A stretch of DNA of 64,000 bases from Polaribacter marinaquae (GTDB taxonomy: Bacteria > Bacteroidota > Bacteroidia > Flavobacteriales > Flavobacteriaceae), in the NCBI RefSeq assembly GCF_038019025.1, contig NZ_CP150496.1:2310001-2374000 (forward strand). The letters are read 5' to 3'. This document shows, in pieces, positions 1 to 64,000 of the stretch. Below the pieces are notes generated by a model that made no database searches, had not been told where the DNA came from, and saw nothing but the letters and a program-made list of their open reading frames with translations. Positions within the stretch are counted from its first letter, which is position 1. Each line of letters starts with the position of its first letter. A program made the position numbers and the translations under genes.

Positions 1-1040
1 AAATAATAATAGCGCCATTAAACTGGGGTTTAGGTCATGCAACTCGTTGTGTGCCCATTATAAACGCATTGTTAGAAAATAATTATCAACCAATAATTGC
101 GTCAGACGGAAGTTCTTTAGAGTTTTTAAAAAAAGAATTTTCTAATTTAGAATTTTTAGAACTTCCGTCTTACAATATTTCTTACCACAAAAATTTAAAG
201 CTTACATTACTTTTACAAATCCCTAGAATTTTAGCAACAGTTAAAAAAGAACAAGAAGTCATTAATAATTTTATTAACGCTAATAAGGATGTTATTGGTG
301 TAATTTCAGACAATAGATTTGGTGTAAGAAGTAAGGTTGTTCCTTCTATCTATATAACACATCAAGTAAATGTTTTATCTGGTTTTACAACTGTTCTAAC
401 CAGTAAAGTTCATCAGAAAATAATAAATAAGTTTGATCAATGTTGGATTCCTGATCATAAAAATGGGGAACTTTCTGGACGTTTATCAAAAATAGAAAAC
501 TCTAAATATAAATTTATTGGTGCCTTAAGCAGGTTTTCTAAAACTACAATTAAAGATAGTAAAGTTGATGTTTTGGTTGTGCTCTCTGGTGTAGAACCTA
601 ATAGAACATTATTAGAACATAAATTGATATCAGAATTTAAAAATGATGCTAGAAATATTGTTTTTGTTTTAGGGAAAGTAGAAAATGATCAAAAAAAATG
701 GACAAGCAATAATTCCGTTTTCTATAATTTTTTATTGTCTAAAGAGTTAGAGCAAAAAATTAATGAAGCAGAAATAGTTATATGTAGATCAGGATATTCA
801 TCAATATTAGATTTGTATACCTTAGAAAAAAAAGTGTTTTTTATACCTACTAAAAATCAACCAGAGCAAGAATATCTTGCTAAATATTTAGAACAAAAAG
901 GTATTGCTCCGTTTGCTAATTTAGAAGATTTTAATAAAAAAATGCTGAATAATTTGAGTGATTACACAGGTTTTAAATCTAAAAAATCAATTTTAAGTAG
1001 TAGTTTATTTAGCCTTTTCCATGGTAAAAGAAAACTCTGA
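1..1040 (+). CDS. Glycosyltransferase, MurG/family 28-like (5' partial)
   Basis: The reading frame is open from base 3, so the gene begins before the window. The GTG at 51 is an internal Val codon: the residues before it read PLNWGLGHATRC, the N-terminal nucleotide-sugar glycosyltransferase motif (GLGHATR). The C-terminal half has the family 28 pattern ICRSGYSSILDLYTL and PEQEYLAKYLEQKG, where MurG-like enzymes bind the UDP-sugar. It resembles the flavobacterial MJ1255/VC2487-type glycosyltransferases and is probably cytoplasmic or membrane-associated. The substrate cannot be told. Its last 36 bases overlap the convergent histidine kinase gene. Confidence 0.75.
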   Translation, partial: IIIAPLNWGLGHATRCVPIINALLENNYQPIIASDGSSLEFLKKEFSNLEFLELPSYNISYHKNLKLTLLLQIPRILATVKKEQEVINNFINANKDVIGVISDNRFGVRSKVVPSIYITHQVNVLSGFTTVLTSKVHQKIINKFDQCWIPDHKNGELSGRLSKIENSKYKFIGALSRFSKTTIKDSKVDVLVVLSGVEPNRTLLEHKLISEFKNDARNIVFVLGKVENDQKKWTSNNSVFYNFLLSKELEQKINEAEIVICRSGYSSILDLYTLEKKVFFIPTKNQPEQEYLAKYLEQKGIAPFANLEDFNKKMLNNLSDYTGFKSKKSILSSSLFSLFHGKRKL

Positions 1041-2045
1041 TCCTTCACCATAAGTACTTTTTAATAAAACTGTTTGGTTGTGAGCCTCTACAATATGCTT
1101 TACAATAGACAAGCCTAAACCAGAGCCACCTTGATCTCTAGATCTACTTTGATCGACTCTGTAAAAACGTTCGAATAATCGAGATAAGTATTTTTGTTCG
1201 ATACCTTCACCGTTATCAACTACACGAATAACATATTTGTTGTCGTTATAATTATCTGCAGCAACAACGGTTGTTCCGTTAGGTTTACCATATTTAATTG
1301 AGTTTACAATTAAATTGATTAAAACTTGTTCTGTTTTTTCTACATCACCAACAACAAAAACCGGAAAATCATAAATTCTATCGAATTTTAAAGTGATATT
1401 TCTTTTTTTAGCTTTCATTTCAAACAAATCAAACACATTTTGAATAACTTCTAAAATGTTGAAAACAACCATGTTTAATTTCAAGCCGTCTGTTTCTAAT
1501 TTAGCAATCATATCTAAATCTTTGGTAACAGCTACCAGTCTTTCTACACCTTTGTTGGCTCTTTCTAAATATTTTTCGCGAATATTTTTATCATCCATAG
1601 CACCTTCTAAAAGTGTAAGAATGTAACCTTGTACGGTAAATAAAGGTGTTTTAAGTTCGTGAGCAACGTTTCCTAAAAAATCTCTTCTAAAAGAATCTCT
1701 TTCTGTTAAACTTTTAATTTCTAACCGTTTACCTTCTACATATTTTTGCATTCTGTTAGAAAGTTTTTCGATATCTGTGGTTACAGATTGTTTTCTTAGA
1801 TCGTTAACATCTAATATAGAAACGTTTTCGTATATTTTTTTTAATCTTCTATAAATAAAATGTTCTGTTCTATATTGAATTATAAAAAATGAGATGATAA
1901 ACAAAATAAGTACAGCAATTATTGCTGTACTTAAATTAAGTTTATCTGTACTAAAAAAATATGTTATTATAGCAATACTAGAAGATAGTATTGTTAAGTA
2001 AGTTGCAGACCAAAGTGCGTATGAATAGGTTTTTTTAAACTTCAT
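1005..2045 (-). CDS. Sensor histidine kinase, PhoR-like
   Basis: Membrane-bound sensor kinase of 346 residues. Two N-terminal transmembrane helices (about residues 10-31 and 37-57) are separated by only a few residues, so there is almost no periplasmic sensor. The H-box VAHELKTPL places the phospho-accepting His at about 129. The N-box (LIVNSIKYG) and the G boxes (VDNGEGI, GGSGLGLSIV) show a complete HATPase domain. It lies 10 bp downstream of the OmpR-type regulator on the same strand and is almost certainly its partner. The short extracytoplasmic loop fits PhoR-type kinases, which sense through a transporter, but phosphate as the signal is inference. Confidence 0.85.
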   Translation of the reverse strand: MKFKKTYSYALWSATYLTILSSSIAIITYFFSTDKLNLSTAIIAVLILFIISFFIIQYRTEHFIYRRLKKIYENVSILDVNDLRKQSVTTDIEKLSNRMQKYVEGKRLEIKSLTERDSFRRDFLGNVAHELKTPLFTVQGYILTLLEGAMDDKNIREKYLERANKGVERLVAVTKDLDMIAKLETDGLKLNMVVFNILEVIQNVFDLFEMKAKKRNITLKFDRIYDFPVFVVGDVEKTEQVLINLIVNSIKYGKPNGTTVVAADNYNDNKYVIRVVDNGEGIEQKYLSRLFERFYRVDQSRSRDQGGSGLGLSIVKHIVEAHNQTVLLKSTYGEGSEFSFTMEKAK

Positions 2046-2055
2046 AAAAGCAAAT

Positions 2056-2754
2056 TTATTTATCTGCTTCTAGTAATACAAATTTATAACCAACTCCTTT
2101 TACAGTTTTAAAATGGTCGTCTCCTATTTTTTCTCTTAATTTTCTAATATGTACGTCTATTGTTCTACCACCAACTACAACTTCATTACCCCAAACGGTA
2201 TCTAAAATTACTTCTCTTTTAAAAACTTTACCTGGTTTAGAAGTTAGTAAAGAGAATAGCTCAAACTCTTTTCTAGGTAATAAAATCTTTTTACCAGCTT
2301 TATAAACTACATATTCTTCTCTATCAATAACTATATCGCCAATTTTAAAAGTCTCTTCGCTTTCTTTTTCAGATTTTAATCTTCTTAAAAGAGATTTCAC
2401 CTTACTAACCAATACTTTGGGTTTAATAGGTTTTGTAATATAATCATCTGCGCCAGCTTCAAAACCTGCTACTTGAGAATAATCTTCTCCTCTTGCAGTT
2501 AAAAATGAGATGATAACATTTTCTAGCGAATTAATTTTTCTGATTTTTTCACAAGCCTCGATACCATCCATTTCTGGCATCATTATATCTAATAAAATTA
2601 AATGCGGTGTGTTTTTTTTAGCAGATTTTATTGCCTCTTGGCCATTATTTGCGGTAAAAACTTGATAGCCTTCATTTCTTAAATTATAACCAACTATTTC
2701 GATAATATCTGGTTCATCATCTACTAATAGTATTTTAATATCGCTTTTATTCAT
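2056..2754 (-). CDS. Response regulator, OmpR/PhoB family
   Basis: Two-domain regulator of 232 residues. The receiver domain has the acidic pocket (VDDEPD), phospho-acceptor Asp at about 56 (LLDIMMPEMDG), the conserved Thr in FLTARGE and Lys at about 108 (YITKPI). The C-terminal winged helix has the typical RTIDVHIRKLREKIG recognition region and KTVKGVGYKF hairpin. It is the first gene of a two-gene operon with the downstream kinase. On its own strand the box TACTTTTG (2808-2801) is a plausible -7 element about 45 bp before the ATG. The pair diverges from a T9SS cargo gene, a possible target. Confidence 0.88.
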   Translation of the reverse strand: MNKSDIKILLVDDEPDIIEIVGYNLRNEGYQVFTANNGQEAIKSAKKNTPHLILLDIMMPEMDGIEACEKIRKINSLENVIISFLTARGEDYSQVAGFEAGADDYITKPIKPKVLVSKVKSLLRRLKSEKESEETFKIGDIVIDREEYVVYKAGKKILLPRKEFELFSLLTSKPGKVFKREVILDTVWGNEVVVGGRTIDVHIRKLREKIGDDHFKTVKGVGYKFVLLEADK

Positions 2755-2800
2755 GATTTTAAATAAATATAAGTATCAAAAATAGTAATTATTATTATAG

Positions 2801-2808
2801 CAAAAGTA
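2801..2808 (-). promoter_or_regulatory. -7 promoter box of the regulator-kinase operon
   Basis: Reads TACTTTTG on the minus strand, a match to the Bacteroidota sigma-A -7 element TAnnTTTG, about 45 bp before the regulator ATG. No good -33 TTG was seen at the usual spacing. Confidence 0.45.
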
Positions 2809-2938
2809 TCCTTAACAAACATTTAATTTTAAAAAGATTATAGATAACGTTTACTTAACGATAAAATAAAATGTCTTTTTTTACTTCTTGATATTGAGTT
2901 TGTTAATGATTAGATAACAAATAAGAAATCTAAAAAGT

Positions 2939-2946
2939 TATATTTG
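2939..2946 (+). promoter_or_regulatory. -7 promoter box of the T9SS cargo gene
   Basis: TATATTTG matches the Bacteroidota -7 element and lies 27 bp before the ATG at 2974. It overlaps the in-frame TTG at 2944, so that TTG cannot be the translation start; the ATG at 2974 is chosen. Confidence 0.5.
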
Positions 2947-2973
2947 TTTTTTGAAATCATAAATCCTATTCAC

Positions 2974-4935
2974 ATGAAAAAAAATTACATTATTACATTA
3001 TTTTTAATGCTTTGTTTTGGGGCTTTGTCATACGGCCAAGGTTCTGAATCTTTTGCAAACTCAAACGCTACAGGTTCTTATGCAGATAATAGTTTTGTTG
3101 GTGATGGAGGAATAACCTGGACTTATGTTGCTTCTAGAAATGCAAATAATACTGCAGGTGTAACTTTACCAGCAGTTATGTTAAGAAGATCTAGTAGTGA
3201 TAGTAAAATAACATCAAGTACTATATCTGGCGGTATTGGAAATTTTTCTGTGAAACTTTACAAAGGGTTTACGGGTGCTGGAAATAGACAAGTAGAATTA
3301 TTTATAAATGGTGAATCTAAAGGAACATCAGTAGCTTTTGATGATTTTGATGAACACGTATTTTCTGTTTCTGGTATAAATGTTTCTGGAGATATAGTGA
3401 TAGAAATTAAAAATATAACAGAAAAACAAGTTATTGTAGATGATATTTCTTGGACAGCTCCAAGTTCAGACCCAGCAATAAATACAATTGGTACAATATC
3501 TTTATTAGAATATTTTGAAGGAAATGGGCCGTCACCAGAAAAAGGAATTAATGTAGAAGGTACAAACCTAACATCAGACATTACCGTTACTGCTCCAACA
3601 AACTTTGAGGTTTCGGTTGATGCTACTGGTACATATTCGCAATCTATTGCTCTAGCACAAACTTCTGGTGAAGTTGCTTCTACACCAATTTATGTTCGTT
3701 TAAAAGAAGGTTTAGGTGAAGGTACATTTGCAGATAATATCACATTAAGTTCTGCGGGTGCAGAATCTGTTACAATTGCAGTTACAGGTGAGGTAAAAAA
3801 TGCAGATCCTCAATTTACATATGCAGAATCTTTAAGTAAATTTAGTTATACACTAGAAGAAGGACCTTCTGATGTTCAAAACTTTTCTGTAGAAGGTCTG
3901 TTTTTAACAGATGATTTTATTATTGCTGCACCAGAAAATTTTGAAATTTCTTTTTCTCAAGATACAGATTTTGCTAGTTCTTTATCAATTACACCTGCTG
4001 ACGGTAAAATTGAAGATATTATTTACATTCGTTTAAAAGCGGGTATTACAGTTCCTGGTAATTATCAAGGAGATGTAACTCTTTCTTCTGCAGGAGTAAC
4101 AGCTGTTACTTTTAATGCTGAAGGAGTTGTATACGGAGAATTAACAAATAATATTATTATTTCAGGTGTTTTTGATGGTAGCTTAACTGGTGGAATTCCA
4201 AAAGGAGTTGAATTATATGTTTTAGAAGATGTTGCAGATTTAAGTTTATTCGGATTAAGCTCTGTTTCTAACGGAGGAGGTTCTACGGATGGAGACATAG
4301 AATTTAATTTTCCTTCTATAGCTGTTACTGCCGGAACTTTTATATATATTTCTTCAAGCGAAGCTGGATTTACAGATTTTTTTGGCAAGAATGCAGATTA
4401 TATAACAGGTGTTGTAAATATTAATGGAGACGATTCGATTGAATTATATGAAAACGGAAAAATTATAGATGTTTTTGGTAACGTAAATAAAGATGGTTCT
4501 GGTGAAACTTGGGAGTATCTTGATGGTTGGGCTTATAGAAATTCTACTTCTAGCCCACAGGGAACTACTTTTACCGATACTAATTGGTCGTATAGTGGTG
4601 TAGATGGACTAGAAGGTGGTACAAATAATGCTACTGCAACAACTCCTTTTCCTATTGGTACTTTTCAACCTGCAACCGCAGCTGTTTCTAGAAATAGTAT
4701 CGAAGGTTTTAAAACATTTCCAAACCCTGTTACAAATAAAGAGTTTACTGTATCAACAAATAATACAAGTGTAAAGCAAATTATAATTTTTAATGTTTTA
4801 GGTAAAAAAGTTTATGCTGCTAGTTTTTCTGGAGTAAAATCTACAATAAATGTTTCTGATATGAATGCAGGAGTTTATATTGTAAAGGTTACTGAAGATG
4901 GTAAGACAGCTACAAAAAAGTTGGTAATAAGATAA
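2974..4935 (+). CDS. T9SS-secreted protein with lamin-tail-like domain
   Basis: Secreted protein of 653 residues. A Sec signal peptide ends near YGQG (about residue 21). An N-terminal beta-sandwich (about 25-160) is followed by two related Ig-like repeats of about 110 residues, each with the pattern APxNFE(V/I)S and IYxRLK and ending in LSSAG. About residues 390-555 resemble the lamin-tail domain common at the front of extracellular nucleases and esterases (GVELYVL, DGDIEF, DDSIELYENGK). The last 75 residues are a type A T9SS sorting domain (FKTFPNPV, NVLGKKVY, MNAGVYIVKV, KKLVIR). No catalytic domain was recognised, so it may be a binding or adhesin-like protein. It diverges from the PhoB-like operon. 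Confidence 0.8.
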   Translation: MKKNYIITLFLMLCFGALSYGQGSESFANSNATGSYADNSFVGDGGITWTYVASRNANNTAGVTLPAVMLRRSSSDSKITSSTISGGIGNFSVKLYKGFTGAGNRQVELFINGESKGTSVAFDDFDEHVFSVSGINVSGDIVIEIKNITEKQVIVDDISWTAPSSDPAINTIGTISLLEYFEGNGPSPEKGINVEGTNLTSDITVTAPTNFEVSVDATGTYSQSIALAQTSGEVASTPIYVRLKEGLGEGTFADNITLSSAGAESVTIAVTGEVKNADPQFTYAESLSKFSYTLEEGPSDVQNFSVEGLFLTDDFIIAAPENFEISFSQDTDFASSLSITPADGKIEDIIYIRLKAGITVPGNYQGDVTLSSAGVTAVTFNAEGVVYGELTNNIIISGVFDGSLTGGIPKGVELYVLEDVADLSLFGLSSVSNGGGSTDGDIEFNFPSIAVTAGTFIYISSSEAGFTDFFGKNADYITGVVNINGDDSIELYENGKIIDVFGNVNKDGSGETWEYLDGWAYRNSTSSPQGTTFTDTNWSYSGVDGLEGGTNNATATTPFPIGTFQPATAAVSRNSIEGFKTFPNPVTNKEFTVSTNNTSVKQIIIFNVLGKKVYAASFSGVKSTINVSDMNAGVYIVKVTEDGKTATKKLVIR

Positions 4936-4962
4936 TTACGAGTATACTTTTTAATATTAAGA

Positions 4963-4993
4963 AAGCTTCGATTTATTTCGGAGCTTTTTTTTT
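4963..4993 (+). terminator. Rho-independent terminator after the T9SS cargo gene
   Basis: Stem AAGCTTCG / CGGAGCTT with one G-T pair and an 8-base loop, followed by a run of T. It lies 27 bp after the stop codon. Confidence 0.7.
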
Positions 4994-5022
4994 GACTATA
5001 TTTAGAGGAGAAAAAGAAAAAG

Positions 5023-5739
5023 ATGAATTTAAAATTAAAACTAAGTAATATCTTATTTTTAGATATAGAAACTGTGCCAGCAGAAAGTAATTGGCAAAAT
5101 TTAACAACAACTACTCAAGAGTTATTTAAGAAAAAAACAAGTTATCAACGAAAAGAAGAAACTACAGCAGCAGAATTTTATGAACGTGCAGGAATTTGGG
5201 CCGAATTTGGCAAAATTATATGTATTTCTGTAGGTTATTTTGTTTTGAATGATGAAAAAAATCAATTTAGAGTGACTTCTTTTTTTGGTGATGATGAATT
5301 TAAATTATTATCCGAATTTAAAAACTTATTAGAAACACATTTTTCTAAACCAGCAAACGTATTATGTGCGCATAATGGTAAAGAGTTCGATTTTCCTTTT
5401 ATCGCTAGAAGAATGATTGTACATCAAATACCATTACCTAAAAAACTAAATTTATTTGGTAAAAAACCATGGGAAATTCCGCATTTAGATACTTTAGAGT
5501 TGTGGAAATTTGGTGATTATAAGCATTATACTTCCCTAAACTTATTAACATCAATCTTAGGAATACCTTCGCCAAAAGATGATATTGATGGTAGTGAAGT
5601 TGCTAAAGTTTATTACATAGAAAAAAACATTAAAAGAATAGTTAATTACTGCGAAAAAGATACAATTACGGTAGCGCAGGTATTATTAAGATTTAATAAT
5701 CAACCTTTGTTAGAGGAAAAGGATATTGTAAATGTTTAA
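5023..5739 (+). CDS. Predicted 3'-5' exonuclease, PolB-like
   Basis: Protein of 238 residues of the DNA_pol_B_exo2 type, the stand-alone exonuclease related to the proofreading domain of family B polymerases. Exo I is LFLDIETVPAE near residue 13 (metal-binding DxE), Exo II is the AHNGKEFDFPF segment, and Exo III is NYCEKDTITV (YxxxD type). It is probably a cytoplasmic single-strand DNA or RNA exonuclease. A purine-rich TTAGAGGAGAAA lies 10 bp before the ATG, unusually Shine-Dalgarno-like for this group. The 3' end overlaps the convergent membrane protein gene by 4 bp. Confidence 0.8.
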   Translation: MNLKLKLSNILFLDIETVPAESNWQNLTTTTQELFKKKTSYQRKEETTAAEFYERAGIWAEFGKIICISVGYFVLNDEKNQFRVTSFFGDDEFKLLSEFKNLLETHFSKPANVLCAHNGKEFDFPFIARRMIVHQIPLPKKLNLFGKKPWEIPHLDTLELWKFGDYKHYTSLNLLTSILGIPSPKDDIDGSEVAKVYYIEKNIKRIVNYCEKDTITVAQVLLRFNNQPLLEEKDIVNV

Positions 5740-6047
5740 TTGAATTTAGAAAGTATAAATAACAATACATGATAAAAAGCTGGTAAAAAAGCAATTACTA
5801 ATATTACTTTAAACTTTTTAAAAATATTTTTTGTCTGTAGCCAAATTATAAAAGGTGATGCTAGTGAAAGTAGTAAGCCAATATAAACGCAAACTTTAGA
5901 AATATAAGTACCGTATTTATAGATATACTCGTATTCAGAAAAACGATATACTTCAAAGCTTCCTTTAAGTATTAAATTTTGAATTAACAACAAGTAAATA
6001 ACTACGGTAAGTATTAAGGGTGATGTAAAAAACTTTACTGTACTCAT
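5736..6047 (-). CDS. Small hypothetical membrane protein
   Basis: Protein of 103 residues with three predicted transmembrane helices (about 9-27, 50-70 and 80-99) separated by Tyr/Lys-rich stretches. No family was recognised. The ATG at 6047 lies 17 bp downstream of the ABC-F stop codon on the same strand, so the two are probably co-transcribed. The 3' end overlaps the exonuclease gene by 4 bp. Codon use and base composition match the neighbours, which supports a real gene. Confidence 0.6.
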   Translation of the reverse strand: MSTVKFFTSPLILTVVIYLLLIQNLILKGSFEVYRFSEYEYIYKYGTYISKVCVYIGLLLSLASPFIIWLQTKNIFKKFKVILVIAFLPAFYHVLLFILSKFN

Positions 6048-6063
6048 CTTACAAAACCATTAA

Positions 6064-7932
6064 TTAATCTTCTAATTTCATAGAAAGTTCTAACCAACGC
6101 TCTTCTTTTGCTTCTAAATTGTCTATAATTTCTTGTAATTCTTCAGATTTTTTTGGAATATCTTCTGTAGCAATTTCTACGTTTAAAAATTGTTTTTCAA
6201 TTGTTTCTTTTCTTTTCTGAAGTCTTTCTATTTCACTTTCTAAAGCGCCAAACTCTCTTTTTTCATCAAAGCTTAAAGCAGATTTTGTATTTTTTTTAGT
6301 TGCTTTTTTTTCTTCTTTTTTAATTGTTGTTTTTTCTGAATTGTCTTTAGAAAGAGAACTATCGTAAGCTCTAAAATCTGAGTAGTTACCTGGAAAATTT
6401 TCTACAACACCTTCACCTCTAAAAACAAATAATGAATCTACTATTTTATCCATGAAATATCTGTCGTGAGAAACCACTAAAAGGTTTCCTGGATAATCTA
6501 AAAGAAAGTTTTCTAAAACATTTAAAGTAACAACATCTAAATCGTTGGTAGGCTCATCTAAGATTAAAAAGTTAGGATTCTGAATTAAAACTGCACATAA
6601 ATACAAACGTTTTTGTTCTCCACCAGATAGTTTTTCTACAAAGTCATATTGTTTCTTCTTGTCAAACAAAAATCTTTCTAATAATTGCGATGCAGAAATT
6701 CTTCTTCCTTTAGCTAACGGAATTTCTTCACCAAATTCTTTTACAACTTCTATTACTTTTTGTCCTTCTTTAATTTGAATACCAGCTTGTGTGTAGTAGC
6801 CAAATTTTACAGTTTCACCTAAAACTACCTTACCACCATCTAAAGGTGCTTTTTCGGTGATAATATTTAAAAATGATGATTTTCCTGTTCCGTTTTTACC
6901 AATGATCCCTACTCTTTCGCCTCTTTTAAAAACATAATCAAAACCATCTAAAATCTTTTTTTCTCCCCAAGATTTATGCACTTTATGTAGTTCTAGAATT
7001 TTACTTCCCAAACGTTCCATATTAATTTCTAATTGTACTTGGTGGTCTTTTCTACGTTGATGTGCTTTTTCTTTAATTGCGAAAAAATCATCTGTTCTAG
7101 ATTTCGATTTTGTAGTTCTAGCTTTTGGTTGCTTGCGCATCCAATCTAATTCTTTTTTAAATAAACTTTTAGCTTTGCTTAAGTTTGTCGCTTCTAAAGC
7201 TAATCGTTCTTCTTTATTTTGAAGGTAATAAGAGTAGTTACCTTTGTATTTGTAAATTTTACCTTCGTCTAACTCTAAAATTTCGTTACACACGCGTTCT
7301 AAAAAGTAACGGTCATGCGTAACCATAAAAAGTGTTATTTTCTCTTTAGCAAAAAAAGCTTCTAACCATTCTATCATTTCTAGATCTAAATGGTTTGTTG
7401 GTTCGTCTAAAATTAGTAAATCTGGTTTATTAATTAAAACGATAGCAAGAGATAAACGTTTTCTTTGTCCACCAGACAAAGCACCAACTTTTAAAGATAA
7501 ATCGTCTAATTTTAATTTAGATAATATTTGCTTGTATTGTGTTTCAAAATCCCAAGCATTAAACTGTTCCATTTGCTCAAAAGCAGCTTGGTAAGTGTCT
7601 GTGTCGTCTAAGTTTTTTAACGCTTTTTCATATTGATTTACAATAGATAGAATTTTATTATCAGTTGCAAAGATTGTTTCTTCGATTGTTAAATCAGGAT
7701 TGATATCATCTTTTTGTGCTAAATAAGCAATAGAAATTCCTTTTCTGCTAACTACTTGCCCAGAGTCGGGTACATCTAAACCTGCAATAATATTTAATAT
7801 TGATGTTTTACCGCTTCCGTTTTTTGCAACAAAAGCTACTTTTTGATCTTTATTAATACCAAAAGAGATGTCGTCGAATAAAATGCGTTCTCCGTAAGAT
7901 TTAGAAATGTTTTCTACTGATAAATAATTCAC
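6064..7932 (-). CDS. ABC-F family ATPase, Uup-like
   Basis: Soluble protein of 622 residues with two ABC ATPase domains and no membrane segments. Walker A motifs are KNGSGKTS and KNGTGKSS; signature motifs are LSGGQRKR and LSGGEQKR; Walker B is LLILDEPTNHLD and FLILDEPTNDLD. A charged linker joins the domains, and a Lys/Glu-rich coiled coil follows residue 520, as in Uup. ABC-F proteins bind the ribosomal E site or act in DNA and ribosome maintenance. I chose GTG at 7932 (NYLSVENIS, the normal family start) over an upstream TTG at 7968, which lies inside a terminator-like hairpin. The gene has an unusual leader (see 7946-8045). Confidence 0.88.
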   Translation of the reverse strand: MNYLSVENISKSYGERILFDDISFGINKDQKVAFVAKNGSGKTSILNIIAGLDVPDSGQVVSRKGISIAYLAQKDDINPDLTIEETIFATDNKILSIVNQYEKALKNLDDTDTYQAAFEQMEQFNAWDFETQYKQILSKLKLDDLSLKVGALSGGQRKRLSLAIVLINKPDLLILDEPTNHLDLEMIEWLEAFFAKEKITLFMVTHDRYFLERVCNEILELDEGKIYKYKGNYSYYLQNKEERLALEATNLSKAKSLFKKELDWMRKQPKARTTKSKSRTDDFFAIKEKAHQRRKDHQVQLEINMERLGSKILELHKVHKSWGEKKILDGFDYVFKRGERVGIIGKNGTGKSSFLNIITEKAPLDGGKVVLGETVKFGYYTQAGIQIKEGQKVIEVVKEFGEEIPLAKGRRISASQLLERFLFDKKKQYDFVEKLSGGEQKRLYLCAVLIQNPNFLILDEPTNDLDVVTLNVLENFLLDYPGNLLVVSHDRYFMDKIVDSLFVFRGEGVVENFPGNYSDFRAYDSSLSKDNSEKTTIKKEEKKATKKNTKSALSFDEKREFGALESEIERLQKRKETIEKQFLNVEIATEDIPKKSEELQEIIDNLEAKEERWLELSMKLED

Positions 7933-7945
7933 TACTTGTATTTTT

Positions 7946-7993
7946 TTACAAAGAAACAAAAAACCCAAGCAAAGGCTTGGGTTTTTGAGTCAT
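7946..7993 (-). CDS. Possible 15-codon leader peptide before the ABC-F gene
   Basis: ATG at 7993 opens a short frame reading MTQKPKPLLGFFVSL, with TAA at 7948-7946, 13 bp before the ABC-F GTG. It runs straight through the terminator-like hairpin at 7959-7986, so a translating ribosome would cover or melt the stem. This is the layout of antibiotic-responsive attenuators before some ABC-F genes. It is short and could be chance; expression is inferred. Confidence 0.3.
   Translation of the reverse strand: MTQKPKPLLGFFVSL
7959..7986 (-). terminator. Terminator or attenuator hairpin in the ABC-F leader
   Basis: Perfect 12-bp stem whose core is CCCAAGC / GCTTGGG with flanking A and T runs. Read on the minus strand it ends in TTTTTTG; read on the plus strand it ends in TTTTTG. 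It ends only 27 bp before the ABC-F GTG, so on the minus strand it would stop transcripts just before that gene unless bypassed. Confidence 0.6.
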
Positions 7994-8040
7994 TTAATTT
8001 TAGGGGTCGCATTAGGGGTGCTAATTAAATGACTTTTATA
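7959..8040 (-). ncRNA. Candidate structured leader or small RNA
   Basis: A predicted minus-strand transcript of about 80 nt from the promoter at 8045-8075 to the terminator at 7959-7986. It contains a perfect 12-bp stem (8034-8023 with 7999-7988, AGTCATTTAATT / AATTAAATGACT) closing a 23-nt loop. The loop holds ACCCCTAA twice, 12 nt apart (8019-8012 and 8007-8000). It could be a free small RNA or the attenuator leader of the ABC-F mRNA. No known RNA family was recognised. Confidence 0.35.
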
Positions 8041-8044
8041 CTTG

Positions 8045-8075
8045 TAAAAATAGTAGTTAAGTACATACTTGTCAA
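8045..8075 (-). promoter_or_regulatory. Predicted promoter reading into the ABC-F leader
   Basis: TTG at 8075-8073, a 20-bp spacer, then TATTTTTA at 8052-8045 (TAnnTTTG with the last G changed). The spacing is identical to the promoter at 13411-13441, and both -33 boxes abut the same palindrome. Confidence 0.45.
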
Positions 8076-8139
8076 TCCCTGAATTCAGTATATTTTCACT
8101 ATCCCTGAATTCAGGGTTTTATATCCCTGAATTCAGTAT
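8075..8139. repeat. Three copies of a GAATTC-centred palindrome, cluster 1
   Basis: Copies at 8075-8090, 8101-8118 and 8123-8139 all begin ATCCCTGAATTCAG. The middle copy has the full CCCTGAATTCAGGG dyad; the outer two have a degenerate right arm (CAGTA). Centres are 26 and 22 bp apart. They lie between the 3' end of the 1700-residue gene and the ABC-F leader promoter, at about -44, -70 and -92 from its predicted start. Confidence 0.8.
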
Positions 8140-8201
8140 GTCAATAAATTTAAATTATTGTCTAATAGTGTTTTAATTTTTATTTAGTATGCTGGTTTAA
8201 A

Positions 8202-11200
8202 TTATATTTTAATAAACTTTTTAATTAACTTCTCTTCACCGTCGCTTATTTCTAGCAAATACATACCAATTTTTAAATTAGAAACGTCTATTGAGTTGTT
8301 TTGTAATTTGCCTGATTTTATTGTTTGCCCGATAGAATTGATAATTTTATACGAATTAACAGTGTTAGTAGATAACTGCACATTTAATAATGTCTTTACT
8401 GGACTTGGATAAATCTTAAACGATCCGTCTGTAGTGTTAAAGAAATTATCATTATTTACCATGCTAATGTTGTTAGAGGCTGCAGTATTGTTTAAACTTA
8501 CATTGTCTATGGCAACATCTGCTTGCCATGTATTACCGGTAACTCTATTAAATCTTAACTGAATATTACTACCTAAGTATGCCGATAAATCTACACTAGC
8601 GCTTAACCATTGGTTTCCTTTATTACCAGATTCTGTCCAAATACTCGACCAAGAAGCTCCGTTGTCATTACTAATTTCTACATCTAAAGTTCCCGTGTTT
8701 GTTGCGCCATACATGTGATAATTAAAATTAAACGAAGCTGCAGATAAACTAGATAAATCAAAACAAGGTGAAGTTAATATAGCTTGTTTTGTTGGGTAGC
8801 CGGTGTTGTTACCAGAAGCTTCAACAAATAAATACGAATTACCTTCTGTTGCAGAAGAAGGACCTGTACTGTTAGACGGTGTTCCGTTCGCATCAACAAT
8901 CCAATTTAAATCATCATTTGAATTTTGAGACCAACTACCAATGTTTCCTTCAAAACCTTCGTTGTAAGGAAAAGAAGTTACTTCTGCAGTACAACCATTA
9001 TTATTGCTGTTTCCGCTAGATAATTCGATGTTGTCTAATGCGATGTCTGCTTGCCAAGTACTGCCTGTAATTCTATTAAACCTTAATTGAATACTAGATC
9101 CTGTAAATGCATTTAAATTAATATTAGCAGACAACCATTGGTTACCCTTGTTCCCAGATTCACTCCAAATGTTCGTCCAATTTGTTCCATTATCTGTACT
9201 AATTTCTAAGGCTATTGTACCCATATCTGCAGCACCATACATATGATAATTAAAACTGAAGTTTGCAGATGTTTCATTAGTCAAATCAAAACAAGGTGTG
9301 TTTAAAATAGCTTGTTTGTTTGGGTAACCTGTTCCGTCTCCAGATGCTTCTACAAATATATATGAGTTTCCGTTTGTTGCAGAAGAAGGTCCTGTACTCC
9401 CAGAAGGCGTTCCGTTAGAATTAATAGACCAGTCAATATCATCCGAAGAAGATTGAGACCATGCGCCTAAATTTCCTTCAAAACTTTCTGTATAAGGAAA
9501 AGTTGATACTCCGTTTACACAATCATTAGTACTTATTGTATTTACATTTATTGTTCTAGAAACTTGTGCCGCTGCATTTCCTGCATTGTCACTTACATTA
9601 TAATTTTTAATATATGTTCCTGCTGTATTTGTGTCTACATTACCAGTAATAATTATGTTAGATGTTAAATTACCGTCTACATTATCTGTTGCTGTTGCAC
9701 CTTGTTCAGAATAGGTGTCGCCAACGTTTAAGTCTAAAGTTGATGCGCCGTTTAATGTTATTATTGGTGCTATTGTATCTGCGGATGCTGCTTGAATATT
9801 TACAGTATAATCTTCTACTTCTCCGTAAGAAAAACTTTGACAAGATGTAGGAATAGCATTGTAACTCATAGAAACTCTCATTCTTGTTGAAGTTTCTAGT
9901 GCTGATGACGGAACAGTAAATGAAGCTGAAACTGTTGCGTTTTGATTTGGTGCAACTGATAAAACTTGTTCATTAGCATCTGTAAAATCTCCATCTTTGT
10001 TAAAATCAATCCAAACTGCATAACCTTCGTTGTATTTGGTTCCTGTCCATGTTGGTGTAACAGTTACAGTATAATTATCACCTTTTATTAAGTTCGTTGA
10101 TATGCTAGTAAAATCTGAATAAAACTGAGCGCCTGAATTATTATTGATGGAACCAAGTTGTACGTTACTTATAAATTCATCATTAACATTAGAACTTTGA
10201 GATGCACAATAATTAATAGGAGTAACATCTGTTGTAACAGTTAAAGTATTACTTGCGGTAGAAATATTACCGGCATCATCTTTTGCTATTACAGAAAACG
10301 AATATGATGTGTTTGAGGTTAATCCGTTTACGGTAAAACTAGTATTTGCGGTGTTTCCAACAACTGTACTTCCGTTTAAAACATCGTAAGAAGTTACTGC
10401 AACATTATCTGTAGAAGCTGTCCAACTTAAATTTACAGATGTATCAGTTTTGTTGTTTGAAACTAACGCTGTCGGAGCAGTAGGAGCAGTTGTGTCTGGT
10501 GCTAATGTTGTTGCGTTTACGGTGATGCTTTTAACAGAACTATTGCCTGCACTATCTTTTGCAATAACGTAAAAGTTATAGTTGGTATTGGCGCTTAGGC
10601 TTGTTGCTGTATAACTTGTGTTTGTAACAGTTGTTAGTAAGTTGCCATTTCTATAGATATCATAATTAGTAACGCCAACATTGTCTGTAGATGAGCTCCA
10701 AGAAAGTTGAATAGAGTTTTCTGTAATATTGTTAGTAATTAAGTTGGTTGGAGTGGTAGGTGCTTCTGTGTCAGGTGCTGATGATGAGGTAAATGTACCT
10801 GTAAATACACCTCTACCGTATGTAGAAGCTATAATTTTATTATTTGTATTATCGCCAGAAACATTCCAATAATCTAAAGAAGTTACACTAACATCACTCA
10901 TGCCGTTATATGATTGAGACCAATTAGGGTTTGTATCATTAAAGTTTTCTGTAGACCAAACACCTAATTGAGTAGCAATAATTGCTTCGTTTGGTGCTAA
11001 AGGATTCAATAAAAAGTCTCTTACCGGGATATTTGGAAGATTTCCTTCTTTGCTTGACCAAGTGCTACCTGCATTAGAAGAATACCAAATGCTAGTAACG
11101 CCGTAATTATGTATTGTTACAATTAAATCGTTAGCAGTTTCTCCAAGTCTAATAGAAGAGATTGCACCAACAAAAGGATTATTAACTGTTGTAAATGTTG

Positions 11201-13304
11201 CAGAATTATTGGTAACATTTGTTAATTTAACCAATCCGCCGTTAGATAAACCAACATACCAAGCATTGTTTTCGAAAGGGGAGGCTCTAAACGCTGTTGG
11301 ACTAGAAGTTAACGCAGCATTTGTTAATGATCCTTTACTGTTAGAAGCAACATTTATACTTAATATAGAATTACTACTTGTGGTAGATTGATTTGATAAT
11401 AATCTATTTGCATTACTATCATAATCCATCGGGTTTACGAAATCACCAGTACTTTGATCACTCGACAAAGTTGTTGCTCCTCCATCAATCCTTCCTTGGC
11501 CATTCCATGGTAAATTAAATCTATAAATTACATTAAAAACATACGTTGCAATCATGTATTGCCCATCTTTATCTACAAAAGTGTAAAAACCATCTCCGTC
11601 GCTTAAATCTTCAGAAGAATTTATTCCGTTTGCTGTATTTGCGTCTCTAAAAGCTTGTGTACCGTTGTCTTGCGCACCAGCCGAAAAAATTCCATTTAAA
11701 TCTCCAACACCATCTGGTCCAATACTTGCTTTTACAAATTGTGTAACATTGTAGTTGTTGTTTCTTGAGTTAATTGAATTACCCGAGTTGCCAGAATAAT
11801 AAATACCACCATCATTACCAAACAAAACTTTAGAAGCATCATTATTACCAAAAGCAATTGAGTGTTGATCTGCATGTACATTATTTGGTTGTCCAAAGCC
11901 ACCATACCAGTGTGATAATTGAGACCAAGAACTACCTCCGTTTGTAGATTTAAATAAATCGATTCCACCAACGTATATAATATTATCATTTGCAGGATCA
12001 GCTTCGATTACTAAATCGTAAAATGCTTGACCTCTTGTAAAATCATTTGCAGAAATGCCTGTATCTGCATCATTTGGCAGAGCTTTAGAAGTAATTGAGC
12101 TAAAACTATTTGTTGTTTCGTAAATATGAACAGGAGAGTTAACACCTTGAGTTAAAGCATAAATTTTATTTCCGTTTGTTGCTGATGGTTCTAGTTCTAC
12201 TCTATTAGAATCTGTCAAAGGAGAAGCATTTGCCTCTGTCCAAGTAGATCCGTTTGTAGAGCTGTAAACTCGACCGCCACCTTCGCCAAGAGCAGAACCA
12301 ATGGTTCCCATCCAAAGTTTATTATCTGCACCAACTTCTAAATCATTAGGAATGTAATAATAAGTAGAACCACCAAAAGAGTAAGATAGGTTTGACGATT
12401 CTATTCTACTCCAAGAACTACCATTATTTGTAGATCTATAAATACCAGCAGATTGTAAACCCAACCAATTTTTCGGACTTGAAGAATCTCCGTAAACATG
12501 AGCTCCGACGGCAACAAAAAGTTCTGTAGAGTTTCCGTTATCCCAGGCTAAAACATCGTTTACGTAATAAATACCTTTTAAAAATAAATTAGAAGCGTTG
12601 TAATCAAAAGAATCTGGTCCGGCGGCAGGAATTGTGACTGCAGACCAATTATTACCACCATCAGTAGTAACATAAACACCGTTACCAACAACATCTCCTG
12701 CGGTATATTGTTCTCCTGTACCTACATACCATCTATTAGAATTTCTAGGATCTACAGTAATGGAGGTTACAGAAAGGTTTCCTGGTACATTTTGCACTCT
12801 GCTCCATTGAGAATTTGCATTTGTAATGTTTGTATTTTTCCATAATCCACCAGAAACACCACCTGCATAAACGGTGTTGTTAGAAGTATCATTTGGGTCG
12901 AACATAATAACTCTTGTTCTACCACCAACGTTATTTGGGCCTCTTTCTTCCCAAGCATTAGAAGTGTTTCCTGGGGTTTTTCTAGAAACTCTTTTTTGCA
13001 TTATCTTTTTTCTAAGCTCATTTAACTCACCATCATCTAATTTTCCTGTTTCAGGGTTTATGGTAAGTTCCCACATCTGCTCGAAATACCTGTTAGGAGG
13101 CAGTCCGTTTTGTTTCCTTTTCTTTTTATCCCAAGTTAATGTTTCTTTATATGGGCTGTTTTTAATAAAGTTTTCTAATTTTTTTCTTTTAGATAATAGT
13201 TCTTCTTTCTCTTTCTTTTTGATAATTGTTTTTGATAAAAAAAAGGAGAACATTAAAATAGCTATTGAGCTAAATAATAACTTAAGGTAAGTGTTTTTTT
13301 TCAT
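8202..13304 (-). CDS. Giant T9SS-secreted BNR/FN3/MAM-type protein
   Basis: Secreted protein of 1700 residues. An N-terminal hydrophobic signal segment (about 8-27) precedes a basic linker. Residues about 120-840 form a sortilin/BNR-like propeller with repeated STNGGSSWS-type Asp-box motifs, often annotated as glycosyl hydrolase. Then come two fibronectin III domains (about 843-931 and 935-1023), a GEVED domain (about 1031-1168, WIDFNKDGDF), a DUF5011/HYR Ig-like domain (about 1178-1253), two near-identical MAM-like domains (about 1260-1428 and 1439-1599), and a T9SS sorting domain (about 1623-1700, FKIYPSPVKTLLNV, LKIGMYLLEI). It is probably a surface adhesin or polymer-binding protein. Palindrome arrays flank it; the upstream array abuts its promoter. 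No terminator was seen. Confidence 0.85.
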   Translation of the reverse strand: MKKNTYLKLLFSSIAILMFSFFLSKTIIKKKEKEELLSKRKKLENFIKNSPYKETLTWDKKKRKQNGLPPNRYFEQMWELTINPETGKLDDGELNELRKKIMQKRVSRKTPGNTSNAWEERGPNNVGGRTRVIMFDPNDTSNNTVYAGGVSGGLWKNTNITNANSQWSRVQNVPGNLSVTSITVDPRNSNRWYVGTGEQYTAGDVVGNGVYVTTDGGNNWSAVTIPAAGPDSFDYNASNLFLKGIYYVNDVLAWDNGNSTELFVAVGAHVYGDSSSPKNWLGLQSAGIYRSTNNGSSWSRIESSNLSYSFGGSTYYYIPNDLEVGADNKLWMGTIGSALGEGGGRVYSSTNGSTWTEANASPLTDSNRVELEPSATNGNKIYALTQGVNSPVHIYETTNSFSSITSKALPNDADTGISANDFTRGQAFYDLVIEADPANDNIIYVGGIDLFKSTNGGSSWSQLSHWYGGFGQPNNVHADQHSIAFGNNDASKVLFGNDGGIYYSGNSGNSINSRNNNYNVTQFVKASIGPDGVGDLNGIFSAGAQDNGTQAFRDANTANGINSSEDLSDGDGFYTFVDKDGQYMIATYVFNVIYRFNLPWNGQGRIDGGATTLSSDQSTGDFVNPMDYDSNANRLLSNQSTTSSNSILSINVASNSKGSLTNAALTSSPTAFRASPFENNAWYVGLSNGGLVKLTNVTNNSATFTTVNNPFVGAISSIRLGETANDLIVTIHNYGVTSIWYSSNAGSTWSSKEGNLPNIPVRDFLLNPLAPNEAIIATQLGVWSTENFNDTNPNWSQSYNGMSDVSVTSLDYWNVSGDNTNNKIIASTYGRGVFTGTFTSSSAPDTEAPTTPTNLITNNITENSIQLSWSSSTDNVGVTNYDIYRNGNLLTTVTNTSYTATSLSANTNYNFYVIAKDSAGNSSVKSITVNATTLAPDTTAPTAPTALVSNNKTDTSVNLSWTASTDNVAVTSYDVLNGSTVVGNTANTSFTVNGLTSNTSYSFSVIAKDDAGNISTASNTLTVTTDVTPINYCASQSSNVNDEFISNVQLGSINNNSGAQFYSDFTSISTNLIKGDNYTVTVTPTWTGTKYNEGYAVWIDFNKDGDFTDANEQVLSVAPNQNATVSASFTVPSSALETSTRMRVSMSYNAIPTSCQSFSYGEVEDYTVNIQAASADTIAPIITLNGASTLDLNVGDTYSEQGATATDNVDGNLTSNIIITGNVDTNTAGTYIKNYNVSDNAGNAAAQVSRTINVNTISTNDCVNGVSTFPYTESFEGNLGAWSQSSSDDIDWSINSNGTPSGSTGPSSATNGNSYIFVEASGDGTGYPNKQAILNTPCFDLTNETSANFSFNYHMYGAADMGTIALEISTDNGTNWTNIWSESGNKGNQWLSANINLNAFTGSSIQLRFNRITGSTWQADIALDNIELSSGNSNNNGCTAEVTSFPYNEGFEGNIGSWSQNSNDDLNWIVDANGTPSNSTGPSSATEGNSYLFVEASGNNTGYPTKQAILTSPCFDLSSLSAASFNFNYHMYGATNTGTLDVEISNDNGASWSSIWTESGNKGNQWLSASVDLSAYLGSNIQLRFNRVTGNTWQADVAIDNVSLNNTAASNNISMVNNDNFFNTTDGSFKIYPSPVKTLLNVQLSTNTVNSYKIINSIGQTIKSGKLQNNSIDVSNLKIGMYLLEISDGEEKLIKKFIKI

Positions 13305-13410
13305 GTGAATAAAATTTTTAAAAATTTGGGGATTGAATTAATTCGACAACATTATTATTTTTTGTATTAATAATTTATTAAAAAATCTTAATATATTATT
13401 AAATACGTAT

Positions 13411-13441
13411 CAAAAGTATTAATTTATTAAACATTGTGCAA
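13411..13441 (-). promoter_or_regulatory. Promoter of the giant T9SS gene
   Basis: TTG at 13441-13439, a 20-bp spacer, then TACTTTTG at 13418-13411, a full match to the Bacteroidota consensus. It predicts a start near 13406 and a 5' leader of about 100 nt. Confidence 0.65.
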
Positions 13442-13485
13442 TCCCTGAATTCAGGGTTTTTTACTATCCCTGAATTCAGGGATAG
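13441..13485. repeat. Two copies of the GAATTC-centred palindrome, cluster 2
   Basis: Copies at 13441-13458 (ATCCCTGAATTCAGGGTT) and 13466-13483 (ATCCCTGAATTCAGGGAT, perfect; the dyad extends to 22 bp at 13464-13485). Centres are 25 bp apart, at about -44 and -69 from the predicted start of the giant T9SS gene, with the near copy abutting the -33 TTG. This is where an activator dimer would sit. Confidence 0.8.
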
Positions 13486-13636
13486 CGCCTTGAAGATTTT
13501 AATAAATATTGATAGCTTAAGTAAAACCTGTGAATGGATTTTTCTTGTGAAAATCATTCAGCTTTAATAGATTCAATTTTTTTTAAAATCTTTTTAATAA
13601 TGGTATATTGCAACGATAATTTTTGATAAAAAGAAC

Positions 13637-14653
13637 ATGAAGATAATAGTACCAATGGCCGGAATAGGTTCTCGTTTAAGACCACATACATTAACAGTTC
13701 CTAAACCTTTAACCGTAATCGCAGGAAAGCCAATTGTGCAAAGACTTGTAGAAGATATTGCATCTGTGGTTGATGAAAAAATAGAAGAAATTGCGTTTAT
13801 TATTGGTCCTGCAAAAAAAGGATTTCCAGCAAATACAAAAAATAATTTATTAGAAATAGCCAAAGAATTAGGTGCTAAAGGTTCTGTTTACGTTCAAGAA
13901 GAAGCATTAGGAACCGCGCATGCGTTATTTTGTGCTAAAGATTCATTAAACGGTCCTTGTGTTGTTGCTTACGCAGATACATTATTTAAAGCAGATTTTA
14001 AATTAGATTCTAATGCAGATGGTGCAATTTGGGTAAAGCAAGTAGAAGACCCGAGTGCTTTTGGTGTGGTAAAATTAGAAGATGGTTTTATTACCGATTT
14101 TGTAGAAAAGCCAAAAGAGTTTGTTTCTGATTTAGCAATAATTGGTATATACTATTTTAAAGACGGTGATAGAGTTAGAGATGAAATTCAGTATTTAATT
14201 GACAACGATTTAAAAGAAAATAACGAGTTTCAGCTTACAAATGTTTTAGAAACATTAAAAAAAGACGGCGCTAAATTTATTCCTGGAACTGTAAACACTT
14301 GGATGGATTGTGGTAAAAAAGATCCAACAGTAGATACCAATAAACAAGTTTTAGATTTTGAACATAAAGCCGGTAATAATTTGGTATCTAAAGACGTTGT
14401 ATTAGAGAATTCTGAAATTATAGAACCTTGTTTTATTGGTAAAAATGTTGTGCTTAAAAACACAAAAATTGGTCCTTACGTTTCTATTGGAGAAAATAGT
14501 GTTGTAGAAAACGCAACCATAACAAACTCTTTAATACAAACAAATGTTCTAATTTCGAATGCAAAATTAGACAATGCAATGATTGGTAATCATGCAAAAT
14601 ATAACGGTGAATATACTTCAGTAAGTATTGGTGATTATACAGAGTTAATCTAA
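13637..14653 (+). CDS. Sugar-phosphate nucleotidyltransferase
   Basis: Cytoplasmic enzyme of 338 residues that makes NDP-sugars. The N-terminus has the nucleotide-binding signature MAGIGSRLRPHTLTVPKPL followed by the IAGKPI segment; the middle has VVAYADTLF in place of the usual GD metal site, and FVEKPKEF. The C-terminal quarter has hexad-like repeats (IGKNVVLKN, IGPYVSIGENSVVEN) forming a left-handed beta helix. RmlA- or GlmU-like; the exact sugar is unclear. It is the first gene of a tight four-gene envelope operon: its stop codon overlaps the next ATG by one base. Confidence 0.82.
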   Translation: MKIIVPMAGIGSRLRPHTLTVPKPLTVIAGKPIVQRLVEDIASVVDEKIEEIAFIIGPAKKGFPANTKNNLLEIAKELGAKGSVYVQEEALGTAHALFCAKDSLNGPCVVAYADTLFKADFKLDSNADGAIWVKQVEDPSAFGVVKLEDGFITDFVEKPKEFVSDLAIIGIYYFKDGDRVRDEIQYLIDNDLKENNEFQLTNVLETLKKDGAKFIPGTVNTWMDCGKKDPTVDTNKQVLDFEHKAGNNLVSKDVVLENSEIIEPCFIGKNVVLKNTKIGPYVSIGENSVVENATITNSLIQTNVLISNAKLDNAMIGNHAKYNGEYTSVSIGDYTELI

Positions 14654-15627
14654 TGGGTTTTATAAAAAAAGAAATAAATAAATTAAAAGAGGGGCAATTT
14701 CATAATTTTAAGTTGTCTCTTTTTTCTTTGTTCCTTTTTTTAATATCAATTAATGGTTTTGCACAAGATAGCATACCTGCGGCTGTAGATCTATCAGAAG
14801 AAAAAGAACTAAAGTTTCAGCAGTTTTTCTTTAAAGCATTATCGCAAAAATCTATCGGTAATTATCAAAAATCGATAGAAAATTTAGAAAACTGTAATCA
14901 AATATTACCTAACAATAGTGTTGTTTTTTTTGAGTTTTCTAAGAACTATTTAGAATTGAATAAAAAGCTTTTAGCTAAAGAATATATTAAAAGAGCTATC
15001 GACCAAGAACCAAAAAATATTTGGTTACAAAAGCATTTGGTTAAAATTAATGTTGCTGATAGAGATTTTTCTGAGGCAATTAGAGTTCAGAAAAGTATTG
15101 CTACTATCAATAAAAAAGAACGCGAATATTTAGTGAGGCTCTATTTGAAAAATAGAGATTTTAAAAACGCCATACATCTAATGGAGGTTTTAGAAGATGA
15201 AAATTCTTTGTCTTCTAGTTTAAAAAATATAAAAGATAATTTACAACAAACCAGAAAAGCCAGACCTGTAAAGAGCTCTGCAGTAAGTAATATTTTTAAA
15301 CAGTTTGAAACCGATAAATCATATGTGCTTTTAAAACAGATTTTAGAAAGTGTAAAACAAGATCCTGATTTATTATTAGATTATAGTAAAAAAGGAATTG
15401 CTTTGTTTCCTGCACAATCATTTGTGTATTTAATGAACGGTAAGGCTTTAAATGCAAAACAGAAGTTTAACGAAGCTATTACTTCTTTAAAAAATGGTAT
15501 CGATTTTGTAATTGAAGATGATATGGAAGCCGAATTTTATAATGAAATGGCTGTTTCTTACAATGGTTTAGGTAATACTATCGAAGAAAAAAAGTACAAA
15601 CAAAAGTCAAAAAAGTTAAAAAAATAA
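14653..15627 (+). CDS. TPR-repeat protein, exported
   Basis: Protein of 324 residues starting in TAATG overlap with the nucleotidyltransferase. A hydrophobic stretch at about 21-37 ending in NGFAQ looks like a signal peptide with a long basic n-region. The rest is alpha-helical with tetratricopeptide-like units (LSQKSIGNYQKSIENLENC, SVVFFEFSKNYLELNKKLLAKEYI, and a last unit near residues 255-310). It is probably a periplasmic scaffold. The neighbours (DUF4292 lipoprotein, LytM-like protein) point to an envelope role; no enzyme motif is seen. Confidence 0.72.
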   Translation: MGFIKKEINKLKEGQFHNFKLSLFSLFLFLISINGFAQDSIPAAVDLSEEKELKFQQFFFKALSQKSIGNYQKSIENLENCNQILPNNSVVFFEFSKNYLELNKKLLAKEYIKRAIDQEPKNIWLQKHLVKINVADRDFSEAIRVQKSIATINKKEREYLVRLYLKNRDFKNAIHLMEVLEDENSLSSSLKNIKDNLQQTRKARPVKSSAVSNIFKQFETDKSYVLLKQILESVKQDPDLLLDYSKKGIALFPAQSFVYLMNGKALNAKQKFNEAITSLKNGIDFVIEDDMEAEFYNEMAVSYNGLGNTIEEKKYKQKSKKLKK

Positions 15628-15628
15628 T

Positions 15629-16399
15629 ATGCGATATCTAAAATATGTATTGATACTAACTTTAGTTTTTACAGCTTGTAAATCGAAAAAGTTAGTTTTA
15701 GATGCTAACGTAAAAGCAAAAGAAATTTCTGCAAATAAGGTCGTTAGAAAACATGTTGCAGCAAATTTTAAAAAGGAAACTATAGACGCTAAGTTTAAAG
15801 CAAATTTTAATGATGGTAAAACAAAACAAAGTATTACCGTTTATTTAAAAATTACCAAAGACAAAGAAATTTTTTTAAAAGGAACTAAATTTATAACAGT
15901 TTTTAAAGCAAAAATTACACCAACATCTATAGCGTACTATTCGCCATATGCTAAGAATTATTTTGAAGGTGATTTTAAAATGCTAAAGAAAATTTTAGGC
16001 ACAGAAATTAATTTTGAGCAATTACAAAGTTTGTTTTTGGGGCAAGCTATGTTAAATTTAAAGAAGAATAAGCAAAGTGTAGAGATTGTTAATAATTCTT
16101 ACGTTCTTTCTCCTGTTGTAAAAGACGTTGTTGTTAATGTTTTTACAGCGGTAAATCCTAATCACTTTAAGTTAGATTTTCAAGCAATAACATCACCATT
16201 AAAAAAAGAGAATTTAAAAATTAAGTACCCTTCTTATAAATTAATAGATAATACAGTTTTTCCATCAGAAATTAATATCACAGCAAAGCAAATTAACAAA
16301 ACAACTAAGATTGATTTTACGTTAAAATCTGTTGAATTTAATACAGCATTAAACACATCTTTTTCTTTACCTAAAGGATATAAACGCATTAATTTATAG
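15629..16399 (+). CDS. DUF4292 lipoprotein
   Basis: Protein of 256 residues beginning with a lipoprotein signal and lipobox (VFTAC, Cys near residue 17). The body has the beta-rich pattern of DUF4292 (ANFKAN, VYLKITKDKEIFLKGTKF, YYSPYAKNYFEGDF), a LolB/LolA-like fold. Such proteins are thought to sit in the outer membrane facing the periplasm and carry lipids or lipoproteins; that role here is inference. It starts one base after the TPR gene's stop codon, and its TAG overlaps the GTG of the next gene. Confidence 0.78.
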   Translation: MRYLKYVLILTLVFTACKSKKLVLDANVKAKEISANKVVRKHVAANFKKETIDAKFKANFNDGKTKQSITVYLKITKDKEIFLKGTKFITVFKAKITPTSIAYYSPYAKNYFEGDFKMLKKILGTEINFEQLQSLFLGQAMLNLKKNKQSVEIVNNSYVLSPVVKDVVVNVFTAVNPNHFKLDFQAITSPLKKENLKIKYPSYKLIDNTVFPSEINITAKQINKTTKIDFTLKSVEFNTALNTSFSLPKGYKRINL

Positions 16400-17634
16400 T
16401 GATAAAATTTCGTTTACACATATCAATTTTTATTTTACTTTTTAGTTGTTTAACCGTATTTGGTCAAACAAAGAAAGAGTTAGAAGAGCAGCGTAAAAGA
16501 TTAAAAAAAGAAATTGTTCAGGTTAATAACTTGTTATTTAAAGAGCAAAAAAGAGAAAAAAATGTTCTTGAAGATTTAAAAGATTTAAATCAAAAAATAG
16601 ATGTTAGGCAAAAATTAATAAGAACTATTAATTCTGAGGCTAAATTATTATCATCAGAAATAAATAAAAATAAGTTAGAACTTTCTAAGTTAGAAAAAGA
16701 ACTTGCAGCACTTAAAAAAGATTATGCAAGTATGATTTATAAGTCTTACAAGAGTAAATCTCAGCAAAGTAGAATGATGTTTATTCTGTCTTCTCAGAAC
16801 TTTTACCAAGCATACAAACGTTTAGAGTATATGAAACAATATACTTCGTTCAGAAAAAGACAGGGAGATCAAATAGGAGTGCAAACTCTGATCATCAAAA
16901 AGAAAAACGACTCTTTATTGTATCAGAAACAGGTTAAAGACACTTTACTATCTGTAGAAAAAGATCAGAAAGAACAAATTGAACTCGATAAGAAAAATAA
17001 AGAACAATTAATTTCTACAATTAAAAAGAAAGAGCGCAAGTATAAAAGAGAGATTCAGAATAAAATTAATGCTGAAAAAAGAATTGCAGAAAAAATAGAT
17101 AAAATAATTAAAGATGAAATTGCCAAAGCAAATAGATTGGCAAATGCAAAACTTAAAAACAAACCAAAAACCACCAAAAAGAACGAGTTTGTTTTATCGC
17201 CAGAAGCTAAGGCTTTAGCCGCAAGATTTGAGCTTAATAAAGGTAAATTACCTTGGCCAATAGAAGAAGGTTTAATTACGAGAAGGTTTGGTAAACAATC
17301 GCATCCTATTTATCCTGGTATTACAATTAATAGTACAGGTTTACATATGATAACTAAAAAAGGTAAAAGTGCTCAAGCTATTTTTAATGGTAAAATTTTG
17401 AATGTTTTAGTAACATCAGGCGGTAAAAGAAACGTTTTAATACAACACGGTAATTATATTACATCGTATAATAATTTAGAAAAATTGTATGTTAAAAAAG
17501 GTGATAATGTAAAAACGGGTCAAAAAATAGGGCAAATTTTTACAGACAAAGTTTCTGGTAAAACTACTTTAATATTTGTGTTGTACAAAAACACAACAAA
17601 GCTTAATCCTGCTTCTTGGATTCTTAAAAGATAA
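16399..17634 (+). CDS. EnvC-like coiled-coil protein with degenerate LytM domain
   Basis: Periplasmic protein of 411 residues: signal peptide ending near VFGQ, a long Lys/Glu-rich coiled coil (about 25-260) and a C-terminal M23/LytM domain (about 285-411). The zinc ligands of active M23 enzymes are missing: the usual HxGxD is YPGITI, and the usual YAHL is YNNL after HGNYITSY. It therefore probably activates amidases, like EnvC, rather than cutting peptidoglycan itself. The GTG start overlaps the upstream stop codon by one base. It is the last gene of the envelope operon. Confidence 0.8.
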   Translation: MIKFRLHISIFILLFSCLTVFGQTKKELEEQRKRLKKEIVQVNNLLFKEQKREKNVLEDLKDLNQKIDVRQKLIRTINSEAKLLSSEINKNKLELSKLEKELAALKKDYASMIYKSYKSKSQQSRMMFILSSQNFYQAYKRLEYMKQYTSFRKRQGDQIGVQTLIIKKKNDSLLYQKQVKDTLLSVEKDQKEQIELDKKNKEQLISTIKKKERKYKREIQNKINAEKRIAEKIDKIIKDEIAKANRLANAKLKNKPKTTKKNEFVLSPEAKALAARFELNKGKLPWPIEEGLITRRFGKQSHPIYPGITINSTGLHMITKKGKSAQAIFNGKILNVLVTSGGKRNVLIQHGNYITSYNNLEKLYVKKGDNVKTGQKIGQIFTDKVSGKTTLIFVLYKNTTKLNPASWILKR

Positions 17635-17702
17635 ATTTTTAGAATTTTTTATTTGTGTCAATTATTAAATTGATTGCAATAATGTTTACTTTTTATAGTG
17701 TC

Positions 17703-17710
17703 TATTTTTG
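17703..17710 (+). promoter_or_regulatory. -7 promoter box of the PfpI-like gene
   Basis: TATTTTTG matches TAnnTTTG, 59 bp before the ATG at 17770. The nearest TTG upstream is at non-ideal spacing. Confidence 0.35.
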
Positions 17711-17769
17711 TGTAAGAATTTAGAAAATATCTAGGTTATGTATTTTATTAATTAAAAAATTACATTAAA

Positions 17770-18330
17770 ATGGAAAACTTAAATAGAAAGACTGTTGCGA
17801 TTTTAGCAACTAATGGATTTGAAGAAAGTGAATTAAGCGAACCAAAAAAAGCTTTAGAAAAAGCAGGAGCAACAGTAGAAATTGTTTCTTTAGAATCTGG
17901 AGAGATTAAATCTTGGAACGATGGTAATTGGGGTAAAAATTACAAAGTAGATAAAACTTTAGATGAGGTTTCTCAATCTGATTATAATGCATTAATGTTA
18001 CCTGGCGGAGTTATAAATCCTGATGTTTTACGTAGAGATAAAAATGCAGTGGAATTTGTAAAATCATTTTTCGAAAATCATAAACCAGTTGCAGCAATTT
18101 GTCATGCGCCTTGGTTATTGGCAGAAGCAGGTGTTTTAGAAGGAAGAAAAATTACATCTTTTAATTCTATTAAAACAGATATGATTAATGCTGGTGCAAA
18201 TTGGGTAGACGAAGAGGTTGTTGTTGATGAAGGTTTAGTAACAAGTAGAAATCCTAAAGATTTGCCAGCTTTTAATGATAAATTAGTAGAAGAGGTTTAC
18301 GAGGGTAAGCATGAGGCTCAAATGGCATAA
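17770..18330 (+). CDS. DJ-1/PfpI family protein
   Basis: Cytoplasmic protein of 186 residues of the PfpI/YhbO type. It has the nucleophile elbow AAICHAPWLLAEAG (Cys at about 115, His next), the upstream acidic residue in ATNGFEESEL, and ALMLPGG before the helix. Family members act as deglycases, chaperones or stress proteins. It is monocistronic, between its own promoter and a bidirectional terminator. Confidence 0.85.
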   Translation: MENLNRKTVAILATNGFEESELSEPKKALEKAGATVEIVSLESGEIKSWNDGNWGKNYKVDKTLDEVSQSDYNALMLPGGVINPDVLRRDKNAVEFVKSFFENHKPVAAICHAPWLLAEAGVLEGRKITSFNSIKTDMINAGANWVDEEVVVDEGLVTSRNPKDLPAFNDKLVEEVYEGKHEAQMA

Positions 18331-18350
18331 TTAGAATGTTAGAATAAAAA

Positions 18351-18376
18351 AAGCGCAATTAAATTGCGCTTTTTTT
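18351..18376. terminator. Bidirectional terminator between PfpI and MscS genes
   Basis: 9-bp stem AAGCGCAAT / ATTGCGCTT with a 3-base loop, T-rich on both strands, between convergent genes. Confidence 0.8.
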
Positions 18377-18867
18377 TATTTGTATTTTATATTTTTTTGA
18401 AGAATTATAGAGTTTGGTACTGTTAAAAATTCATCATCTTTAGTTTTTAGAGTGATAAAAAAGGCACCAATATCTCTTATTTCTCCGGTGATGTTATTAT
18501 CTTTTTCTAAAATGGTTATTGTGTCTCCTATTTTAACTGGGTAATTAATATATAAAATTATACCAGCAGTTATGTTAGATAAAATAGACCATTGAGCAAA
18601 AAACGCAATACCTAAAATAGTTAAAAATGAAGAAATATAAATTAACAATTGCTTTTCATCTACACCCCAAATAAATGCAATTACTACAATTGTGGTTATG
18701 TATATAAGAATTGTTATAATCTTATTTGTAACAAGAATTCTTGCATTTTGAAAGCCGAATTTTGTTTGAATTTTTTTTAGAGAATTTGTTATAAACAATC
18801 GTAAAAAAAAGGCAATTACTACAATAATTACAGATTCTAAAATCTTAAAATGATTTAAAAACTCCAT
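18376..18867 (-). CDS. Small MscS-type mechanosensitive channel
   Basis: Protein of 163 residues with three transmembrane helices (about 9-25, 45-66, 75-100). The third carries the pore pattern GIAFFAQWSILSNITAGI. A short beta domain follows (YPVKIGDTITI, GEIRDIGAFFITLKT, LTVPNSIIL), matching the first part of the MscS cytoplasmic vestibule; the C-terminal alpha/beta part is absent. It gates solute efflux in the inner membrane. It lies 12 bp downstream of the thioesterase gene, so probably shares its transcript. Confidence 0.82.
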   Translation of the reverse strand: MEFLNHFKILESVIIVVIAFFLRLFITNSLKKIQTKFGFQNARILVTNKIITILIYITTIVVIAFIWGVDEKQLLIYISSFLTILGIAFFAQWSILSNITAGIILYINYPVKIGDTITILEKDNNITGEIRDIGAFFITLKTKDDEFLTVPNSIILQKNIKYK

Positions 18868-18879
18868 TGATATTAATTT

Positions 18880-19389
18880 CTATTGAAATAATGCTTTAAG
18901 TTCTGTAGCTTCGTTTGGTGTTAATCTACCAGCTAACACTAAACTTAATTGTTTACGTCTTAGAGCGCCTTCAAAACGTTCTTTTTCTAAGTCTGTTTCT
19001 GGTTCTATTTGTGCTATTTGCACTGGTTTACCTGTTTCATCTACAGCCACAAAAGTGTAAATACCTTCATTTACTTTAGTTCTATGTCTAGATTGTCTGT
19101 CTTCTATCCAAACATCAACATAAACTTCCATAGAAGATTTAAAGGCTCTAGATACTTTAGCTTCAACTGTAACAACGCTACCAACAGGTACAGATTTGTT
19201 AAATGCAACATGGTTTACAGATGCTGTAACCACAATTCTTCTAGAATGTCTTCTTGCTGCAATACTGCAGGCTCTATCCATTCTTGCTAGTAATTCTCCT
19301 CCAAAAAGATTGTCTAAATAATTAGTTTCTCCTGGTAAAACTAAATCTGTTAATATGGTTAAAGATTCTTTAGGTGATTTTGCTTCCAT
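18880..19389 (-). CDS. Acyl-CoA thioesterase, hotdog fold
   Basis: Protein of 169 residues of the YciA/BFIT type. Hotdog motifs include NYLDNLFGGELLARMDRACSIAARRHS (catalytic Asp and helix) and VNHVAFNKSVPVGSVVTVEAKV. It hydrolyses acyl-CoA in the cytoplasm; chain-length preference is unknown. I chose the ATG at 19389: the in-frame TTG at 19419 lies upstream of the -7 box (19414-19406) and so could not be transcribed from it. Confidence 0.85.
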   Translation of the reverse strand: MEAKSPKESLTILTDLVLPGETNYLDNLFGGELLARMDRACSIAARRHSRRIVVTASVNHVAFNKSVPVGSVVTVEAKVSRAFKSSMEVYVDVWIEDRQSRHRTKVNEGIYTFVAVDETGKPVQIAQIEPETDLEKERFEGALRRKQLSLVLAGRLTPNEATELKALFQ

Positions 19390-19405
19390 CAAAAAATAAA
19401 TTTTT

Positions 19406-19414
19406 GCAAAGATA
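19406..19414 (-). promoter_or_regulatory. -7 promoter box of the thioesterase-MscS operon
   Basis: TATCTTTGC on the minus strand, a full TAnnTTTG match, ends 17 bp before the ATG at 19389. It decides the start codon of the thioesterase. Confidence 0.55.
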
Positions 19415-19463
19415 CGCAATCACACTTTTAAAAGTGATGTAAAATAGCTAAAGAAAACTGAAA

Positions 19464-20375
19464 TTATTTAAGGGCTTTAACTAATAACCAAGCGTCTTTA
19501 GAAACTGTTCTTTTGATCTTGTTAAGGTTATTAATGGCGTCATTTTTATCAGCATAACTATTAAATGTGACTTGCGTTAATCCCCATTTATTTACACCAA
19601 TAATTTTAGCATCAAAACCCTTTGCAATAAGTTCTTTTACTTTGGTTTCTGCATTTTCTGGTATTTGAAAAGCGCCAGCTACCACATGGTAAGGTTTAGC
19701 AATTTCTTTAACCACATTTAATTCTAAAGTTGGTAACGGATTAGAAATTACAAAAGTTGCAGATTGTATCTTTTTTTCTAATTCTTTTTGCTGATTTGCA
19801 ATAACCTCGTTTTGTTTATTTTGTTGATAACCATTAAAACCAGCAAAACCTAATGTTAATAAAATAGCGGCAGAAGCAGCGTATTTTATAAATGTTGGTA
19901 TGCCTTTTTTCTCTGTTGAACGAGTAACAGCTATTAAAGGCTTAACTTGTTGTTTGTATCTTTCAACTGCAGAAGTTTCTACGGTAGCTAACCCAAATGA
20001 AGAGGTTAAAAAGTTAACATTTGTTGTTGGTTCAAAAATAACTTGCTTATTCTCATTAAGAGAAATAACACCTAAATTATTTAACGAGATTTCGTTTTTT
20101 TGAAGTTCTGTTTGCCATTTAATTACAGACAAAGAAATGGCTGTAGAAGCTTTCTCAAAAGAGATTTGCTCGCTAGAAGCTATATAATTTGCCAATAAAC
20201 CATCATTATGTTTTAAAAGACTATTAAACGTAATTTGCTTAGAAGGCGGGTAGAAAGTGTTTGTGCTTTCATCTAGTTTTGCATCAATTTTATTTGTTAC
20301 AAAACCTCCAAAATCTGGTACAATTACGCAATCGTATCTGTATAATAAATCGTTTATATAGTTGGCTAAATTCAT
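19464..20375 (-). CDS. HU-CCDC81 and SPOR domain protein
   Basis: Protein of 303 residues. The N-terminal 130 residues match the paired bacterial HU-like CCDC81 domains (VIVPDFGGFVTN, FNSLLKHNDGLLANYIA). A transmembrane helix follows at about 165-183, and a C-terminal SPOR domain (about 228-303, YHVVAGAFQIPENAETKVKEL) binds denuded glycan strands at the septum. It likely links cell division or envelope to a cytoplasmic, perhaps nucleoid-binding, module. It is divergent from dprA, with a TATATTTG box just upstream. Confidence 0.82.
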   Translation of the reverse strand: MNLANYINDLLYRYDCVIVPDFGGFVTNKIDAKLDESTNTFYPPSKQITFNSLLKHNDGLLANYIASSEQISFEKASTAISLSVIKWQTELQKNEISLNNLGVISLNENKQVIFEPTTNVNFLTSSFGLATVETSAVERYKQQVKPLIAVTRSTEKKGIPTFIKYAASAAILLTLGFAGFNGYQQNKQNEVIANQQKELEKKIQSATFVISNPLPTLELNVVKEIAKPYHVVAGAFQIPENAETKVKELIAKGFDAKIIGVNKWGLTQVTFNSYADKNDAINNLNKIKRTVSKDAWLLVKALK

Positions 20376-20380
20376 ATAAA

Positions 20381-20388
20381 CAAATATA
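20381..20388 (-). promoter_or_regulatory. -7 promoter box of the HU/SPOR gene
   Basis: TATATTTG on the minus strand, 5 bp before the ATG codon at 20375, implying a nearly leaderless mRNA if used. Confidence 0.4.
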
Positions 20389-20470
20389 TAATTTTAGACC
20401 TTTCGTAGAAAAAAGTTCTGTAAAAATTATCAACAATTTTTTTATATATTGGTTGTCAAATTGTTAACTA

Positions 20471-21571
20471 TTGAAAGAAGAAAAATTGCTTGCAATCTTA
20501 AGATTGCAAAAAAGTAAAGCTGTGGGCGATATTTTAGCTAAGAAACTAATTGTAAATGTGGGAGATGTCTCCCAAATTTTTAAGGAAAAACCACAAAATT
20601 TAGCTAAAATAAACGGAATTGGTAAAAATGTACTAAACCATCTTTTTGATAAAGAAAACTTAGAAAAAGCATTAGACGAACTACAATACATCAAAAAAAA
20701 TAACATAAAATATTCTTATTTTTTGGATGAAGATTATCCAGAGAACCTTCAACATTGTATCGATTCACCAATTCTACTTTTTAAAGACGGTGCCATCGAT
20801 TTTTCTAATAAAAAAATGATTTCTATTGTTGGTACAAGAAATATGAGTTCTTATGGTAGAGACTTTTGTAATACCTTGATAAAAGATTTGGCTACTTACA
20901 ATCCTGTAATAGTTAGTGGTTTTGCTTATGGTGTAGATATTTGTGCGCACAAAGCAGCAATAGAAAATAACCTGCAAACCATTGCGGTTTTAGCGCATGG
21001 GTTTGATCAAATTTATCCGAAAGTACATAAAAAGTATATAAATGATGTAAATAAAAAAGGTGGTTTTTTAACTGAGTTTTGGCATGACGAAGCACCGTTA
21101 AGAGAAAATTTTTTAAAAAGAAATAGAATTGTTGCGGGTATTTCTAAAGCAACTATAATTATAGAATCTGCAGCAAAAGGAGGTTCTTTAGTAACTGCAG
21201 ATATTGCTAATTCTTATAATAAAGATGTTTTTGCTGTACCTGGTAGAACTACAGATTTGTATAGTAAAGGATGCAACCATTTAATTAAAAGTAACAATGC
21301 TTTTTTGTTAAACTCTGCAGAAGATATTGTAAAAATATTAAATTGGGATATTCAAGAAAAACCTAAAACAATACAGAAACAATTATTTGTAGAATTAGAT
21401 GAAAATGAACAAAAAATATACGATTTATTACATGCCAAAGGACAACAATTATTAGATGTAATTGCATTAGAATGTAATATACCAACATATCAATTGTCGT
21501 CTATATTATTACAGTTAGAATTAAAAGGTGTTACAAAACCTTTACCCGGAAAGATGTTCGAATTGAGTTAA
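20471..21571 (+). CDS. dprA: DNA processing protein DprA
   Basis: Cytoplasmic protein of 366 residues that loads RecA on incoming single-stranded DNA in natural transformation. An N-terminal helix-hairpin-helix-like part (KINGIGKNVLNHL) is followed by the Rossmann domain with SIVGTRNMSSYG, VSGFAYGVDICAHKAA, LTEFWHDEAPLRENFLKRNRIVAGIS and GGSLVTADIA, and a C-terminal winged helix. The start is TTG at 20471; no ATG gives a full N-terminus. It diverges from the HU/SPOR gene. Confidence 0.9.
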   Translation: MKEEKLLAILRLQKSKAVGDILAKKLIVNVGDVSQIFKEKPQNLAKINGIGKNVLNHLFDKENLEKALDELQYIKKNNIKYSYFLDEDYPENLQHCIDSPILLFKDGAIDFSNKKMISIVGTRNMSSYGRDFCNTLIKDLATYNPVIVSGFAYGVDICAHKAAIENNLQTIAVLAHGFDQIYPKVHKKYINDVNKKGGFLTEFWHDEAPLRENFLKRNRIVAGISKATIIIESAAKGGSLVTADIANSYNKDVFAVPGRTTDLYSKGCNHLIKSNNAFLLNSAEDIVKILNWDIQEKPKTIQKQLFVELDENEQKIYDLLHAKGQQLLDVIALECNIPTYQLSSILLQLELKGVTKPLPGKMFELS

Positions 21572-21605
21572 ATATTCTTATTTTTGAGGAAAATCAATAG
21601 TAAAG

Positions 21606-22673
21606 ATGGCGGTAGAGAAAAAATTGATGTCCAAAAAGAAACCCACATTTCCAGTAAATGAAATGTTTAACGCGTATCTTAAAAATTACAATAGAAACAT
21701 TAAAATTTCTATTTTTTACGATGATTTATTACGTTTTCAAGGTTCTGTAACGGTTTATGATAAAAATGACGAAGATACACTTTGGGTAAGAACTTACTAT
21801 TCTCAATTTGATAGAGAAGAAATAGATAGAAGTTTAAAAAAGGTGTATACAATGTTGCATTCTGATGGTAATGATGACACAATTCCTTTTTTAAATGTAG
21901 ATGCAATCGATTATTGTACGTTTGGGAATTCGAAACCTTTTAGAATTAAAATTCGTAATATTTTAAATGACAACTTTTCTTATTTCTATGTAAAAAAAGC
22001 AGATGCATCTCGTATTTATGGTTTAGAGTTAGAGCATATTTTATCTCCACATAATATGAATTTTCTAGTTTTTGGAGACACTCTAATTGAAGAACATATT
22101 GCCGGAATTCCGGGAGATGATTTTATTAGAGATTTTTTACCAAAATGTACAGAATCTCAAAAAGCACAAATTGCAAAAGAGTTTGTAAAATTTAAAGAAA
22201 GATGTTTGGTGCGTCTTTTAGGTGATATGCGTTCGTATAATTACGTTATTACACCAACTCATGATTTTGACCATATTATATATAAGTTTAGAGCTATAGA
22301 TTTTGATCAGCAATCTTTTGAAGGAAACTTAAAAGTATACAACTTACAATTCATGAAAGAGAATTTTAAGATGGTGGAAATGGTTAGTAAAAAATTACAA
22401 AACGATTCTATTAGGCAATATAAATTAGAAGAACGTTCTTTTATGGCAAAGAGAATGATTACTGCACCAAGAAGAACTGCAAGATTAATTAAATGTATGA
22501 AAGCAGATTCTATTTCGTATCCAGAAAATGTAGAGCTTTTAAAAGAGCATTTAATTAAATATGTTGGTGATGTAAAGTTTAAAGATTGCGAAAATATGGG
22601 GGAAATTTTAGAAACTATTTTAGCTTTCGTAAAGCGTAATTATTTAGATATTAGTAATAAAGAATTGTTTTAA
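21606..22673 (+). CDS. Conserved protein with kinase-like motifs
   Basis: Protein of 355 residues with no family I can name. Parts of it read like an aminoglycoside-phosphotransferase or HipA-type kinase core: YVKKAD (candidate ATP Lys), GLELEHILS (candidate helix-C Glu), a hinge-like LIEEHIAGIPGDDF, LLGDMRSYNYVI (Asp and Asn five residues apart, as in HGDxHxxN) and RAIDFDQQ (metal-binding Asp). An alpha-helical C-terminus follows. A phosphotransferase fold is inference; it may be a degenerate kinase. It lies 34 bp after dprA and may share its transcript. Confidence 0.6.
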   Translation: MAVEKKLMSKKKPTFPVNEMFNAYLKNYNRNIKISIFYDDLLRFQGSVTVYDKNDEDTLWVRTYYSQFDREEIDRSLKKVYTMLHSDGNDDTIPFLNVDAIDYCTFGNSKPFRIKIRNILNDNFSYFYVKKADASRIYGLELEHILSPHNMNFLVFGDTLIEEHIAGIPGDDFIRDFLPKCTESQKAQIAKEFVKFKERCLVRLLGDMRSYNYVITPTHDFDHIIYKFRAIDFDQQSFEGNLKVYNLQFMKENFKMVEMVSKKLQNDSIRQYKLEERSFMAKRMITAPRRTARLIKCMKADSISYPENVELLKEHLIKYVGDVKFKDCENMGEILETILAFVKRNYLDISNKELF

Positions 22674-22674
22674 T

Positions 22675-22708
22675 AAAAAAGGCGTAAACCAAAGTTTACG
22701 CCTTTTTT
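22675..22708. terminator. Bidirectional terminator
   Basis: 9-bp GC-rich stem GGCGTAAAC / GTTTACGCC, 4-base loop, A6 before and T6 after, between convergent genes. Confidence 0.85.
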
Positions 22709-22726
22709 ATTATTTTTATTTGCAGT

Positions 22727-24091
22727 TTACCAAGCACCAATAAAGTGACTTCCTTCTGCGTTTACTAATTCAGCACCTTTTGTTACTGATCCAGTTTCTG
22801 TATCTACAACATAAATGTTTCCATTTTGTCCAACAGGAGCTTGCGTTAAGTATATTTCATTACCATCTACAGCAAAACCTTGGTATTGGAATAAGTAAAA
22901 ATCTGGATCATACGGAATTGCATCAATTTTAACTGCAGTTTTAGTATTTAAATCAATTAAAGCAAAAAATCCTTGAGCACCTGCAATACCATCAGCAGAA
23001 CCTTCATGACGATAAGTTAATACAGCTTTACCATTTGCAGCAGGTCTCCAAGCAAGTACGTAAGCACCTTGCACACCCAATGCTTCATCCAAATTAAAAT
23101 CATAAGAATTATCATATTCATTATTTGCATCAATTTTTAAAATATGAGAACCTTCTGGGTCACTTTGGTTTGCTTGATAAACACTTCCATTATATTCAAA
23201 AGCATTAATACTTCTGTATCCGTTTGTGTTTCCATGACCAACACTAGAGGTAATAACGGTTGGGTTTAATAAAGAAGGATAATCTAATACAATTGTTTTA
23301 GAACCTAAAATTTCGTAACCGCTATCGCTTTCTACAGTTGCTGGGTTTACTTTGCTTAAACGCGCGCCAATGTATAATTTGTTTCCTGCAGTATTTAAAG
23401 TAGGCATATCTATTCTAGAAATATAATAACCTGCAGCTTCTTCTTCTGCGCTTAAAGCAACAACATGTTCTTGAAAGTTGTTAATTGCAGAGTTTACTAA
23501 ATCTAAAGTAACTACACCAATTGTTGCTTCTGTGCGTGTGTAAACATCATCAGAAACATCATTTGGAGTACCATTATCATCAATTTGGTGTTCTGTAGAA
23601 ACGTAAACTGCTGCACCTGTTTGATCTCCGTCAAATAATTTTATCCATCTTGGAGCAGTACCCACATAAGGAGCAATACTAATCTCTGTACCAGTTTGTA
23701 CAAAGTTTTGGCCGCCTTCTACGGTATATTTCGTGTAATTTCCACCAGTATCACCAGCATAAGAAATGTTAAAAATTGTGTTACCATCTTCTGATGCTTG
23801 TAATCTAGCGGTTCTGTTAGAAGGGGCAATAAATCCGTTTTCGAAAGGATTAATAGATACACTTGGGTCTTTTGCATCTTCACTACTTACAGAATATATT
23901 AAAGTTCCACCGTTACCATCACCAGGGTTATCTCCCATTTTAGCTCCGGCAATTGTAATCCATCTAGATTCAGAAATAGGATCTACAGGATCTATTTGGT
24001 CAGTAATATCCTCATCGCTACAAGCAGTCATTAAACCAATACCAAGAGTAAGTATTGCTAAAGATTTTAGATTTAAAAAATTAATTTTCAT
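22727..24091 (-). CDS. DUF4374 lipoprotein
   Basis: Protein of 454 residues with lipoprotein signal and lipobox (LMTACSDE, Cys near 24), so probably in the outer membrane. The body is a beta-propeller-like DUF4374 domain (RWITIAGAK, TGGNYTKYTV, GYRSINAFEYNGSVYQANQ, the C-terminal NIYVVDTETGSVTKG). DUF4374 proteins are usually encoded beside TonB receptors of the siderophore or iron type. It lies 20 bp downstream of one and is probably co-transcribed, so a surface role in iron or cofactor capture is likely but unproven. Confidence 0.82.
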   Translation of the reverse strand: MKINFLNLKSLAILTLGIGLMTACSDEDITDQIDPVDPISESRWITIAGAKMGDNPGDGNGGTLIYSVSSEDAKDPSVSINPFENGFIAPSNRTARLQASEDGNTIFNISYAGDTGGNYTKYTVEGGQNFVQTGTEISIAPYVGTAPRWIKLFDGDQTGAAVYVSTEHQIDDNGTPNDVSDDVYTRTEATIGVVTLDLVNSAINNFQEHVVALSAEEEAAGYYISRIDMPTLNTAGNKLYIGARLSKVNPATVESDSGYEILGSKTIVLDYPSLLNPTVITSSVGHGNTNGYRSINAFEYNGSVYQANQSDPEGSHILKIDANNEYDNSYDFNLDEALGVQGAYVLAWRPAANGKAVLTYRHEGSADGIAGAQGFFALIDLNTKTAVKIDAIPYDPDFYLFQYQGFAVDGNEIYLTQAPVGQNGNIYVVDTETGSVTKGAELVNAEGSHFIGAW

Positions 24092-24111
24092 TTTATTTGT
24101 GTTTTGAATGG

Positions 24112-26523
24112 TTAAAAATTATTAATTGTGTAATTTAATTTCAGGTAAAAAGCTCTACCTGGTTTTTGTACGGATAAATTATCGTATACGGGTTTGTCAA
24201 AAATGTTTTTTACATCAAAACTAGCTACCAACTTTTTGTTTGGAAATGCATAACTAAGTCCTAAATCTTGTGATAATTGCGTAGGAACTTCGAAAAAATT
24301 ATTACCAACAGTGTTTGAACCTTGTGGCGCTAGGTAAGAAAATTCATCAGTAAAATAGATTGAGTAAAAAAGATTTAATCGTGATTTTTGTTGAATTAAG
24401 TCTTTAAAAGAATAACGTAAACTACCATTCATGGTAAAGAAAGGAGTGTTTGGTACGTCTATTTCTACGCCGCTATTTTTAATTTTTAAATCGAAACGAG
24501 ATATGTTAAAGTTTAATCCGAAATTGTTGTTGTAGTTATAATTTAATTGTGCATCAAACCCTTTAGATGTTCCGCTACCTTGGTTTACATAGACTATTAA
24601 TTCATCATCTACATTAAAAGAAGTTTCTATAGGTAAGCCAATTCTGTCTTTAATATTTCTTGTAAATAAGTTTGTAGAAATAGTAAAATTATGATTGGTG
24701 ATATTAAAAGTACCAAATCTAAAACCTAGATTATAGTTGTTACTTTGCTCTGGATTAATAGTTGGATTTGCAACAACATTGTCTCCATCATTACCAAAAA
24801 CTTCTGTTTCATCAGGTAAACGAACTGCCTTTTCTGCAGATGTTAATAATGTGGTTTTAGGAGAAAGCTCATAAGAAAGCGCAAATCCATATCCGTTATT
24901 TTTTTTATTGCTGTTTATAACTTCATCTACTATTTCATTAATTCCGTCAGAATTTGTTACTATTTCTGGATCTATACTAACGGTTTCTTGTTGATAATGT
25001 TTTCCGAAAATATTTGCTTTTAATTTATCGTCTAAAGCAGTTAACTCATACGTTAAAGAATAAATGTTTTTATAAAGATTTCTGGTTCCTGTAAATGTGT
25101 TTTCTAATAAAGAAAGTAAAACATCACTATCTTTTCTATCCGTTCCACTATACACGTGATTTGCTAAAACCTTATGATTATCGTTAATAGCATAAGACAA
25201 TCCTGTTCTAATAGATGCTACTTTTCTTTTAATGGTAGCTAATGTTGGCCCACCTTCTTGCTGAGAACCCCAAGTATAATCATACTCATCGCCTCTAAAA
25301 TCGATAGCTCTTTCTCCATTCCAACTATAGGCAGCTGCAACAGTATCATTAACAACACGATTTCTGTTTCCATATAATCCGTTAATGTTTAAATCTAAAC
25401 CTTTGGTTATAAAGTTTTTCTTTTGATAAATTAAGTTGGTAACTAAAGCATCAGATTCTAAAAATCGATTCTTATAAGGAGTAATAGTCGTAAAAGCACC
25501 ATGTTGTACTTCTTTATAATCATCAGAACCAGTAAGACCAATAAAAAATTGATCTGCCCATTTAACATTGGTAAAACCAATTTGTGCCATACCACCTGTA
25601 GATCGATAAGCATCGTTAAACCTTCTGGCAGTAATTGGCGTTTGTACACCTCCTAAACCTGTGGTAACAATACTTCTACCAGAAACCTTATAATCATTGT
25701 CAGAATAATTATGAAAAAGTGATGCTTTTACAGTAAAACCAGATTCTTTAAAACGATACAAACCGTTAACGTTTGTTTGTATTGTATTGAAAGATCCGTA
25801 AGAAACAGAAGCGTTTAAATTGGTTTTTGCATCATCATTAAGGATAATATTAATTGCTCCTCCTAAAGCATCATCTGCTAAATGCCCTGGAACTACACCT
25901 TTATAAACTTCAATATTTTTAATCATTGAAGCAGGAATACTGTTTAAATTAAAAGAAGAACCATACATAGAACTTGGTATTCCGTCTATGAAAATTCTTA
26001 CAGCATTACCAGATAAACCATTTAAACTGTAGTTAACATCAGAACCTAAACCACCATTTTGTCTTATTTTAACACCAACTGTTGTGTTTAGTAATTCGTT
26101 TGTTTGAATATTTCTTAAACTTGCTTCTTTGGTTTTTATCACATTTACAGCAAAACCTTGCGTTTCTTTTTTAGTTTCTTCTGTTTTCGCGGTGATTTTT
26201 ACTTCATCTAATGCATTGTCTATAAAATTTAAAGTAAAATTAAGTACTTTCTTTTTCGAATTTAAAGTAACGTTGATGGTTTTTGGTAAAGAATTTAAAG
26301 AGTGCACCTTAAAAGAATATGTGCCATATGGAACACTTTTTAAATAGAAGTCTCCATTAATATCTGTACTTAACTCTTTATAGAAACCTGTTCCTTTAAC
26401 AACCACATAAGCACCAATTGCTGGCTCGTTATTATTAAATTTAATTTTTCCATAAAAGTCTCCATTCTGACTAAATGTTACAGAAGTTAAAAAGAAAAAA
26501 AGTAGCGTTCTAAAGAAAAGCAT
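24112..26523 (-). CDS. TonB-dependent outer-membrane receptor, FecA-like
   Basis: Protein of 803 residues: signal peptide ending near VTFSQ, a carboxypeptidase-like regulatory domain (about 22-95, YGKIKFNNNEPAIGAYVVVKG), plug domain (about 120-235, NELLNTTVGVKIRQNGG, EVYKGVVPGHLADDALGGAINI) and a 22-strand beta barrel ending in YLKLNYTINNF. It imports a substrate across the outer membrane using TonB/ExbB/ExbD energy. Siderophore uptake is likely from the DUF4374 partner. Its promoter box is at 26547-26540, with dyad-like sequence just upstream. Confidence 0.88.
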   Translation of the reverse strand: MLFFRTLLFFFLTSVTFSQNGDFYGKIKFNNNEPAIGAYVVVKGTGFYKELSTDINGDFYLKSVPYGTYSFKVHSLNSLPKTINVTLNSKKKVLNFTLNFIDNALDEVKITAKTEETKKETQGFAVNVIKTKEASLRNIQTNELLNTTVGVKIRQNGGLGSDVNYSLNGLSGNAVRIFIDGIPSSMYGSSFNLNSIPASMIKNIEVYKGVVPGHLADDALGGAINIILNDDAKTNLNASVSYGSFNTIQTNVNGLYRFKESGFTVKASLFHNYSDNDYKVSGRSIVTTGLGGVQTPITARRFNDAYRSTGGMAQIGFTNVKWADQFFIGLTGSDDYKEVQHGAFTTITPYKNRFLESDALVTNLIYQKKNFITKGLDLNINGLYGNRNRVVNDTVAAAYSWNGERAIDFRGDEYDYTWGSQQEGGPTLATIKRKVASIRTGLSYAINDNHKVLANHVYSGTDRKDSDVLLSLLENTFTGTRNLYKNIYSLTYELTALDDKLKANIFGKHYQQETVSIDPEIVTNSDGINEIVDEVINSNKKNNGYGFALSYELSPKTTLLTSAEKAVRLPDETEVFGNDGDNVVANPTINPEQSNNYNLGFRFGTFNITNHNFTISTNLFTRNIKDRIGLPIETSFNVDDELIVYVNQGSGTSKGFDAQLNYNYNNNFGLNFNISRFDLKIKNSGVEIDVPNTPFFTMNGSLRYSFKDLIQQKSRLNLFYSIYFTDEFSYLAPQGSNTVGNNFFEVPTQLSQDLGLSYAFPNKKLVASFDVKNIFDKPVYDNLSVQKPGRAFYLKLNYTINNF

Positions 26524-26539
26524 TGTCGATTATTTTTGA

Positions 26540-26547
26540 CAAATATA
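26540..26547 (-). promoter_or_regulatory. -7 promoter box of the TonB receptor-DUF4374 operon
   Basis: TATATTTG on the minus strand, 17 bp before the ATG at 26523. No clear -33 TTG. Confidence 0.45.
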
Positions 26548-26560
26548 CTTTTATTTGTAA

Positions 26561-26579
26561 TTAGTCTAAATAAATTTAG
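26561..26579. promoter_or_regulatory. Possible metalloregulator site
   Basis: TTAGTCTAA (near-dyad) overlaps CTAAAT-AA-ATTTAG (6-2-6 inverted repeat), directly upstream of the receptor -7 box. The half GTCTAAATAAA is shared with the DtxR-gene promoter at 34445. Operator function is inferred. Confidence 0.3.
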
Positions 26580-26640
26580 TTGATTTACAGAAAAATTAAT
26601 TTTTAACTGCATACTCAAAAAGTATCACAATTTTAACCAT

Positions 26641-26689
26641 ATTATTTTTAATGATTCTAAATAAATGAGTATTATTTTTAATGATTCTA
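26641..26689. repeat. 19-bp direct repeat, period 30
   Basis: ATTATTTTTAATGATTCTA occurs at 26641-26659 and 26671-26689, separated by 11 bp. Function unknown. Confidence 0.7.
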
Positions 26690-26694
26690 TATAG

Positions 26695-26775
26695 TGGGGT
26701 TTTAAGAAAGCAGAATTTAAAGACACAATTTTTGATGATTTATTAGATTTTATTCTAAAATCAATCAGAAAGTAA
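26695..26775 (+). pseudogene. Possible C-terminal gene remnant
   Basis: Open frame of 26 codons without a start codon: a TAG at 26692 precedes WGFKKAEFKDTIFDDLLD and the end is SIRK-stop. The amphipathic, charge-rich composition is protein-like. It may be the tail of a deleted gene, or chance; no family recognised. Confidence 0.2.
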
Positions 26776-26786
26776 AATTTAAAGAA

Positions 26787-27644
26787 TTATTTTTTACTTC
26801 TTATGCTTTCTATAATTACTGTCAATAAAATTAAGCTTCCGCCTATAAAAGTATTAAAATCTGGAATTTCATTAACAAAGAGATAAGCAATTATAATTCC
26901 GAAAATTGGTTGAACACTGCTTATTATACTTGCGGTAGATATAGAGAAGTGTTTAAAAGAATTTACCATCATAGTATGTCCGATTGCTGTAGTTAAAATA
27001 GCGACTAACATTAATAAAGGTAACTCACTTTTTAGGTTAGAAAAATCACCAAAAAATAGCACAGGTGTTAATAGAATAGTAACAATTATCATTTGATGAA
27101 ACATTAACATGCTGCTATTATACGTTTTTACATGCTTTTTTAACATTAAATTTCTTAAAGAATAGCAAAAAGCCGAAACAACCCCAAATAAAATACCTTG
27201 TAAGTAAGTATTTTCTAAAGAGAATTCTGGTACTAAAATAAACATACCTATTAATACTAAAGTTGCTAAAACAACATGAATTAAATTAAGTTTGCTTTTT
27301 GTAAAAAGAGGTTCTAGAAATGCTGTAATTACAGGAAAAGTATACATAGATAGCATACCTATGGCTACATTAGAAAGTTTTAAAGCATAAAAATAGGTTA
27401 CCCAATGTGCACCCATAAAAAAACCGACTAAAACTAAAGACAATCTATCTTTTTTAGATTTTAATTTTAGATCTATTTTTTTAAACTTACAAAAGCCATA
27501 GATAAAAACTGCAGCTAAAAAAGCTCTAAATAAAATAATAGCTTCTGCAGAAAGGTTTATATATTTTCCTAAAACACCAGAGGTACTTACAAATAGTGTT
27601 GCTAGTAATAAAAACGATAAGTTTTTTATGTAAGAATTCTCCAT
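26787..27644 (-). CDS. EamA/DMT-family transporter
   Basis: Inner-membrane protein of 285 residues with ten predicted transmembrane helices in two EamA halves (for example SVVSAFCYSLRNLMLKKHV at the start of the second, and SSVQPIFGIIIAYLF near the end). The family exports amino acids, nucleotides or other metabolites; substrate unknown. Its ATG overlaps the mfd stop codon by one base (TAATG), so it is translated from the mfd transcript. Confidence 0.85.
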   Translation of the reverse strand: MENSYIKNLSFLLLATLFVSTSGVLGKYINLSAEAIILFRAFLAAVFIYGFCKFKKIDLKLKSKKDRLSLVLVGFFMGAHWVTYFYALKLSNVAIGMLSMYTFPVITAFLEPLFTKSKLNLIHVVLATLVLIGMFILVPEFSLENTYLQGILFGVVSAFCYSLRNLMLKKHVKTYNSSMLMFHQMIIVTILLTPVLFFGDFSNLKSELPLLMLVAILTTAIGHTMMVNSFKHFSISTASIISSVQPIFGIIIAYLFVNEIPDFNTFIGGSLILLTVIIESIRSKK

Positions 27645-30600
27645 TAAATTTTTTGTAAAATATTTAATGCCGTTTTCACTGTATCTATTCTTATAAATGT
27701 TATTAGTAAACGCAAGCCGTTTTTAGTTTCTTTCTCTTTCATTACACAGCTTTTACTATTTTGTTGCACGTATTTGAGCATTCTAGAAAATGCATCTGTT
27801 TGATAAAAATCACTTTGCTGATTAGAAACAAAGTAACCAATCATTCGTTTTTGTTTTAAAATGATTTTTTCTAAACCAAGTTCTTTAGCTAACCATTTAA
27901 TTCTTACTGAATCTAATAAGTCTTCTACTTGCGTTGGTATTTCTCCGAATCTATCAATAATTTCAGATTCAAAAACTTGTAACTCTTCTTCTGTTTCTAA
28001 ATTACCTAATTTGTTATAAAGGGCTAACCTTTCTGTAATAGAATTAATATAATCATCTGGAAACAAAATTTCGAAATCTGTATCAATAGCAACTTCTTTT
28101 ACATATTCTTTAGGTTTCGAATTGTCTGTAGGGTACAATTCTTTAAATTCATTTTCTTTTAATTCTTCAATGGCTTCTTGTAGTATTTTCTGATAGGTGT
28201 CAAATCCAATATCATTAATAAATCCACTTTGTTCACCGCCTAATAAATCACCTGCACCACGAATTTCTAAATCTTTCATGGCAATGTTAATTCCGCTTCC
28301 TAAATCAGAAAATAAAACCAAGGCCTCTATACGTTTTCTAGCATCATCTGTCATCATGTGATAAGGTGGCGTAATAAAGTAACAAAATGCTTTTTTGTTA
28401 GATCTACCAACTCTACCACGCATTTGGTGTAAGTCAGATAATCCGAAGTTATTTGCGTTATTTATAAAAATTGTATTGGCATTAGGTACATCTAAACCAC
28501 TTTCTATAATGGTTGTAGAAACTAAAACATCAAAATCACCAGCCATAAAACCAAGCATTAATTGTTCGAGTTTTTTTCCTTCCATTTGGCCATGACCAAC
28601 AGCTATTTTAGCAGAAGGAACCAACCTTTGTAACAAACCAGCAACTTCTTTTATATTTTCGATTCTATTATGGATAAAGAAAACTTGTCCGCCTCGAGAA
28701 ACTTCATAAGAAATTGCATCACGAATAGTTTCTTCACCAAAACGAATAACATTACTTTCTATTGGATGTCTGTTTGGTGGAGGCGTTTTTATTACTGATA
28801 AATCTCTTGCAGCCATTAAACTAAATTGTAAAGTTCTAGGAATTGGAGTAGCGGTAAGAGTTAAAGTGTCTACATTTTCTTTTAAAGTTTTTAATTTGTC
28901 TTTTACAGCAACTCCAAACTTTTGTTCTTCATCAATAATTAAAAGTCCTAAATTTTTAAATTTAATTCTTTGATTTGTTAACTGATGCGTACCAATAATT
29001 ATATCAACAGAGCCATCGTTTACGCCATTAATTGCTTCAGTTTTTTGTTTTGCGGTTCTAAATCTATTTAAATAATCGATTCTTACAGGAAAATCTTTTA
29101 ACCTTTCTGAAAACGTTTTGTAATGTTGAAAAGCTAAAATAGTTGTAGGAACTAAAATTGCAACTTGTTTGCCATTATCTACAGCTTTAAAAGCTGCTCT
29201 TACTGCAACTTCTGTTTTACCAAAACCAACATCACCACAAACCAATCTATCCATTGGTTGTTCCTTCTCCATATCATTTTTTACATCTTGTGTTGCTGTA
29301 AATTGATCTGGTGTATCTTCATACATAAAACTACCTTCTAGTTCGTGTTGAATGTGCGTATCTGGACCAAAAGCAAAGCCTTTCTGTAGTTTTCTTTTTG
29401 CGTAAAGTTGTATTAAGTTAAAGGCAACGTGTTTAACCCTTGCTTTGGTTTTCTGTTTAATTTTTTTCCAAGCTCCAGAACCTAATTTGTATATTTTTGG
29501 AGCTTTACCATCTTTGCCATTAAACTTAGAAATTTTGTGTAACGAGTGAATACTAACATATAATATGTCTCTTTCACCATAAATTAGTTTAATAGCTTCT
29601 TGTTTTTTTCCTTGAACATCAATTTTTTGTAAACCACCAAATTTTCCAATTCCGTGATCCATGTGTGTCACATAATCACCAATTTCTAATTTATTTAATT
29701 CTTGAAGTGTAATTGCTTGTTTTTTTGCATAACCATTCTTTAATCTAAACTTATGGTAACGCTCAAAAATTTGATGATCTGTATAGCAGACTAACTTATT
29801 ATCAACATCAACAAAACCTTGGTATAAAGGAAAAACTATGGTCTCATAATGTACTTCTTTGTCAGAATCTGCAAAAATATCATGAAAACGTTTTGCTTGC
29901 TGTTCGTTGGCGCAAAAAATATAATTGGTAAAATCTGCTTTATGATATTCTTCTAAATTATCAATTAATAAATTAAACTGTTTGTTAAATGATGGCTGCG
30001 GAATCGTGTTAAACTCAATCGCAACCTCTTCTTTATTTTGATTGCCAAAATCTACCAAAGTAAAATCTTGTAACTGATTTTTTATAAAGTTACCATCACA
30101 AAATAATTCTGATGGTTTTGCATGTTTGATTTCCTTGGATAAATCATTAAAAGCATCTTCTGCTTTAGAGAAAAACTTGTCTAAATTGCCTGATAGTAAG
30201 TTTATATTTTTTGTGAATATTGCAGTTTTTGAAGGGATGTATTTTAAAAAACTTTCTCTGTTTTCTTGCAGAGTTTTATTTTCTACATTTGGCATTATAG
30301 AAACCTTTTTAAGCTTTTCTTTCGAAAGTTGAGTTTCTACGTCAAAAGATCTAATACTATCTATTTCATCACCAAAAAATTCTATTCGATAAGGTTCATC
30401 ATTAGAAAAAGAGAAAACATCTATTATACCACCTCTTACAGAGAAATCACCAGGTTCAGTAACAAAATCTACGCGCTTAAACTTATATTCAAACAAAACT
30501 TCATTTACAAAATCTAAAGATAAGTTTTCGCCAATAGTTACTTTTAATGTGTTTTTGTCTAATTCTTTTTTTGTAACTACTTTTTCGAAAAGAGCTGTAG

Positions 30601-30973
30601 GATATGTAACAATTACAGCAGGTTTTTTTCTAGAATTAATTCTATTTAAAACTTCAGAACGCAGTAAAACATTAGCATTATCTGTTTCTTCTATTTGATA
30701 AGGTCTTCTGTAAGAACCAGGATAAAAAAGTACGTTTTTGTCTCCTAAAAGTTGTTCTAAATCATTTAAATAATAGGCAGCTTCTTCTTTATCGTTAAAA
30801 ATTAAAAGATAAGGTTTGTCTGCTTTTTTAAAAGTTTCTGATATCACAAAAGACAACGAAGAACCCACCAAATTCGATATTTGAAAATGATTTTTTTCTT
30901 GTTTTAATTGTGCTACAATCTGCGATACACTCGCAGATGTTTGAAATTGATTTACAATATTCTGCTTGCTCAA
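27644..30973 (-). CDS. mfd: Transcription-repair coupling factor Mfd
   Basis: Cytoplasmic protein of 1109 residues. It displaces RNA polymerase stalled at DNA damage and recruits UvrAB. UvrB-like N-terminus (about 1-340), CarD-like RNA-polymerase interaction domain (about 430-490, GDYVTHMDHGIGKF), RecG-like helicase with Walker A CGDVGFGKTE (about 580), DEEQ box (about 681) and VGRSNKKA motif VI, and the C-terminal TRCF domain. The start must be TTG at 30973: no in-frame ATG lies upstream, and the -7 box is only 13 bp away. Confidence 0.93.
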   Translation of the reverse strand: MSKQNIVNQFQTSASVSQIVAQLKQEKNHFQISNLVGSSLSFVISETFKKADKPYLLIFNDKEEAAYYLNDLEQLLGDKNVLFYPGSYRRPYQIEETDNANVLLRSEVLNRINSRKKPAVIVTYPTALFEKVVTKKELDKNTLKVTIGENLSLDFVNEVLFEYKFKRVDFVTEPGDFSVRGGIIDVFSFSNDEPYRIEFFGDEIDSIRSFDVETQLSKEKLKKVSIMPNVENKTLQENRESFLKYIPSKTAIFTKNINLLSGNLDKFFSKAEDAFNDLSKEIKHAKPSELFCDGNFIKNQLQDFTLVDFGNQNKEEVAIEFNTIPQPSFNKQFNLLIDNLEEYHKADFTNYIFCANEQQAKRFHDIFADSDKEVHYETIVFPLYQGFVDVDNKLVCYTDHQIFERYHKFRLKNGYAKKQAITLQELNKLEIGDYVTHMDHGIGKFGGLQKIDVQGKKQEAIKLIYGERDILYVSIHSLHKISKFNGKDGKAPKIYKLGSGAWKKIKQKTKARVKHVAFNLIQLYAKRKLQKGFAFGPDTHIQHELEGSFMYEDTPDQFTATQDVKNDMEKEQPMDRLVCGDVGFGKTEVAVRAAFKAVDNGKQVAILVPTTILAFQHYKTFSERLKDFPVRIDYLNRFRTAKQKTEAINGVNDGSVDIIIGTHQLTNQRIKFKNLGLLIIDEEQKFGVAVKDKLKTLKENVDTLTLTATPIPRTLQFSLMAARDLSVIKTPPPNRHPIESNVIRFGEETIRDAISYEVSRGGQVFFIHNRIENIKEVAGLLQRLVPSAKIAVGHGQMEGKKLEQLMLGFMAGDFDVLVSTTIIESGLDVPNANTIFINNANNFGLSDLHQMRGRVGRSNKKAFCYFITPPYHMMTDDARKRIEALVLFSDLGSGINIAMKDLEIRGAGDLLGGEQSGFINDIGFDTYQKILQEAIEELKENEFKELYPTDNSKPKEYVKEVAIDTDFEILFPDDYINSITERLALYNKLGNLETEEELQVFESEIIDRFGEIPTQVEDLLDSVRIKWLAKELGLEKIILKQKRMIGYFVSNQQSDFYQTDAFSRMLKYVQQNSKSCVMKEKETKNGLRLLITFIRIDTVKTALNILQKI

Positions 30974-30986
30974 AGTAAAAGTTTTT

Positions 30987-30995
30987 GCAAATGTA
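30987..30995 (-). promoter_or_regulatory. -7 promoter box of mfd
   Basis: TACATTTGC on the minus strand, ending 13 bp before the TTG start of mfd, so the 5' leader would be only about 5-10 nt. Confidence 0.5.
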
Positions 30996-31027
30996 GTGCG
31001 TATATTAATAAAAACCCATTATCTATT

Positions 31028-31056
31028 TTGTTTTCTTAAACTTTGCGATATATTTG
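31028..31056 (+). promoter_or_regulatory. Promoter of the outer-membrane barrel gene
   Basis: TTG (31028-31030), 18-bp spacer, TATATTTG (31049-31056), 39 bp before the ATG at 31096. Confidence 0.6.
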
Positions 31057-31095
31057 TTAATAATGATGTGTAAATTATACTAACTACCTCAAATC

Positions 31096-31635
31096 ATGAA
31101 AAATATAACAGCAATTATAGTTTTATTGTTTGTACACACAATTAGCATAAATGCTCAGACAGAAAAACAACCTTGGACTGCAGGGGTAAGTTTTGCAGGT
31201 GCAAAATATTCTTTTGACGCAGGTAAAGTTGTTGGCGGGCAATTGGCTTATCAATCACCACGGTTTAATGTTTCTAAATATCTTTATAAAGGTTTAATTG
31301 CTGATGCAGCTGTTGCAACTGCTGTTGGAGATAACCAAAGTTATACAACTTTTGATGCTTCTTTAAGATACGATTTTGGTACTTCTCACGATAAAGTTGT
31401 ACCCTATATTTTAGTAGGAGGAAGTTTTATAAGTGCAATAAGAACGACACCAACAGCAAATTTTGGTGCGGGTTCTACATTTTGGTTTAATCAGAAATAT
31501 GGTTTAAACTTTCAATTAATGTATAAATTTTCTGAATCTAAATTCGAAAGTCAAAAATCTCATTTATATCCATCGGTTGGTTTGGTGTATAGTTTTGGAT
31601 ATAGATCATTAAACCCAAGAATTTGGAATGATTAA
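31096..31635 (+). CDS. Outer-membrane beta-barrel protein (OmpA N-terminal type)
   Basis: Protein of 179 residues: signal peptide ending at INAQ, then an eight-strand-like barrel. It is a paralogue of the N-terminal barrel of the OmpA-like protein at 40527: both start Q(D/T)E..(N/Q)PW, share KYL(Y/N)KG, DPY/VPY-(I/V)Y(L)xGG and WFNxxxGLNFQ. The periplasmic peptidoglycan-binding domain is absent, so it is a barrel only. Its 3' end overlaps the convergent thioredoxin-like gene by 4 bp. Confidence 0.75.
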   Translation: MKNITAIIVLLFVHTISINAQTEKQPWTAGVSFAGAKYSFDAGKVVGGQLAYQSPRFNVSKYLYKGLIADAAVATAVGDNQSYTTFDASLRYDFGTSHDKVVPYILVGGSFISAIRTTPTANFGAGSTFWFNQKYGLNFQLMYKFSESKFESQKSHLYPSVGLVYSFGYRSLNPRIWND

Positions 31636-32105
31636 AGCAGTTTTTCTAAAACTTTTCTGAATTTTTTAGAGTTATAAAAGCCAACTAATTGCGCATCAAT
31701 TTCTAAATTTGAGTTTAAAATAGTGGTTGTTGGATATGCAATTTTTTTATGATTCGTTGCAAGCGCTTTCGTAAGTTCATGAACGCCGGTATTAGATCCA
31801 GAAGGTAAATATTTAAAAATGTTACCTAAAAAACGTATGTCTTTTTTCTCTTCTCCGTTTAGTTTAATAAAATAGAAATGTTTGTTTAGTAGCGCAATAA
31901 CGTTGCTATTATTAAAAGTAGTTTGTTTCATTCCGAAGCAAATTTTGCACCAATCTGTATAATTAAATACGACAATTGGCTTTGGTGTCTGCTTCATTTT
32001 TTTTTCAACTTCTTTAAAAGTATAAGTTTTTAATAGTAGTCCTTTCTTTTGAGCAAAGCTAGAAATACATCCGAAGAAAACTAAAAGGATAAAATATTTT
32101 TTCAT
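31632..32105 (-). CDS. Thioredoxin-fold protein, exported
   Basis: Protein of 157 residues: signal peptide ending at SSFAQ, then a thioredoxin-like domain with FNYTDWCKICFGMKQTTF, a CxxC redox pair (WCKIC) in the DUF255/thioredoxin-7 style, and a cis-Pro region (YPTTTIL). It probably reduces or relays thiols in the periplasm. It begins 4 bp after the TonB receptor stop codon, so they are co-transcribed; a role in handling metal or Cys residues of that receptor (which has a CNVC motif) is inference. Confidence 0.8.
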   Translation of the reverse strand: MKKYFILLVFFGCISSFAQKKGLLLKTYTFKEVEKKMKQTPKPIVVFNYTDWCKICFGMKQTTFNNSNVIALLNKHFYFIKLNGEEKKDIRFLGNIFKYLPSGSNTGVHELTKALATNHKKIAYPTTTILNSNLEIDAQLVGFYNSKKFRKVLEKLL

Positions 32106-32109
32106 TGTT

Positions 32110-34353
32110 TTAAAAGAGTGTATATCGAACGCCTAAAAATAATCTTATGCCTTGATTTGAAGCATAAACATAACTTGGGTCGAATGCTAATTCTGGATTT
32201 TGTTCTGTGTCTATTCCTTTATCAAAAGGATTGCTAGCATTGTTAATACTGTTTGCTGCTGGTGTAAAATTTAATATATTTTTAATGCCTCCGTAAGTTT
32301 CCCAATTAGACGAAAACTTTTTTGTTAGCTGAATATTTTGAATACTAAACCAAGGTGAATTGGCATCTCTTGTGTCATTTTCTCCTAACAAAGGCAATCG
32401 CATTAGCCCGTAAACATTGCCTGTATAATCTAATGTGTAGTTGTTGTTAAATCGATAAGAAATAGACCAAACACCACTAAAAGATTCTGTTAATAATTGT
32501 CTTTTTTTAATGTTGTTTTCGGTAATAGAAACATCCATAAGTGTTGCACCGGCATTAATTGTTAGACCGTTTGTAAACGTAAAATCTGTATTTAAAGAAA
32601 TTCCTTTAGAAACCGAATGACCTTCTAGATTTGCATAGATAATTTTATTAGGATCAGTTTCGTAATCAGGTAAAATTCTATTGTTAAAATAAGTATAAAA
32701 AGCACTTGCATCTAACGTTATAAACGCATTTTCTGTATTTATTTTTTTCACAAAATTTATGTTTGCGTTCCAAGAAGTCTCAGGGTTTAATTCTCCGTCG
32801 AATTCTACTTCTCTCGCGCCAGTTAAAGCCGCATGATCTTCTGTAAAAACATTGGCAACTCTAAATCCGTTACCAACACTTGCTCTAAAAATGTTAGAAT
32901 TATCTTTAGAATTCCATTTGTAATTTACTCTTGGCGATACAATGTTTCCGTGTAAACTATTATAATCCCATCTTGCACCCAATAATAATTTATTTTGAGA
33001 ATTTAAAGAGACTTCATCTTGAACAAAAGCACCAGGTAAATGCGTAACAGACGGTTTGTTGGTAACACCATCTGTTTCTAAAGTTGCAAAAGTATTGTCT
33101 TCGTAATACGTGTATCTGTAAGCTAAACCAAATAAGAAATCGTGTTTTTTTGCAATTTTTTTATTGTAGATAAATTGTCCGAAACCTATTAATTGTTCTG
33201 CATTGTAACTGTCTGTGCCGTAAAAAGAATTCTGATAATGCCCATTTGCACTAAATTGAAAACTGATATCTTCGGATGTTGGTAGTTGATAAGTACCAAA
33301 AGTTTCCCATCTATTCGTGTAAATACTTTCGCCGTATTTAACATCTGTACCTCTAAATTCTTTTTCCCAATCTAATTCTCCTCCCCAACGATCTTCATAT
33401 ACAAATCGACCAGCAATTGTAAAGAGTTTTTCGCTTTCTCTTTCGATATTAATTTTGTTGAAAACAGAAATTCTATTTTGAAGTGTTAAATCTGTAAAAC
33501 CATCGTTGTTGTTATCAATTCTATTTTGGTAGTTAAAGTAGTTTACACCTAAAAGACCGGTTGTTTTCTCAGAAATATTATATTTTACACCAATGTCTGT
33601 ATTAATTTCTCCCCAAGAACTTCCTAATACATCAGTAGAAATAACAGGTGCATTGGATGTTTTTTTTGTGATTATATTTATGATTCCTCCAACGGCTTCA
33701 GAACCATATAATGTAGATGCAGGACCTTTAACAACTTCTACTCGTTCTATTAAAGCTTGCGGAATTCCGGTTAAACCATAAACAGTCGAAAGTCCACTAA
33801 CAATTGGCATTCCATCAATTAACACAAATGTATAAGGTCCCTCTAAACCATTTATGTGAATATCACCAGTATTGCAAACATTACAATTTAATTGAGGTCT
33901 TACACCGTTAACATTTTGAAGTGATTCGAAAATAGAAGGCGTAGGATTTTTTTTAAAAAAAGTTTTGCTGTAGACTTCTACAGGAACAGGACTGTTAGAT
34001 TTTGTTACAGGTCTTAAAGTTCCAGAAACTACAATTTCATCTAAATCATTGTTCTCGTTTAAGTCGAAATTTTTAATAATTGTAGATGCGTTTTTTACAT
34101 TTATTTTTGCAGATTTTGATTTAAAACCGATACTACTTGCTACTATTGTATAGATTCCATTTTCGATATTTTGTAATTCGAAAAAGCCGTTTTCATTAGA
34201 AGACGTTCCGATTTTTGTATTTTTTAAATATACATTTACATAAGGTAATGGCTTTCCGTTAGACGTAATTTTACCTTTAATAGAATTTAATTGTGCATTA
34301 GTAGTAAAAACACCTAAAATAAATAACAAGTAAAAATTTGCAAATATTTTCAT
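32110..34353 (-). CDS. TonB-dependent receptor, metal-regulated
   Basis: Protein of 747 residues: signal peptide ending TTNAQ, carboxypeptidase-like domain (about 22-100, KGKITSNGKPLPYVNVYLKN), plug (about 115-235) and beta barrel ending in FLGVRYTLF. The plug carries the unusual CNVCNTGDIHINGLEG, a CxxC just before the conserved plug motif, followed by VLIDGMPIVSG. It is transcribed divergently from a DtxR/MntR-type regulator across a perfect dyad that overlaps its promoter. It likely imports a metal or metal chelate; which one is not visible. Confidence 0.85.
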   Translation of the reverse strand: MKIFANFYLLFILGVFTTNAQLNSIKGKITSNGKPLPYVNVYLKNTKIGTSSNENGFFELQNIENGIYTIVASSIGFKSKSAKINVKNASTIIKNFDLNENNDLDEIVVSGTLRPVTKSNSPVPVEVYSKTFFKKNPTPSIFESLQNVNGVRPQLNCNVCNTGDIHINGLEGPYTFVLIDGMPIVSGLSTVYGLTGIPQALIERVEVVKGPASTLYGSEAVGGIINIITKKTSNAPVISTDVLGSSWGEINTDIGVKYNISEKTTGLLGVNYFNYQNRIDNNNDGFTDLTLQNRISVFNKINIERESEKLFTIAGRFVYEDRWGGELDWEKEFRGTDVKYGESIYTNRWETFGTYQLPTSEDISFQFSANGHYQNSFYGTDSYNAEQLIGFGQFIYNKKIAKKHDFLFGLAYRYTYYEDNTFATLETDGVTNKPSVTHLPGAFVQDEVSLNSQNKLLLGARWDYNSLHGNIVSPRVNYKWNSKDNSNIFRASVGNGFRVANVFTEDHAALTGAREVEFDGELNPETSWNANINFVKKINTENAFITLDASAFYTYFNNRILPDYETDPNKIIYANLEGHSVSKGISLNTDFTFTNGLTINAGATLMDVSITENNIKKRQLLTESFSGVWSISYRFNNNYTLDYTGNVYGLMRLPLLGENDTRDANSPWFSIQNIQLTKKFSSNWETYGGIKNILNFTPAANSINNASNPFDKGIDTEQNPELAFDPSYVYASNQGIRLFLGVRYTLF

Positions 34354-34374
34354 TATTGTAAATATATTTTTTTA

Positions 34375-34382
34375 CAAATATA
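34375..34382 (-). promoter_or_regulatory. -7 promoter box of the metal-cluster TonB receptor
   Basis: TATATTTG on the minus strand, 22 bp before the ATG at 34353. The operator dyad at 34388-34409 begins 6 bp upstream of it, between the -7 and -33 positions. Confidence 0.5.
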
Positions 34383-34387
34383 ACTTA

Positions 34388-34409
34388 ATTTTTAGACTTG
34401 TCTAAAAAT
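34388..34409. promoter_or_regulatory. Perfect dyad operator, probably for the DtxR/MntR-type regulator
   Basis: Arms TTTTTAGAC and GTCTAAAAA around a 2-bp centre, extending by one more A/T pair to 22 bp. A second half-site TGTCTAAA lies at 34443-34450. Location between two divergent promoters beside a DtxR-family gene supports autoregulation and repression of the receptor. Confidence 0.65.
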
Positions 34410-34433
34410 ATATTTTGATAAAAATAAAAAGTA

Positions 34434-34441
34434 TATATTTG
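34434..34441 (+). promoter_or_regulatory. -7 promoter box of the DtxR-ZIP operon
   Basis: TATATTTG, 18 bp before the ATG at 34460, with a TGTCTAAA half-operator right after it. Confidence 0.5.
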
Positions 34442-34459
34442 TTGTCTAAATAAAAATGA

Positions 34460-35116
34460 ATGTTTACCCTTTCTGAAGAAAATTATTTAAAAGCAATATA
34501 TCATTTAGAATTAGATGCTAATAAAGGTATTAGTACAAATGCTATTGCAGAAAAATTAGCTACAAAAGCTTCTTCTGTTACAGACATGGTTAAAAAACTA
34601 TCTGAAAAAGAAGTTGTTATCTATAAGAAGTACAAAGGGGTTACATTAACCGAGCTAGGAAAAACAATTGCAGCAAATGTTGTTAGAAAGCATAGGTTGT
34701 GGGAGGTTTTTTTAGTGGAAAAATTAAACTTTTCTTGGGATGAGGTGCATGATGTTGCAGAACAATTAGAGCATATAAAATCGGCTAAATTAATTGATCA
34801 ATTAGATAGTTTTTTAGGTTTTCCTACACACGATCCTCACGGAGATCCTATACCAGATAAAGATGGTAATTTAAAAACGATAGAGAAAAGTTTATTAGCT
34901 ACGTTATCTAAAAATGAAAGTGGTATTTGTGTTGGGGTTGATGATTCTTCATCAGAGTTTTTACAGTTTTTAGATAAAAAAGGAATAACATTGGGTAAGA
35001 AAATTACCATTATAGATAAAGAAGATTTCGATAATTCATTATCTATATTAATAGAAGATAAAAAACTAAATATTTCTAATAAAATAGCAAACAATTTATA
35101 CATTAAAAAAGCATGA
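34460..35116 (+). CDS. DtxR/MntR-family metal-dependent regulator
   Basis: Cytoplasmic repressor of 218 residues. Winged helix (about 1-65, ISTNAIAEKLATKASSVTDMVKKL), dimerisation and metal-binding domain with KHRLWEVFLVE and the cluster AEQLEH, whose ExxEH spacing is like manganese-type MntR rather than CxxEH of iron-type DtxR. However, the N-terminal MntR ligands are not conserved (ENYLK), so the metal is uncertain. A C-terminal SH3-like FeoA domain (about 145-218) is present, as in DtxR. It overlaps the ZIP gene by 4 bp (ATGA). Confidence 0.88.
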   Translation: MFTLSEENYLKAIYHLELDANKGISTNAIAEKLATKASSVTDMVKKLSEKEVVIYKKYKGVTLTELGKTIAANVVRKHRLWEVFLVEKLNFSWDEVHDVAEQLEHIKSAKLIDQLDSFLGFPTHDPHGDPIPDKDGNLKTIEKSLLATLSKNESGICVGVDDSSSEFLQFLDKKGITLGKKITIIDKEDFDNSLSILIEDKKLNISNKIANNLYIKKA

Positions 35117-35949
35117 GTACATTTGATCAATTAGTTAATTTTGGAAAAGAACATCCAATTTTAGCAGCGCTTTACGCATCATTATTTACTTGGGGTTTAA
35201 CTGCTGCAGGCGCCGCGTTAGTTTTCTTTTTTAAGAAAGCAAATAGGGCGGTTTTAGATGGTATGTTAGGTTTTACTGGTGGTGTTATGGTTGCGGCAAG
35301 TTTTTGGAGTTTGTTAGCGCCGGCTATAGAAAACAGTCCTGGAGAAGGTTTTGTAAAAGTTTTACCTGCGGCAGTTGGTTTTGGTTTAGGAGCTTTGTCT
35401 TTATTTGGTATGGATAAAATTTTACCACATTTACACATAAATTTTAAAGAAAGTGAAGCAGAAGGTGTAAAAACAGAATGGCATAAAACTACTTTATTGG
35501 TCTTGGCAATTACACTGCATAATATTCCAGAGGGTTTGGCAGTTGGTGTGCTTTTTGGTGCAGCATCTACGTTAGTTGGTGTAGAGCAAACCGAAATGAT
35601 TATAGCGGCAATTTCTTTAGCAATTGGTATCGGTATACAGAATTTTCCAGAAGGTTTTGCTGTTGCAATGCCTTTAAGAAGGCAAGGTGTAAGTAGGTTA
35701 AAAAGTTTTTGGTACGGACAAATGTCTGCAATTGTAGAACCCATTGCAGCGGTTTTAGGAGCCTTAGCTGTATCATTTTTTACACCGATTTTACCTTATG
35801 CGTTGGCATTTGCTGCAGGAGCAATGATTTTTGTTGTAGTAGAAGAAGTAATTCCAGAAACTCAAAGAGATAAATATACAGATATTGCTACACTTGGTTT
35901 TATAGGTGGTTTTATAGTAATGATGTCTTTAGATGTTGGTTTAGGTTAA
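35113..35949 (+). CDS. ZIP-family metal transporter
   Basis: Inner-membrane protein of 278 residues with eight predicted helices. The ZIP metal-site motifs are HNIPEGLAVGVLFG (helix 4) and IQNFPEGFAVAMPL (helix 5, His changed to Gln), plus FAAGAMIFVVVEEVIPE near the end. It moves Zn, Fe or Mn into the cytoplasm. It is translationally coupled to the upstream metalloregulator, so its expression is likely set by the same metal. Confidence 0.9.
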   Translation: MSTFDQLVNFGKEHPILAALYASLFTWGLTAAGAALVFFFKKANRAVLDGMLGFTGGVMVAASFWSLLAPAIENSPGEGFVKVLPAAVGFGLGALSLFGMDKILPHLHINFKESEAEGVKTEWHKTTLLVLAITLHNIPEGLAVGVLFGAASTLVGVEQTEMIIAAISLAIGIGIQNFPEGFAVAMPLRRQGVSRLKSFWYGQMSAIVEPIAAVLGALAVSFFTPILPYALAFAAGAMIFVVVEEVIPETQRDKYTDIATLGFIGGFIVMMSLDVGLG

Positions 35950-35974
35950 AATCTTTATCAAAAAATTTAATATT

Positions 35975-36005
35975 AAAAGCCAAACAATTTCTGTTTGGCT
36001 TTTTG
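35975..36005 (+). terminator. Rho-independent terminator after the ZIP gene
   Basis: Stem AGCCAAACA / TGTTTGGCT with a 5-base loop and A/T flanks ending in TTTTTG. Confidence 0.8.
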
Positions 36006-36027
36006 TATTTTGCAATAAAATTTCGCA

Positions 36028-39000
36028 GTGCAACAACCTTCAACTTTTAATGTTTATAACGCTTCTGCCGGAAGCGGTAAAACTTTTACATTGGTAAAAC
36101 AGTATTTAAAAGTACTGTTAACATCAGATAATATTTTTACGTTTCAAAATGTACTGGCAATTACATTTACAAACAAAGCTGCTGGTGAAATGAAAGAACG
36201 AGTTCTTTTTAATTTGGAAGAATTTGCAGCTGGTAAACAAAATGATGTACTAAAGATTATTATTGATGAAACTTCTTTAGATAAAACATTAATTGTAGAG
36301 AGAAGTAAAAGAATTTTAGATGCAATTTTGCAAAATTACTCTGCATTTTCAATTACAACAATAGATAGCTTTACGCATAAAATTATTAAAAGTTTTGCAT
36401 ACGATTTAGGGTTGTCTTTAAATTTTGAAGTAGAAATGGATGCAGTTTCTTTATTGAATGAAGCTGTAGATGTATTGATTTCTAAAATAGGAACGGATAA
36501 AAAATTAACCAAACTTTTAATTGATTATTCTCTTGATAAAACAGATGATGATAAATCTTGGGATATTTCAAATGATCTTAACGAGTTTTCTAGGGTTTTG
36601 TTAAACGAAGATGATGTAAAACATTTTAGAAAATTACAAGATAAGAGTTTAGATGATTTTTTTGAACTGAAAGAAAAACTTCAGCAAAAAAATAAAAAAA
36701 TAGAAGCTTCTTTTGAGGAAATTGGTAATAAGGTTTTAAGTTTGATCAATCAAAATGGTTTAAATATTTCTGATTTTGCATACACAGGTGAGTATTTTAA
36801 ACATTTCAAAAAATTTACAAAGTTAAGATTTCTTAAAAGTGACGAGCTAAAATTTGATGGTAGATTAAATACTACAATAGAGAATGAAAAAAACTTATTT
36901 GCAGGAAAGGCTTCTGCAGACGTTAAAGAAACAATTAAAGACATTTCTCCTGAATTAAGGGCTTTTTATTACGAATCTAAAGTATTGTATGAAAATAATT
37001 TTTCTGGGTATTTGTTAAATAAAATTGCTTTAAAAAGTATTATTCCTTTGGCGGTTTTAAACAATATAAATTCAGAACTAAACACTATAAAAGAAGATAG
37101 TAATATTCGTTTAAATGCAGAGTTTAATCAATTAATTTCAGATAATATTAAAGACCAGCCTGCGCCATATATTTATGAAAGAATTGGGCAAAGGTTTCAG
37201 AATTATTTTATTGATGAAATGCAAGATACATCTGAGTTGCAATGGCAAAATTTAATTCCGTTAATAGACAATGCATTGGCGCAAGAAAATAGTAATTTGT
37301 TATTGGTTGGCGATGGTAAACAGGCAATTTATAGGTGGCGAGGTGGAAAGGCAGAACAGTTTATCGATTTAGGATCTGAAAATGGTAACCCTTTTCATAT
37401 TCAAAAAAATGTACAAAATTTAGAAACGAATTATCGAAGCTATTCTGAAGTAATTAATTTTAATAATTCATTTTTTCAACATACTGCTAAATTCATTCAA
37501 AATGAATCTTACAAAAAATTATTTGTAGAAGGAAATACGCAGTTAGAAAACTCTAAAAAAGGTGGCTATGTTTCTTTAAATTTTTTAGATAAGTTAGAAA
37601 AAGATGAAGAGAAATTAAAGTATCCGAAAAAAGTTTTAGAGAAAATAAATCTCTTGAAAGAAGATTTTTATTTAAATGAAATTTGTGTTTTAACTCGTAC
37701 TAAAAAAGACGGAATTGCAGTTGCTGATTATTTATCAGAAAACGGAATTTCTATAATTTCTTCTGAAACTTTACTGTTAAAAAACAATGCTAAAATCAAC
37801 TTTATAATAGATGTTTTAAAAATTATTCAAAATCCTAAAGATGAAGAAAGGAGATTTGAGTTTTTATATTTTTTACATGAACATTTGCAGATTGAAATTC
37901 CAAAACATCAATTTTTTCAAAAACACATAAAATCCGATAACACAACTATTTTTGCAGAACTGCAACAGCATAATATTGTATTTGATTACAATGTTTTTCA
38001 GCAAGCGCCTTTTTATGAGAAAATAGAAGAGATTGTTAGAGGGTTTTGTTTGGTCAATTCTTCGGATGCTTATATTCAGTTTTTCTTAGATGTAGTATTA
38101 GAACAACAAAGAAAAGGTACAGAAATTGGCGACTTTTTAGAGTTTTGGGAATTAAAGAAAGACAAGTTGAGTATTGTGGCGTCAGAAAACTCAGATGCTG
38201 TTCAGGTAATGACGATTCATAAATCAAAAGGATTAGAATTTCCTGTAGTAATTTTTCCTTGTGATGTAGATCTTTACAGGCAAATTAAACCGAAAGTTTG
38301 GTTTAACGATTTGCCAGAAGATTACAATTTTAAAGAGCTTTTAATAGATTACAAGAAAGATTTAAGTTTAATAAATCAAAGAGGTTTAGATATTTTTAAT
38401 CAACAGAGAGAAGAGTTAGAACTCGATAATTTTAATCTTTTATATGTAGCGTTAACAAGAGCTGTAGAGCAATTACATATTATTACCGAGAAGAAAATAT
38501 CTGCAAAAGGTGTAGAAAGTGTCAATTATTATTCAGGTATTTTTATCAATTATTTAAAAGAACAAAATCTTTGGCAAGATGATCTTTTAGAGTATGAGTT
38601 TGGTGATGTTTCTCGTAAGATAGAGAAAGTAAAACAAGAATCTTTATCAGAAGTGCATCAAAAATTTATTTCCAATCCGTGGCAAGAACACAATATTGTT
38701 TTGTTGGCAAGTGCTTCAAAATTATGGAATACAGAGCAAGGAAAAGCAATTGATTTTGGTAATTTGTTTCATGAGATTTTATCTAAAATAAAAACTAAAA
38801 ACGATGTCGATTTTATTGTAAATCAATATCATCAGCAAGGTTTTATCAATACAGAACAGTTAGAATATATATTAAAAAGTGTAAATACTATTGTAAACCA
38901 CAAAGATTTAAATAGTTATTTTTCTGAAGAAGTAACCGTTTTTAATGAGCGCGAAATTGTAGATTTTGACAACCAAATTATTATTCCGGACAGATTGGTG

Positions 39001-39171
39001 GTTAATTCAAAAAATGAAGCGATAATTATAGATTATAAAACCGGTGCGCCATCAAATGAACATCATCAGCAGTTATTAAAATATGGAATTGTTCTAGAAT
39101 CAATGCGTTTTAATGTATCTAGAAAATTACTTGTTTACATAAATGATAAAATTGATGTTGTTGAAGTATAA
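36028..39171 (+). CDS. UvrD/RecB-like helicase-nuclease (AddA type)
   Basis: Cytoplasmic enzyme of 1047 residues for double-strand-break processing. Helicase motifs: Walker A SAGSGKTFTLVK (about 10-20), ITFTNKAAGEM, DEMQDTSELQW (about 396), LLLVGDGKQAIYRWRGG, ETNYRSY, VMTIHKSKGLEFPVV and LLYVALTRAVEQL. The C-terminus carries a PD-(D/E)xK nuclease (PDRLVVNSKNEAIIIDYKTG near 1000, QQLLKY), as in AddA/RecB. No AddB-like partner is encoded in the window. Start is GTG at 36028. The gene sits alone behind a terminator. Confidence 0.88.
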   Translation: MQQPSTFNVYNASAGSGKTFTLVKQYLKVLLTSDNIFTFQNVLAITFTNKAAGEMKERVLFNLEEFAAGKQNDVLKIIIDETSLDKTLIVERSKRILDAILQNYSAFSITTIDSFTHKIIKSFAYDLGLSLNFEVEMDAVSLLNEAVDVLISKIGTDKKLTKLLIDYSLDKTDDDKSWDISNDLNEFSRVLLNEDDVKHFRKLQDKSLDDFFELKEKLQQKNKKIEASFEEIGNKVLSLINQNGLNISDFAYTGEYFKHFKKFTKLRFLKSDELKFDGRLNTTIENEKNLFAGKASADVKETIKDISPELRAFYYESKVLYENNFSGYLLNKIALKSIIPLAVLNNINSELNTIKEDSNIRLNAEFNQLISDNIKDQPAPYIYERIGQRFQNYFIDEMQDTSELQWQNLIPLIDNALAQENSNLLLVGDGKQAIYRWRGGKAEQFIDLGSENGNPFHIQKNVQNLETNYRSYSEVINFNNSFFQHTAKFIQNESYKKLFVEGNTQLENSKKGGYVSLNFLDKLEKDEEKLKYPKKVLEKINLLKEDFYLNEICVLTRTKKDGIAVADYLSENGISIISSETLLLKNNAKINFIIDVLKIIQNPKDEERRFEFLYFLHEHLQIEIPKHQFFQKHIKSDNTTIFAELQQHNIVFDYNVFQQAPFYEKIEEIVRGFCLVNSSDAYIQFFLDVVLEQQRKGTEIGDFLEFWELKKDKLSIVASENSDAVQVMTIHKSKGLEFPVVIFPCDVDLYRQIKPKVWFNDLPEDYNFKELLIDYKKDLSLINQRGLDIFNQQREELELDNFNLLYVALTRAVEQLHIITEKKISAKGVESVNYYSGIFINYLKEQNLWQDDLLEYEFGDVSRKIEKVKQESLSEVHQKFISNPWQEHNIVLLASASKLWNTEQGKAIDFGNLFHEILSKIKTKNDVDFIVNQYHQQGFINTEQLEYILKSVNTIVNHKDLNSYFSEEVTVFNEREIVDFDNQIIIPDRLVVNSKNEAIIIDYKTGAPSNEHHQQLLKYGIVLESMRFNVSRKLLVYINDKIDVVEV

Positions 39172-39190
39172 ACAAAAAAAATAAACTTTG

Positions 39191-39198
39191 TAACTTTG
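39191..39198 (+). promoter_or_regulatory. -7 promoter box of kbl
   Basis: TAACTTTG, a full TAnnTTTG match, 20 bp before the kbl ATG. Confidence 0.5.
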
Positions 39199-39218
39199 TT
39201 TTCTCAAATTGATAAAAA

Positions 39219-40412
39219 ATGTACGGTAAAATTAAAGATACTTTAAAAAAAGAAATTCAAGATATTAAAGAAGCAGGTTTGTATAAATCTGAAAGAATTA
39301 TTACTTCTTCGCAAGATGCAGTTATTAAAATTTCTACAGGAGAAGAAGTTATTAATTTTTGTGCCAATAATTATTTAGGTTTGTCTAATAATACAGAGGT
39401 AATTCAGGCAGCAAAAGATGTTATGGATACGCATGGTTTTGGTATGTCATCTGTAAGATTTATTTGTGGTACACAAGATATTCATAAGAAATTAGAACAA
39501 AAAATAGCAGATTTTTATACCACGGAAGATACTATTTTATATGCCGCAGCTTTTGATGCAAACGGGGGTGTTTTTGAACCACTTTTAACAAAAGAAGATG
39601 CCATTATTTCTGATAGTTTAAATCACGCTTCTATTATCGACGGAGTTCGTTTGTGTAAAGCAGCTCGTTATAGGTACAATAATAATGACATGGCTTCTTT
39701 AGAAGAGCAATTAATTGCAGCCAATAAAGAAAACCATAGATTTAAAATAATTGTTACAGACGGTGTTTTCTCTATGGATGGTATTGTAGCAAAACTAGAT
39801 GAAATTTGCGATTTAGCAGATAAATATGATGCTATGGTAATGGTAGATGAGTGTCATGCAACTGGTTTTATAGGTAAAACAGGTAGAGGAACTGTAGAAT
39901 TAAAAAATGTTATGGATAGAGTAGATATCGTAACAGGAACTTTGGGTAAAGCCTTAGGTGGTGCAATGGGAGGTTATACTACAGGTAAAAAAGAAATTAT
40001 AGAAATTTTACGCCAACGCTCTAGACCTTATTTATTTTCAAACTCTTTGGCTCCGGCTATTGTTGGTGCTTCATTAAAAGTTTTTGATTTAATAGCTACA
40101 GACACAACTTTAAGAGATCAGCTAGAATGGAATACAAACTATTTTAGAACAGAGATGGAAAAAGCAGGTTTTGATTTAGTTGGTGCAGATGCAGCAATTG
40201 TACCTGTAATGTTGTATGATGCAAAATTGTCTCAAATAATGGCTAACAAATTATTAGAAAAAGGAATTTATGTGATTGGATTTTTCTTTCCGGTTGTGCC
40301 AAAAGAAAAAGCAAGAATCAGAGTACAGTTATCTGCTGCTCATACTAAAGAACATTTAGATAAAGCAATTTCTGCATTTACCGAAGTGGGTAAAGAGTTA
40401 AAGGTAATTTAG
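39219..40412 (+). CDS. kbl: Glycine C-acetyltransferase (2-amino-3-ketobutyrate CoA ligase)
   Basis: PLP enzyme of 397 residues that converts 2-amino-3-oxobutyrate plus CoA to glycine plus acetyl-CoA, the second step of threonine breakdown through Tdh. Alpha-oxoamine synthase motifs: [36 protein letters not shown] and the PLP lysine in [14 protein letters not shown] (Lys at about 244). Length is typical. It is monocistronic in the window; threonine dehydrogenase is not seen. Confidence 0.93.
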
Positions 40413-40424
40413 TTTTATAAAAAC

Positions 40425-40454
40425 TTGATGTTTTACGAATATTTTGTAGATTTG
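40425..40454 (+). promoter_or_regulatory. Promoter of the OmpA-like gene
   Basis: TTG (40425-40427), 19-bp spacer, TAGATTTG (40447-40454), matching the Bacteroidota consensus exactly. Leader of about 65 nt before the ATG at 40527. Confidence 0.7.
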
Positions 40455-40526
40455 TCTTTGTAGATACGTTTTAAGAGTTTACTTTTGCGTATTATAATAA
40501 CGAACTTTTAATTTAAAAATTTGATA

Positions 40527-41888
40527 ATGAAACGATTAAAATTAGCTGTGATAGCTTTATTTGCGTTAGTAGCTGTAAGCAACGTAAATGCACAAGATGA
40601 AAACAACCCGTGGGCTGTTGGTTTTGGTTTAAACAATGTAGATTTTTACAACACTGATGATTTCAGTGAGCAAGTAAAAGATTTATTAGGAAACAATGAC
40701 TGGAATGTATTACCGTCAATTTCTAGAATTTCTGCAGATAAATACCTTAACAAAGGTTTTTCTTTACAATTAGCAGGGTCTTTAAACAAAATTGAAACAG
40801 TTACAAGAAAAGATGATTCAGACTTTTTATACTGGGCTGTAGATGCAATTGTAAAGTATGATTTAAATAACTTAGTAGGTGAAACTGCTTGGTTCGATCC
40901 TTATGTATATTTAGGTGGTGGTTATACTTCAGTTGATTCTAACGGTGAAGGTATGTTAAATGCTGGTGTTGGTTTCAATACTTGGTTTAACGATAATTTA
41001 GGTTTAAACTTCCAAACTGGTACTAAAAAAGGTTTTGCTGATGAAGTAAAAGCTCACTACCAAACTACTTTAGGTTTAGTAATTAAATTTGGAGGAAAAG
41101 ATACTGACGGTGACGGAGTATATGATAAAGATGATGCTTGCCCAGAGGTTGCAGGTTTAAAAGAATTTAACGGATGTCCTGATGCTGATGGTGACGGAAT
41201 CAAAGATTCTGATGATGCTTGTCCTAATGTTGCAGGTTTAGCTTCTATGAACGGTTGTCCTGATGCTGATGGTGACGGTGTTGCTGATAAAGATGATATG
41301 TGTCCTAATGCAAAAGGAACTAAAGCTAACAAAGGTTGTCCTGATGCTGATGGTGACGGTGTTGTTGATAAAAACGATAAATGTCCATCTCAAGCAGGAC
41401 CAATGGCAAACGGTGGATGTCCTTGGCCAGATACTGACGGTGACGGTGTATTAGATAAAGATGACAAGTGTGTTAATGTTGCTGGACCAGCTTCTAACAA
41501 CGGTTGTCCTAAGCCAGTTATCAATGTAGAAGATGAAAACATGTTATCTGAATATGCTAAAGCAATTTTATTTAACGTAGGTAAATCTTCTTTCAAGCCA
41601 GGTGTTACTGCTAAGTTAAACGAAATGGTTAAAGTAATGAACAACAATCCAAGTGCTACTTTCGTAATCGAAGGTCATACAGATAGTTCAGGTTCTGCAC
41701 CATTAAACTTAAGAATTTCAGAAAAGAGAGCAATCGCTGTAAGAGACTACTTAGTAAAACAAGGAGTTAGCACTACAAGATTAGAAGCTATCGGATTTGG
41801 AGAAGGAGAGCCAGTTGCAACTAACAAAACAAGAGCAGGAAGAGCTCAAAATAGAAGAGTTGTTGTTAAAGTAACTAACAAGAAATAA
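40527..41888 (+). CDS. OmpA-family protein with TSP3 repeats
   Basis: Major outer-membrane protein of 453 residues: signal peptide ending NVNAQ, N-terminal barrel (about 22-190), five thrombospondin type 3 calcium-binding repeats (about 193-330, each DxDGDGVxDKxDxCP with a Cys), and an OmpA peptidoglycan-binding domain (about 345-453, [30 protein letters not shown]). It anchors the outer membrane to the cell wall. The ATG at 40527 is preferred to an in-frame TTG at 40521. The TSP3 region is a real tandem repeat in DNA too (GATGCTGATGGTGACGG). Strong promoter and terminator flank it. Confidence 0.9.
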
Positions 41889-41910
41889 TTCTATTTCAAT
41901 TCTATAATAA

Positions 41911-41937
41911 AAACCTCACCAATTGGTGAGGTTTTTT
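41911..41937 (+). terminator. Rho-independent terminator after the OmpA gene
   Basis: 10-bp stem AAACCTCACC / GGTGAGGTTT with loop AATT, followed by T residues. Confidence 0.85.
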
Positions 41938-41995
41938 GTTTTAAGAGAGTTTATTTTTTAAATAAAAAAACTTTTTTAATTACAACCAAAACAAT

Positions 41996-42003
41996 TACCT
42001 TTG
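41996..42003 (+). promoter_or_regulatory. -7 promoter box of atpD-atpC
   Basis: TACCTTTG, full TAnnTTTG match, 58 bp before the atpD ATG. Confidence 0.55.
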
Positions 42004-42061
42004 CATCCTGAAAATGAGATGCTAAATCTCAAAATTTAATAATAATTATAATTAGATATAG

Positions 42062-43573
<1,512 letters not shown>

Positions 43574-43614
43574 AAACTAACTATAGCGAAAGCTAAAGCC
43601 TAAAGAATAGAAAT

Positions 43615-43908
43615 ATGTATTTAGAAATTGTAACACCAGAAGCAATCTTATTTTCATCTGAAGTTGATTTATTTTCGGCACCAGGTATTGATGGAGAGTT
43701 TCAAATATTAAATAATCATGCTCCTATAGTTTCTAATTTAGTTGATGGAGAGATTAAAATACATGTACACAATCAAGATCATTTGGTTTTAGATGATTTA
43801 CATGGTAAGTTAGAGTCTCATATAGATGATGATAAAGTTTTAACTTTAAAAATCAACTCTGGTACTTTAGAATTAAATGATAATAAAGCTATTATTTTAG
43901 CAGATTAA
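43615..43908 (+). CDS. atpC: F1F0 ATP synthase subunit epsilon
   Basis: Protein of 97 residues with only the N-terminal beta-sandwich of epsilon (LEIVTPEAILFSSEVDLFSAPGIDGEFQILNNHAPIV). The C-terminal helical hairpin used for inhibition in E. coli is absent, which is usual for Bacteroidota. It lies 41 bp after atpD and is co-transcribed. Confidence 0.92.
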   Translation: MYLEIVTPEAILFSSEVDLFSAPGIDGEFQILNNHAPIVSNLVDGEIKIHVHNQDHLVLDDLHGKLESHIDDDKVLTLKINSGTLELNDNKAIILAD

Positions 43909-43930
43909 TCATATATAATACATTAAATTA

Positions 43931-43966
43931 AAAACCTCAAAACGTTTGTTTTGAGGTTTTTTTTTG
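43931..43966 (+). terminator. Rho-independent terminator after atpC
   Basis: 13-bp stem AAAACCTCAAAAC / GTTTTGAGGTTTT, 4-base loop, run of nine T. Confidence 0.88.
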
Positions 43967-44233
43967 GGGGAAATTTAAATTCAAATAATGCAATAACAAT
44001 TTTCCCACTTAGCGGTTAAAGTTTTTTCTTTCTTTTTGTAAATGTCTAACTATTTTTAAAATACTATTAGAGGTTAATTATCCTTTTAAATAAGGAAAAA
44101 CACCTTTTTTATTTTTTTGTTTTTAATATTACTTCCTTTGTTTATAAGGTGTTATTTTTTTATGTATGTTATATTTTTTTTCAATTTTATAAAAATTGTA
44201 TTTTGTGTACAATTAACTTAACTATTTTACATT
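43967..44233 (+). other. AT-rich intergenic region before the signalling operon
   Basis: Between the atpC terminator and the lipoprotein gene. It holds a CCTT/AAGG hairpin (44082-44095), and AACACCTT (44099-44106) that can pair with AAGGTGTT (44146-44153) followed by ATTTTTTT, a weak terminator-like structure. No reading frame. No exact promoter box; TTCCTTTG (44133-44140) is a near match. Confidence 0.4.
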
Positions 44234-44869
44234 ATGAAAAAAACTAATAAATTATTATTTTGTTTGTCATTTACAATTGTTTTAATGAGTTGCAATAACG
44301 AAAAGAAACAAAAAAAAGAGATAATGCACCATGCAGAGGCAATCGTTAATAGTAAAAGACCTTCTAACGCGATAACTTATAAAGAAATGGCAAGTATGTT
44401 TCATGAATACGATACCGGGCAGAAGGTTGTTTTAGATAAATACAGAGAAAATTATACTGGCGATTCAAATGATGCTGTAGAAACGGTTTCTCATTTTTAT
44501 GAAATTAATCAATTGAAACAATATATTAGTTATTTAGAAAGAATTTCTAAAGAAAAAGAGATTCCATTAACTGGTTTAAGGATTTTTTCTGCTGCATATC
44601 CAAAAAATTATGTTGATAAAAGTTTAAGAGGCAGACATACATTGGTTTTTATGCCAACAGCTAAAATAGGAAATAAAAATAATGTTGCTTTCGAACCATT
44701 ATATTCAGAATATAAGAATCCTATCAAATTTACAGAGTTTTTACATAAATATAGTACTAAGGAAACTCAGCGTGTAAGCAGAGCTTCAATGATTCCATTA
44801 TTTCAAGATGATTTAGAAGATATGGATAGTTCAGGTACGAATAGATTAGAAACAAACCCACCTAATTAA
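44234..44869 (+). CDS. Hypothetical lipoprotein of a signalling operon
   Basis: Protein of 211 residues with lipoprotein signal and lipobox (VLMSCNN, Cys near 20). The mature part is hydrophilic and mixed alpha/beta: a helical segment MASMFHEYDTGQKVVLDKYRENY, then YISYLERISKEKEIPLTGLRIFSAAYP, and a beta-rich part with HTLVFMPTA. No family recognised. It stands first in a tight operon with a multi-TM protein, a histidine kinase and a LuxR-type regulator, so a periplasmic sensory or output role is plausible but unproven. Confidence 0.7.
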   Translation: MKKTNKLLFCLSFTIVLMSCNNEKKQKKEIMHHAEAIVNSKRPSNAITYKEMASMFHEYDTGQKVVLDKYRENYTGDSNDAVETVSHFYEINQLKQYISYLERISKEKEIPLTGLRIFSAAYPKNYVDKSLRGRHTLVFMPTAKIGNKNNVAFEPLYSEYKNPIKFTEFLHKYSTKETQRVSRASMIPLFQDDLEDMDSSGTNRLETNPPN

Positions 44870-44874
44870 TAAGA

Positions 44875-45498
44875 ATGTTTAATAGTTATTTTTACTTCTT
44901 AGAGGTGTTATCTTTGTTGGTAGCTATTTTTTATATCAAAAAATATAAAGAAAGTTATTACACTTATTTTGTAGCTTATCTTTCTGCTTTAGTCTTTATA
45001 GAAACACTTGGCGTCGTTTTAAGACAGTATGGAGTTTTATCTGCACCATATTACAATATTTATACATTTTTCGAATACAATTTAATAGCTATTATCTATT
45101 ACAAACTTACTAAAGAGGAGAAATCACACAAACTGATATTCTACCTGATAGGAATTTTTAATGTCTTTTATTTTACAGGATTTTATTATCAAGATCTACA
45201 AGATTACTCTTATTTATTAGGTGCAATAACAGTTTGTGTTTTTATGATATTTTATTTGAAAGAATTATTAAAATCAGATTCAATTTTAATTTTTCAAAAA
45301 CATTTACCATTTTGGATTACTGTAGCTTTTTTAATATATTACTTAACTACAGTGCCTTTTTATTTGGTTTTGTACGTTATAAAAATAGGTACAAGAGAAG
45401 AAAGTCAAAGTTTATTTTTAGTTCAGAAAATTTTGGTAGTAGTTACTAACTTATGTTATATATATGGTTTAATATGGAGCTCGAAACAGAAGAATTAG
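44875..45498 (+). CDS. Hypothetical multi-TM membrane protein
   Basis: Protein of 207 residues with about seven hydrophobic helices (near 4-21, 30-48, 58-76, 88-104, 113-130, 145-166, 180-200), rich in Tyr and Phe. No family recognised. It begins 5 bp after the lipoprotein stop codon, and its 3' end overlaps the kinase gene by 25 bp. The overlap with a kinase that lacks a sensor domain suggests it could be the membrane sensor. Confidence 0.72.
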   Translation: MFNSYFYFLEVLSLLVAIFYIKKYKESYYTYFVAYLSALVFIETLGVVLRQYGVLSAPYYNIYTFFEYNLIAIIYYKLTKEEKSHKLIFYLIGIFNVFYFTGFYYQDLQDYSYLLGAITVCVFMIFYLKELLKSDSILIFQKHLPFWITVAFLIYYLTTVPFYLVLYVIKIGTREESQSLFLVQKILVVVTNLCYIYGLIWSSKQKN

Positions 45499-46223
45499 TA
45501 GTACTTATTTCTACTTTTATTATTGTATTAATTACTATTGCTTTGTTGGTGCTATTTTCTGTGTTTAAAAAAAATAAAGATTTTCTTTTAAAGCAAAGAG
45601 AAGAAGAAAAAAAACGTTTTGAAAGAGAAATAGCAGAAACTCAAATAGAAATTAGAGAAGAAACTTTGAGAAATATAAGTTGGGAGTTGCATGATAATAT
45701 TGGGCAATTATTAACTTTAGCAAAAATACAATTACAAAATCCAAGCCCAGAATCTATTAAAGATGTTTCTAACACAATTACTAAAGGATTAACAGAAGTT
45801 AGAGCATTATCAAAATTAATAAATCCAGAAGCTATTAAAAATATTAACTTAAGAGAAGCAATTCAATTAGAAATAGATAGGTTTAATAGATTACAATTTA
45901 TAGATTCTAAATTAGAAATTAAAGGGTTAGAATTTGATATAGAAAAAAAATCGAGTATTATAATCTTTAGAATTTTGCAAGAATTCTTTTCTAATACAAT
46001 TAAACACTCTAAGGCATCTAAACTATCTGTATCTTTAAATTTTAAACTTGATAGTTTACATATTTTGGCTAAAGACAACGGTGTTGGTTTTTCTAAAGAG
46101 ATTGTATCTAAAGGAATAGGTTTAGAGAATATTAAAAATAGAGCAAAATTAATAGGTGCAGAAGCTGTTTTCGAATCCGAAATAGATAAAGGAACTTCTT
46201 TATCAATAATATATAAATTATGA
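45474..46223 (+). CDS. Sensor histidine kinase, NarX/HisKA_3 type
   Basis: Protein of 249 residues. One N-terminal transmembrane helix (about 9-31), a coiled coil (about 38-66), the HisKA_3 dimerisation helix with ISWELHDNIGQLLTLAK (His at about 73), and an HATPase domain (EFFSNTIKHSKAS, KDNGVGF, GIGLENIKNRAKLIGA). There is no recognisable input domain. The ATG at 45474 is preferred over a TTG at 45453 because it gives less overlap and a normal short N-terminus. Its 3' end overlaps the regulator gene by 4 bp. Confidence 0.85.
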   Translation: MELETEELVVLISTFIIVLITIALLVLFSVFKKNKDFLLKQREEEKKRFEREIAETQIEIREETLRNISWELHDNIGQLLTLAKIQLQNPSPESIKDVSNTITKGLTEVRALSKLINPEAIKNINLREAIQLEIDRFNRLQFIDSKLEIKGLEFDIEKKSSIIIFRILQEFFSNTIKHSKASKLSVSLNFKLDSLHILAKDNGVGFSKEIVSKGIGLENIKNRAKLIGAEAVFESEIDKGTSLSIIYKL

Positions 46224-46864
46224 TTAAATATTCTGTAGTTATTGTAGATGATCATACATTGCTTTCTCAAGCAATTGCTACAATGGTAAATACATTTAGT
46301 AAGTTTAAAGTGTTGTATACTTGTAAAAACGGACAAGAATTGGTAGAGAAGTTTTCAGCTTCAGCTAAATATATTCCAGATATTGTTTTAATGGATATTA
46401 ACATGCCAATAATGAATGGTATAGAAACTACAGATTGGATTACTAAAAACCATGAATCTGTAAATGTAATGGCGCTTTCTGTAGAAGATGAAGATAACAC
46501 CATTTTAAAAATGCTTAAAGTTGGTGCAATTGGCTATTTACTAAAAGATACCGAAAAAAGTGTGTTAGAAAATGCGCTCTTAGAAATTGCACAAAACGGA
46601 TTTTATCATACAAAAACAGTAACCAATTTACTAATGAAATCTCTTTCGGGCAATTCGTCAGAAGAAATTACGCTAAAAGAAAGAGAAATTACTTTTATGA
46701 AACACGCTTGTTCTGAAATGACGTATAAAGAAATAGCAGATGTAATGTGTTTAAGCCCTAAAACGATAGACGGTTATAGAGATGTTCTTTTTACAAAATT
46801 AAACGTTAAAAATAGGGTAGGTTTGGTAATGTATGCAATAAAAAATAAGATTTATACTCCATAA
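46220..46864 (+). CDS. Response regulator, NarL/LuxR family
   Basis: Protein of 214 residues. Receiver with VDDHTLL, phospho-acceptor Asp at about 59 (IVLMDINMP), Ser in ALSVEDED and Lys in YLLKDTEKS. The C-terminal LuxR helix-turn-helix is LKEREITFMKHACSEMTYKEIADVMCLSPKTIDGYRDVLFTKL. It is translationally coupled (ATGA) to the kinase, its obvious partner. Targets unknown. Confidence 0.9.
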   Translation: MIKYSVVIVDDHTLLSQAIATMVNTFSKFKVLYTCKNGQELVEKFSASAKYIPDIVLMDINMPIMNGIETTDWITKNHESVNVMALSVEDEDNTILKMLKVGAIGYLLKDTEKSVLENALLEIAQNGFYHTKTVTNLLMKSLSGNSSEEITLKEREITFMKHACSEMTYKEIADVMCLSPKTIDGYRDVLFTKLNVKNRVGLVMYAIKNKIYTP

Positions 46865-46872
46865 AAATATCG

Positions 46873-46880
46873 TAAATTTG
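46873..46880 (+). promoter_or_regulatory. -7 promoter box of rbfA
   Basis: TAAATTTG, 4 bp before the rbfA ATG, implying a leaderless or near-leaderless mRNA if used. Confidence 0.4.
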
Positions 46881-46884
46881 CAGC

Positions 46885-47280
46885 ATGGAAGAAACAAACA
46901 GACAACGTAAAATAGCAGGTGTTTTACAAAAAGATTTGGTAGATGTGTTGCAAAAAGCAGCGCAAGATGGAATGAAAGGAGTTATAATCTCTGTTTCTAA
47001 AGTGCATGTTACTTCAGATTTAGGAGTTGCAAAAGTATATTTAAGCATATTTCCTTCAGAAAAAAGAGAAGAAATGGTTAAAGGAATTCAATCTAATACA
47101 CCTTTAATTCGCCATGAAATGGCAAAAAGAACAAGAAATCAATTAAGAAGAATGCCAGAATTATTATTTTTTGGTGATGATACTTTAGATTATATCGAAG
47201 AAATTGATAAGTCTTTAAAAGGAGAAGATGAAAATCCTATTCAAAATCCAGACGTTTTACCAAGACGTCAAAAAAAATAA
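46885..47280 (+). CDS. rbfA: Ribosome-binding factor A
   Basis: Protein of 131 residues with the RbfA KH-like fold (RQRKIAGVLQKDLVDVLQ, VHVTSDLGVAKVYLSIFP, LIRHEMAKRTRNQLRRMPELLFFGDDTLDYI). It acts in 30S maturation, binding near the 16S central pseudoknot. It is followed after 15 bp by a LolE-like permease, the gene order common in Flavobacteriaceae. Confidence 0.92.
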   Translation: MEETNRQRKIAGVLQKDLVDVLQKAAQDGMKGVIISVSKVHVTSDLGVAKVYLSIFPSEKREEMVKGIQSNTPLIRHEMAKRTRNQLRRMPELLFFGDDTLDYIEEIDKSLKGEDENPIQNPDVLPRRQKK

Positions 47281-47295
47281 TACAAGCTACACTAT

Positions 47296-48498
47296 TTGAG
47301 CTTTCCTTATTACATAGCTAAAAGATATTTATTCTCTAAAACAAGCAATAATGCAATTAATATAATTACCATTATTGCTTCTTTTGGTGTTATAGTAGGT
47401 GCGTTGGCTTTGTTTATAATATTATCTGGTTTTTCTGGACTTAAAACTTTTAGTTATAGTTTACTCGATGTATCAGACCCGGATATTAAAATAACTTCGG
47501 TTAAGGGAAAATCATTTTTTATTGATAATACGATTCAAAACAAAATAAATTTTAATTTAGAAATTTCTGAATATACCAAGGTAATCGAAGAAAGAGTTTT
47601 TTTAGAGTATAATGAAAAAACAGAAATAGCTTATATAAAAGGTGTTGAAGAAAACTACACAAATATTTCTAACATAGATTCTTCTTTAAGTGTTGGTAGT
47701 TGGTTGTATAAAGAATTTGAAAATACAGCCGTTATTGGTAGAGGAATTTCAAATAAACTTTCTTTAGGAATATTAAATTACGGCGCTCCTTTAAAAATAA
47801 TGGTGCCCAAGCCAGGTAAAGGATTTATAAACCCTAGAAATCCATTCTATAAGATTGAAACACAAATTGTAGGTGTTTATATGGGGACAGAAGATTTCGA
47901 AAATAAATTTGTTTTTACTTCGATAGATCAAGCGAGAACTTTATTAAGATTTAAAGAAAATCAAATATCTGCAATAGAAATAAAATTAAACGATTCTAAT
48001 ACAGCTGCTAATGTTGCAGAAAGTTTAAGTGATGCTCTTGGTGATGCTTTTAAGGTGCAAACTAAAGCACAGCTAAACGAAGTTTTTTATAAAGTAATTA
48101 ATACAGAAAATTTTGTTTCTTACTTAATATTTACGCTAATCGTTATTATTGCTTTATTTAACGTAATCGGAGCAATAATTATGATGATTATTGATAAAAA
48201 GCAAAATTTAAAAACACTCTTTAGTTTAGGAGCAACTATTAAAGAAATAAAAAAAATATTTATTCTTCAAGGATTTTTGCTAACGTTCTTCGGAATGTGT
48301 ATTGGCTTATTTTTAGGGATAATCTTAGTGTTTGTTCAAAAGAAATTTGAACTATTTATGATTGTACCCAATTTAGCCTATCCTGTAGAATTTAGGTTTC
48401 TAAATTTACTAATCGTTTTTTGCACTATTACCGTTTTAGGATATATAGCAGCTAAAATTGCAAGTAGTAGAATCTCAAAAGAGTTTATAGAAAAGTGA
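47296..48498 (+). CDS. LolC/E-like ABC transporter permease, FtsX family
   Basis: Inner-membrane protein of 400 residues. One N-terminal helix (about 22-44) is followed by a large periplasmic MacB-type domain (about 50-255) and three C-terminal helices (about 275-300, 320-345, 365-385). The family moves lipoproteins to the outer membrane. The N-terminus YIAKRYLFSKTSNNAINIIT is typical of LolE. Start is TTG at 47296. Its ATPase is not next to it. Confidence 0.83.
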   Translation: MSFPYYIAKRYLFSKTSNNAINIITIIASFGVIVGALALFIILSGFSGLKTFSYSLLDVSDPDIKITSVKGKSFFIDNTIQNKINFNLEISEYTKVIEERVFLEYNEKTEIAYIKGVEENYTNISNIDSSLSVGSWLYKEFENTAVIGRGISNKLSLGILNYGAPLKIMVPKPGKGFINPRNPFYKIETQIVGVYMGTEDFENKFVFTSIDQARTLLRFKENQISAIEIKLNDSNTAANVAESLSDALGDAFKVQTKAQLNEVFYKVINTENFVSYLIFTLIVIIALFNVIGAIIMMIIDKKQNLKTLFSLGATIKEIKKIFILQGFLLTFFGMCIGLFLGIILVFVQKKFELFMIVPNLAYPVEFRFLNLLIVFCTITVLGYIAAKIASSRISKEFIEK

Positions 48499-48505
48499 TG
48501 TTATT

Positions 48506-49015
48506 ATGAAAAAGATACTGTTTTTGCTATTCTTTATTTTTACCTTAGGATGTAAAAGCGGATATAATTTACCAAAAGGAGAAGTAGAATTAAAAACTTT
48601 AGTTAATTCTAAATATATATTGAAATATCCTAAAGATTGGAAAATTAGAAGAAATCATACTCAAATAAATTCAATAAAAATAGAAAGATTTAATTATAAT
48701 ACCTCCACAAATGCATGGTTTGCATTAGAATTAGATTTGTATAAATCTGATGAAAAACTAAATAAATTAATTAACGACCTTATCGATAAAGATTTAATTT
48801 TGAGATCTGCAAATATTTTATCGATAGATCATTTTAATTCATATACAGAAGTTATTAGTACATATAAAATAAAGCACTCTTATTTTAAAAGGGCTACAAG
48901 ATTTTACAAAAAAAATAATGATATATCTCAAATTTCATTTTTTTGTAAAGGAAAAGATTCTGAAGATTTTTTAAAATATCAAAAAATATTTTTTGACAGT
49001 TTTAAATTAAAGTAA
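48506..49015 (+). CDS. Hypothetical lipoprotein, PsbP-like
   Basis: Protein of 169 residues with lipoprotein signal and lipobox (FTLGCKS, Cys near 16). After it, LKYPKDWKIRR and the antiparallel pattern to SQISFFCKGKDSEDFLKYQKIFFDSFKL resemble PsbP/MOG1-like folds. Exact function unknown. It begins 7 bp after the LolE-like permease and is probably co-transcribed. Confidence 0.65.
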   Translation: MKKILFLLFFIFTLGCKSGYNLPKGEVELKTLVNSKYILKYPKDWKIRRNHTQINSIKIERFNYNTSTNAWFALELDLYKSDEKLNKLINDLIDKDLILRSANILSIDHFNSYTEVISTYKIKHSYFKRATRFYKKNNDISQISFFCKGKDSEDFLKYQKIFFDSFKLK

Positions 49016-49018
49016 CTT

Positions 49019-50020
49019 CTATTTAATTTCAGGAATAATTGCATTCCCAAATTTAGCTTCAACTTCATCAAACGCTGCAAATACATCCTTGGCATCATCC
49101 GAAGTTACCATTTTCATTCTGTATTCTTTAAAATGCGGAATTCCTTTAAAGTAATTTGTGTAATGTCTTCTTGTTTCAAAAACACCAAGAACAGGCCCTT
49201 TCCAATCAATAGACATTTGTAAATGTCTTCTTGCCATTTCTACACGTTGGGCAATTGTTGGTTTTTCTAAGTATTTACCAGTTTTAAAATAATGTTTTAC
49301 TTCATTAAAAAACCAAGGATATCCGATAGCAGCTCTACCAATCATACAGCCGTCTAAACCATAAGAATCTCTCATTTCCATCGCTTTTTCTGGCGATGTT
49401 ACATCTCCGTTTCCAAAAACAGGAATGTGCATTCTTTGGTTGTTCTTTACTTCGGCAATTGGTTTCCAATCGGCTTCACCTTTATACATTTGCGCGCGGG
49501 TTCTACCATGAATCGCAATTGCGGCACAACCAACATCTTGCAAACGTTCTGCAACTTCTACAATTCTTATAGAGTCATGATCCCAACCTAAACGAGTTTT
49601 TACTGTAACTGGTAAATTTGTGTGTTTTACCATGGCTTCTGTTAAAGAAACCATTAAGTCGATATCTTTTAAAATACCAGCACCTGCACCTTTAGAAACT
49701 ACTTTTTTAACAGGACAACCAAAATTAATATCTATAATATCTGGATTCGATTTTTCTACAATTTCTACCGTTTTTAGCATAGAATCTAGATTTGCACCAA
49801 ATATCTGAATACCAACAGGACGTTCTTTCTCGTAAATATCTAATTTCATTACGCTTTTTGCTGCATCACGAATTAAACCTTCCGAAGAAATAAATTCTGT
49901 ATATACAACATCTGCTCCGTTTTCTTTACAAAGTGCTCTAAACGGAGGATCTGAAACATCTTCCATTGGAGCTAATAAAAGTGGAAATTCTGGTAATTCT
50001 ATGTTGCCTATTTTAACCAA
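49019..50020 (-). CDS. dusB: tRNA-dihydrouridine synthase DusB
   Basis: FMN enzyme of 333 residues that reduces uridine in tRNA. It has LAPMEDVSDPPFRALCKENGAD, the signature INFGCPVKKVVSKGAGAGILKD with the catalytic Cys, VTVKTRLGWD, AIAIHGRTRAQMYKGEADW and the phosphate-binding GNGDVTSPEKA and GCMIGRAAIGYPW. It is the third gene of a transcript with the M28 peptidase and DUF4345 genes. Confidence 0.92.
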   Translation of the reverse strand: MVKIGNIELPEFPLLLAPMEDVSDPPFRALCKENGADVVYTEFISSEGLIRDAAKSVMKLDIYEKERPVGIQIFGANLDSMLKTVEIVEKSNPDIIDINFGCPVKKVVSKGAGAGILKDIDLMVSLTEAMVKHTNLPVTVKTRLGWDHDSIRIVEVAERLQDVGCAAIAIHGRTRAQMYKGEADWKPIAEVKNNQRMHIPVFGNGDVTSPEKAMEMRDSYGLDGCMIGRAAIGYPWFFNEVKHYFKTGKYLEKPTIAQRVEMARRHLQMSIDWKGPVLGVFETRRHYTNYFKGIPHFKEYRMKMVTSDDAKDVFAAFDEVEAKFGNAIIPEIK

Positions 50021-50026
50021 AGTATA

Positions 50027-50428
50027 TTATTTTTTTGCAAAATTAGTGTTTTTATTTGTCAGAACCCAAATTCCGTAAAAACCTAATAAAAGTTCTGCAA
50101 TTGTACCAAATTGATAACCAAAAGTTGGTGCACCATCAAAAATAAAACTAAGCAATCTACCAAAGCCTAAACAAAGCATAAAGATTGCATTAGTTATCAA
50201 TGCAGTTTTTAAATACTCATTTTTAAAAACACCTAAAATCCATAGTAGAGAAAAACCTAAATACAAACCCATAACTGCTTTAAAAAAGTTGTGTTCGTCT
50301 ATTGTTTGAAGTTGAATGTCGAATTGCAATCCAGGATTAAATCCGTAGATAAAAGAAACCGGTACAACAATTAATACAGATATTATTAAATGTATTTTTG
50401 TAAAATAATCTTGCTTTTTTTTAAACAT
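50027..50428 (-). CDS. DUF4345 membrane protein
   Basis: Protein of 133 residues with four transmembrane helices (about 11-28, 47-66, 74-94, 105-125) and the DUF4345 pattern ISVLIVVPVSFIYGFNP, AVMGLYLGFSLLWI, GFGRLLSF. Function unknown. Its ATG overlaps the M28 peptidase stop codon by one base, and dusB starts 6 bp after its stop codon. Confidence 0.78.
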   Translation of the reverse strand: MFKKKQDYFTKIHLIISVLIVVPVSFIYGFNPGLQFDIQLQTIDEHNFFKAVMGLYLGFSLLWILGVFKNEYLKTALITNAIFMLCLGFGRLLSFIFDGAPTFGYQFGTIAELLLGFYGIWVLTNKNTNFAKK

Positions 50429-51651
50429 TAAAACTGAATTTCTTTTTCGATTTTTTGTTGATTACGTTTAACAACTACAATACTTTTATCACCTTTTTTA
50501 AATACCGATAAAGCACGCATGTAACTCATCATATCAACAACGAGACTATCTCCTAATTTTAAAACAATATCACCTTTTTGCAAACCAGCTTTTTGTGCAG
50601 GTTTTCCTTCGGATATTCCATCGATACGCATTCCTTTGCCGTCAAACATATAATCTGGTATTACACCCAAACCAACTTTAAATCTTGGTGTATTTTTACC
50701 TTCGTTTTTCGTTTTAGTAAAGACAAGTTTTTCGTTGTCATTTAAATCAGAAATAATATTAAAAATATAATTACTGATGGTTTCCATTCCGTCATAATTC
50801 AATTTTTCTGCATCATCGCCAGGTTTATGATAATCTTCATGTTGCCCAGTAAAAAAATGTAAAACGGGTATATCTGCTAAATAAAAACTTGTATGATCGC
50901 TTGGCCCAACACCAGATTCTTTCTCGATTAATTTGAAATTATTGTTGTTTGATTTTAAAGTTTGTTTAAAAATAGGCGAAGTTCCGGTACCGTAAACAGC
51001 TAAAGCCGAATCTTGTTTTAGTCTACCAACCATATCCATATTAATCATGTAAGAAACTTTTTTGGTATTTATTGTTGGATTTTTCACAAAATAATTAGAA
51101 CCTAAAAGGCCCATTTCTTCTCCGGAAAAAGCCATAAACAAGTAATTGTTATTTGTGTTTTTTTGTTTTAATCTGGCTGCTAAATGCAATAAAATTGCAA
51201 TGCCAGATGCATTGTCATCTGCGCCATTATGTACTGCTTTAATAGAATCTCTGTATAAAGAACCTTCGCCACCAAATCCTAAATGATCGTAATGAGCGCC
51301 AATAATTATTGTGTTTTCTACGTTATTGTCTAAATAACCAATAACATTATTTCCGGTAATTGTTCCGTCTCCGTTTACATCAAATTTCACCTCTTCATGC
51401 GGATTCGTTTTTGGTTTAAAAGTAAAAGGTTGTAAAAACCCATTGGTACCTTTAGGTAATAATTCTAATTCTTTAAAACGATTTTCTATATATGCAGCAG
51501 CAGCTTTTTCTCCTTTGGTTCCTGTTTGTCTTCCCTCTAATTCATCCGAAGCTAAAAAAGAAACATCTTTTTTTAAATTATTTTGAATAATTGTATTCGG
51601 TTTACAGCAAATTATTAGACATAAAGCTAAAAGTAAAAGAATGTTTTTCAT
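50428..51651 (-). CDS. M28-family aminopeptidase with PDZ domain, lipoprotein
   Basis: Protein of 407 residues with a lipoprotein signal (LCLIICCKPN). The M28 zinc peptidase domain has IIGAHYDHLGFGG, HNGADDNASGIAILL, FMAFSGEEMGLLGS, MINMDMVGRL and SDHTSFYLADIPVLHFFTG, giving all five metal ligands and the catalytic Glu. A C-terminal PDZ domain (about 315-400, IDGISEGKPAQKAGLQKGDIVLKLGD) follows. It probably cleaves peptides in the periplasm or at the outer membrane. First gene of the operon with DUF4345 and dusB. Confidence 0.9.
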   Translation of the reverse strand: MKNILLLLALCLIICCKPNTIIQNNLKKDVSFLASDELEGRQTGTKGEKAAAAYIENRFKELELLPKGTNGFLQPFTFKPKTNPHEEVKFDVNGDGTITGNNVIGYLDNNVENTIIIGAHYDHLGFGGEGSLYRDSIKAVHNGADDNASGIAILLHLAARLKQKNTNNNYLFMAFSGEEMGLLGSNYFVKNPTINTKKVSYMINMDMVGRLKQDSALAVYGTGTSPIFKQTLKSNNNNFKLIEKESGVGPSDHTSFYLADIPVLHFFTGQHEDYHKPGDDAEKLNYDGMETISNYIFNIISDLNDNEKLVFTKTKNEGKNTPRFKVGLGVIPDYMFDGKGMRIDGISEGKPAQKAGLQKGDIVLKLGDSLVVDMMSYMRALSVFKKGDKSIVVVKRNQQKIEKEIQF

Positions 51652-51796
51652 AGTGTTAAGTTTGGTTATACAAACTTAGAGAATTAATATTAATTTTATA
51701 AAAAGATGTGATTTGCTATGTGACACTTAAAATTTAATTGTTAAAATCTATTTTTATTAGTATCTTATAAAATTATAAACCTAAAACTTAAAGCTA

Positions 51797-52072
51797 TTGG
51801 GAACAAAAGAGAATATTTTAAGAAAAATTAGAATTTTAATAACAAATCAATTTGACTCACCAGAAGAAGCATTTGCGTTTTTTGATGCAGATGGTGATAA
51901 AGAATTAAGAAAATCTGAAATAAAAAAGCTATTAAAAGCTGCGGAAGTTAGTGGTTTTTTAAGAGGAGTTGTAGCAAATGAATTGTTAAAAGGCTACGAT
52001 AAATCTAGCGATGATACTATAAGTTGGAACGAGTTTAAAGTAGCAATTGCAGAATTAGAAACCGATTTATAA
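51797..52072 (+). CDS. Two EF-hand calcium-binding protein
   Basis: Small acidic/basic protein of 91 residues without signal peptide. It has two EF-hand loops, FFDADGDKELRKSEI (about 32-46) and YDKSSDDTISWNEFK (about 70-83), each with a canonical 12-residue ligand spacing ending in Glu. It is a likely cytoplasmic calcium sensor or buffer; no partner is visible. The start is TTG at 51797 (no in-frame ATG upstream). Confidence 0.78.
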   Translation: MGTKENILRKIRILITNQFDSPEEAFAFFDADGDKELRKSEIKKLLKAAEVSGFLRGVVANELLKGYDKSSDDTISWNEFKVAIAELETDL

Positions 52073-52090
52073 TTCTCATCAAAAAAAATA

Positions 52091-52124
52091 AAAAAGTACA
52101 ATCAATTTCATTGTACTTTTTTTA
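52091..52124 (+). terminator. Rho-independent terminator after the EF-hand gene
   Basis: 12-bp stem AAAAAGTACAAT / ATTGTACTTTTT with 7-base loop and T tail. Confidence 0.85.
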
Positions 52125-52125
52125 T

Positions 52126-52155
52126 TTGACAAGCTTTTTAAATAGCATATATTTG
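52126..52155 (+). promoter_or_regulatory. Promoter of lepA
   Basis: TTG (52126-52128), 19-bp spacer, TATATTTG (52148-52155). The predicted start is about 52160, which rules out the in-frame TTG at 52160 and supports ATG at 52184. Confidence 0.7.
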
Positions 52156-52183
52156 TAGGTTGAAAGCAGTTAGAAAACGAAGT

Positions 52184-53980
52184 ATGAAGAATATTAGAAA
52201 CTTTTGCATTATCGCACATATAGATCATGGTAAAAGTACATTAGCAGATAGGTTATTAGATTATACTGGCTCTGTAACTGAGCGTGAAAAGCAAAATCAG
52301 TTATTAGATAATATGGATTTAGAGAGAGAACGTGGTATTACCATTAAATCTCATGCAATTCAAATGGATTATATTCATAAAGGAGAACAGTTTGTTTTAA
52401 ATCTTATTGATACACCTGGTCACGTAGATTTTTCTTACGAAGTTTCTAGATCTATTGCTGCTTGTGAAGGTGCTTTGTTAATTGTAGATGCTGCACAAAG
52501 TATACAAGCGCAAACAATTTCTAATTTATATTTAGCTTTAGAGAACGATTTAGAGATCATTCCGGTTTTAAATAAGGTAGATTTACCTTCTGCAAATCCA
52601 GAAGAAGTTACAGATGATATTGTAGATTTATTAGGTTGCGATCCAGAAGAAGTTATACACGCAAGTGGTAAAACGGGTTTTGGAGTAGATAATATTTTAG
52701 AAGCTATTATTGATAGAATTCCTGCGCCAGAAGGAGACCCAGAAGCGCCGTTACAAGCACTTATTTTCGATTCTGTTTACAATTCTTACAGAGGTATAGA
52801 AACTTACTTTCGTGTTTTAAACGGAGAAATTAAAAAAGGCCAAGAAATAAAATTCATGGCAACAGGTAAAAACTATTTTGCAGATGAAGTTGGTACTTTA
52901 AAATTAGAGCAAGTAGTAAAAAAATCTGTAAAAACAGGTGATGTAGGTTATTTAATTACAGGAATTAAAACTGCTAAAGAAGTAAAAGTAGGAGATACAA
53001 TTACAGATGCTCACAAGCCAACAACAGAAACTATTGATGGTTTTGAAGATGTAAAACCAATGGTTTTTGCAGGTATTTATCCTGTAGATACAGAAGATTA
53101 CGAAGAGTTGCGTTACTCTATGGAGAAATTGCAATTAAACGATGCGTCTTTGGTTTTTCAACCAGAAAGTTCTGCAGCTTTAGGTTTTGGTTTTCGATGT
53201 GGATTCTTAGGAATGCTGCACATGGAAATTATTCAAGAACGTTTAGAACGTGAGTTTAACATGACTGTTATTACAACGGTACCAAACGTTTCTTACCACG
53301 CATACACAAAGAAAAATCCTGATGAAATTATTGTTTTAAATAACCCAACAGATTTACCAGATCCGTCTCGATTAGATAGAGTAGAAGAGCCATTTATTAA
53401 AGCCTCTATTATTACAAAGTCTGATTTTGTTGGTCAAGTAATGAGTTTGTGTATCGAGAAAAGAGGACAAATCATAAATCAAACATATTTAACTACACAA
53501 CGTGTAGAGTTAATTTTTGAAATGCCTTTGGCAGAAATTGTTTTCGATTTTTATGATCGATTAAAAACAGTTTCTAAAGGTTATGCTTCTTTTGATTATC
53601 ATCCTATAGGTATGAAAGAATCGAAATTAGTAAGAGTAGATATATTATTAAATGCACAACCTGTAGATGCGCTTTCTGCTTTATTACATGCAGACAACGC
53701 CTATACAATTGGTAAGAAAATTGTAGAAAAATTAAAGACTTTAATTCCTAGACAGCAGTTTGATATTCCTATTCAGGCAGCAATTGGAGCAAAAATTATT
53801 GCTCGTGAAACTACAAAAGCACTGCGTAAAGATGTTACCGCAAAATGTTATGGAGGTGATATTTCTAGAAAGCGTAAACTTTTAGAAAAGCAGAAAAAAG
53901 GTAAAAAGAGAATGCGTCAAGTTGGTAATGTAGAAATTCCGCAAGAAGCATTTATGGCAGTTTTAAAGTTGAATGATTAA
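52184..53980 (+). CDS. lepA: Elongation factor 4 (LepA)
   Basis: GTPase of 598 residues that acts on stalled or assembling ribosomes. Motifs: G1 [22 protein letters not shown] switch I, G3 DTPGHVDF, G4 NKVDLPSA; then EF-G-like domains and the LepA-specific C-terminus ([26 protein letters not shown], split around residues 555-580). ATG at 52184 is chosen over TTG at 52160 by promoter position and family length. Confidence 0.95.
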
Positions 53981-54014
53981 TTCATTTTAAAATAAAAATA
54001 AAAATATAAAGAAT

Positions 54015-54052
54015 AAAAAAAACCTTTTAGAGAAATCTAGAAGGTTTTTTTA
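54015..54052. terminator. Bidirectional terminator after lepA
   Basis: 11-bp stem AACCTTTTAGA / TCTAGAAGGTT with one G-T pair, A run before and T run after, between convergent genes. Confidence 0.8.
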
Positions 54053-54069
54053 TGTGTTGCTTTTTCTTG

Positions 54070-54840
54070 CTAATTTAACTTTGGAATATGTTTTTTTATC
54101 AAAAACAAACCATAAATTAAACATGGTAATGTTAATAAACTAGATATAATTGCACTTTCTAAATCCATAGGATTATATATCGTAGACTTTATTGGCAACC
54201 CTATTGAATCTAATTTTGCTACAAAATCAACAATAGCATGTATTATAATTAAAGGATAAACTCTTTTAGTAACAACGAGTAAAGCACCAAACATAACCCC
54301 TATAAAAGTGGCGAAAAATAGTTGAGAAACTTCTCCGTAAATTCCTTTATCAAACTTAATAAGATGTAATAATCCAAAGATTAAAGATGAAATTAAGATT
54401 GCTTTAATTTTTGCTTTTCTTGAATTGTTAAAAAAACGAGATAATAGAGGTAATAAGACACTTCTAAGGCTTAATTCTTCGGAAAAACCAATACTTATAC
54501 AGTAAATTATAAGTAGAAGAAGATTTGTTAATGAAAAGTTAGGAATGTTATCTAAAAAAATACCATTTAATAATGTTAAAAATATTATTGGAAAAATTAG
54601 TAAAGTTAGTTTTTGAGGTTTTACATTTGATAATCCTCCTAAATTAATTAGATTTAATTTCTTAGCTACTACAAAAGAAACAGAGGCTAAAATGATATTT
54701 AAAAATATCTTTAAAACTAAATGATAATTGTAACTATTAATATCAATATTTAATAAATAATTACTAAATAAGTTTCTTGATAAAAGAAAAAATAAAAGGA
54801 AAAAAGTAAATAAAAGAATATGTTTTAATGTAGTTTTCAT
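54070..54840 (-). CDS. CPBP-family intramembrane metalloprotease
   Basis: Inner-membrane protein of 256 residues with about seven helices. CPBP (Abi/Rce1-like) motifs: EELSLRSVLLPLL (double Glu), FGLLHLIKFD (His) and HAIVDF (His and Asp). Bacterial members act in bacteriocin immunity or prenyl-protein-like cleavage; role here unknown. It begins 12 bp after the stop codon of the outer-membrane receptor and probably shares its transcript. Confidence 0.85.
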   Translation of the reverse strand: MKTTLKHILLFTFFLLFFLLSRNLFSNYLLNIDINSYNYHLVLKIFLNIILASVSFVVAKKLNLINLGGLSNVKPQKLTLLIFPIIFLTLLNGIFLDNIPNFSLTNLLLLIIYCISIGFSEELSLRSVLLPLLSRFFNNSRKAKIKAILISSLIFGLLHLIKFDKGIYGEVSQLFFATFIGVMFGALLVVTKRVYPLIIIHAIVDFVAKLDSIGLPIKSTIYNPMDLESAIISSLLTLPCLIYGLFLIKKHIPKLN

Positions 54841-54852
54841 TTTGCTAATTTA

Positions 54853-57222
54853 TTAGTTATCATCTCTAATTCTGTTCTCTTCATCATTGTTAGTTTTTCT
54901 TCCAGATTTTTTCTTACCGAATTTAGAACCAAAACTATAAACCAACCTTAATTGTACATTTTGTCTAGAACCATTACTTTCTACATCAGCAATACCATTA
55001 CCATAATCGATGTTACCTACAAAACCTCGATTTAGCATTTTATTAAAACCAAGATTTACTTTTAGTTTATCGTCTAGAAACTTTTTTCCGAAAGAGAAAT
55101 CTAACTCTGCTAACCAGTCTACTTCTATTTGACCTTCTAACGCACCGGTTTCGTAGTTTCCACTTAATTCAAAATTCACATCCCATGGTAATTGATAACT
55201 TGCTTGCACAAACCAAATTAAATTCCATTTATTTAAATCAACTCCATAAGTAGATGATTTAAAATCTGTATTTGTTACAATTATACCTGTGTAACCTTCT
55301 AGACCTTTTGTTAAGTTTAATGGCGCAAATAGTCTAAAATTCCAATTAGCATTATTTTCTACATTAACATCTTGTTGTCTTATTTGTGCAGTTGCGTTGT
55401 CTTGGCTAATTAATTGAAAGATTACATCATCTGTTTTGCTATAACCAACAGTAAAAAAAGGTTGCCCATCAAAGGTTAAATTAAATTGATAGTTGTTTGT
55501 ATAAGCAGGTGTTAAATTAGGGTTTCCTTCTCCTGCAGAATAAGGATCTAAAAAAGTAGCAAAAGAATTTAAGCTACCATAAGAAGGTCTTTGAATTCTG
55601 TAGCTGTAAGATACGCTTGCGCCAAGAACATCAGTAATTTTTCTACTAATAGAAGCGCTAGGAAAAAGTTTTTTTATTGGTCTTTTTTGTACTTCTGATG
55701 TTAAGTTACCATCTTTTAGGAAAGTAGATGTTCCGTCTGTATTACTATCTTCGTATCTTAATCCTCCAGAAAAAGACCATTTACCTAAAGTAGCATTTAC
55801 TTTAGAATATAAGGCAAAAATAGTTTCATCTATCACAAATCTGCTACTTGCCTCTTCATTTTTTTCGAAATTGCCATTTTTTTCTTCAAAAGTTTGCAAG
55901 TCATTGTCTGTTTTAACATCAGCAAATCTAGAACCCGCACTAATTTTAAGGTTGTCAGAAATTGTTTTAGAATAGTCTAATCTGTATGTTTTTATATTAT
56001 ATGTACCATCTTGAATGTATTTTCTATCATCAAAAGTAATAGTGCTACCCGCAATATCATACAGTGTATTTGTGTTATCGTTTGTAAAATCTACGTAATT
56101 AAAATCTATTACTAATTTGTCTGTATCTGTTTTGTATTCGTAATAAGGATTAATGTTATAATTGGTTCGTTGTCTGTCGAAGTAATTTTCAGAAAACAAA
56201 GTGTTTCTATTATTTTCATCAGAAATTATAGTTTTACTACTTGCGGTTCTTGTTGAGTTTCTGTTATTAAACCTTCCGCCAAGACCTATTGAATGATGCT
56301 CGCTTAAATAATAGTCTAAGCTACCGCTAATTGCAAAATTATCTGGATCGTAAGGTTCTTTGGTTACTTGATCGTACGTTTCAGAATTTACGGTTCTCAC
56401 TAAAAATAAGTCGTCTCGCCAAGTCGGTTGAGAATAATTTACACTAGTTTGCCAATTTAATTTGTTCTTATAACTCGCCACAGAAAAACCAGTTCCCCAT
56501 TCGATACCTTCATCTTCGCCAATCCAAGAGTTTACACTACCATGAGTTCCTAATTTTACATTTTTTTTAAGGATGATGTTTACAATTGCGCCAGAACCAG
56601 AGGCTTCATATTCTGCACCAGGCTGTTCTATAACTTCTACTTTGGCAATATTATCTGCCGGAAAATCACGTAAAAGAGTTTCAACATCCATATATTCTGT
56701 TGTTTTACCGTTGATTAAAATTCTAACACCACCATTACCAGCAATTGTAATTCCGTTATTGGTAACTAAAACTCCCGGAATTTTACGCATTACGTCTTGT
56801 AAATTGGTATTTGTCATTTCAGATTTTTCTAAATCGACTATTAGTTTCTCTGCAGTTTGTTTAATTACTGGGCGTTTGCTTTTTATAACAACTTCATTTA
56901 AACTTGTACTTTTTTCTTTTAGAGAGGCATTAAAAACTTTATTTCCTTTTAATTCGAAAGCTTTTATTTTTTTTGTCTCAAAGCCTAAGGTTGATATTTC
57001 AATTCTATAATTACCAGATTTTAATTTTGTAAAGTTGTAATTTCCATCAGAATCAGAAACTGTTCCTTTTGGCATTTCTTTAGTTTCTAAATTGTACAGT
57101 ATTATATTCGTAAAGGGCAATGGTTGGTTTTGGTTGTCAGTAATTTTTCCAGAAATTCTATGTTGAGAAAAAGTTGAGAAAATTCCGAAGAAAAAAATAA
57201 AAAAGTAAGTTGTTGGTTTCAT
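54853..57222 (-). CDS. TonB-receptor-like outer-membrane protein (OMP_b-brl_3 type)
   Basis: Protein of 789 residues: signal peptide ending FSTFSQ, carboxypeptidase-like domain (about 21-100, ISGKITDNQNQPLPFTNIILYN), plug (about 120-220, NTNLQDVMRKIPGVLV, VIEQPGAEYEASGSGAIVNIILKK) and a barrel of the PF14905 outer-membrane family. A charged tail (GKKKSGRKTNNDEENRIRDDN) follows the last strand. Substrate unknown. It is located upstream of the CPBP protease gene on the same strand. Confidence 0.83.
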   Translation of the reverse strand: MKPTTYFFIFFFGIFSTFSQHRISGKITDNQNQPLPFTNIILYNLETKEMPKGTVSDSDGNYNFTKLKSGNYRIEISTLGFETKKIKAFELKGNKVFNASLKEKSTSLNEVVIKSKRPVIKQTAEKLIVDLEKSEMTNTNLQDVMRKIPGVLVTNNGITIAGNGGVRILINGKTTEYMDVETLLRDFPADNIAKVEVIEQPGAEYEASGSGAIVNIILKKNVKLGTHGSVNSWIGEDEGIEWGTGFSVASYKNKLNWQTSVNYSQPTWRDDLFLVRTVNSETYDQVTKEPYDPDNFAISGSLDYYLSEHHSIGLGGRFNNRNSTRTASSKTIISDENNRNTLFSENYFDRQRTNYNINPYYEYKTDTDKLVIDFNYVDFTNDNTNTLYDIAGSTITFDDRKYIQDGTYNIKTYRLDYSKTISDNLKISAGSRFADVKTDNDLQTFEEKNGNFEKNEEASSRFVIDETIFALYSKVNATLGKWSFSGGLRYEDSNTDGTSTFLKDGNLTSEVQKRPIKKLFPSASISRKITDVLGASVSYSYRIQRPSYGSLNSFATFLDPYSAGEGNPNLTPAYTNNYQFNLTFDGQPFFTVGYSKTDDVIFQLISQDNATAQIRQQDVNVENNANWNFRLFAPLNLTKGLEGYTGIIVTNTDFKSSTYGVDLNKWNLIWFVQASYQLPWDVNFELSGNYETGALEGQIEVDWLAELDFSFGKKFLDDKLKVNLGFNKMLNRGFVGNIDYGNGIADVESNGSRQNVQLRLVYSFGSKFGKKKSGRKTNNDEENRIRDDN

Positions 57223-57306
57223 GGGTTGTTTTTTAAGATAGACTCTCTAAAGGTTTATTTGTTACATTAACAAGACGTTATCTTTTGTAAAAAGGTTTCC
57301 TGAAAC

Positions 57307-57340
57307 AAAAAAAACCTTGATTTCTCAAGGTTTTTATATG
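57307..57340 (-). terminator. Rho-independent terminator after the YugP-type gene
   Basis: 9-bp stem AAACCTTGA / TCAAGGTTT with 4-base loop; on the minus strand followed by TTTTTTTG. Confidence 0.8.
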
Positions 57341-57360
57341 GGTAATTATTTTAAAAAAAA

Positions 57361-58059
57361 TTAATCTCTACTTCCTAAAATTCTCATTCCCCAATAAAGT
57401 AACATTGCTAAAGAACCTAAAGCAGCAACTAAATAAGTTCTTGCAGCCCATTTAAGTGCGTCTTCAGAACCAGCATATTCTTCTTGCGAAACCATGTTTT
57501 TATTTTTTAACCAAGCTAAAGCTCTATTACTTGCATCGTACTCTACAGGTAAAGTAACAAAACTAAATATTGTTGCCAAAGCCATAAAAATTAAACCTGC
57601 AATTGCGATGTATAAACCAATTCCTGGTGCACCAGAAGCGGCTCCCATAACTAATCCTCCAATTACTAACCATTGCGAGAACTTTGATGTTACACTAACA
57701 ATAGGCACTAATTGAGATCTCATTTTTAAATAGCTGTAAGCAGTTGCGTGTTGTACTGCGTGTCCGCATTCGTGTGCAGCAACGGCAGCAGCGGCAGCAT
57801 TTCTTTGGTTATAAACACCTTCACTTAAATTTACAGTTTTATTTTGCGGGTTGTAATGATCTGTTAACATACCAGGTGTAGAAATTACTTTTACATCAAA
57901 AATTCCGTTATCTGCTAACATTTTTTCGGCAATTTCTGCTCCACTTAAACCATTTCTAAGTTGAACTTTAGAGTATTTTTTGAATTTACTTTTTAAGGTA
58001 TTACTAACTAGCCAACTCACTAAAGAGATTACACCAATTAAAATATAAAATCCCATCAT
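57361..58059 (-). CDS. Zinc metallopeptidase, YugP family
   Basis: Membrane protein of 232 residues of the Zn_peptidase_2 family. An N-terminal helix (about 3-20), the metal site AAVAAHECGHAVQHATAYSY (HExxH-type HECGH near 96-100), DHYNPQNKTVNLSEGVY, and C-terminal helices (about 128-175 and 208-226). It probably cleaves membrane proteins from the cytoplasmic side; target unknown. It is monocistronic. Confidence 0.88.
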   Translation of the reverse strand: MMGFYILIGVISLVSWLVSNTLKSKFKKYSKVQLRNGLSGAEIAEKMLADNGIFDVKVISTPGMLTDHYNPQNKTVNLSEGVYNQRNAAAAAVAAHECGHAVQHATAYSYLKMRSQLVPIVSVTSKFSQWLVIGGLVMGAASGAPGIGLYIAIAGLIFMALATIFSFVTLPVEYDASNRALAWLKNKNMVSQEEYAGSEDALKWAARTYLVAALGSLAMLLYWGMRILGSRD

Positions 58060-58154
58060 AATTTATAAAGTTTTAAAATTGTATATCATTTTTGTTTGAT
58101 AAATTTACAACATAAAGTATTCCAATTTATATTTTGGAACTTAAAAATGACAAA

Positions 58155-59192
58155 ATGGCAAATAAACCTAAGATTTTAATTGTTTATACAGGTGGTACTA
58201 TTGGTATGATAAAAGATTATAAAACAAATGCTTTAAAGGCTTTTGATTTTAGTCAGATTATAAATAAGATACCAGAACTACAACAATTAAATTGTGAAAT
58301 AGAAAGTATTTCGTTTAAAGAACCAATAGATTCTTCTAATATGAATACGGACTACTATGTAGATATTTTAAATATTATAGAATCTAATTACAATTTATAC
58401 GATGGTTTTGTGGTTTTAACAGGTTCAGATACCATGTCTTATACATCATCTGCAATTAGTTTTATGATAGAGAATTTACAAAAACCTGTAATATTTACGG
58501 GTTCGCAATTACCTATCGGAGATTTAAGAACAGATGCCAAAGAAAATTTAATAACTACCATAGAAATTGCTGCTGCAAGAAAAAATGATAAACCTGTTAT
58601 AAGTGAAGTTTGTTTGTATTTTGAATATAAACTATATAGAGCAAATAGAACAACAAAAATTAGTGCAGAACAATTTGAGGCTTTTGCTTCTATGAATTAT
58701 CCGGCTTTAGCAGAAAGTGGAGTTCATTTAAATTTTAATGAGCATTTATTACCCGAAGTTTCTAATACGGATTCCAATTTAGTTATTCGAAAAAAATTAG
58801 TCACAGATGTAGTTATATTAAAACTTTTTCCTGGAATAACAGAGAGTGTAGTAAAGTCTATATTAACTATTAAAAACTTAAAAGGAGTTGTTTTAGAGTC
58901 TTATGGTGCTGGAAATGCGCCTAATAAACCATGGTTTTTAAATTTAATTGCTTCAGCAATACAAAGTGGTATAAAAATTGTAAATGTAACACAGTGCTCT
59001 GGAGGTAGCGTTATTTTAGGACATTATGATACAAGTATTGGTTTAAAAGAATTAGGTGTAATTGGTGGATTAGACATCACAACAGAATCTGCAATTGCAA
59101 AGTTAATGTACTTATTAAGTGAAGATTTAACAGAAATCGAATTTAAAAAGTATTTTCAAAAATCTTTAAGAGGAGAAATTAGTTCGAAGTAA
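58155..59192 (+). CDS. ansA: L-asparaginase, type I
   Basis: Cytoplasmic enzyme of 345 residues: Asn to Asp plus ammonia. Active-site motifs: ILIVYTGGTIGM (nucleophile Thr), DGFVVLTGSDTMSYT (second Thr and Asp), TGSQLPIGDLRTDAKENL. ATG at 58155 is chosen over TTG at 58134: the near -7 sequence TATATTTTG (58123-58131) lies just before, so the TTG would be at the transcript's edge. It diverges from the YugP-type gene. Confidence 0.88.
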   Translation: MANKPKILIVYTGGTIGMIKDYKTNALKAFDFSQIINKIPELQQLNCEIESISFKEPIDSSNMNTDYYVDILNIIESNYNLYDGFVVLTGSDTMSYTSSAISFMIENLQKPVIFTGSQLPIGDLRTDAKENLITTIEIAAARKNDKPVISEVCLYFEYKLYRANRTTKISAEQFEAFASMNYPALAESGVHLNFNEHLLPEVSNTDSNLVIRKKLVTDVVILKLFPGITESVVKSILTIKNLKGVVLESYGAGNAPNKPWFLNLIASAIQSGIKIVNVTQCSGGSVILGHYDTSIGLKELGVIGGLDITTESAIAKLMYLLSEDLTEIEFKKYFQKSLRGEISSK

Positions 59193-59353
59193 TTTTAATG
59201 TTAAAAAAAACAATCTCTCGAAAAAAAGATTATTTTTACATAAAATAGATTGATTTTTTTTTGAGGGACAACAATTTTTTTGTTACTTGCCACTCAATTA
59301 AAAATAAATTAGTTGTTAAATTCTTTCTCAAAAAAATTAAAAGGAAATAACAA

Positions 59354-59385
59354 TTGTTTATTTGAAGTGAAAATTTATATATTTA
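59354..59385 (+). promoter_or_regulatory. Promoter of the exbB operon
   Basis: TTG (59354-59356), 21-bp spacer, TATATTTA (59378-59385; last G changed to A), leader of about 30 nt before ATG 59420. Confidence 0.5.
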
Positions 59386-59419
59386 ACCCGTTAACTATTA
59401 AAAATTAATTATAACAGAG

Positions 59420-60142
59420 ATGAAAAAAGTAGTAAATGTCCTATCTGTAACAGGATTCATGTTTTTTGGAGCTATTCAATCAACTTTTGCACAGGAAGCA
59501 GCAACAGAGTCAAAAACTTTTCACCAAATTCTAAAGGAAAACTTTATTGATGGTGGTCCAGGATTTATGGGAATTGTATTAGTTGCCTTAATCTTAGGTT
59601 TAGCTATCGCAATTGAAAGAATTATTTATTTAAACTTAGCAACTACAAATACTAAAAAATTAGTAGCAAATGTAGATGATGCTTTAAGTTCTGGTGGTGT
59701 AGAAGCTGCAAAAGAGGTTTGTAGAAATACAAAAGGACCTGTTGCATCTATCTTTTACCAAGGTTTAGATAGAGTAGATGAAGGTGTAGATGCAGCTGAA
59801 AAAGCAGTTGTTTCTTACGGTGGAGTTCAAATGGGACTTTTAGAGAAAAACGTTTCTTGGATTTCTTTATTTATCGCATTAGCACCAATGTTAGGTTTCA
59901 TGGGTACTGTAATTGGTATGATTGGAGCATTTAACGATATTGCTGTAGCAAATGATATTTCTCCAGCGGTAGTAGCAGGTGGTATTAAAGTAGCATTATT
60001 AACTACAGTATTTGGTTTAATTGTTGCTATTATATTACAAATCTTTTATAATTACATCGTATCTAAAATTGATGGAATTGTAAACAACATGGAAGATGCA
60101 TCTATTCAATTAGTAGACTTATTAGTAAAATATAAAAAATAA
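59420..60142 (+). CDS. exbB: MotA/TolQ/ExbB proton channel protein
   Basis: Inner-membrane protein of 240 residues: an N-terminal hydrophobic signal-like helix (about 9-24), then three transmembrane helices (about 50-70, 145-165, 190-212). ExbB motifs are GLAIAIERIIYL, APMLGFMGTVIGMIGAF and GGIKVALLTTVFGLIVAI. With ExbD it forms the proton channel that powers TonB-dependent receptors like those at 24112, 32110 and 54853. First of four genes. Confidence 0.9.
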   Translation: MKKVVNVLSVTGFMFFGAIQSTFAQEAATESKTFHQILKENFIDGGPGFMGIVLVALILGLAIAIERIIYLNLATTNTKKLVANVDDALSSGGVEAAKEVCRNTKGPVASIFYQGLDRVDEGVDAAEKAVVSYGGVQMGLLEKNVSWISLFIALAPMLGFMGTVIGMIGAFNDIAVANDISPAVVAGGIKVALLTTVFGLIVAIILQIFYNYIVSKIDGIVNNMEDASIQLVDLLVKYKK

Positions 60143-60153
60143 AAACTAGTACA

Positions 60154-60615
60154 ATGAAAAGCAATAAAATATTAAATATTATTATAGCTGTAGTTGCATT
60201 AGTAGGTGCTTTCCTTTTCATAAAGATATTTATGGAAGATAGTGAGGCAATTGAAACTGATGTTGATTTACAAAATAGTGTGGTAAGTCCTATTATTTAT
60301 TATTCGACTTTCTTACTTATTGCAGCAGTAGTAATCGCAGTAGCACTTTCTTTATGGAGTTTAATAAGAAACCCAGAGAATTTAAAGAAAACATTAATGG
60401 GGCTTGCAGTTCTAGGTGTTTTATTAGTAATCTCTTATTTCTTATCTGATTCTGAAGCAGTAATAAACGCAGCAGGAGGAATTAGTGAAGGAGGAGAAGC
60501 AGGTTCTGCAACCAATAAATGGGTAGGAACTGGTATATGGTACAGTATAATATTAGGAGGTGTAGCTTCTTTATTTTTTGTGTACGATTTAGTTAAAGGA
60601 TTAATAAAATCATAA
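60154..60615 (+). CDS. Hypothetical membrane protein in the exbB-exbD operon
   Basis: Protein of 153 residues with four predicted helices (about 6-27, 48-70, 80-96, 122-145) and an acidic loop (DSEAIETDVD, DSEAV). No family recognised. It lies 11 bp after exbB and 4 bp before exbD, and this position is conserved in the flavobacterial type of this operon. It may be an accessory part of the proton channel; unproven. Confidence 0.75.
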   Translation: MKSNKILNIIIAVVALVGAFLFIKIFMEDSEAIETDVDLQNSVVSPIIYYSTFLLIAAVVIAVALSLWSLIRNPENLKKTLMGLAVLGVLLVISYFLSDSEAVINAAGGISEGGEAGSATNKWVGTGIWYSIILGGVASLFFVYDLVKGLIKS

Positions 60616-60619
60616 AATT

Positions 60620-61243
60620 ATGGCAAGAAGAGAGAATCCAGAAATTAATGCAGGTTCTATGGCAGATATTGCCTTCTTGTTATTAATCTTCTTTTTAGTA
60701 ACAACAACCATGAATGTAGATTCTGGTGTTTCTAAAAAGTTATCTGAAAAACCACCAGAGGATTACGTTCCGCCAGTTATTAAAGAAAAGAATATTTTCG
60801 AGGTTAACATTAATAGAGATAATGATCTTCTTGTAGAAGGAGACAGAATGGAAATTAAAGACCTTAAAGAAGCTGCAATGGCTTTTATTGATAACGGTGG
60901 TGGTGAAGGAAAAATCGACGAAGGAGTTAAAACAGGGCCTTGTACTTATTGTCAAGGAGAAAAAAGTGAATCTTCTTCAGATCATCCAAACAAAGCAATT
61001 ATCTCGGTTCAGAGTGACAGAGGTACAGAATACGGTACTTATTTAAGAGTTCAAAACGAATTAATTAAGGCGTATTCAGAGTTGCGTAACAGATTATCAA
61101 AAGAACGTTACGGGATACCTTTTCCAGAGTTAGAAGAGGCTTACAAAGATGACAGAAGTAATACAGAGTTGAAGAAAAAAGTTGAAGATATCAAAAAGAG
61201 TTATCCTGAAATTATTTCTGATGCTGAACCTACTTCAAATTAA
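60620..61243 (+). CDS. exbD: Biopolymer transporter ExbD, first copy
   Basis: Protein of 207 residues: one transmembrane helix with the proton-path Asp (NAGSMADIAFLLLIFFLVTT, about 12-31) and a periplasmic domain. It is longer than typical ExbD (about 140) because of a periplasmic insert with a Cys pair, CTYCQGEKSESSSDHP (about 110-125), and an extended C-terminus. The Cys pair could be a disulphide. Works with ExbB. Confidence 0.88.
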   Translation: MARRENPEINAGSMADIAFLLLIFFLVTTTMNVDSGVSKKLSEKPPEDYVPPVIKEKNIFEVNINRDNDLLVEGDRMEIKDLKEAAMAFIDNGGGEGKIDEGVKTGPCTYCQGEKSESSSDHPNKAIISVQSDRGTEYGTYLRVQNELIKAYSELRNRLSKERYGIPFPELEEAYKDDRSNTELKKKVEDIKKSYPEIISDAEPTSN

Positions 61244-61261
61244 TTTTTAAAATACAACAAT

Positions 61262-61729
61262 ATGTCTAAATTCGGAAAAAAGAAAAAAGGAATGCCAGCA
61301 GTAAACACTGCAGCTTTACCAGACATCGTTTTTATGTTGTTGTTTTTCTTCATGGTAACTACTACAATGAGAGAAACTGATTTAAAAATAGAGAACCCAA
61401 GATTACCTAATGCAACAGAAGTAAAAAAACTAGAGCATAAGAGTCTTGTAAGTACAATTTATGTTGGTAAATCTAAGGATGCTGCTAGACATGGTACTGG
61501 TTTTAATAGAATTCAATTAAATGATAAAATTGCAACTGCAGATGATGTACCTGCTTTTATCATTAACGAGAGATCTAAAGTTTCTGAAGCAGAAGTGCCA
61601 TTTATGACTACTTCTATTAAAGCAGATAAAGAATCTAGCGTAGGTACTATTATTGATATTAGATTAAAATTAAGAGATGTAAATGCTCTTAAAATTAGTT
61701 ATTCAGCATCTCCTGGTGATGGGAACTAA
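61262..61729 (+). CDS. exbD: Biopolymer transporter ExbD, second copy
   Basis: Protein of 155 residues: transmembrane helix with the conserved Asp (NTAALPDIVFMLLFFFMVTTT) and periplasmic ExbD domain. It lies 18 bp after the first exbD and ends at a strong terminator. Two different ExbD copies per operon are typical of Bacteroidota. Confidence 0.9.
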   Translation: MSKFGKKKKGMPAVNTAALPDIVFMLLFFFMVTTTMRETDLKIENPRLPNATEVKKLEHKSLVSTIYVGKSKDAARHGTGFNRIQLNDKIATADDVPAFIINERSKVSEAEVPFMTTSIKADKESSVGTIIDIRLKLRDVNALKISYSASPGDGN

Positions 61730-61747
61730 ATTTAATATATAAATTTT

Positions 61748-61781
61748 AAAAAAGGGTAATTCTTAGAATTACCCTTTTTTT
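61748..61781 (+). terminator. Rho-independent terminator after exbD
   Basis: 9-bp stem GGGTAATTC / GAATTACCC with 3-base loop, flanked by A and T runs. Confidence 0.85.
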
Positions 61782-61839
61782 GTTTTATATTTAATAAAAT
61801 GTTTCAAAATAATATTAATTTGCAAACGTTAATTATTTT

Positions 61840-62517
61840 ATGAAATTTCGTTTTTTATACATTATAATATTTCTAATTTCTTTTTCTATTTATAGTCAAA
61901 AGGATTCTTTAAATATTGATGATTATTATGCTGATGATCAATTGTATTTATCTGTTCATTATAGCCAATTAAGTGAGCAACCATCTGCTGTATCTAAAAG
62001 TAATTTTTCTTATTCTTTATCTACTGGTTTTATTAAAGATATTATATTGAACAAAGAAGGTACTTTTTCTTTTGCGGCTGGTATTGGTTATGGATATGAC
62101 TATTTTAGTCATGAATTAAAAGTAGATGAATTTAATAATGAAACAAGCTTTTCAACTGCATCAGACATAACTAATAATAAATTTAAAGTACATAATTTAG
62201 AGTTTCCATTAGAGGTAAGATGGAGAACATCTACAGCTAAAGAATACAGTTTTTGGCGTATTTATACAGGTGTAAAATTTTTATACAATCTATCTAATAA
62301 GTTTGATTATACCTCTTCTAATGCAAGTGAAATATCATACAAGAATGTAAGTAGTTTTAATAATCTACAATATGGCTTGACTTTTTCAGCAGGTTATGAT
62401 GAATTCAATATAAACGTATTTTATGGCTTAACTCCGATATTTAAAAATGCATCAATTAATGAAGAAGCTATAAATACCAAAGTACTTAAATTTGGTTTGA
62501 TTTTTTACTTATTATAA
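61840..62517 (+). CDS. porT: PorT-like outer-membrane beta-barrel protein
   Basis: Protein of 225 residues: signal peptide ending SIYSQ, then a barrel with HNLEFPLEVRWRTSTAKEYSFWRIYTGVKF and a C-terminal hydrophobic strand (KVLKFGLIFYLL). This and its place between exbD and rpoN fit PorT, an accessory outer-membrane protein of type IX secretion. The match is by pattern and neighbours, so moderate. Its 3' end overlaps the convergent PAP2-like gene by 6 bp. Confidence 0.65.
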   Translation: MKFRFLYIIIFLISFSIYSQKDSLNIDDYYADDQLYLSVHYSQLSEQPSAVSKSNFSYSLSTGFIKDIILNKEGTFSFAAGIGYGYDYFSHELKVDEFNNETSFSTASDITNNKFKVHNLEFPLEVRWRTSTAKEYSFWRIYTGVKFLYNLSNKFDYTSSNASEISYKNVSSFNNLQYGLTFSAGYDEFNINVFYGLTPIFKNASINEEAINTKVLKFGLIFYLL

Positions 62518-63114
62518 TATATTATAAGTTATAAAAGTAGATATAAAGCCCATAAAGAACCCAATATAAACTTCTGAGGGTTTGTGTGCTTTTAAATATA
62601 ATCTTGCATTAGCAACAATGCCAGCAATTAATATGTTAAGAATTATCACTAATGGAAAATTACTTGAATTATTAATATCTATAATTAAAAAAAATGCAGT
62701 AGATATTCCTAAAGAAAGTAAATGGATACTTGTTTTAATTTTAAATACAAAAAAGACATATAACAGCATTAATGCACCACTTGTTGCATAAAATAATAAG
62801 CTAATATCTCTCATCGCTCCAATATTTGCAATGGTATTTCCTAATAAATAGAATAAAACAATCATCATTGCTACTGGTAATTTTCTCTCTTTAATAGTGT
62901 GCGCATTGAAGGATTCTATCAGTTTTAATTTTTTAAATAAGATTAAAATTAATAGAGGCACTAAATAAGTCATTATAAAAATTAAACTTAGTAGTGTTAG
63001 CTTTAAATTACTTGGGTAACTACTTGGTATAAGTATAAAATATAATAGAACACCAATGGTTGGTACCACGATAGGATGAAATACTACAGATATTATTTTG
63101 TAAAATTTTTCCAC
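62512..63114 (-). CDS. PAP2-like membrane protein, degenerate
   Basis: Inner-membrane protein of 200 residues with six or so helices. The last motif ARLYLKAHKPSEVYIG matches PAP2 phosphatase motif 3 (SR-5-H-3-D) with Ser to Ala and Asp to Glu; KTSIHLL resembles a weakened PSGH, and KERKLP a shortened motif 1. It is probably a PAP2-like protein with altered or lost activity. Start is GTG at 63114, overlapping the rpoN stop codon (TAGTG), so it is coupled to rpoN. Confidence 0.65.
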   Translation of the reverse strand: MEKFYKIISVVFHPIVVPTIGVLLYFILIPSSYPSNLKLTLLSLIFIMTYLVPLLILILFKKLKLIESFNAHTIKERKLPVAMMIVLFYLLGNTIANIGAMRDISLLFYATSGALMLLYVFFVFKIKTSIHLLSLGISTAFFLIIDINNSSNFPLVIILNILIAGIVANARLYLKAHKPSEVYIGFFMGFISTFITYNIL

Positions 63115-64000
63115 TAAATTTCTTTTCTCAATCGAGCTACAGGTAAATCTAATTGTTCTCTGTATTTTGCAACTGTTCTTCTTGCAATTGGATATCCTTT
63201 TTCTTTAAGAATTCCGGCAAGTTTTTCATCAGTGAGTGGTTTCTTTTTGTTTTCTTCAGCAATAACAGTTTCAAGAATTTTTTTAATTTCTTTAGTAGAA
63301 ACATCTTCACCTTGATCGTTTTTCATTGATTCAGAAAAGAATTCTTTGATTAATTTTGTTCCGTAAGGCGTAGAAACGTATTTACTATTTGCTACTCTAG
63401 AAACCGTAGAAACATCCATATCAATCTTATCAGCAATATCTTTTAAAATCATTGGTTTTAATTTACGCTCATCTCCTGTTAAGAAATATTCGTATTGATA
63501 ATGCATAATTGTATTCATGGTTACCAACAACGTTTGTTGTCTTTGTCTTATAGCATCTATAAACCATTTTGCAGCATCTAATTTTTGTTTTATAAAGTAG
63601 ACTGCATCTTTTTGTGATTTAGACTTTACGGTAGATTCTTGATAACCTTTTAACATGTTGTTATACTCTCTAGAAACATGCAGTTCTGGAGCGTTTCTTG
63701 AGTTTAAAGTCAAATCCAACTCTCCGTCTATTAGTTTAATAGAAAAATCTGGTACTATTTGTTCTGCTATTTTATTATTACCAGCATAAGAACTACCAGG
63801 TTTAGGGTTTAATTTAGAAATCTCTTTATTAACTTCTTTTAATTCTTCTTCTGAAATATTAAATTTTTCTTGAAGTTTCTTGTAATGTTTTTTTACAAAA
63901 TGATCAAAAGCATTTTCTAGTATTTCAATAGAAAGACTTCTGTATTTTGTTTTATCTTTTGCTTTAAGTTGTATAATAAGACATTCTTTTAGGTCTCTTG
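63114..64000 (-). CDS. rpoN: RNA polymerase sigma-54 factor (5' partial)
   Basis: The C-terminal part of sigma-54 lies here; the gene's start is beyond base 64000. The frame is open from base 64000 to the stop codon at 63114. Visible are part of the core-binding region (KLNPKPGSSYAGN), the helix-turn-helix region (LKDIADKIDMDVSTVSRV) and the RpoN box ARRTVAKYRE near the end, which reads the -24 promoter element. Sigma-54 needs AAA+ activators; none is in the window. Confidence 0.92.
   Translation of the reverse strand, partial: RDLKECLIIQLKAKDKTKYRSLSIEILENAFDHFVKKHYKKLQEKFNISEEELKEVNKEISKLNPKPGSSYAGNNKIAEQIVPDFSIKLIDGELDLTLNSRNAPELHVSREYNNMLKGYQESTVKSKSQKDAVYFIKQKLDAAKWFIDAIRQRQQTLLVTMNTIMHYQYEYFLTGDERKLKPMILKDIADKIDMDVSTVSRVANSKYVSTPYGTKLIKEFFSESMKNDQGEDVSTKEIKKILETVIAEENKKKPLTDEKLAGILKEKGYPIARRTVAKYREQLDLPVARLRKEI

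Follow-up and report, generated by a model that had tools for sequence, protein, structure and literature searches.

The Gac/Rsm system combines a NarL-family response regulator (RR) with upstream palindromes at small RNA (sRNA) genes, and the sRNAs themselves carry repeated single-stranded motifs of the GGA type. Among the Bacteroidota, the available portion of one report describes the FopS and GibS sRNAs of Bacteroides thetaiotaomicron together with RbpB, with 14 FopS copies, a single-stranded 5' part, a terminator hairpin and a possible unknown transcriptional regulator (PMC11697453). The sRNA Rfp18 of Flavobacterium psychrophilum affects secreted metalloproteases, its pairing region being the third stem-loop according to the excerpt of that paper at hand (PMC9723704).

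Two promoters in a 64,000-nt stretch of the Polaribacter marinaquae genome (the window) appear to belong to a small regulon of rigid build, that of a two-component RR in marine Polaribacter. The layout recalls GacS/GacA-RsmX/Y/Z, with presumed RR palindromes at predicted sRNA genes, beside secreted and competition-type genes; it differs in that the loop motif here is CCCC(C/U)AA rather than GGA, that two or three palindromes stand in rigid spacing, and that direct targets of the RR seem to include its own gene, a T9SS protein and lipoproteins. Given the C-rich motif and a profile search for CsrA (PF02599) that found none in this genome, the control search being positive for 3 of 14 genomes, we do not count the system as a member of Gac/Rsm. 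FopS and GibS are likewise Bacteroidota sRNAs with several copies and a terminator hairpin, but here a C-rich motif and promoter palindromes are tied to a named RR, a comparison limited to the portion of that paper available (PMC11697453); Rfp18, compared by description only, is also flavobacterial, but the excerpt at hand names no regulator for it (PMC9723704). DesR, VraR, NarL and DevR share the receiver-plus-GerE build of the RR, whereas the 5-4-5 palindrome found here varies between species of one genus. We recognised no paper on the motif, the regulon or flavobacterial C-rich sRNAs in a search of PMC full text judged by titles and abstract openings, which takes in neither subscription papers nor preprints.

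The sRNA-A promoter consists of the following parts:

8125-8138, minus strand: distal palindrome, a third copy with 2 mismatches, 22 bp beyond the middle one
8103-8116, minus strand: middle palindrome, an exact copy centred at about -69.5 and lying 26 bp upstream of the proximal palindrome
8077-8090, minus strand: proximal palindrome, 2 mismatches from CCCTGAATTCAGGG, abutting ATTG, centre about -43.5
8073-8075, minus strand: -33 TTG element, with an A between it and the palindrome
8045-8052, minus strand: -7 box TATTTTTA, its last base deviating from TAnnTTTG

For the giant T9SS gene, promoter and product are as follows:

13468-13481, minus strand: second palindrome, exact, 25 bp upstream
13443-13456, minus strand: proximal palindrome, exact
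13439-13441, minus strand: -33 TTG element
13411-13418, minus strand: -7 box TACTTTTG, with a predicted transcription start near 13406
13326-13331, minus strand: CCCCAA, a motif of the predicted 5' leader that apparently resembles the sRNA loops
8202-13304, minus strand: giant T9SS surface protein of 1700 aa (fn3, GEVED, Ig-like, MAM, Por_Secre_tail)

TAnnTTTG is the -7 consensus given in the available part of PMC9723704. The initial annotation had described, at both promoters, a TTG abutted by the palindrome, a second copy 25-26 bp upstream and an exact 20-bp spacer to the -7 box, and all of this is confirmed on the minus strand for the 8045 and 13411 promoters, as is the presence of a surface (T9SS) protein behind one of them; its two-copy description overlooked the third palindrome at 8125-8138, which has no counterpart at the giant T9SS gene promoter. 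It had also placed activator dimers at -44 and -70 on one DNA face. The activator-type position stands, but the shared face does not, since spacings of 26 and 25 bp amount to about 2.5 and 2.4 helical turns and put the proximal and second sites on different faces; the middle and distal sites of the sRNA-A promoter, 22 bp or about 2.1 turns apart, do lie on one face.

At up to 3 mismatches the palindrome has 7 matches in the window against 0.73 expected, a number reached in 0 of 100 shuffles, and two of the seven (22101 and 36948) are unconnected with these promoters. Across the 3.17-Mb genome CCCTGAATTCAG occurs at 6 places (reversed control 0), and CCCTGAATTCAGGG, with up to 2 mismatches, at 13 sites (control 1), 12 of which fall at the same six places. 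Copies scattered without promoter geometry had been named as what would speak against the proposal; five of the six CCCTGAATTCAG places have the geometry and share one design, palindrome, ATTG, exactly 20 bp and TAnnTTTG, and the sixth (2104382, L019) is without it. The pattern TTCAGGGATTG-N20-TAnnTTTG gives 4 exact and 1 one-mismatch match genome-wide, every one at palindrome places, and 16 at up to 3 mismatches, where the control has 6. A near-match at 2286938 (2 mismatches) was rejected as a further promoter, as it apparently lies within coding sequence. The reading of a conserved geometry rather than a simple duplication is upheld. A mobile or REP-like element family landing near promoters by chance might be suspected from G036, G050 and G056, each of which has several nearly identical copies of the promoter, but the constant distance to the -33 and -7 boxes at five places whose downstream genes are unrelated, the mere 6 genomic places and the sequence change in concert with the RR make such an origin extremely improbable.

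One of the five promoters precedes an operon encoding a NarL-type RR, a lipoprotein and a TPR histidine kinase:

G000 C1:2703583-2704245, outside the window: RR gene, NarL/FixJ family

The RR matches Response_reg (73.9 bits) and GerE (64.3 bits), both above cut-off, and so consists of a receiver followed by a GerE helix-turn-helix; residue D59 is invariant across nine aligned rows. Over most of its length the RR matches DesR (1.3e-22), VraR (1.2e-21) and NarL (4.8e-19) in sequence. The kinase, in the same gene cluster, matches HisKA_3 (27.4 bits, cut-off 24) and HATPase_c (48.3 bits), and the two proteins presumably function together. The operon recurs in relatives (80 of 99 covered), a regular expression finding the kinase at 61 and the lipoprotein at 66 of the 80 named RR loci, 68 of which have more than 3 kb of downstream sequence. 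Among 110 distinct RR promoters, found by their -33/-7 sequence alone, the spacer is 20 bp in 108 and 21 bp in 2. Perfect 5-4-5 palindromes stand at -41 and at -63 from the TTG in 35 of the 110 each, against a mean of 0.9% elsewhere; the proximal site is rarely a perfect palindrome (7/110), and a peak at -52 (27/110) is spurious. Tenacibaculum-type loci retain the 20-bp spacer, with palindromes (AGGGTTAACCCT) in a different register.

The palindrome sequence varies between species, and the RR and sRNA promoters change together. The paired table holds 60 genomes with both RR and ABC-F, drawn largely from the upper part of the RR list, a usable sRNA-A promoter being present in 29 by eye or 27 by rule. 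Within the 29 genomes chosen by eye, RR and sRNA-A sites co-vary with a partial Spearman coefficient of 0.66 given RR receiver distance (0/5000 permutations); in a repeat on the 27 picked by a rule written after the data were seen, the distance between a genome's own RR and sRNA-A sites is 0.141 against 0.350 (0/10000). In a half-site test the own RR promoter was unbeaten by those of other genomes in only 13 of 29 genomes, because many species share sites. The co-variation extends to the protein: when 183 variable RR columns were compared over the 45 of 110 RR/site rows that had a perfect palindrome and scored 13.4 or more as promoters, half-site bases 2 and 3 were predicted best by residue 190 and base 5 by residue 193, in a test that takes the tree into account only insofar as all columns share it. 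Both residues lie within the predicted recognition helix. N190 goes with A at base 2 (14/14), D193 with the lack of G at base 5 (12/12), and E193 with G there in 26 of 32 RRs and A in 6; for base 1 the best predictor is residue 200 and for base 4 residue 159, followed by 193, rather than 190, and G086, with S190 and CCCTG, is an exception to the code.

Because the sites change together at RR and sRNA promoters and track residues 190 and 193, the regulator of the palindrome promoters is very probably this NarL-type RR, which gives a candidate for the single regulator first proposed for both promoters. Some other DNA-binding protein, such as a small XRE protein or an unlinked factor, might instead bind the palindromes and have the RR operon merely as one target, as the autoregulation is deduced and XRE genes do follow the promoter in relatives (L082, L113, L122). 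These make up only 3 of 68 promoters, however, and the rank of residues 190 and 193 among the RR columns speaks against another binder, which we consider unlikely. With the RR as regulator, the half-sites CCCTG, CACTG, CACGG, CACCA, CCCCA, CCCTA and ACGTA, with residues 190 and 193 tracking the bases, form a natural series of RR/site pairs, a ready test of a transcription factor changing its code while its regulon follows.

It is likely that the palindromes are the sites at which the RR activates its own operon, two C-rich sRNAs, and T9SS and toxin-like proteins. The phosphorylated RR would bind two or three palindromes centred at about -43.5, -69.5 and -91.5 and activate sigmaA-type promoters (ATTG-N20-TAnnTTTG), with positive feedback from its own operon. 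It would switch on sRNA-A, upstream of ABC-F, and sRNA-B, in the gap between the GH31 and release-factor genes, and would also drive the giant T9SS protein and a lipoprotein gene of a toxin-like family; in relatives, a secreted subtilase and small XRE proteins may be among its targets. Once transcribed, the sRNAs would act post-transcriptionally via unpaired CCCC(C/U)AA-type motifs, either titrating an RNA-binding protein as decoys or base-pairing with G-rich stretches of mRNAs. The sequence itself displays the sites, their geometry, the operon and the co-variation, and from these the binding, phosphorylation and activation, and the transcription and action of the sRNAs, are deduced. What began as an anonymous motif would thereby become a regulon open to testing, its regulator, sensor and targets all named, in a phylum for which few regulatory RNAs are known.

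The region between the 8045 promoter and the ABC-F gene contains:

7958-8040, minus strand: sRNA-A, a predicted independent small RNA of ~83 nt (fold z -6.1)
8012-8018, minus strand: first of two CCCCUAA motifs in the sRNA-A loop region
8000-8006, minus strand: second of the two CCCCUAA motifs in the sRNA-A loop region
7988-8034, minus strand: closing stem around the C-rich loop (arms 7988-7999 and 8023-8034)
7958-7986, minus strand: intrinsic terminator ending sRNA-A ahead of the ABC-F start
7949-7956, minus strand: ABC-F's own -7-like box TTTCTTTG
6064-7932, minus strand: neighbouring ABC-F ATPase gene, its GTG start at 7932 picked by comparison

The initial annotation had this promoter control the ABC-F gene. 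The terminator at 7958-7986 precedes ABC-F, which has a -7 box of its own, and what had been called the ABC-F leader is most likely a predicted sRNA with no part in ABC-F control. Attenuator 5' leaders are known for antibiotic-responsive ABC-F genes, and the terminator does end a short, co-directional RNA some 25 nt ahead of the ABC-F start. A leader of this kind driven by the 8045 promoter nevertheless seems improbable to us: the terminator is formed in the minimum-energy fold, the only fold considered; ABC-F has the separate -7-like box; by rule, no sRNA-A promoter is recognisable within the ~500 bp upstream of ABC-F for 33 of 60 genomes; and in G013, G021 and G036 sRNA-A lies ~100 bp farther from the gene. 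The ABC-F box is kept in relatives without a recognisable sRNA-A (e.g. G034, G037, G038, G063), and regulation of ABC-F by the 8045 promoter was set aside on these grounds. In a few of the rule-negative genomes, G014 and G016 among them, an sRNA-A promoter is visible by eye.

sRNA-B, the second predicted small RNA with the same promoter design, is flanked by the genes for a GH31 protein and a release factor, and unpaired CCCC motifs occur in both predicted sRNAs. The C4 motif is present in 27 of 29 sRNA-A sequences (16 of which entered the alignment; shuffles mean 2.1, max 7) and in 7 of 8 sRNA-B sequences (shuffles mean 0.21, max 3), the latter set being 8 genomes of which G073 may not hold a true copy. 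An Rfam search gave no sRNA family at the gathering threshold (one tRNA only). Further tandem C-rich units were found in this genome; they are not an unbiased sample, as the stretches were chosen by eye mainly from C-rich motif matches. In a count in which a single motif with several following ATGs scores several times, neither the C-rich motif upstream of ATG (61 against 61 in the control) nor the complementary TTRGGGG (83 against 76) is clearly enriched genome-wide, so no class of sRNA targets emerged. C-rich staphylococcal sRNAs pair with mRNA sites, and pairing to UURGGGG sites in place of a protein decoy is quite conceivable here, if short of probable: CCCC(C/U)AA is a loop-region motif repeated from species to species, with CCUCC replacing it in some (G001, G005, G046), but the complementary motif shows the weak count just given, as do the decoy-type motifs, and Shine-Dalgarno pairing is mostly dispensed with in this group, by the excerpt of PMC9723704. 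The regulon also points to RNAs with C-rich loops. More speculatively, and rather less probably, the Bacteroidota may have a Csr/Rsm-like layer of their own, in which C-rich hairpin RNAs, here sRNA-A, sRNA-B and the further tandem units, soak up an RNA-binding protein through CCCC(C/U)AA loops, one branch being RR-driven alongside surface and toxin-like genes, with a readable, fast-evolving RR code whose sites shift together.

The genus is represented by 97 genomes sampled from a larger group, 77 of them with the RR and 90 with ABC-F. At up to 1 mismatch, the promoter occurs in 27 of the 97, with 79 matches against 2 in the control; the search misses species with other sites because its pattern includes the CCCTG-type half-site. 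Over 68 promoters the same downstream genes recur: RR, sRNA-A, sRNA-B, lipoproteins, the giant T9SS protein and XRE genes encoding small proteins. A further promoter of the design precedes the lipoprotein gene of the toxin-like family. Polymorphic toxin lipoproteins would be expected to keep a common N-terminus, to vary in a toxin-like C-terminus and to have an immunity partner; here one Imm30-like neighbour is sub-threshold, and L018 has an SprT-like match below cut-off. GH19 is above cut-off in 2 of 9 toxin-like proteins, 3 more have matches below cut-off and 4 have none, and the lipoprotein N-termini are similar by eye.

The paired promoters of the initial annotation, each described as a TTG with an adjoining palindrome, a second copy upstream and a 20-bp spacer, are present as drawn. 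One base separates the TTG from the palindrome on its upstream side in both, and the second copy lies 26 bp further upstream at the 8045 promoter and 25 bp at the 13411 promoter. A third palindrome at the former had been overlooked. The relevant elements are:

7949-7956, separate -7-like box of ABC-F, TTTCTTTG, before the presumed GTG start at 7932
7958-7986, terminator of sRNA-A (the short predicted RNA), upstream of ABC-F
8045-8052, minus strand, -7 box of the sRNA-A promoter, exactly 20 bp from the TTG
8073-8075, minus strand, -33 TTG of the sRNA-A promoter, from sequence
8125-8138, third palindrome of the sRNA-A promoter, 22 bp beyond the second copy
13411-13418, minus strand, -7 box of the giant-gene promoter, exactly 20 bp from the TTG
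13439-13441, minus strand, -33 TTG of the giant-gene promoter, from sequence

TAnnTTTG is given as the sigmaA box, at -12 to -5, in excerpts of the F. psychrophilum transcription-start mapping (PMC9723704), so that starts are predicted at 8040 and 13406, the same as before. Numbered from the predicted start, the three sites of the 8045 promoter center at about -43.5, -69.5 and -91.5. The two sites originally noted had been placed on one DNA face, but 26 bp correspond to about 2.5 helical turns, which sets them on opposite faces; the 22-bp step from middle to distal site, about 2.1 turns, keeps the same face.

In the whole genome (3,165,535 bp, a single contig, with the window at C1:2310001-2374000), CCCTGAATTCAG occurs at six places (1392996, 2045521, 2104382, two within the window, and 2703478/2703500; control 0), and five of the six share the promoter architecture. 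The pattern TTCAGGGATTG-N20-TAnnTTTG has four exact genomic matches (1393049+, 2045553+, 2323411- and 2703533+), while 2318045-, in the window, has one mismatch; weaker matches were not accepted as real because three mismatches gave 16 against 6 in the control. Spacings of 22 bp (distal to middle) and 26 bp (middle to proximal) are common to loci L017, L020 and the window sRNA promoter, and L018 and the giant gene have two sites 25 bp apart. At the sixth place, 2104382 (L019), the arrangement is partial and disturbed: a lone CCCTGAATTCAG lies within a larger inverted repeat (L019:4880-5020), upstream of an apparent small XRE gene, and is perhaps a disturbed regulon member.

The 2703533 promoter precedes, by 11 nt from the -7 box, the gene for a 221-aa response regulator (RR) with receiver and GerE domains, followed by genes for a lipoprotein and a TPR-repeat kinase that has HisKA_3 and HATPase_c domains. 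Behind the 13411 promoter is the gene for the 1700-aa protein, whose domains are fn3, GEVED, Ig-like and MAM and which bears a T9SS sorting tail. Behind 2045553 is a lipoprotein gene (L018:5122-6586 (+)) with an in-frame stop inside the signal peptide; genes of its kind are intact in relatives. The 1393049 promoter leads to a predicted intergenic transcript, sRNA-B, which contains UUCCCCC and has a terminator. It lies between a GH31 gene and an opposite-strand release-factor gene; its fold has a z-score of -2.0, equalled by 7 of 200 shuffles (-4.4 for the G013 copy).

The predicted transcript from 8045 consists of a 12-bp stem, a loop region with two CCCCUAA and a terminator (-25.7 kcal/mol, z -6.1). 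It had been taken as a leader through which the promoter controls ABC-F, upstream of which it lies, a reading we now consider unlikely: the terminator precedes ABC-F, which has its own -7-like box. That box is also seen in relatives lacking a recognizable sRNA, G034, G037, G038 and G063 among them, and in G013, G021 and G036 the sRNA lies some 100 bp further upstream. The sRNA-A promoter was unrecognizable by rule in 33 of 60 genomes, a few of which (G014, G016) were positive by eye. Together, the terminator, the separate box and the relatives in which no sRNA is recognizable indicate that the 8045 promoter most likely serves an independent RNA gene.

At up to one mismatch, the promoter was found in 27 of 97 sampled same-genus genomes (79 matches, controls 2), using a pattern with a CCCTG-type half-site that misses species with other sites. 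The same downstream classes recur among 68 promoters: the RR gene, sRNA-A before ABC-F, sRNA-B, lipoproteins and the giant T9SS protein, with small XRE proteins behind three, and also a subtilase (L098). The RR itself is found in 77 of the 97 genomes and ABC-F in 90, at E-value limits of 1e-50 and 1e-150, respectively. Among named genomes, the RR alignment found 99 relatives; the 80 whose loci were examined belong to Polaribacter (the closest named ones among these, Polaribacter sp., at 97% identity), Tenacibaculum, Lutibacter, Aureivirga, Urechidicola and other Flavobacteriaceae. Searched by regular expression, 61 of these 80 loci have a kinase, and 66 a lipoprotein, downstream of the RR; 68 of the 80 include more than 3 kb of sequence on that side.

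In other species the array upstream of the RR is kept and the palindrome differs (CCCTGAGCTCAGGG, CACTGAAAACAGTG, CACGGTTTTCCGTG, CACCATTTATGGTG, CCCCATTTATGGGG, CCCTATAAATAGGG, CCCCCTTTAGGGGG, ACGTATTTATACGT). The -33/-7 sequence by itself located 110 distinct RR promoters, of which 108 have a 20-bp spacer and two a 21-bp one. Positions -41 and -63 from the TTG are each the start of a perfect 5-4-5 palindrome in 35 of the 110, against a mean of 0.9% elsewhere; another peak, at -52 in 27 of the 110, is, we think, a product of two adjacent similar palindromes, and the proximal site is rarely perfect (7 of 110). Tenacibaculum-type loci retain the 20-bp spacer and have AGGGTTAACCCT-like palindromes in a different register, which makes the array geometry a trait of the Polaribacter side.

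Sixty genomes had both RR and ABC-F upstream regions. In the 29 picked by eye for an sRNA-A promoter, half-sites at the RR and sRNA-A promoters differ by a mean distance of 0.145 within and 0.362 between genomes, and their distances remain correlated once RR receiver distance is controlled for (partial Spearman 0.66, 0 of 5000 permutations); the own RR promoter is unsurpassed by any other genome's in 13 of the 29. A selection rule written after the by-eye analysis picked 27 genomes and gave 0.141 versus 0.350 (0 of 10000 permutations). In G060 both promoters have the same altered -33 (ATAG).

Across 183 variable columns in 45 RRs with a clean palindrome, residue 190 is the most informative on half-site class and also on bases 2 and 3; base 5 is best predicted by residue 193, base 1 by residue 200 and base 4 by residue 159, then 193. 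With N190, base 2 is A (14/14); H190 comes with CCCTG (12/13; CCCTA once), S190 with CCC-type sites (12/12) and R190 with ACGTA (3/3). With D193, base 5 is A or T (12/12), with E193 it is G (26/32), and the lone K193 has CCCCC. G086 (S190 with CCCTG) and G015 (E193 with CCCCA) are exceptions. Both residues fall within the predicted recognition helix (SHHTVESYRKKL), and residue 193 is presumably the counterpart of the DNA-contacting K188 in NarL. Of all the evidence, this tracking argues most strongly for the RR itself as the very probable binder of the palindromes. The single regulator first postulated for the surface protein and ABC-F would then very probably be this RR, with the surface protein as a predicted target and the ABC-F gene as an unlikely one.

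Judged from sequence, this is a conserved regulon, very probably under RR control, whose predicted outputs include sRNAs and whose DNA code changes fast. Its overall layout is like that of Gac/Rsm, but two features that define the latter, GGA motifs and CsrA (sought in the own genome), were not found, and for that reason it is not classed as such; searches of open PMC full texts turned up no paper recognizable as describing it. The lipoprotein targets have N-termini that look alike by eye, unaligned, and differing C-terminal parts. GH19 is over cut-off in L105 and L110; SprT-like (L018, at 22.4 bits against a cut-off of 25.6, and L089), Lipase_3-like (L084) and DUF3103-like (L128) matches are under it, and four of the nine proteins searched had no domain match. 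Such toxin-like lipoproteins, with the T9SS surface proteins, suggest functions in cell contact or competition. A lipoprotein-type gene behind a regulon promoter (L083:3214-3966 (+)) has Imm30-like similarity under cut-off; the other small neighbor proteins searched alongside gave no Imm-type match. In G050 and others, lipoprotein-type genes lie behind several regulon promoters (L124-L128, L117, L083:2888, L133), and their leaders have a GTTGGCAAC-, GTTGGTAGC- or GTTATGCC-like segment with sharp divergence beyond, resembling an attC-like recombination junction.

The sRNAs have no Rfam sRNA match. Loop length and flanks vary across genomes, yet 27 of 29 genomes have a CCCC motif in the non-terminator part of sRNA-A (2.1 on average and at most 7 after mononucleotide shuffling), and seven of eight have one in that of sRNA-B (0.21 on average, at most 3). 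The giant gene's leader (13326-13331) and that of a relative's XRE gene (L082) contain such a motif too. Following the motif through chosen genome parts revealed more C-rich hairpin units away from the regulon promoter (three in tandem at L317, two at L316, and hairpins at L330 and L334). These leaders and extra units would fit a decoy mechanism. Genome-wide, neither the motif (61 vs 61) nor its complement (83 vs 76) is clearly enriched before ATG, so both decoy action and base-pairing are kept, at about even odds.

The three non-coding units of L317:3120-3740 (-) (C1:2155619-2156239 of the own genome), spaced about 235-240 nt, have hairpin loops with CCCCCUAA/UCCCUAA and terminators, with no regulon promoter at the place, and look like another C-rich sRNA family. 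The two CCCC-motif units with terminator at L316:1603-1720 and 2297-2400 (+) lie 3' of genes for small secreted proteins, and CCCCCAA recurs in the leaders of those genes. In the window, intergenic positions 43915-43970 (-) have CCCCCAA and, after it, a strong hairpin with a T-run, another candidate short C-rich RNA.
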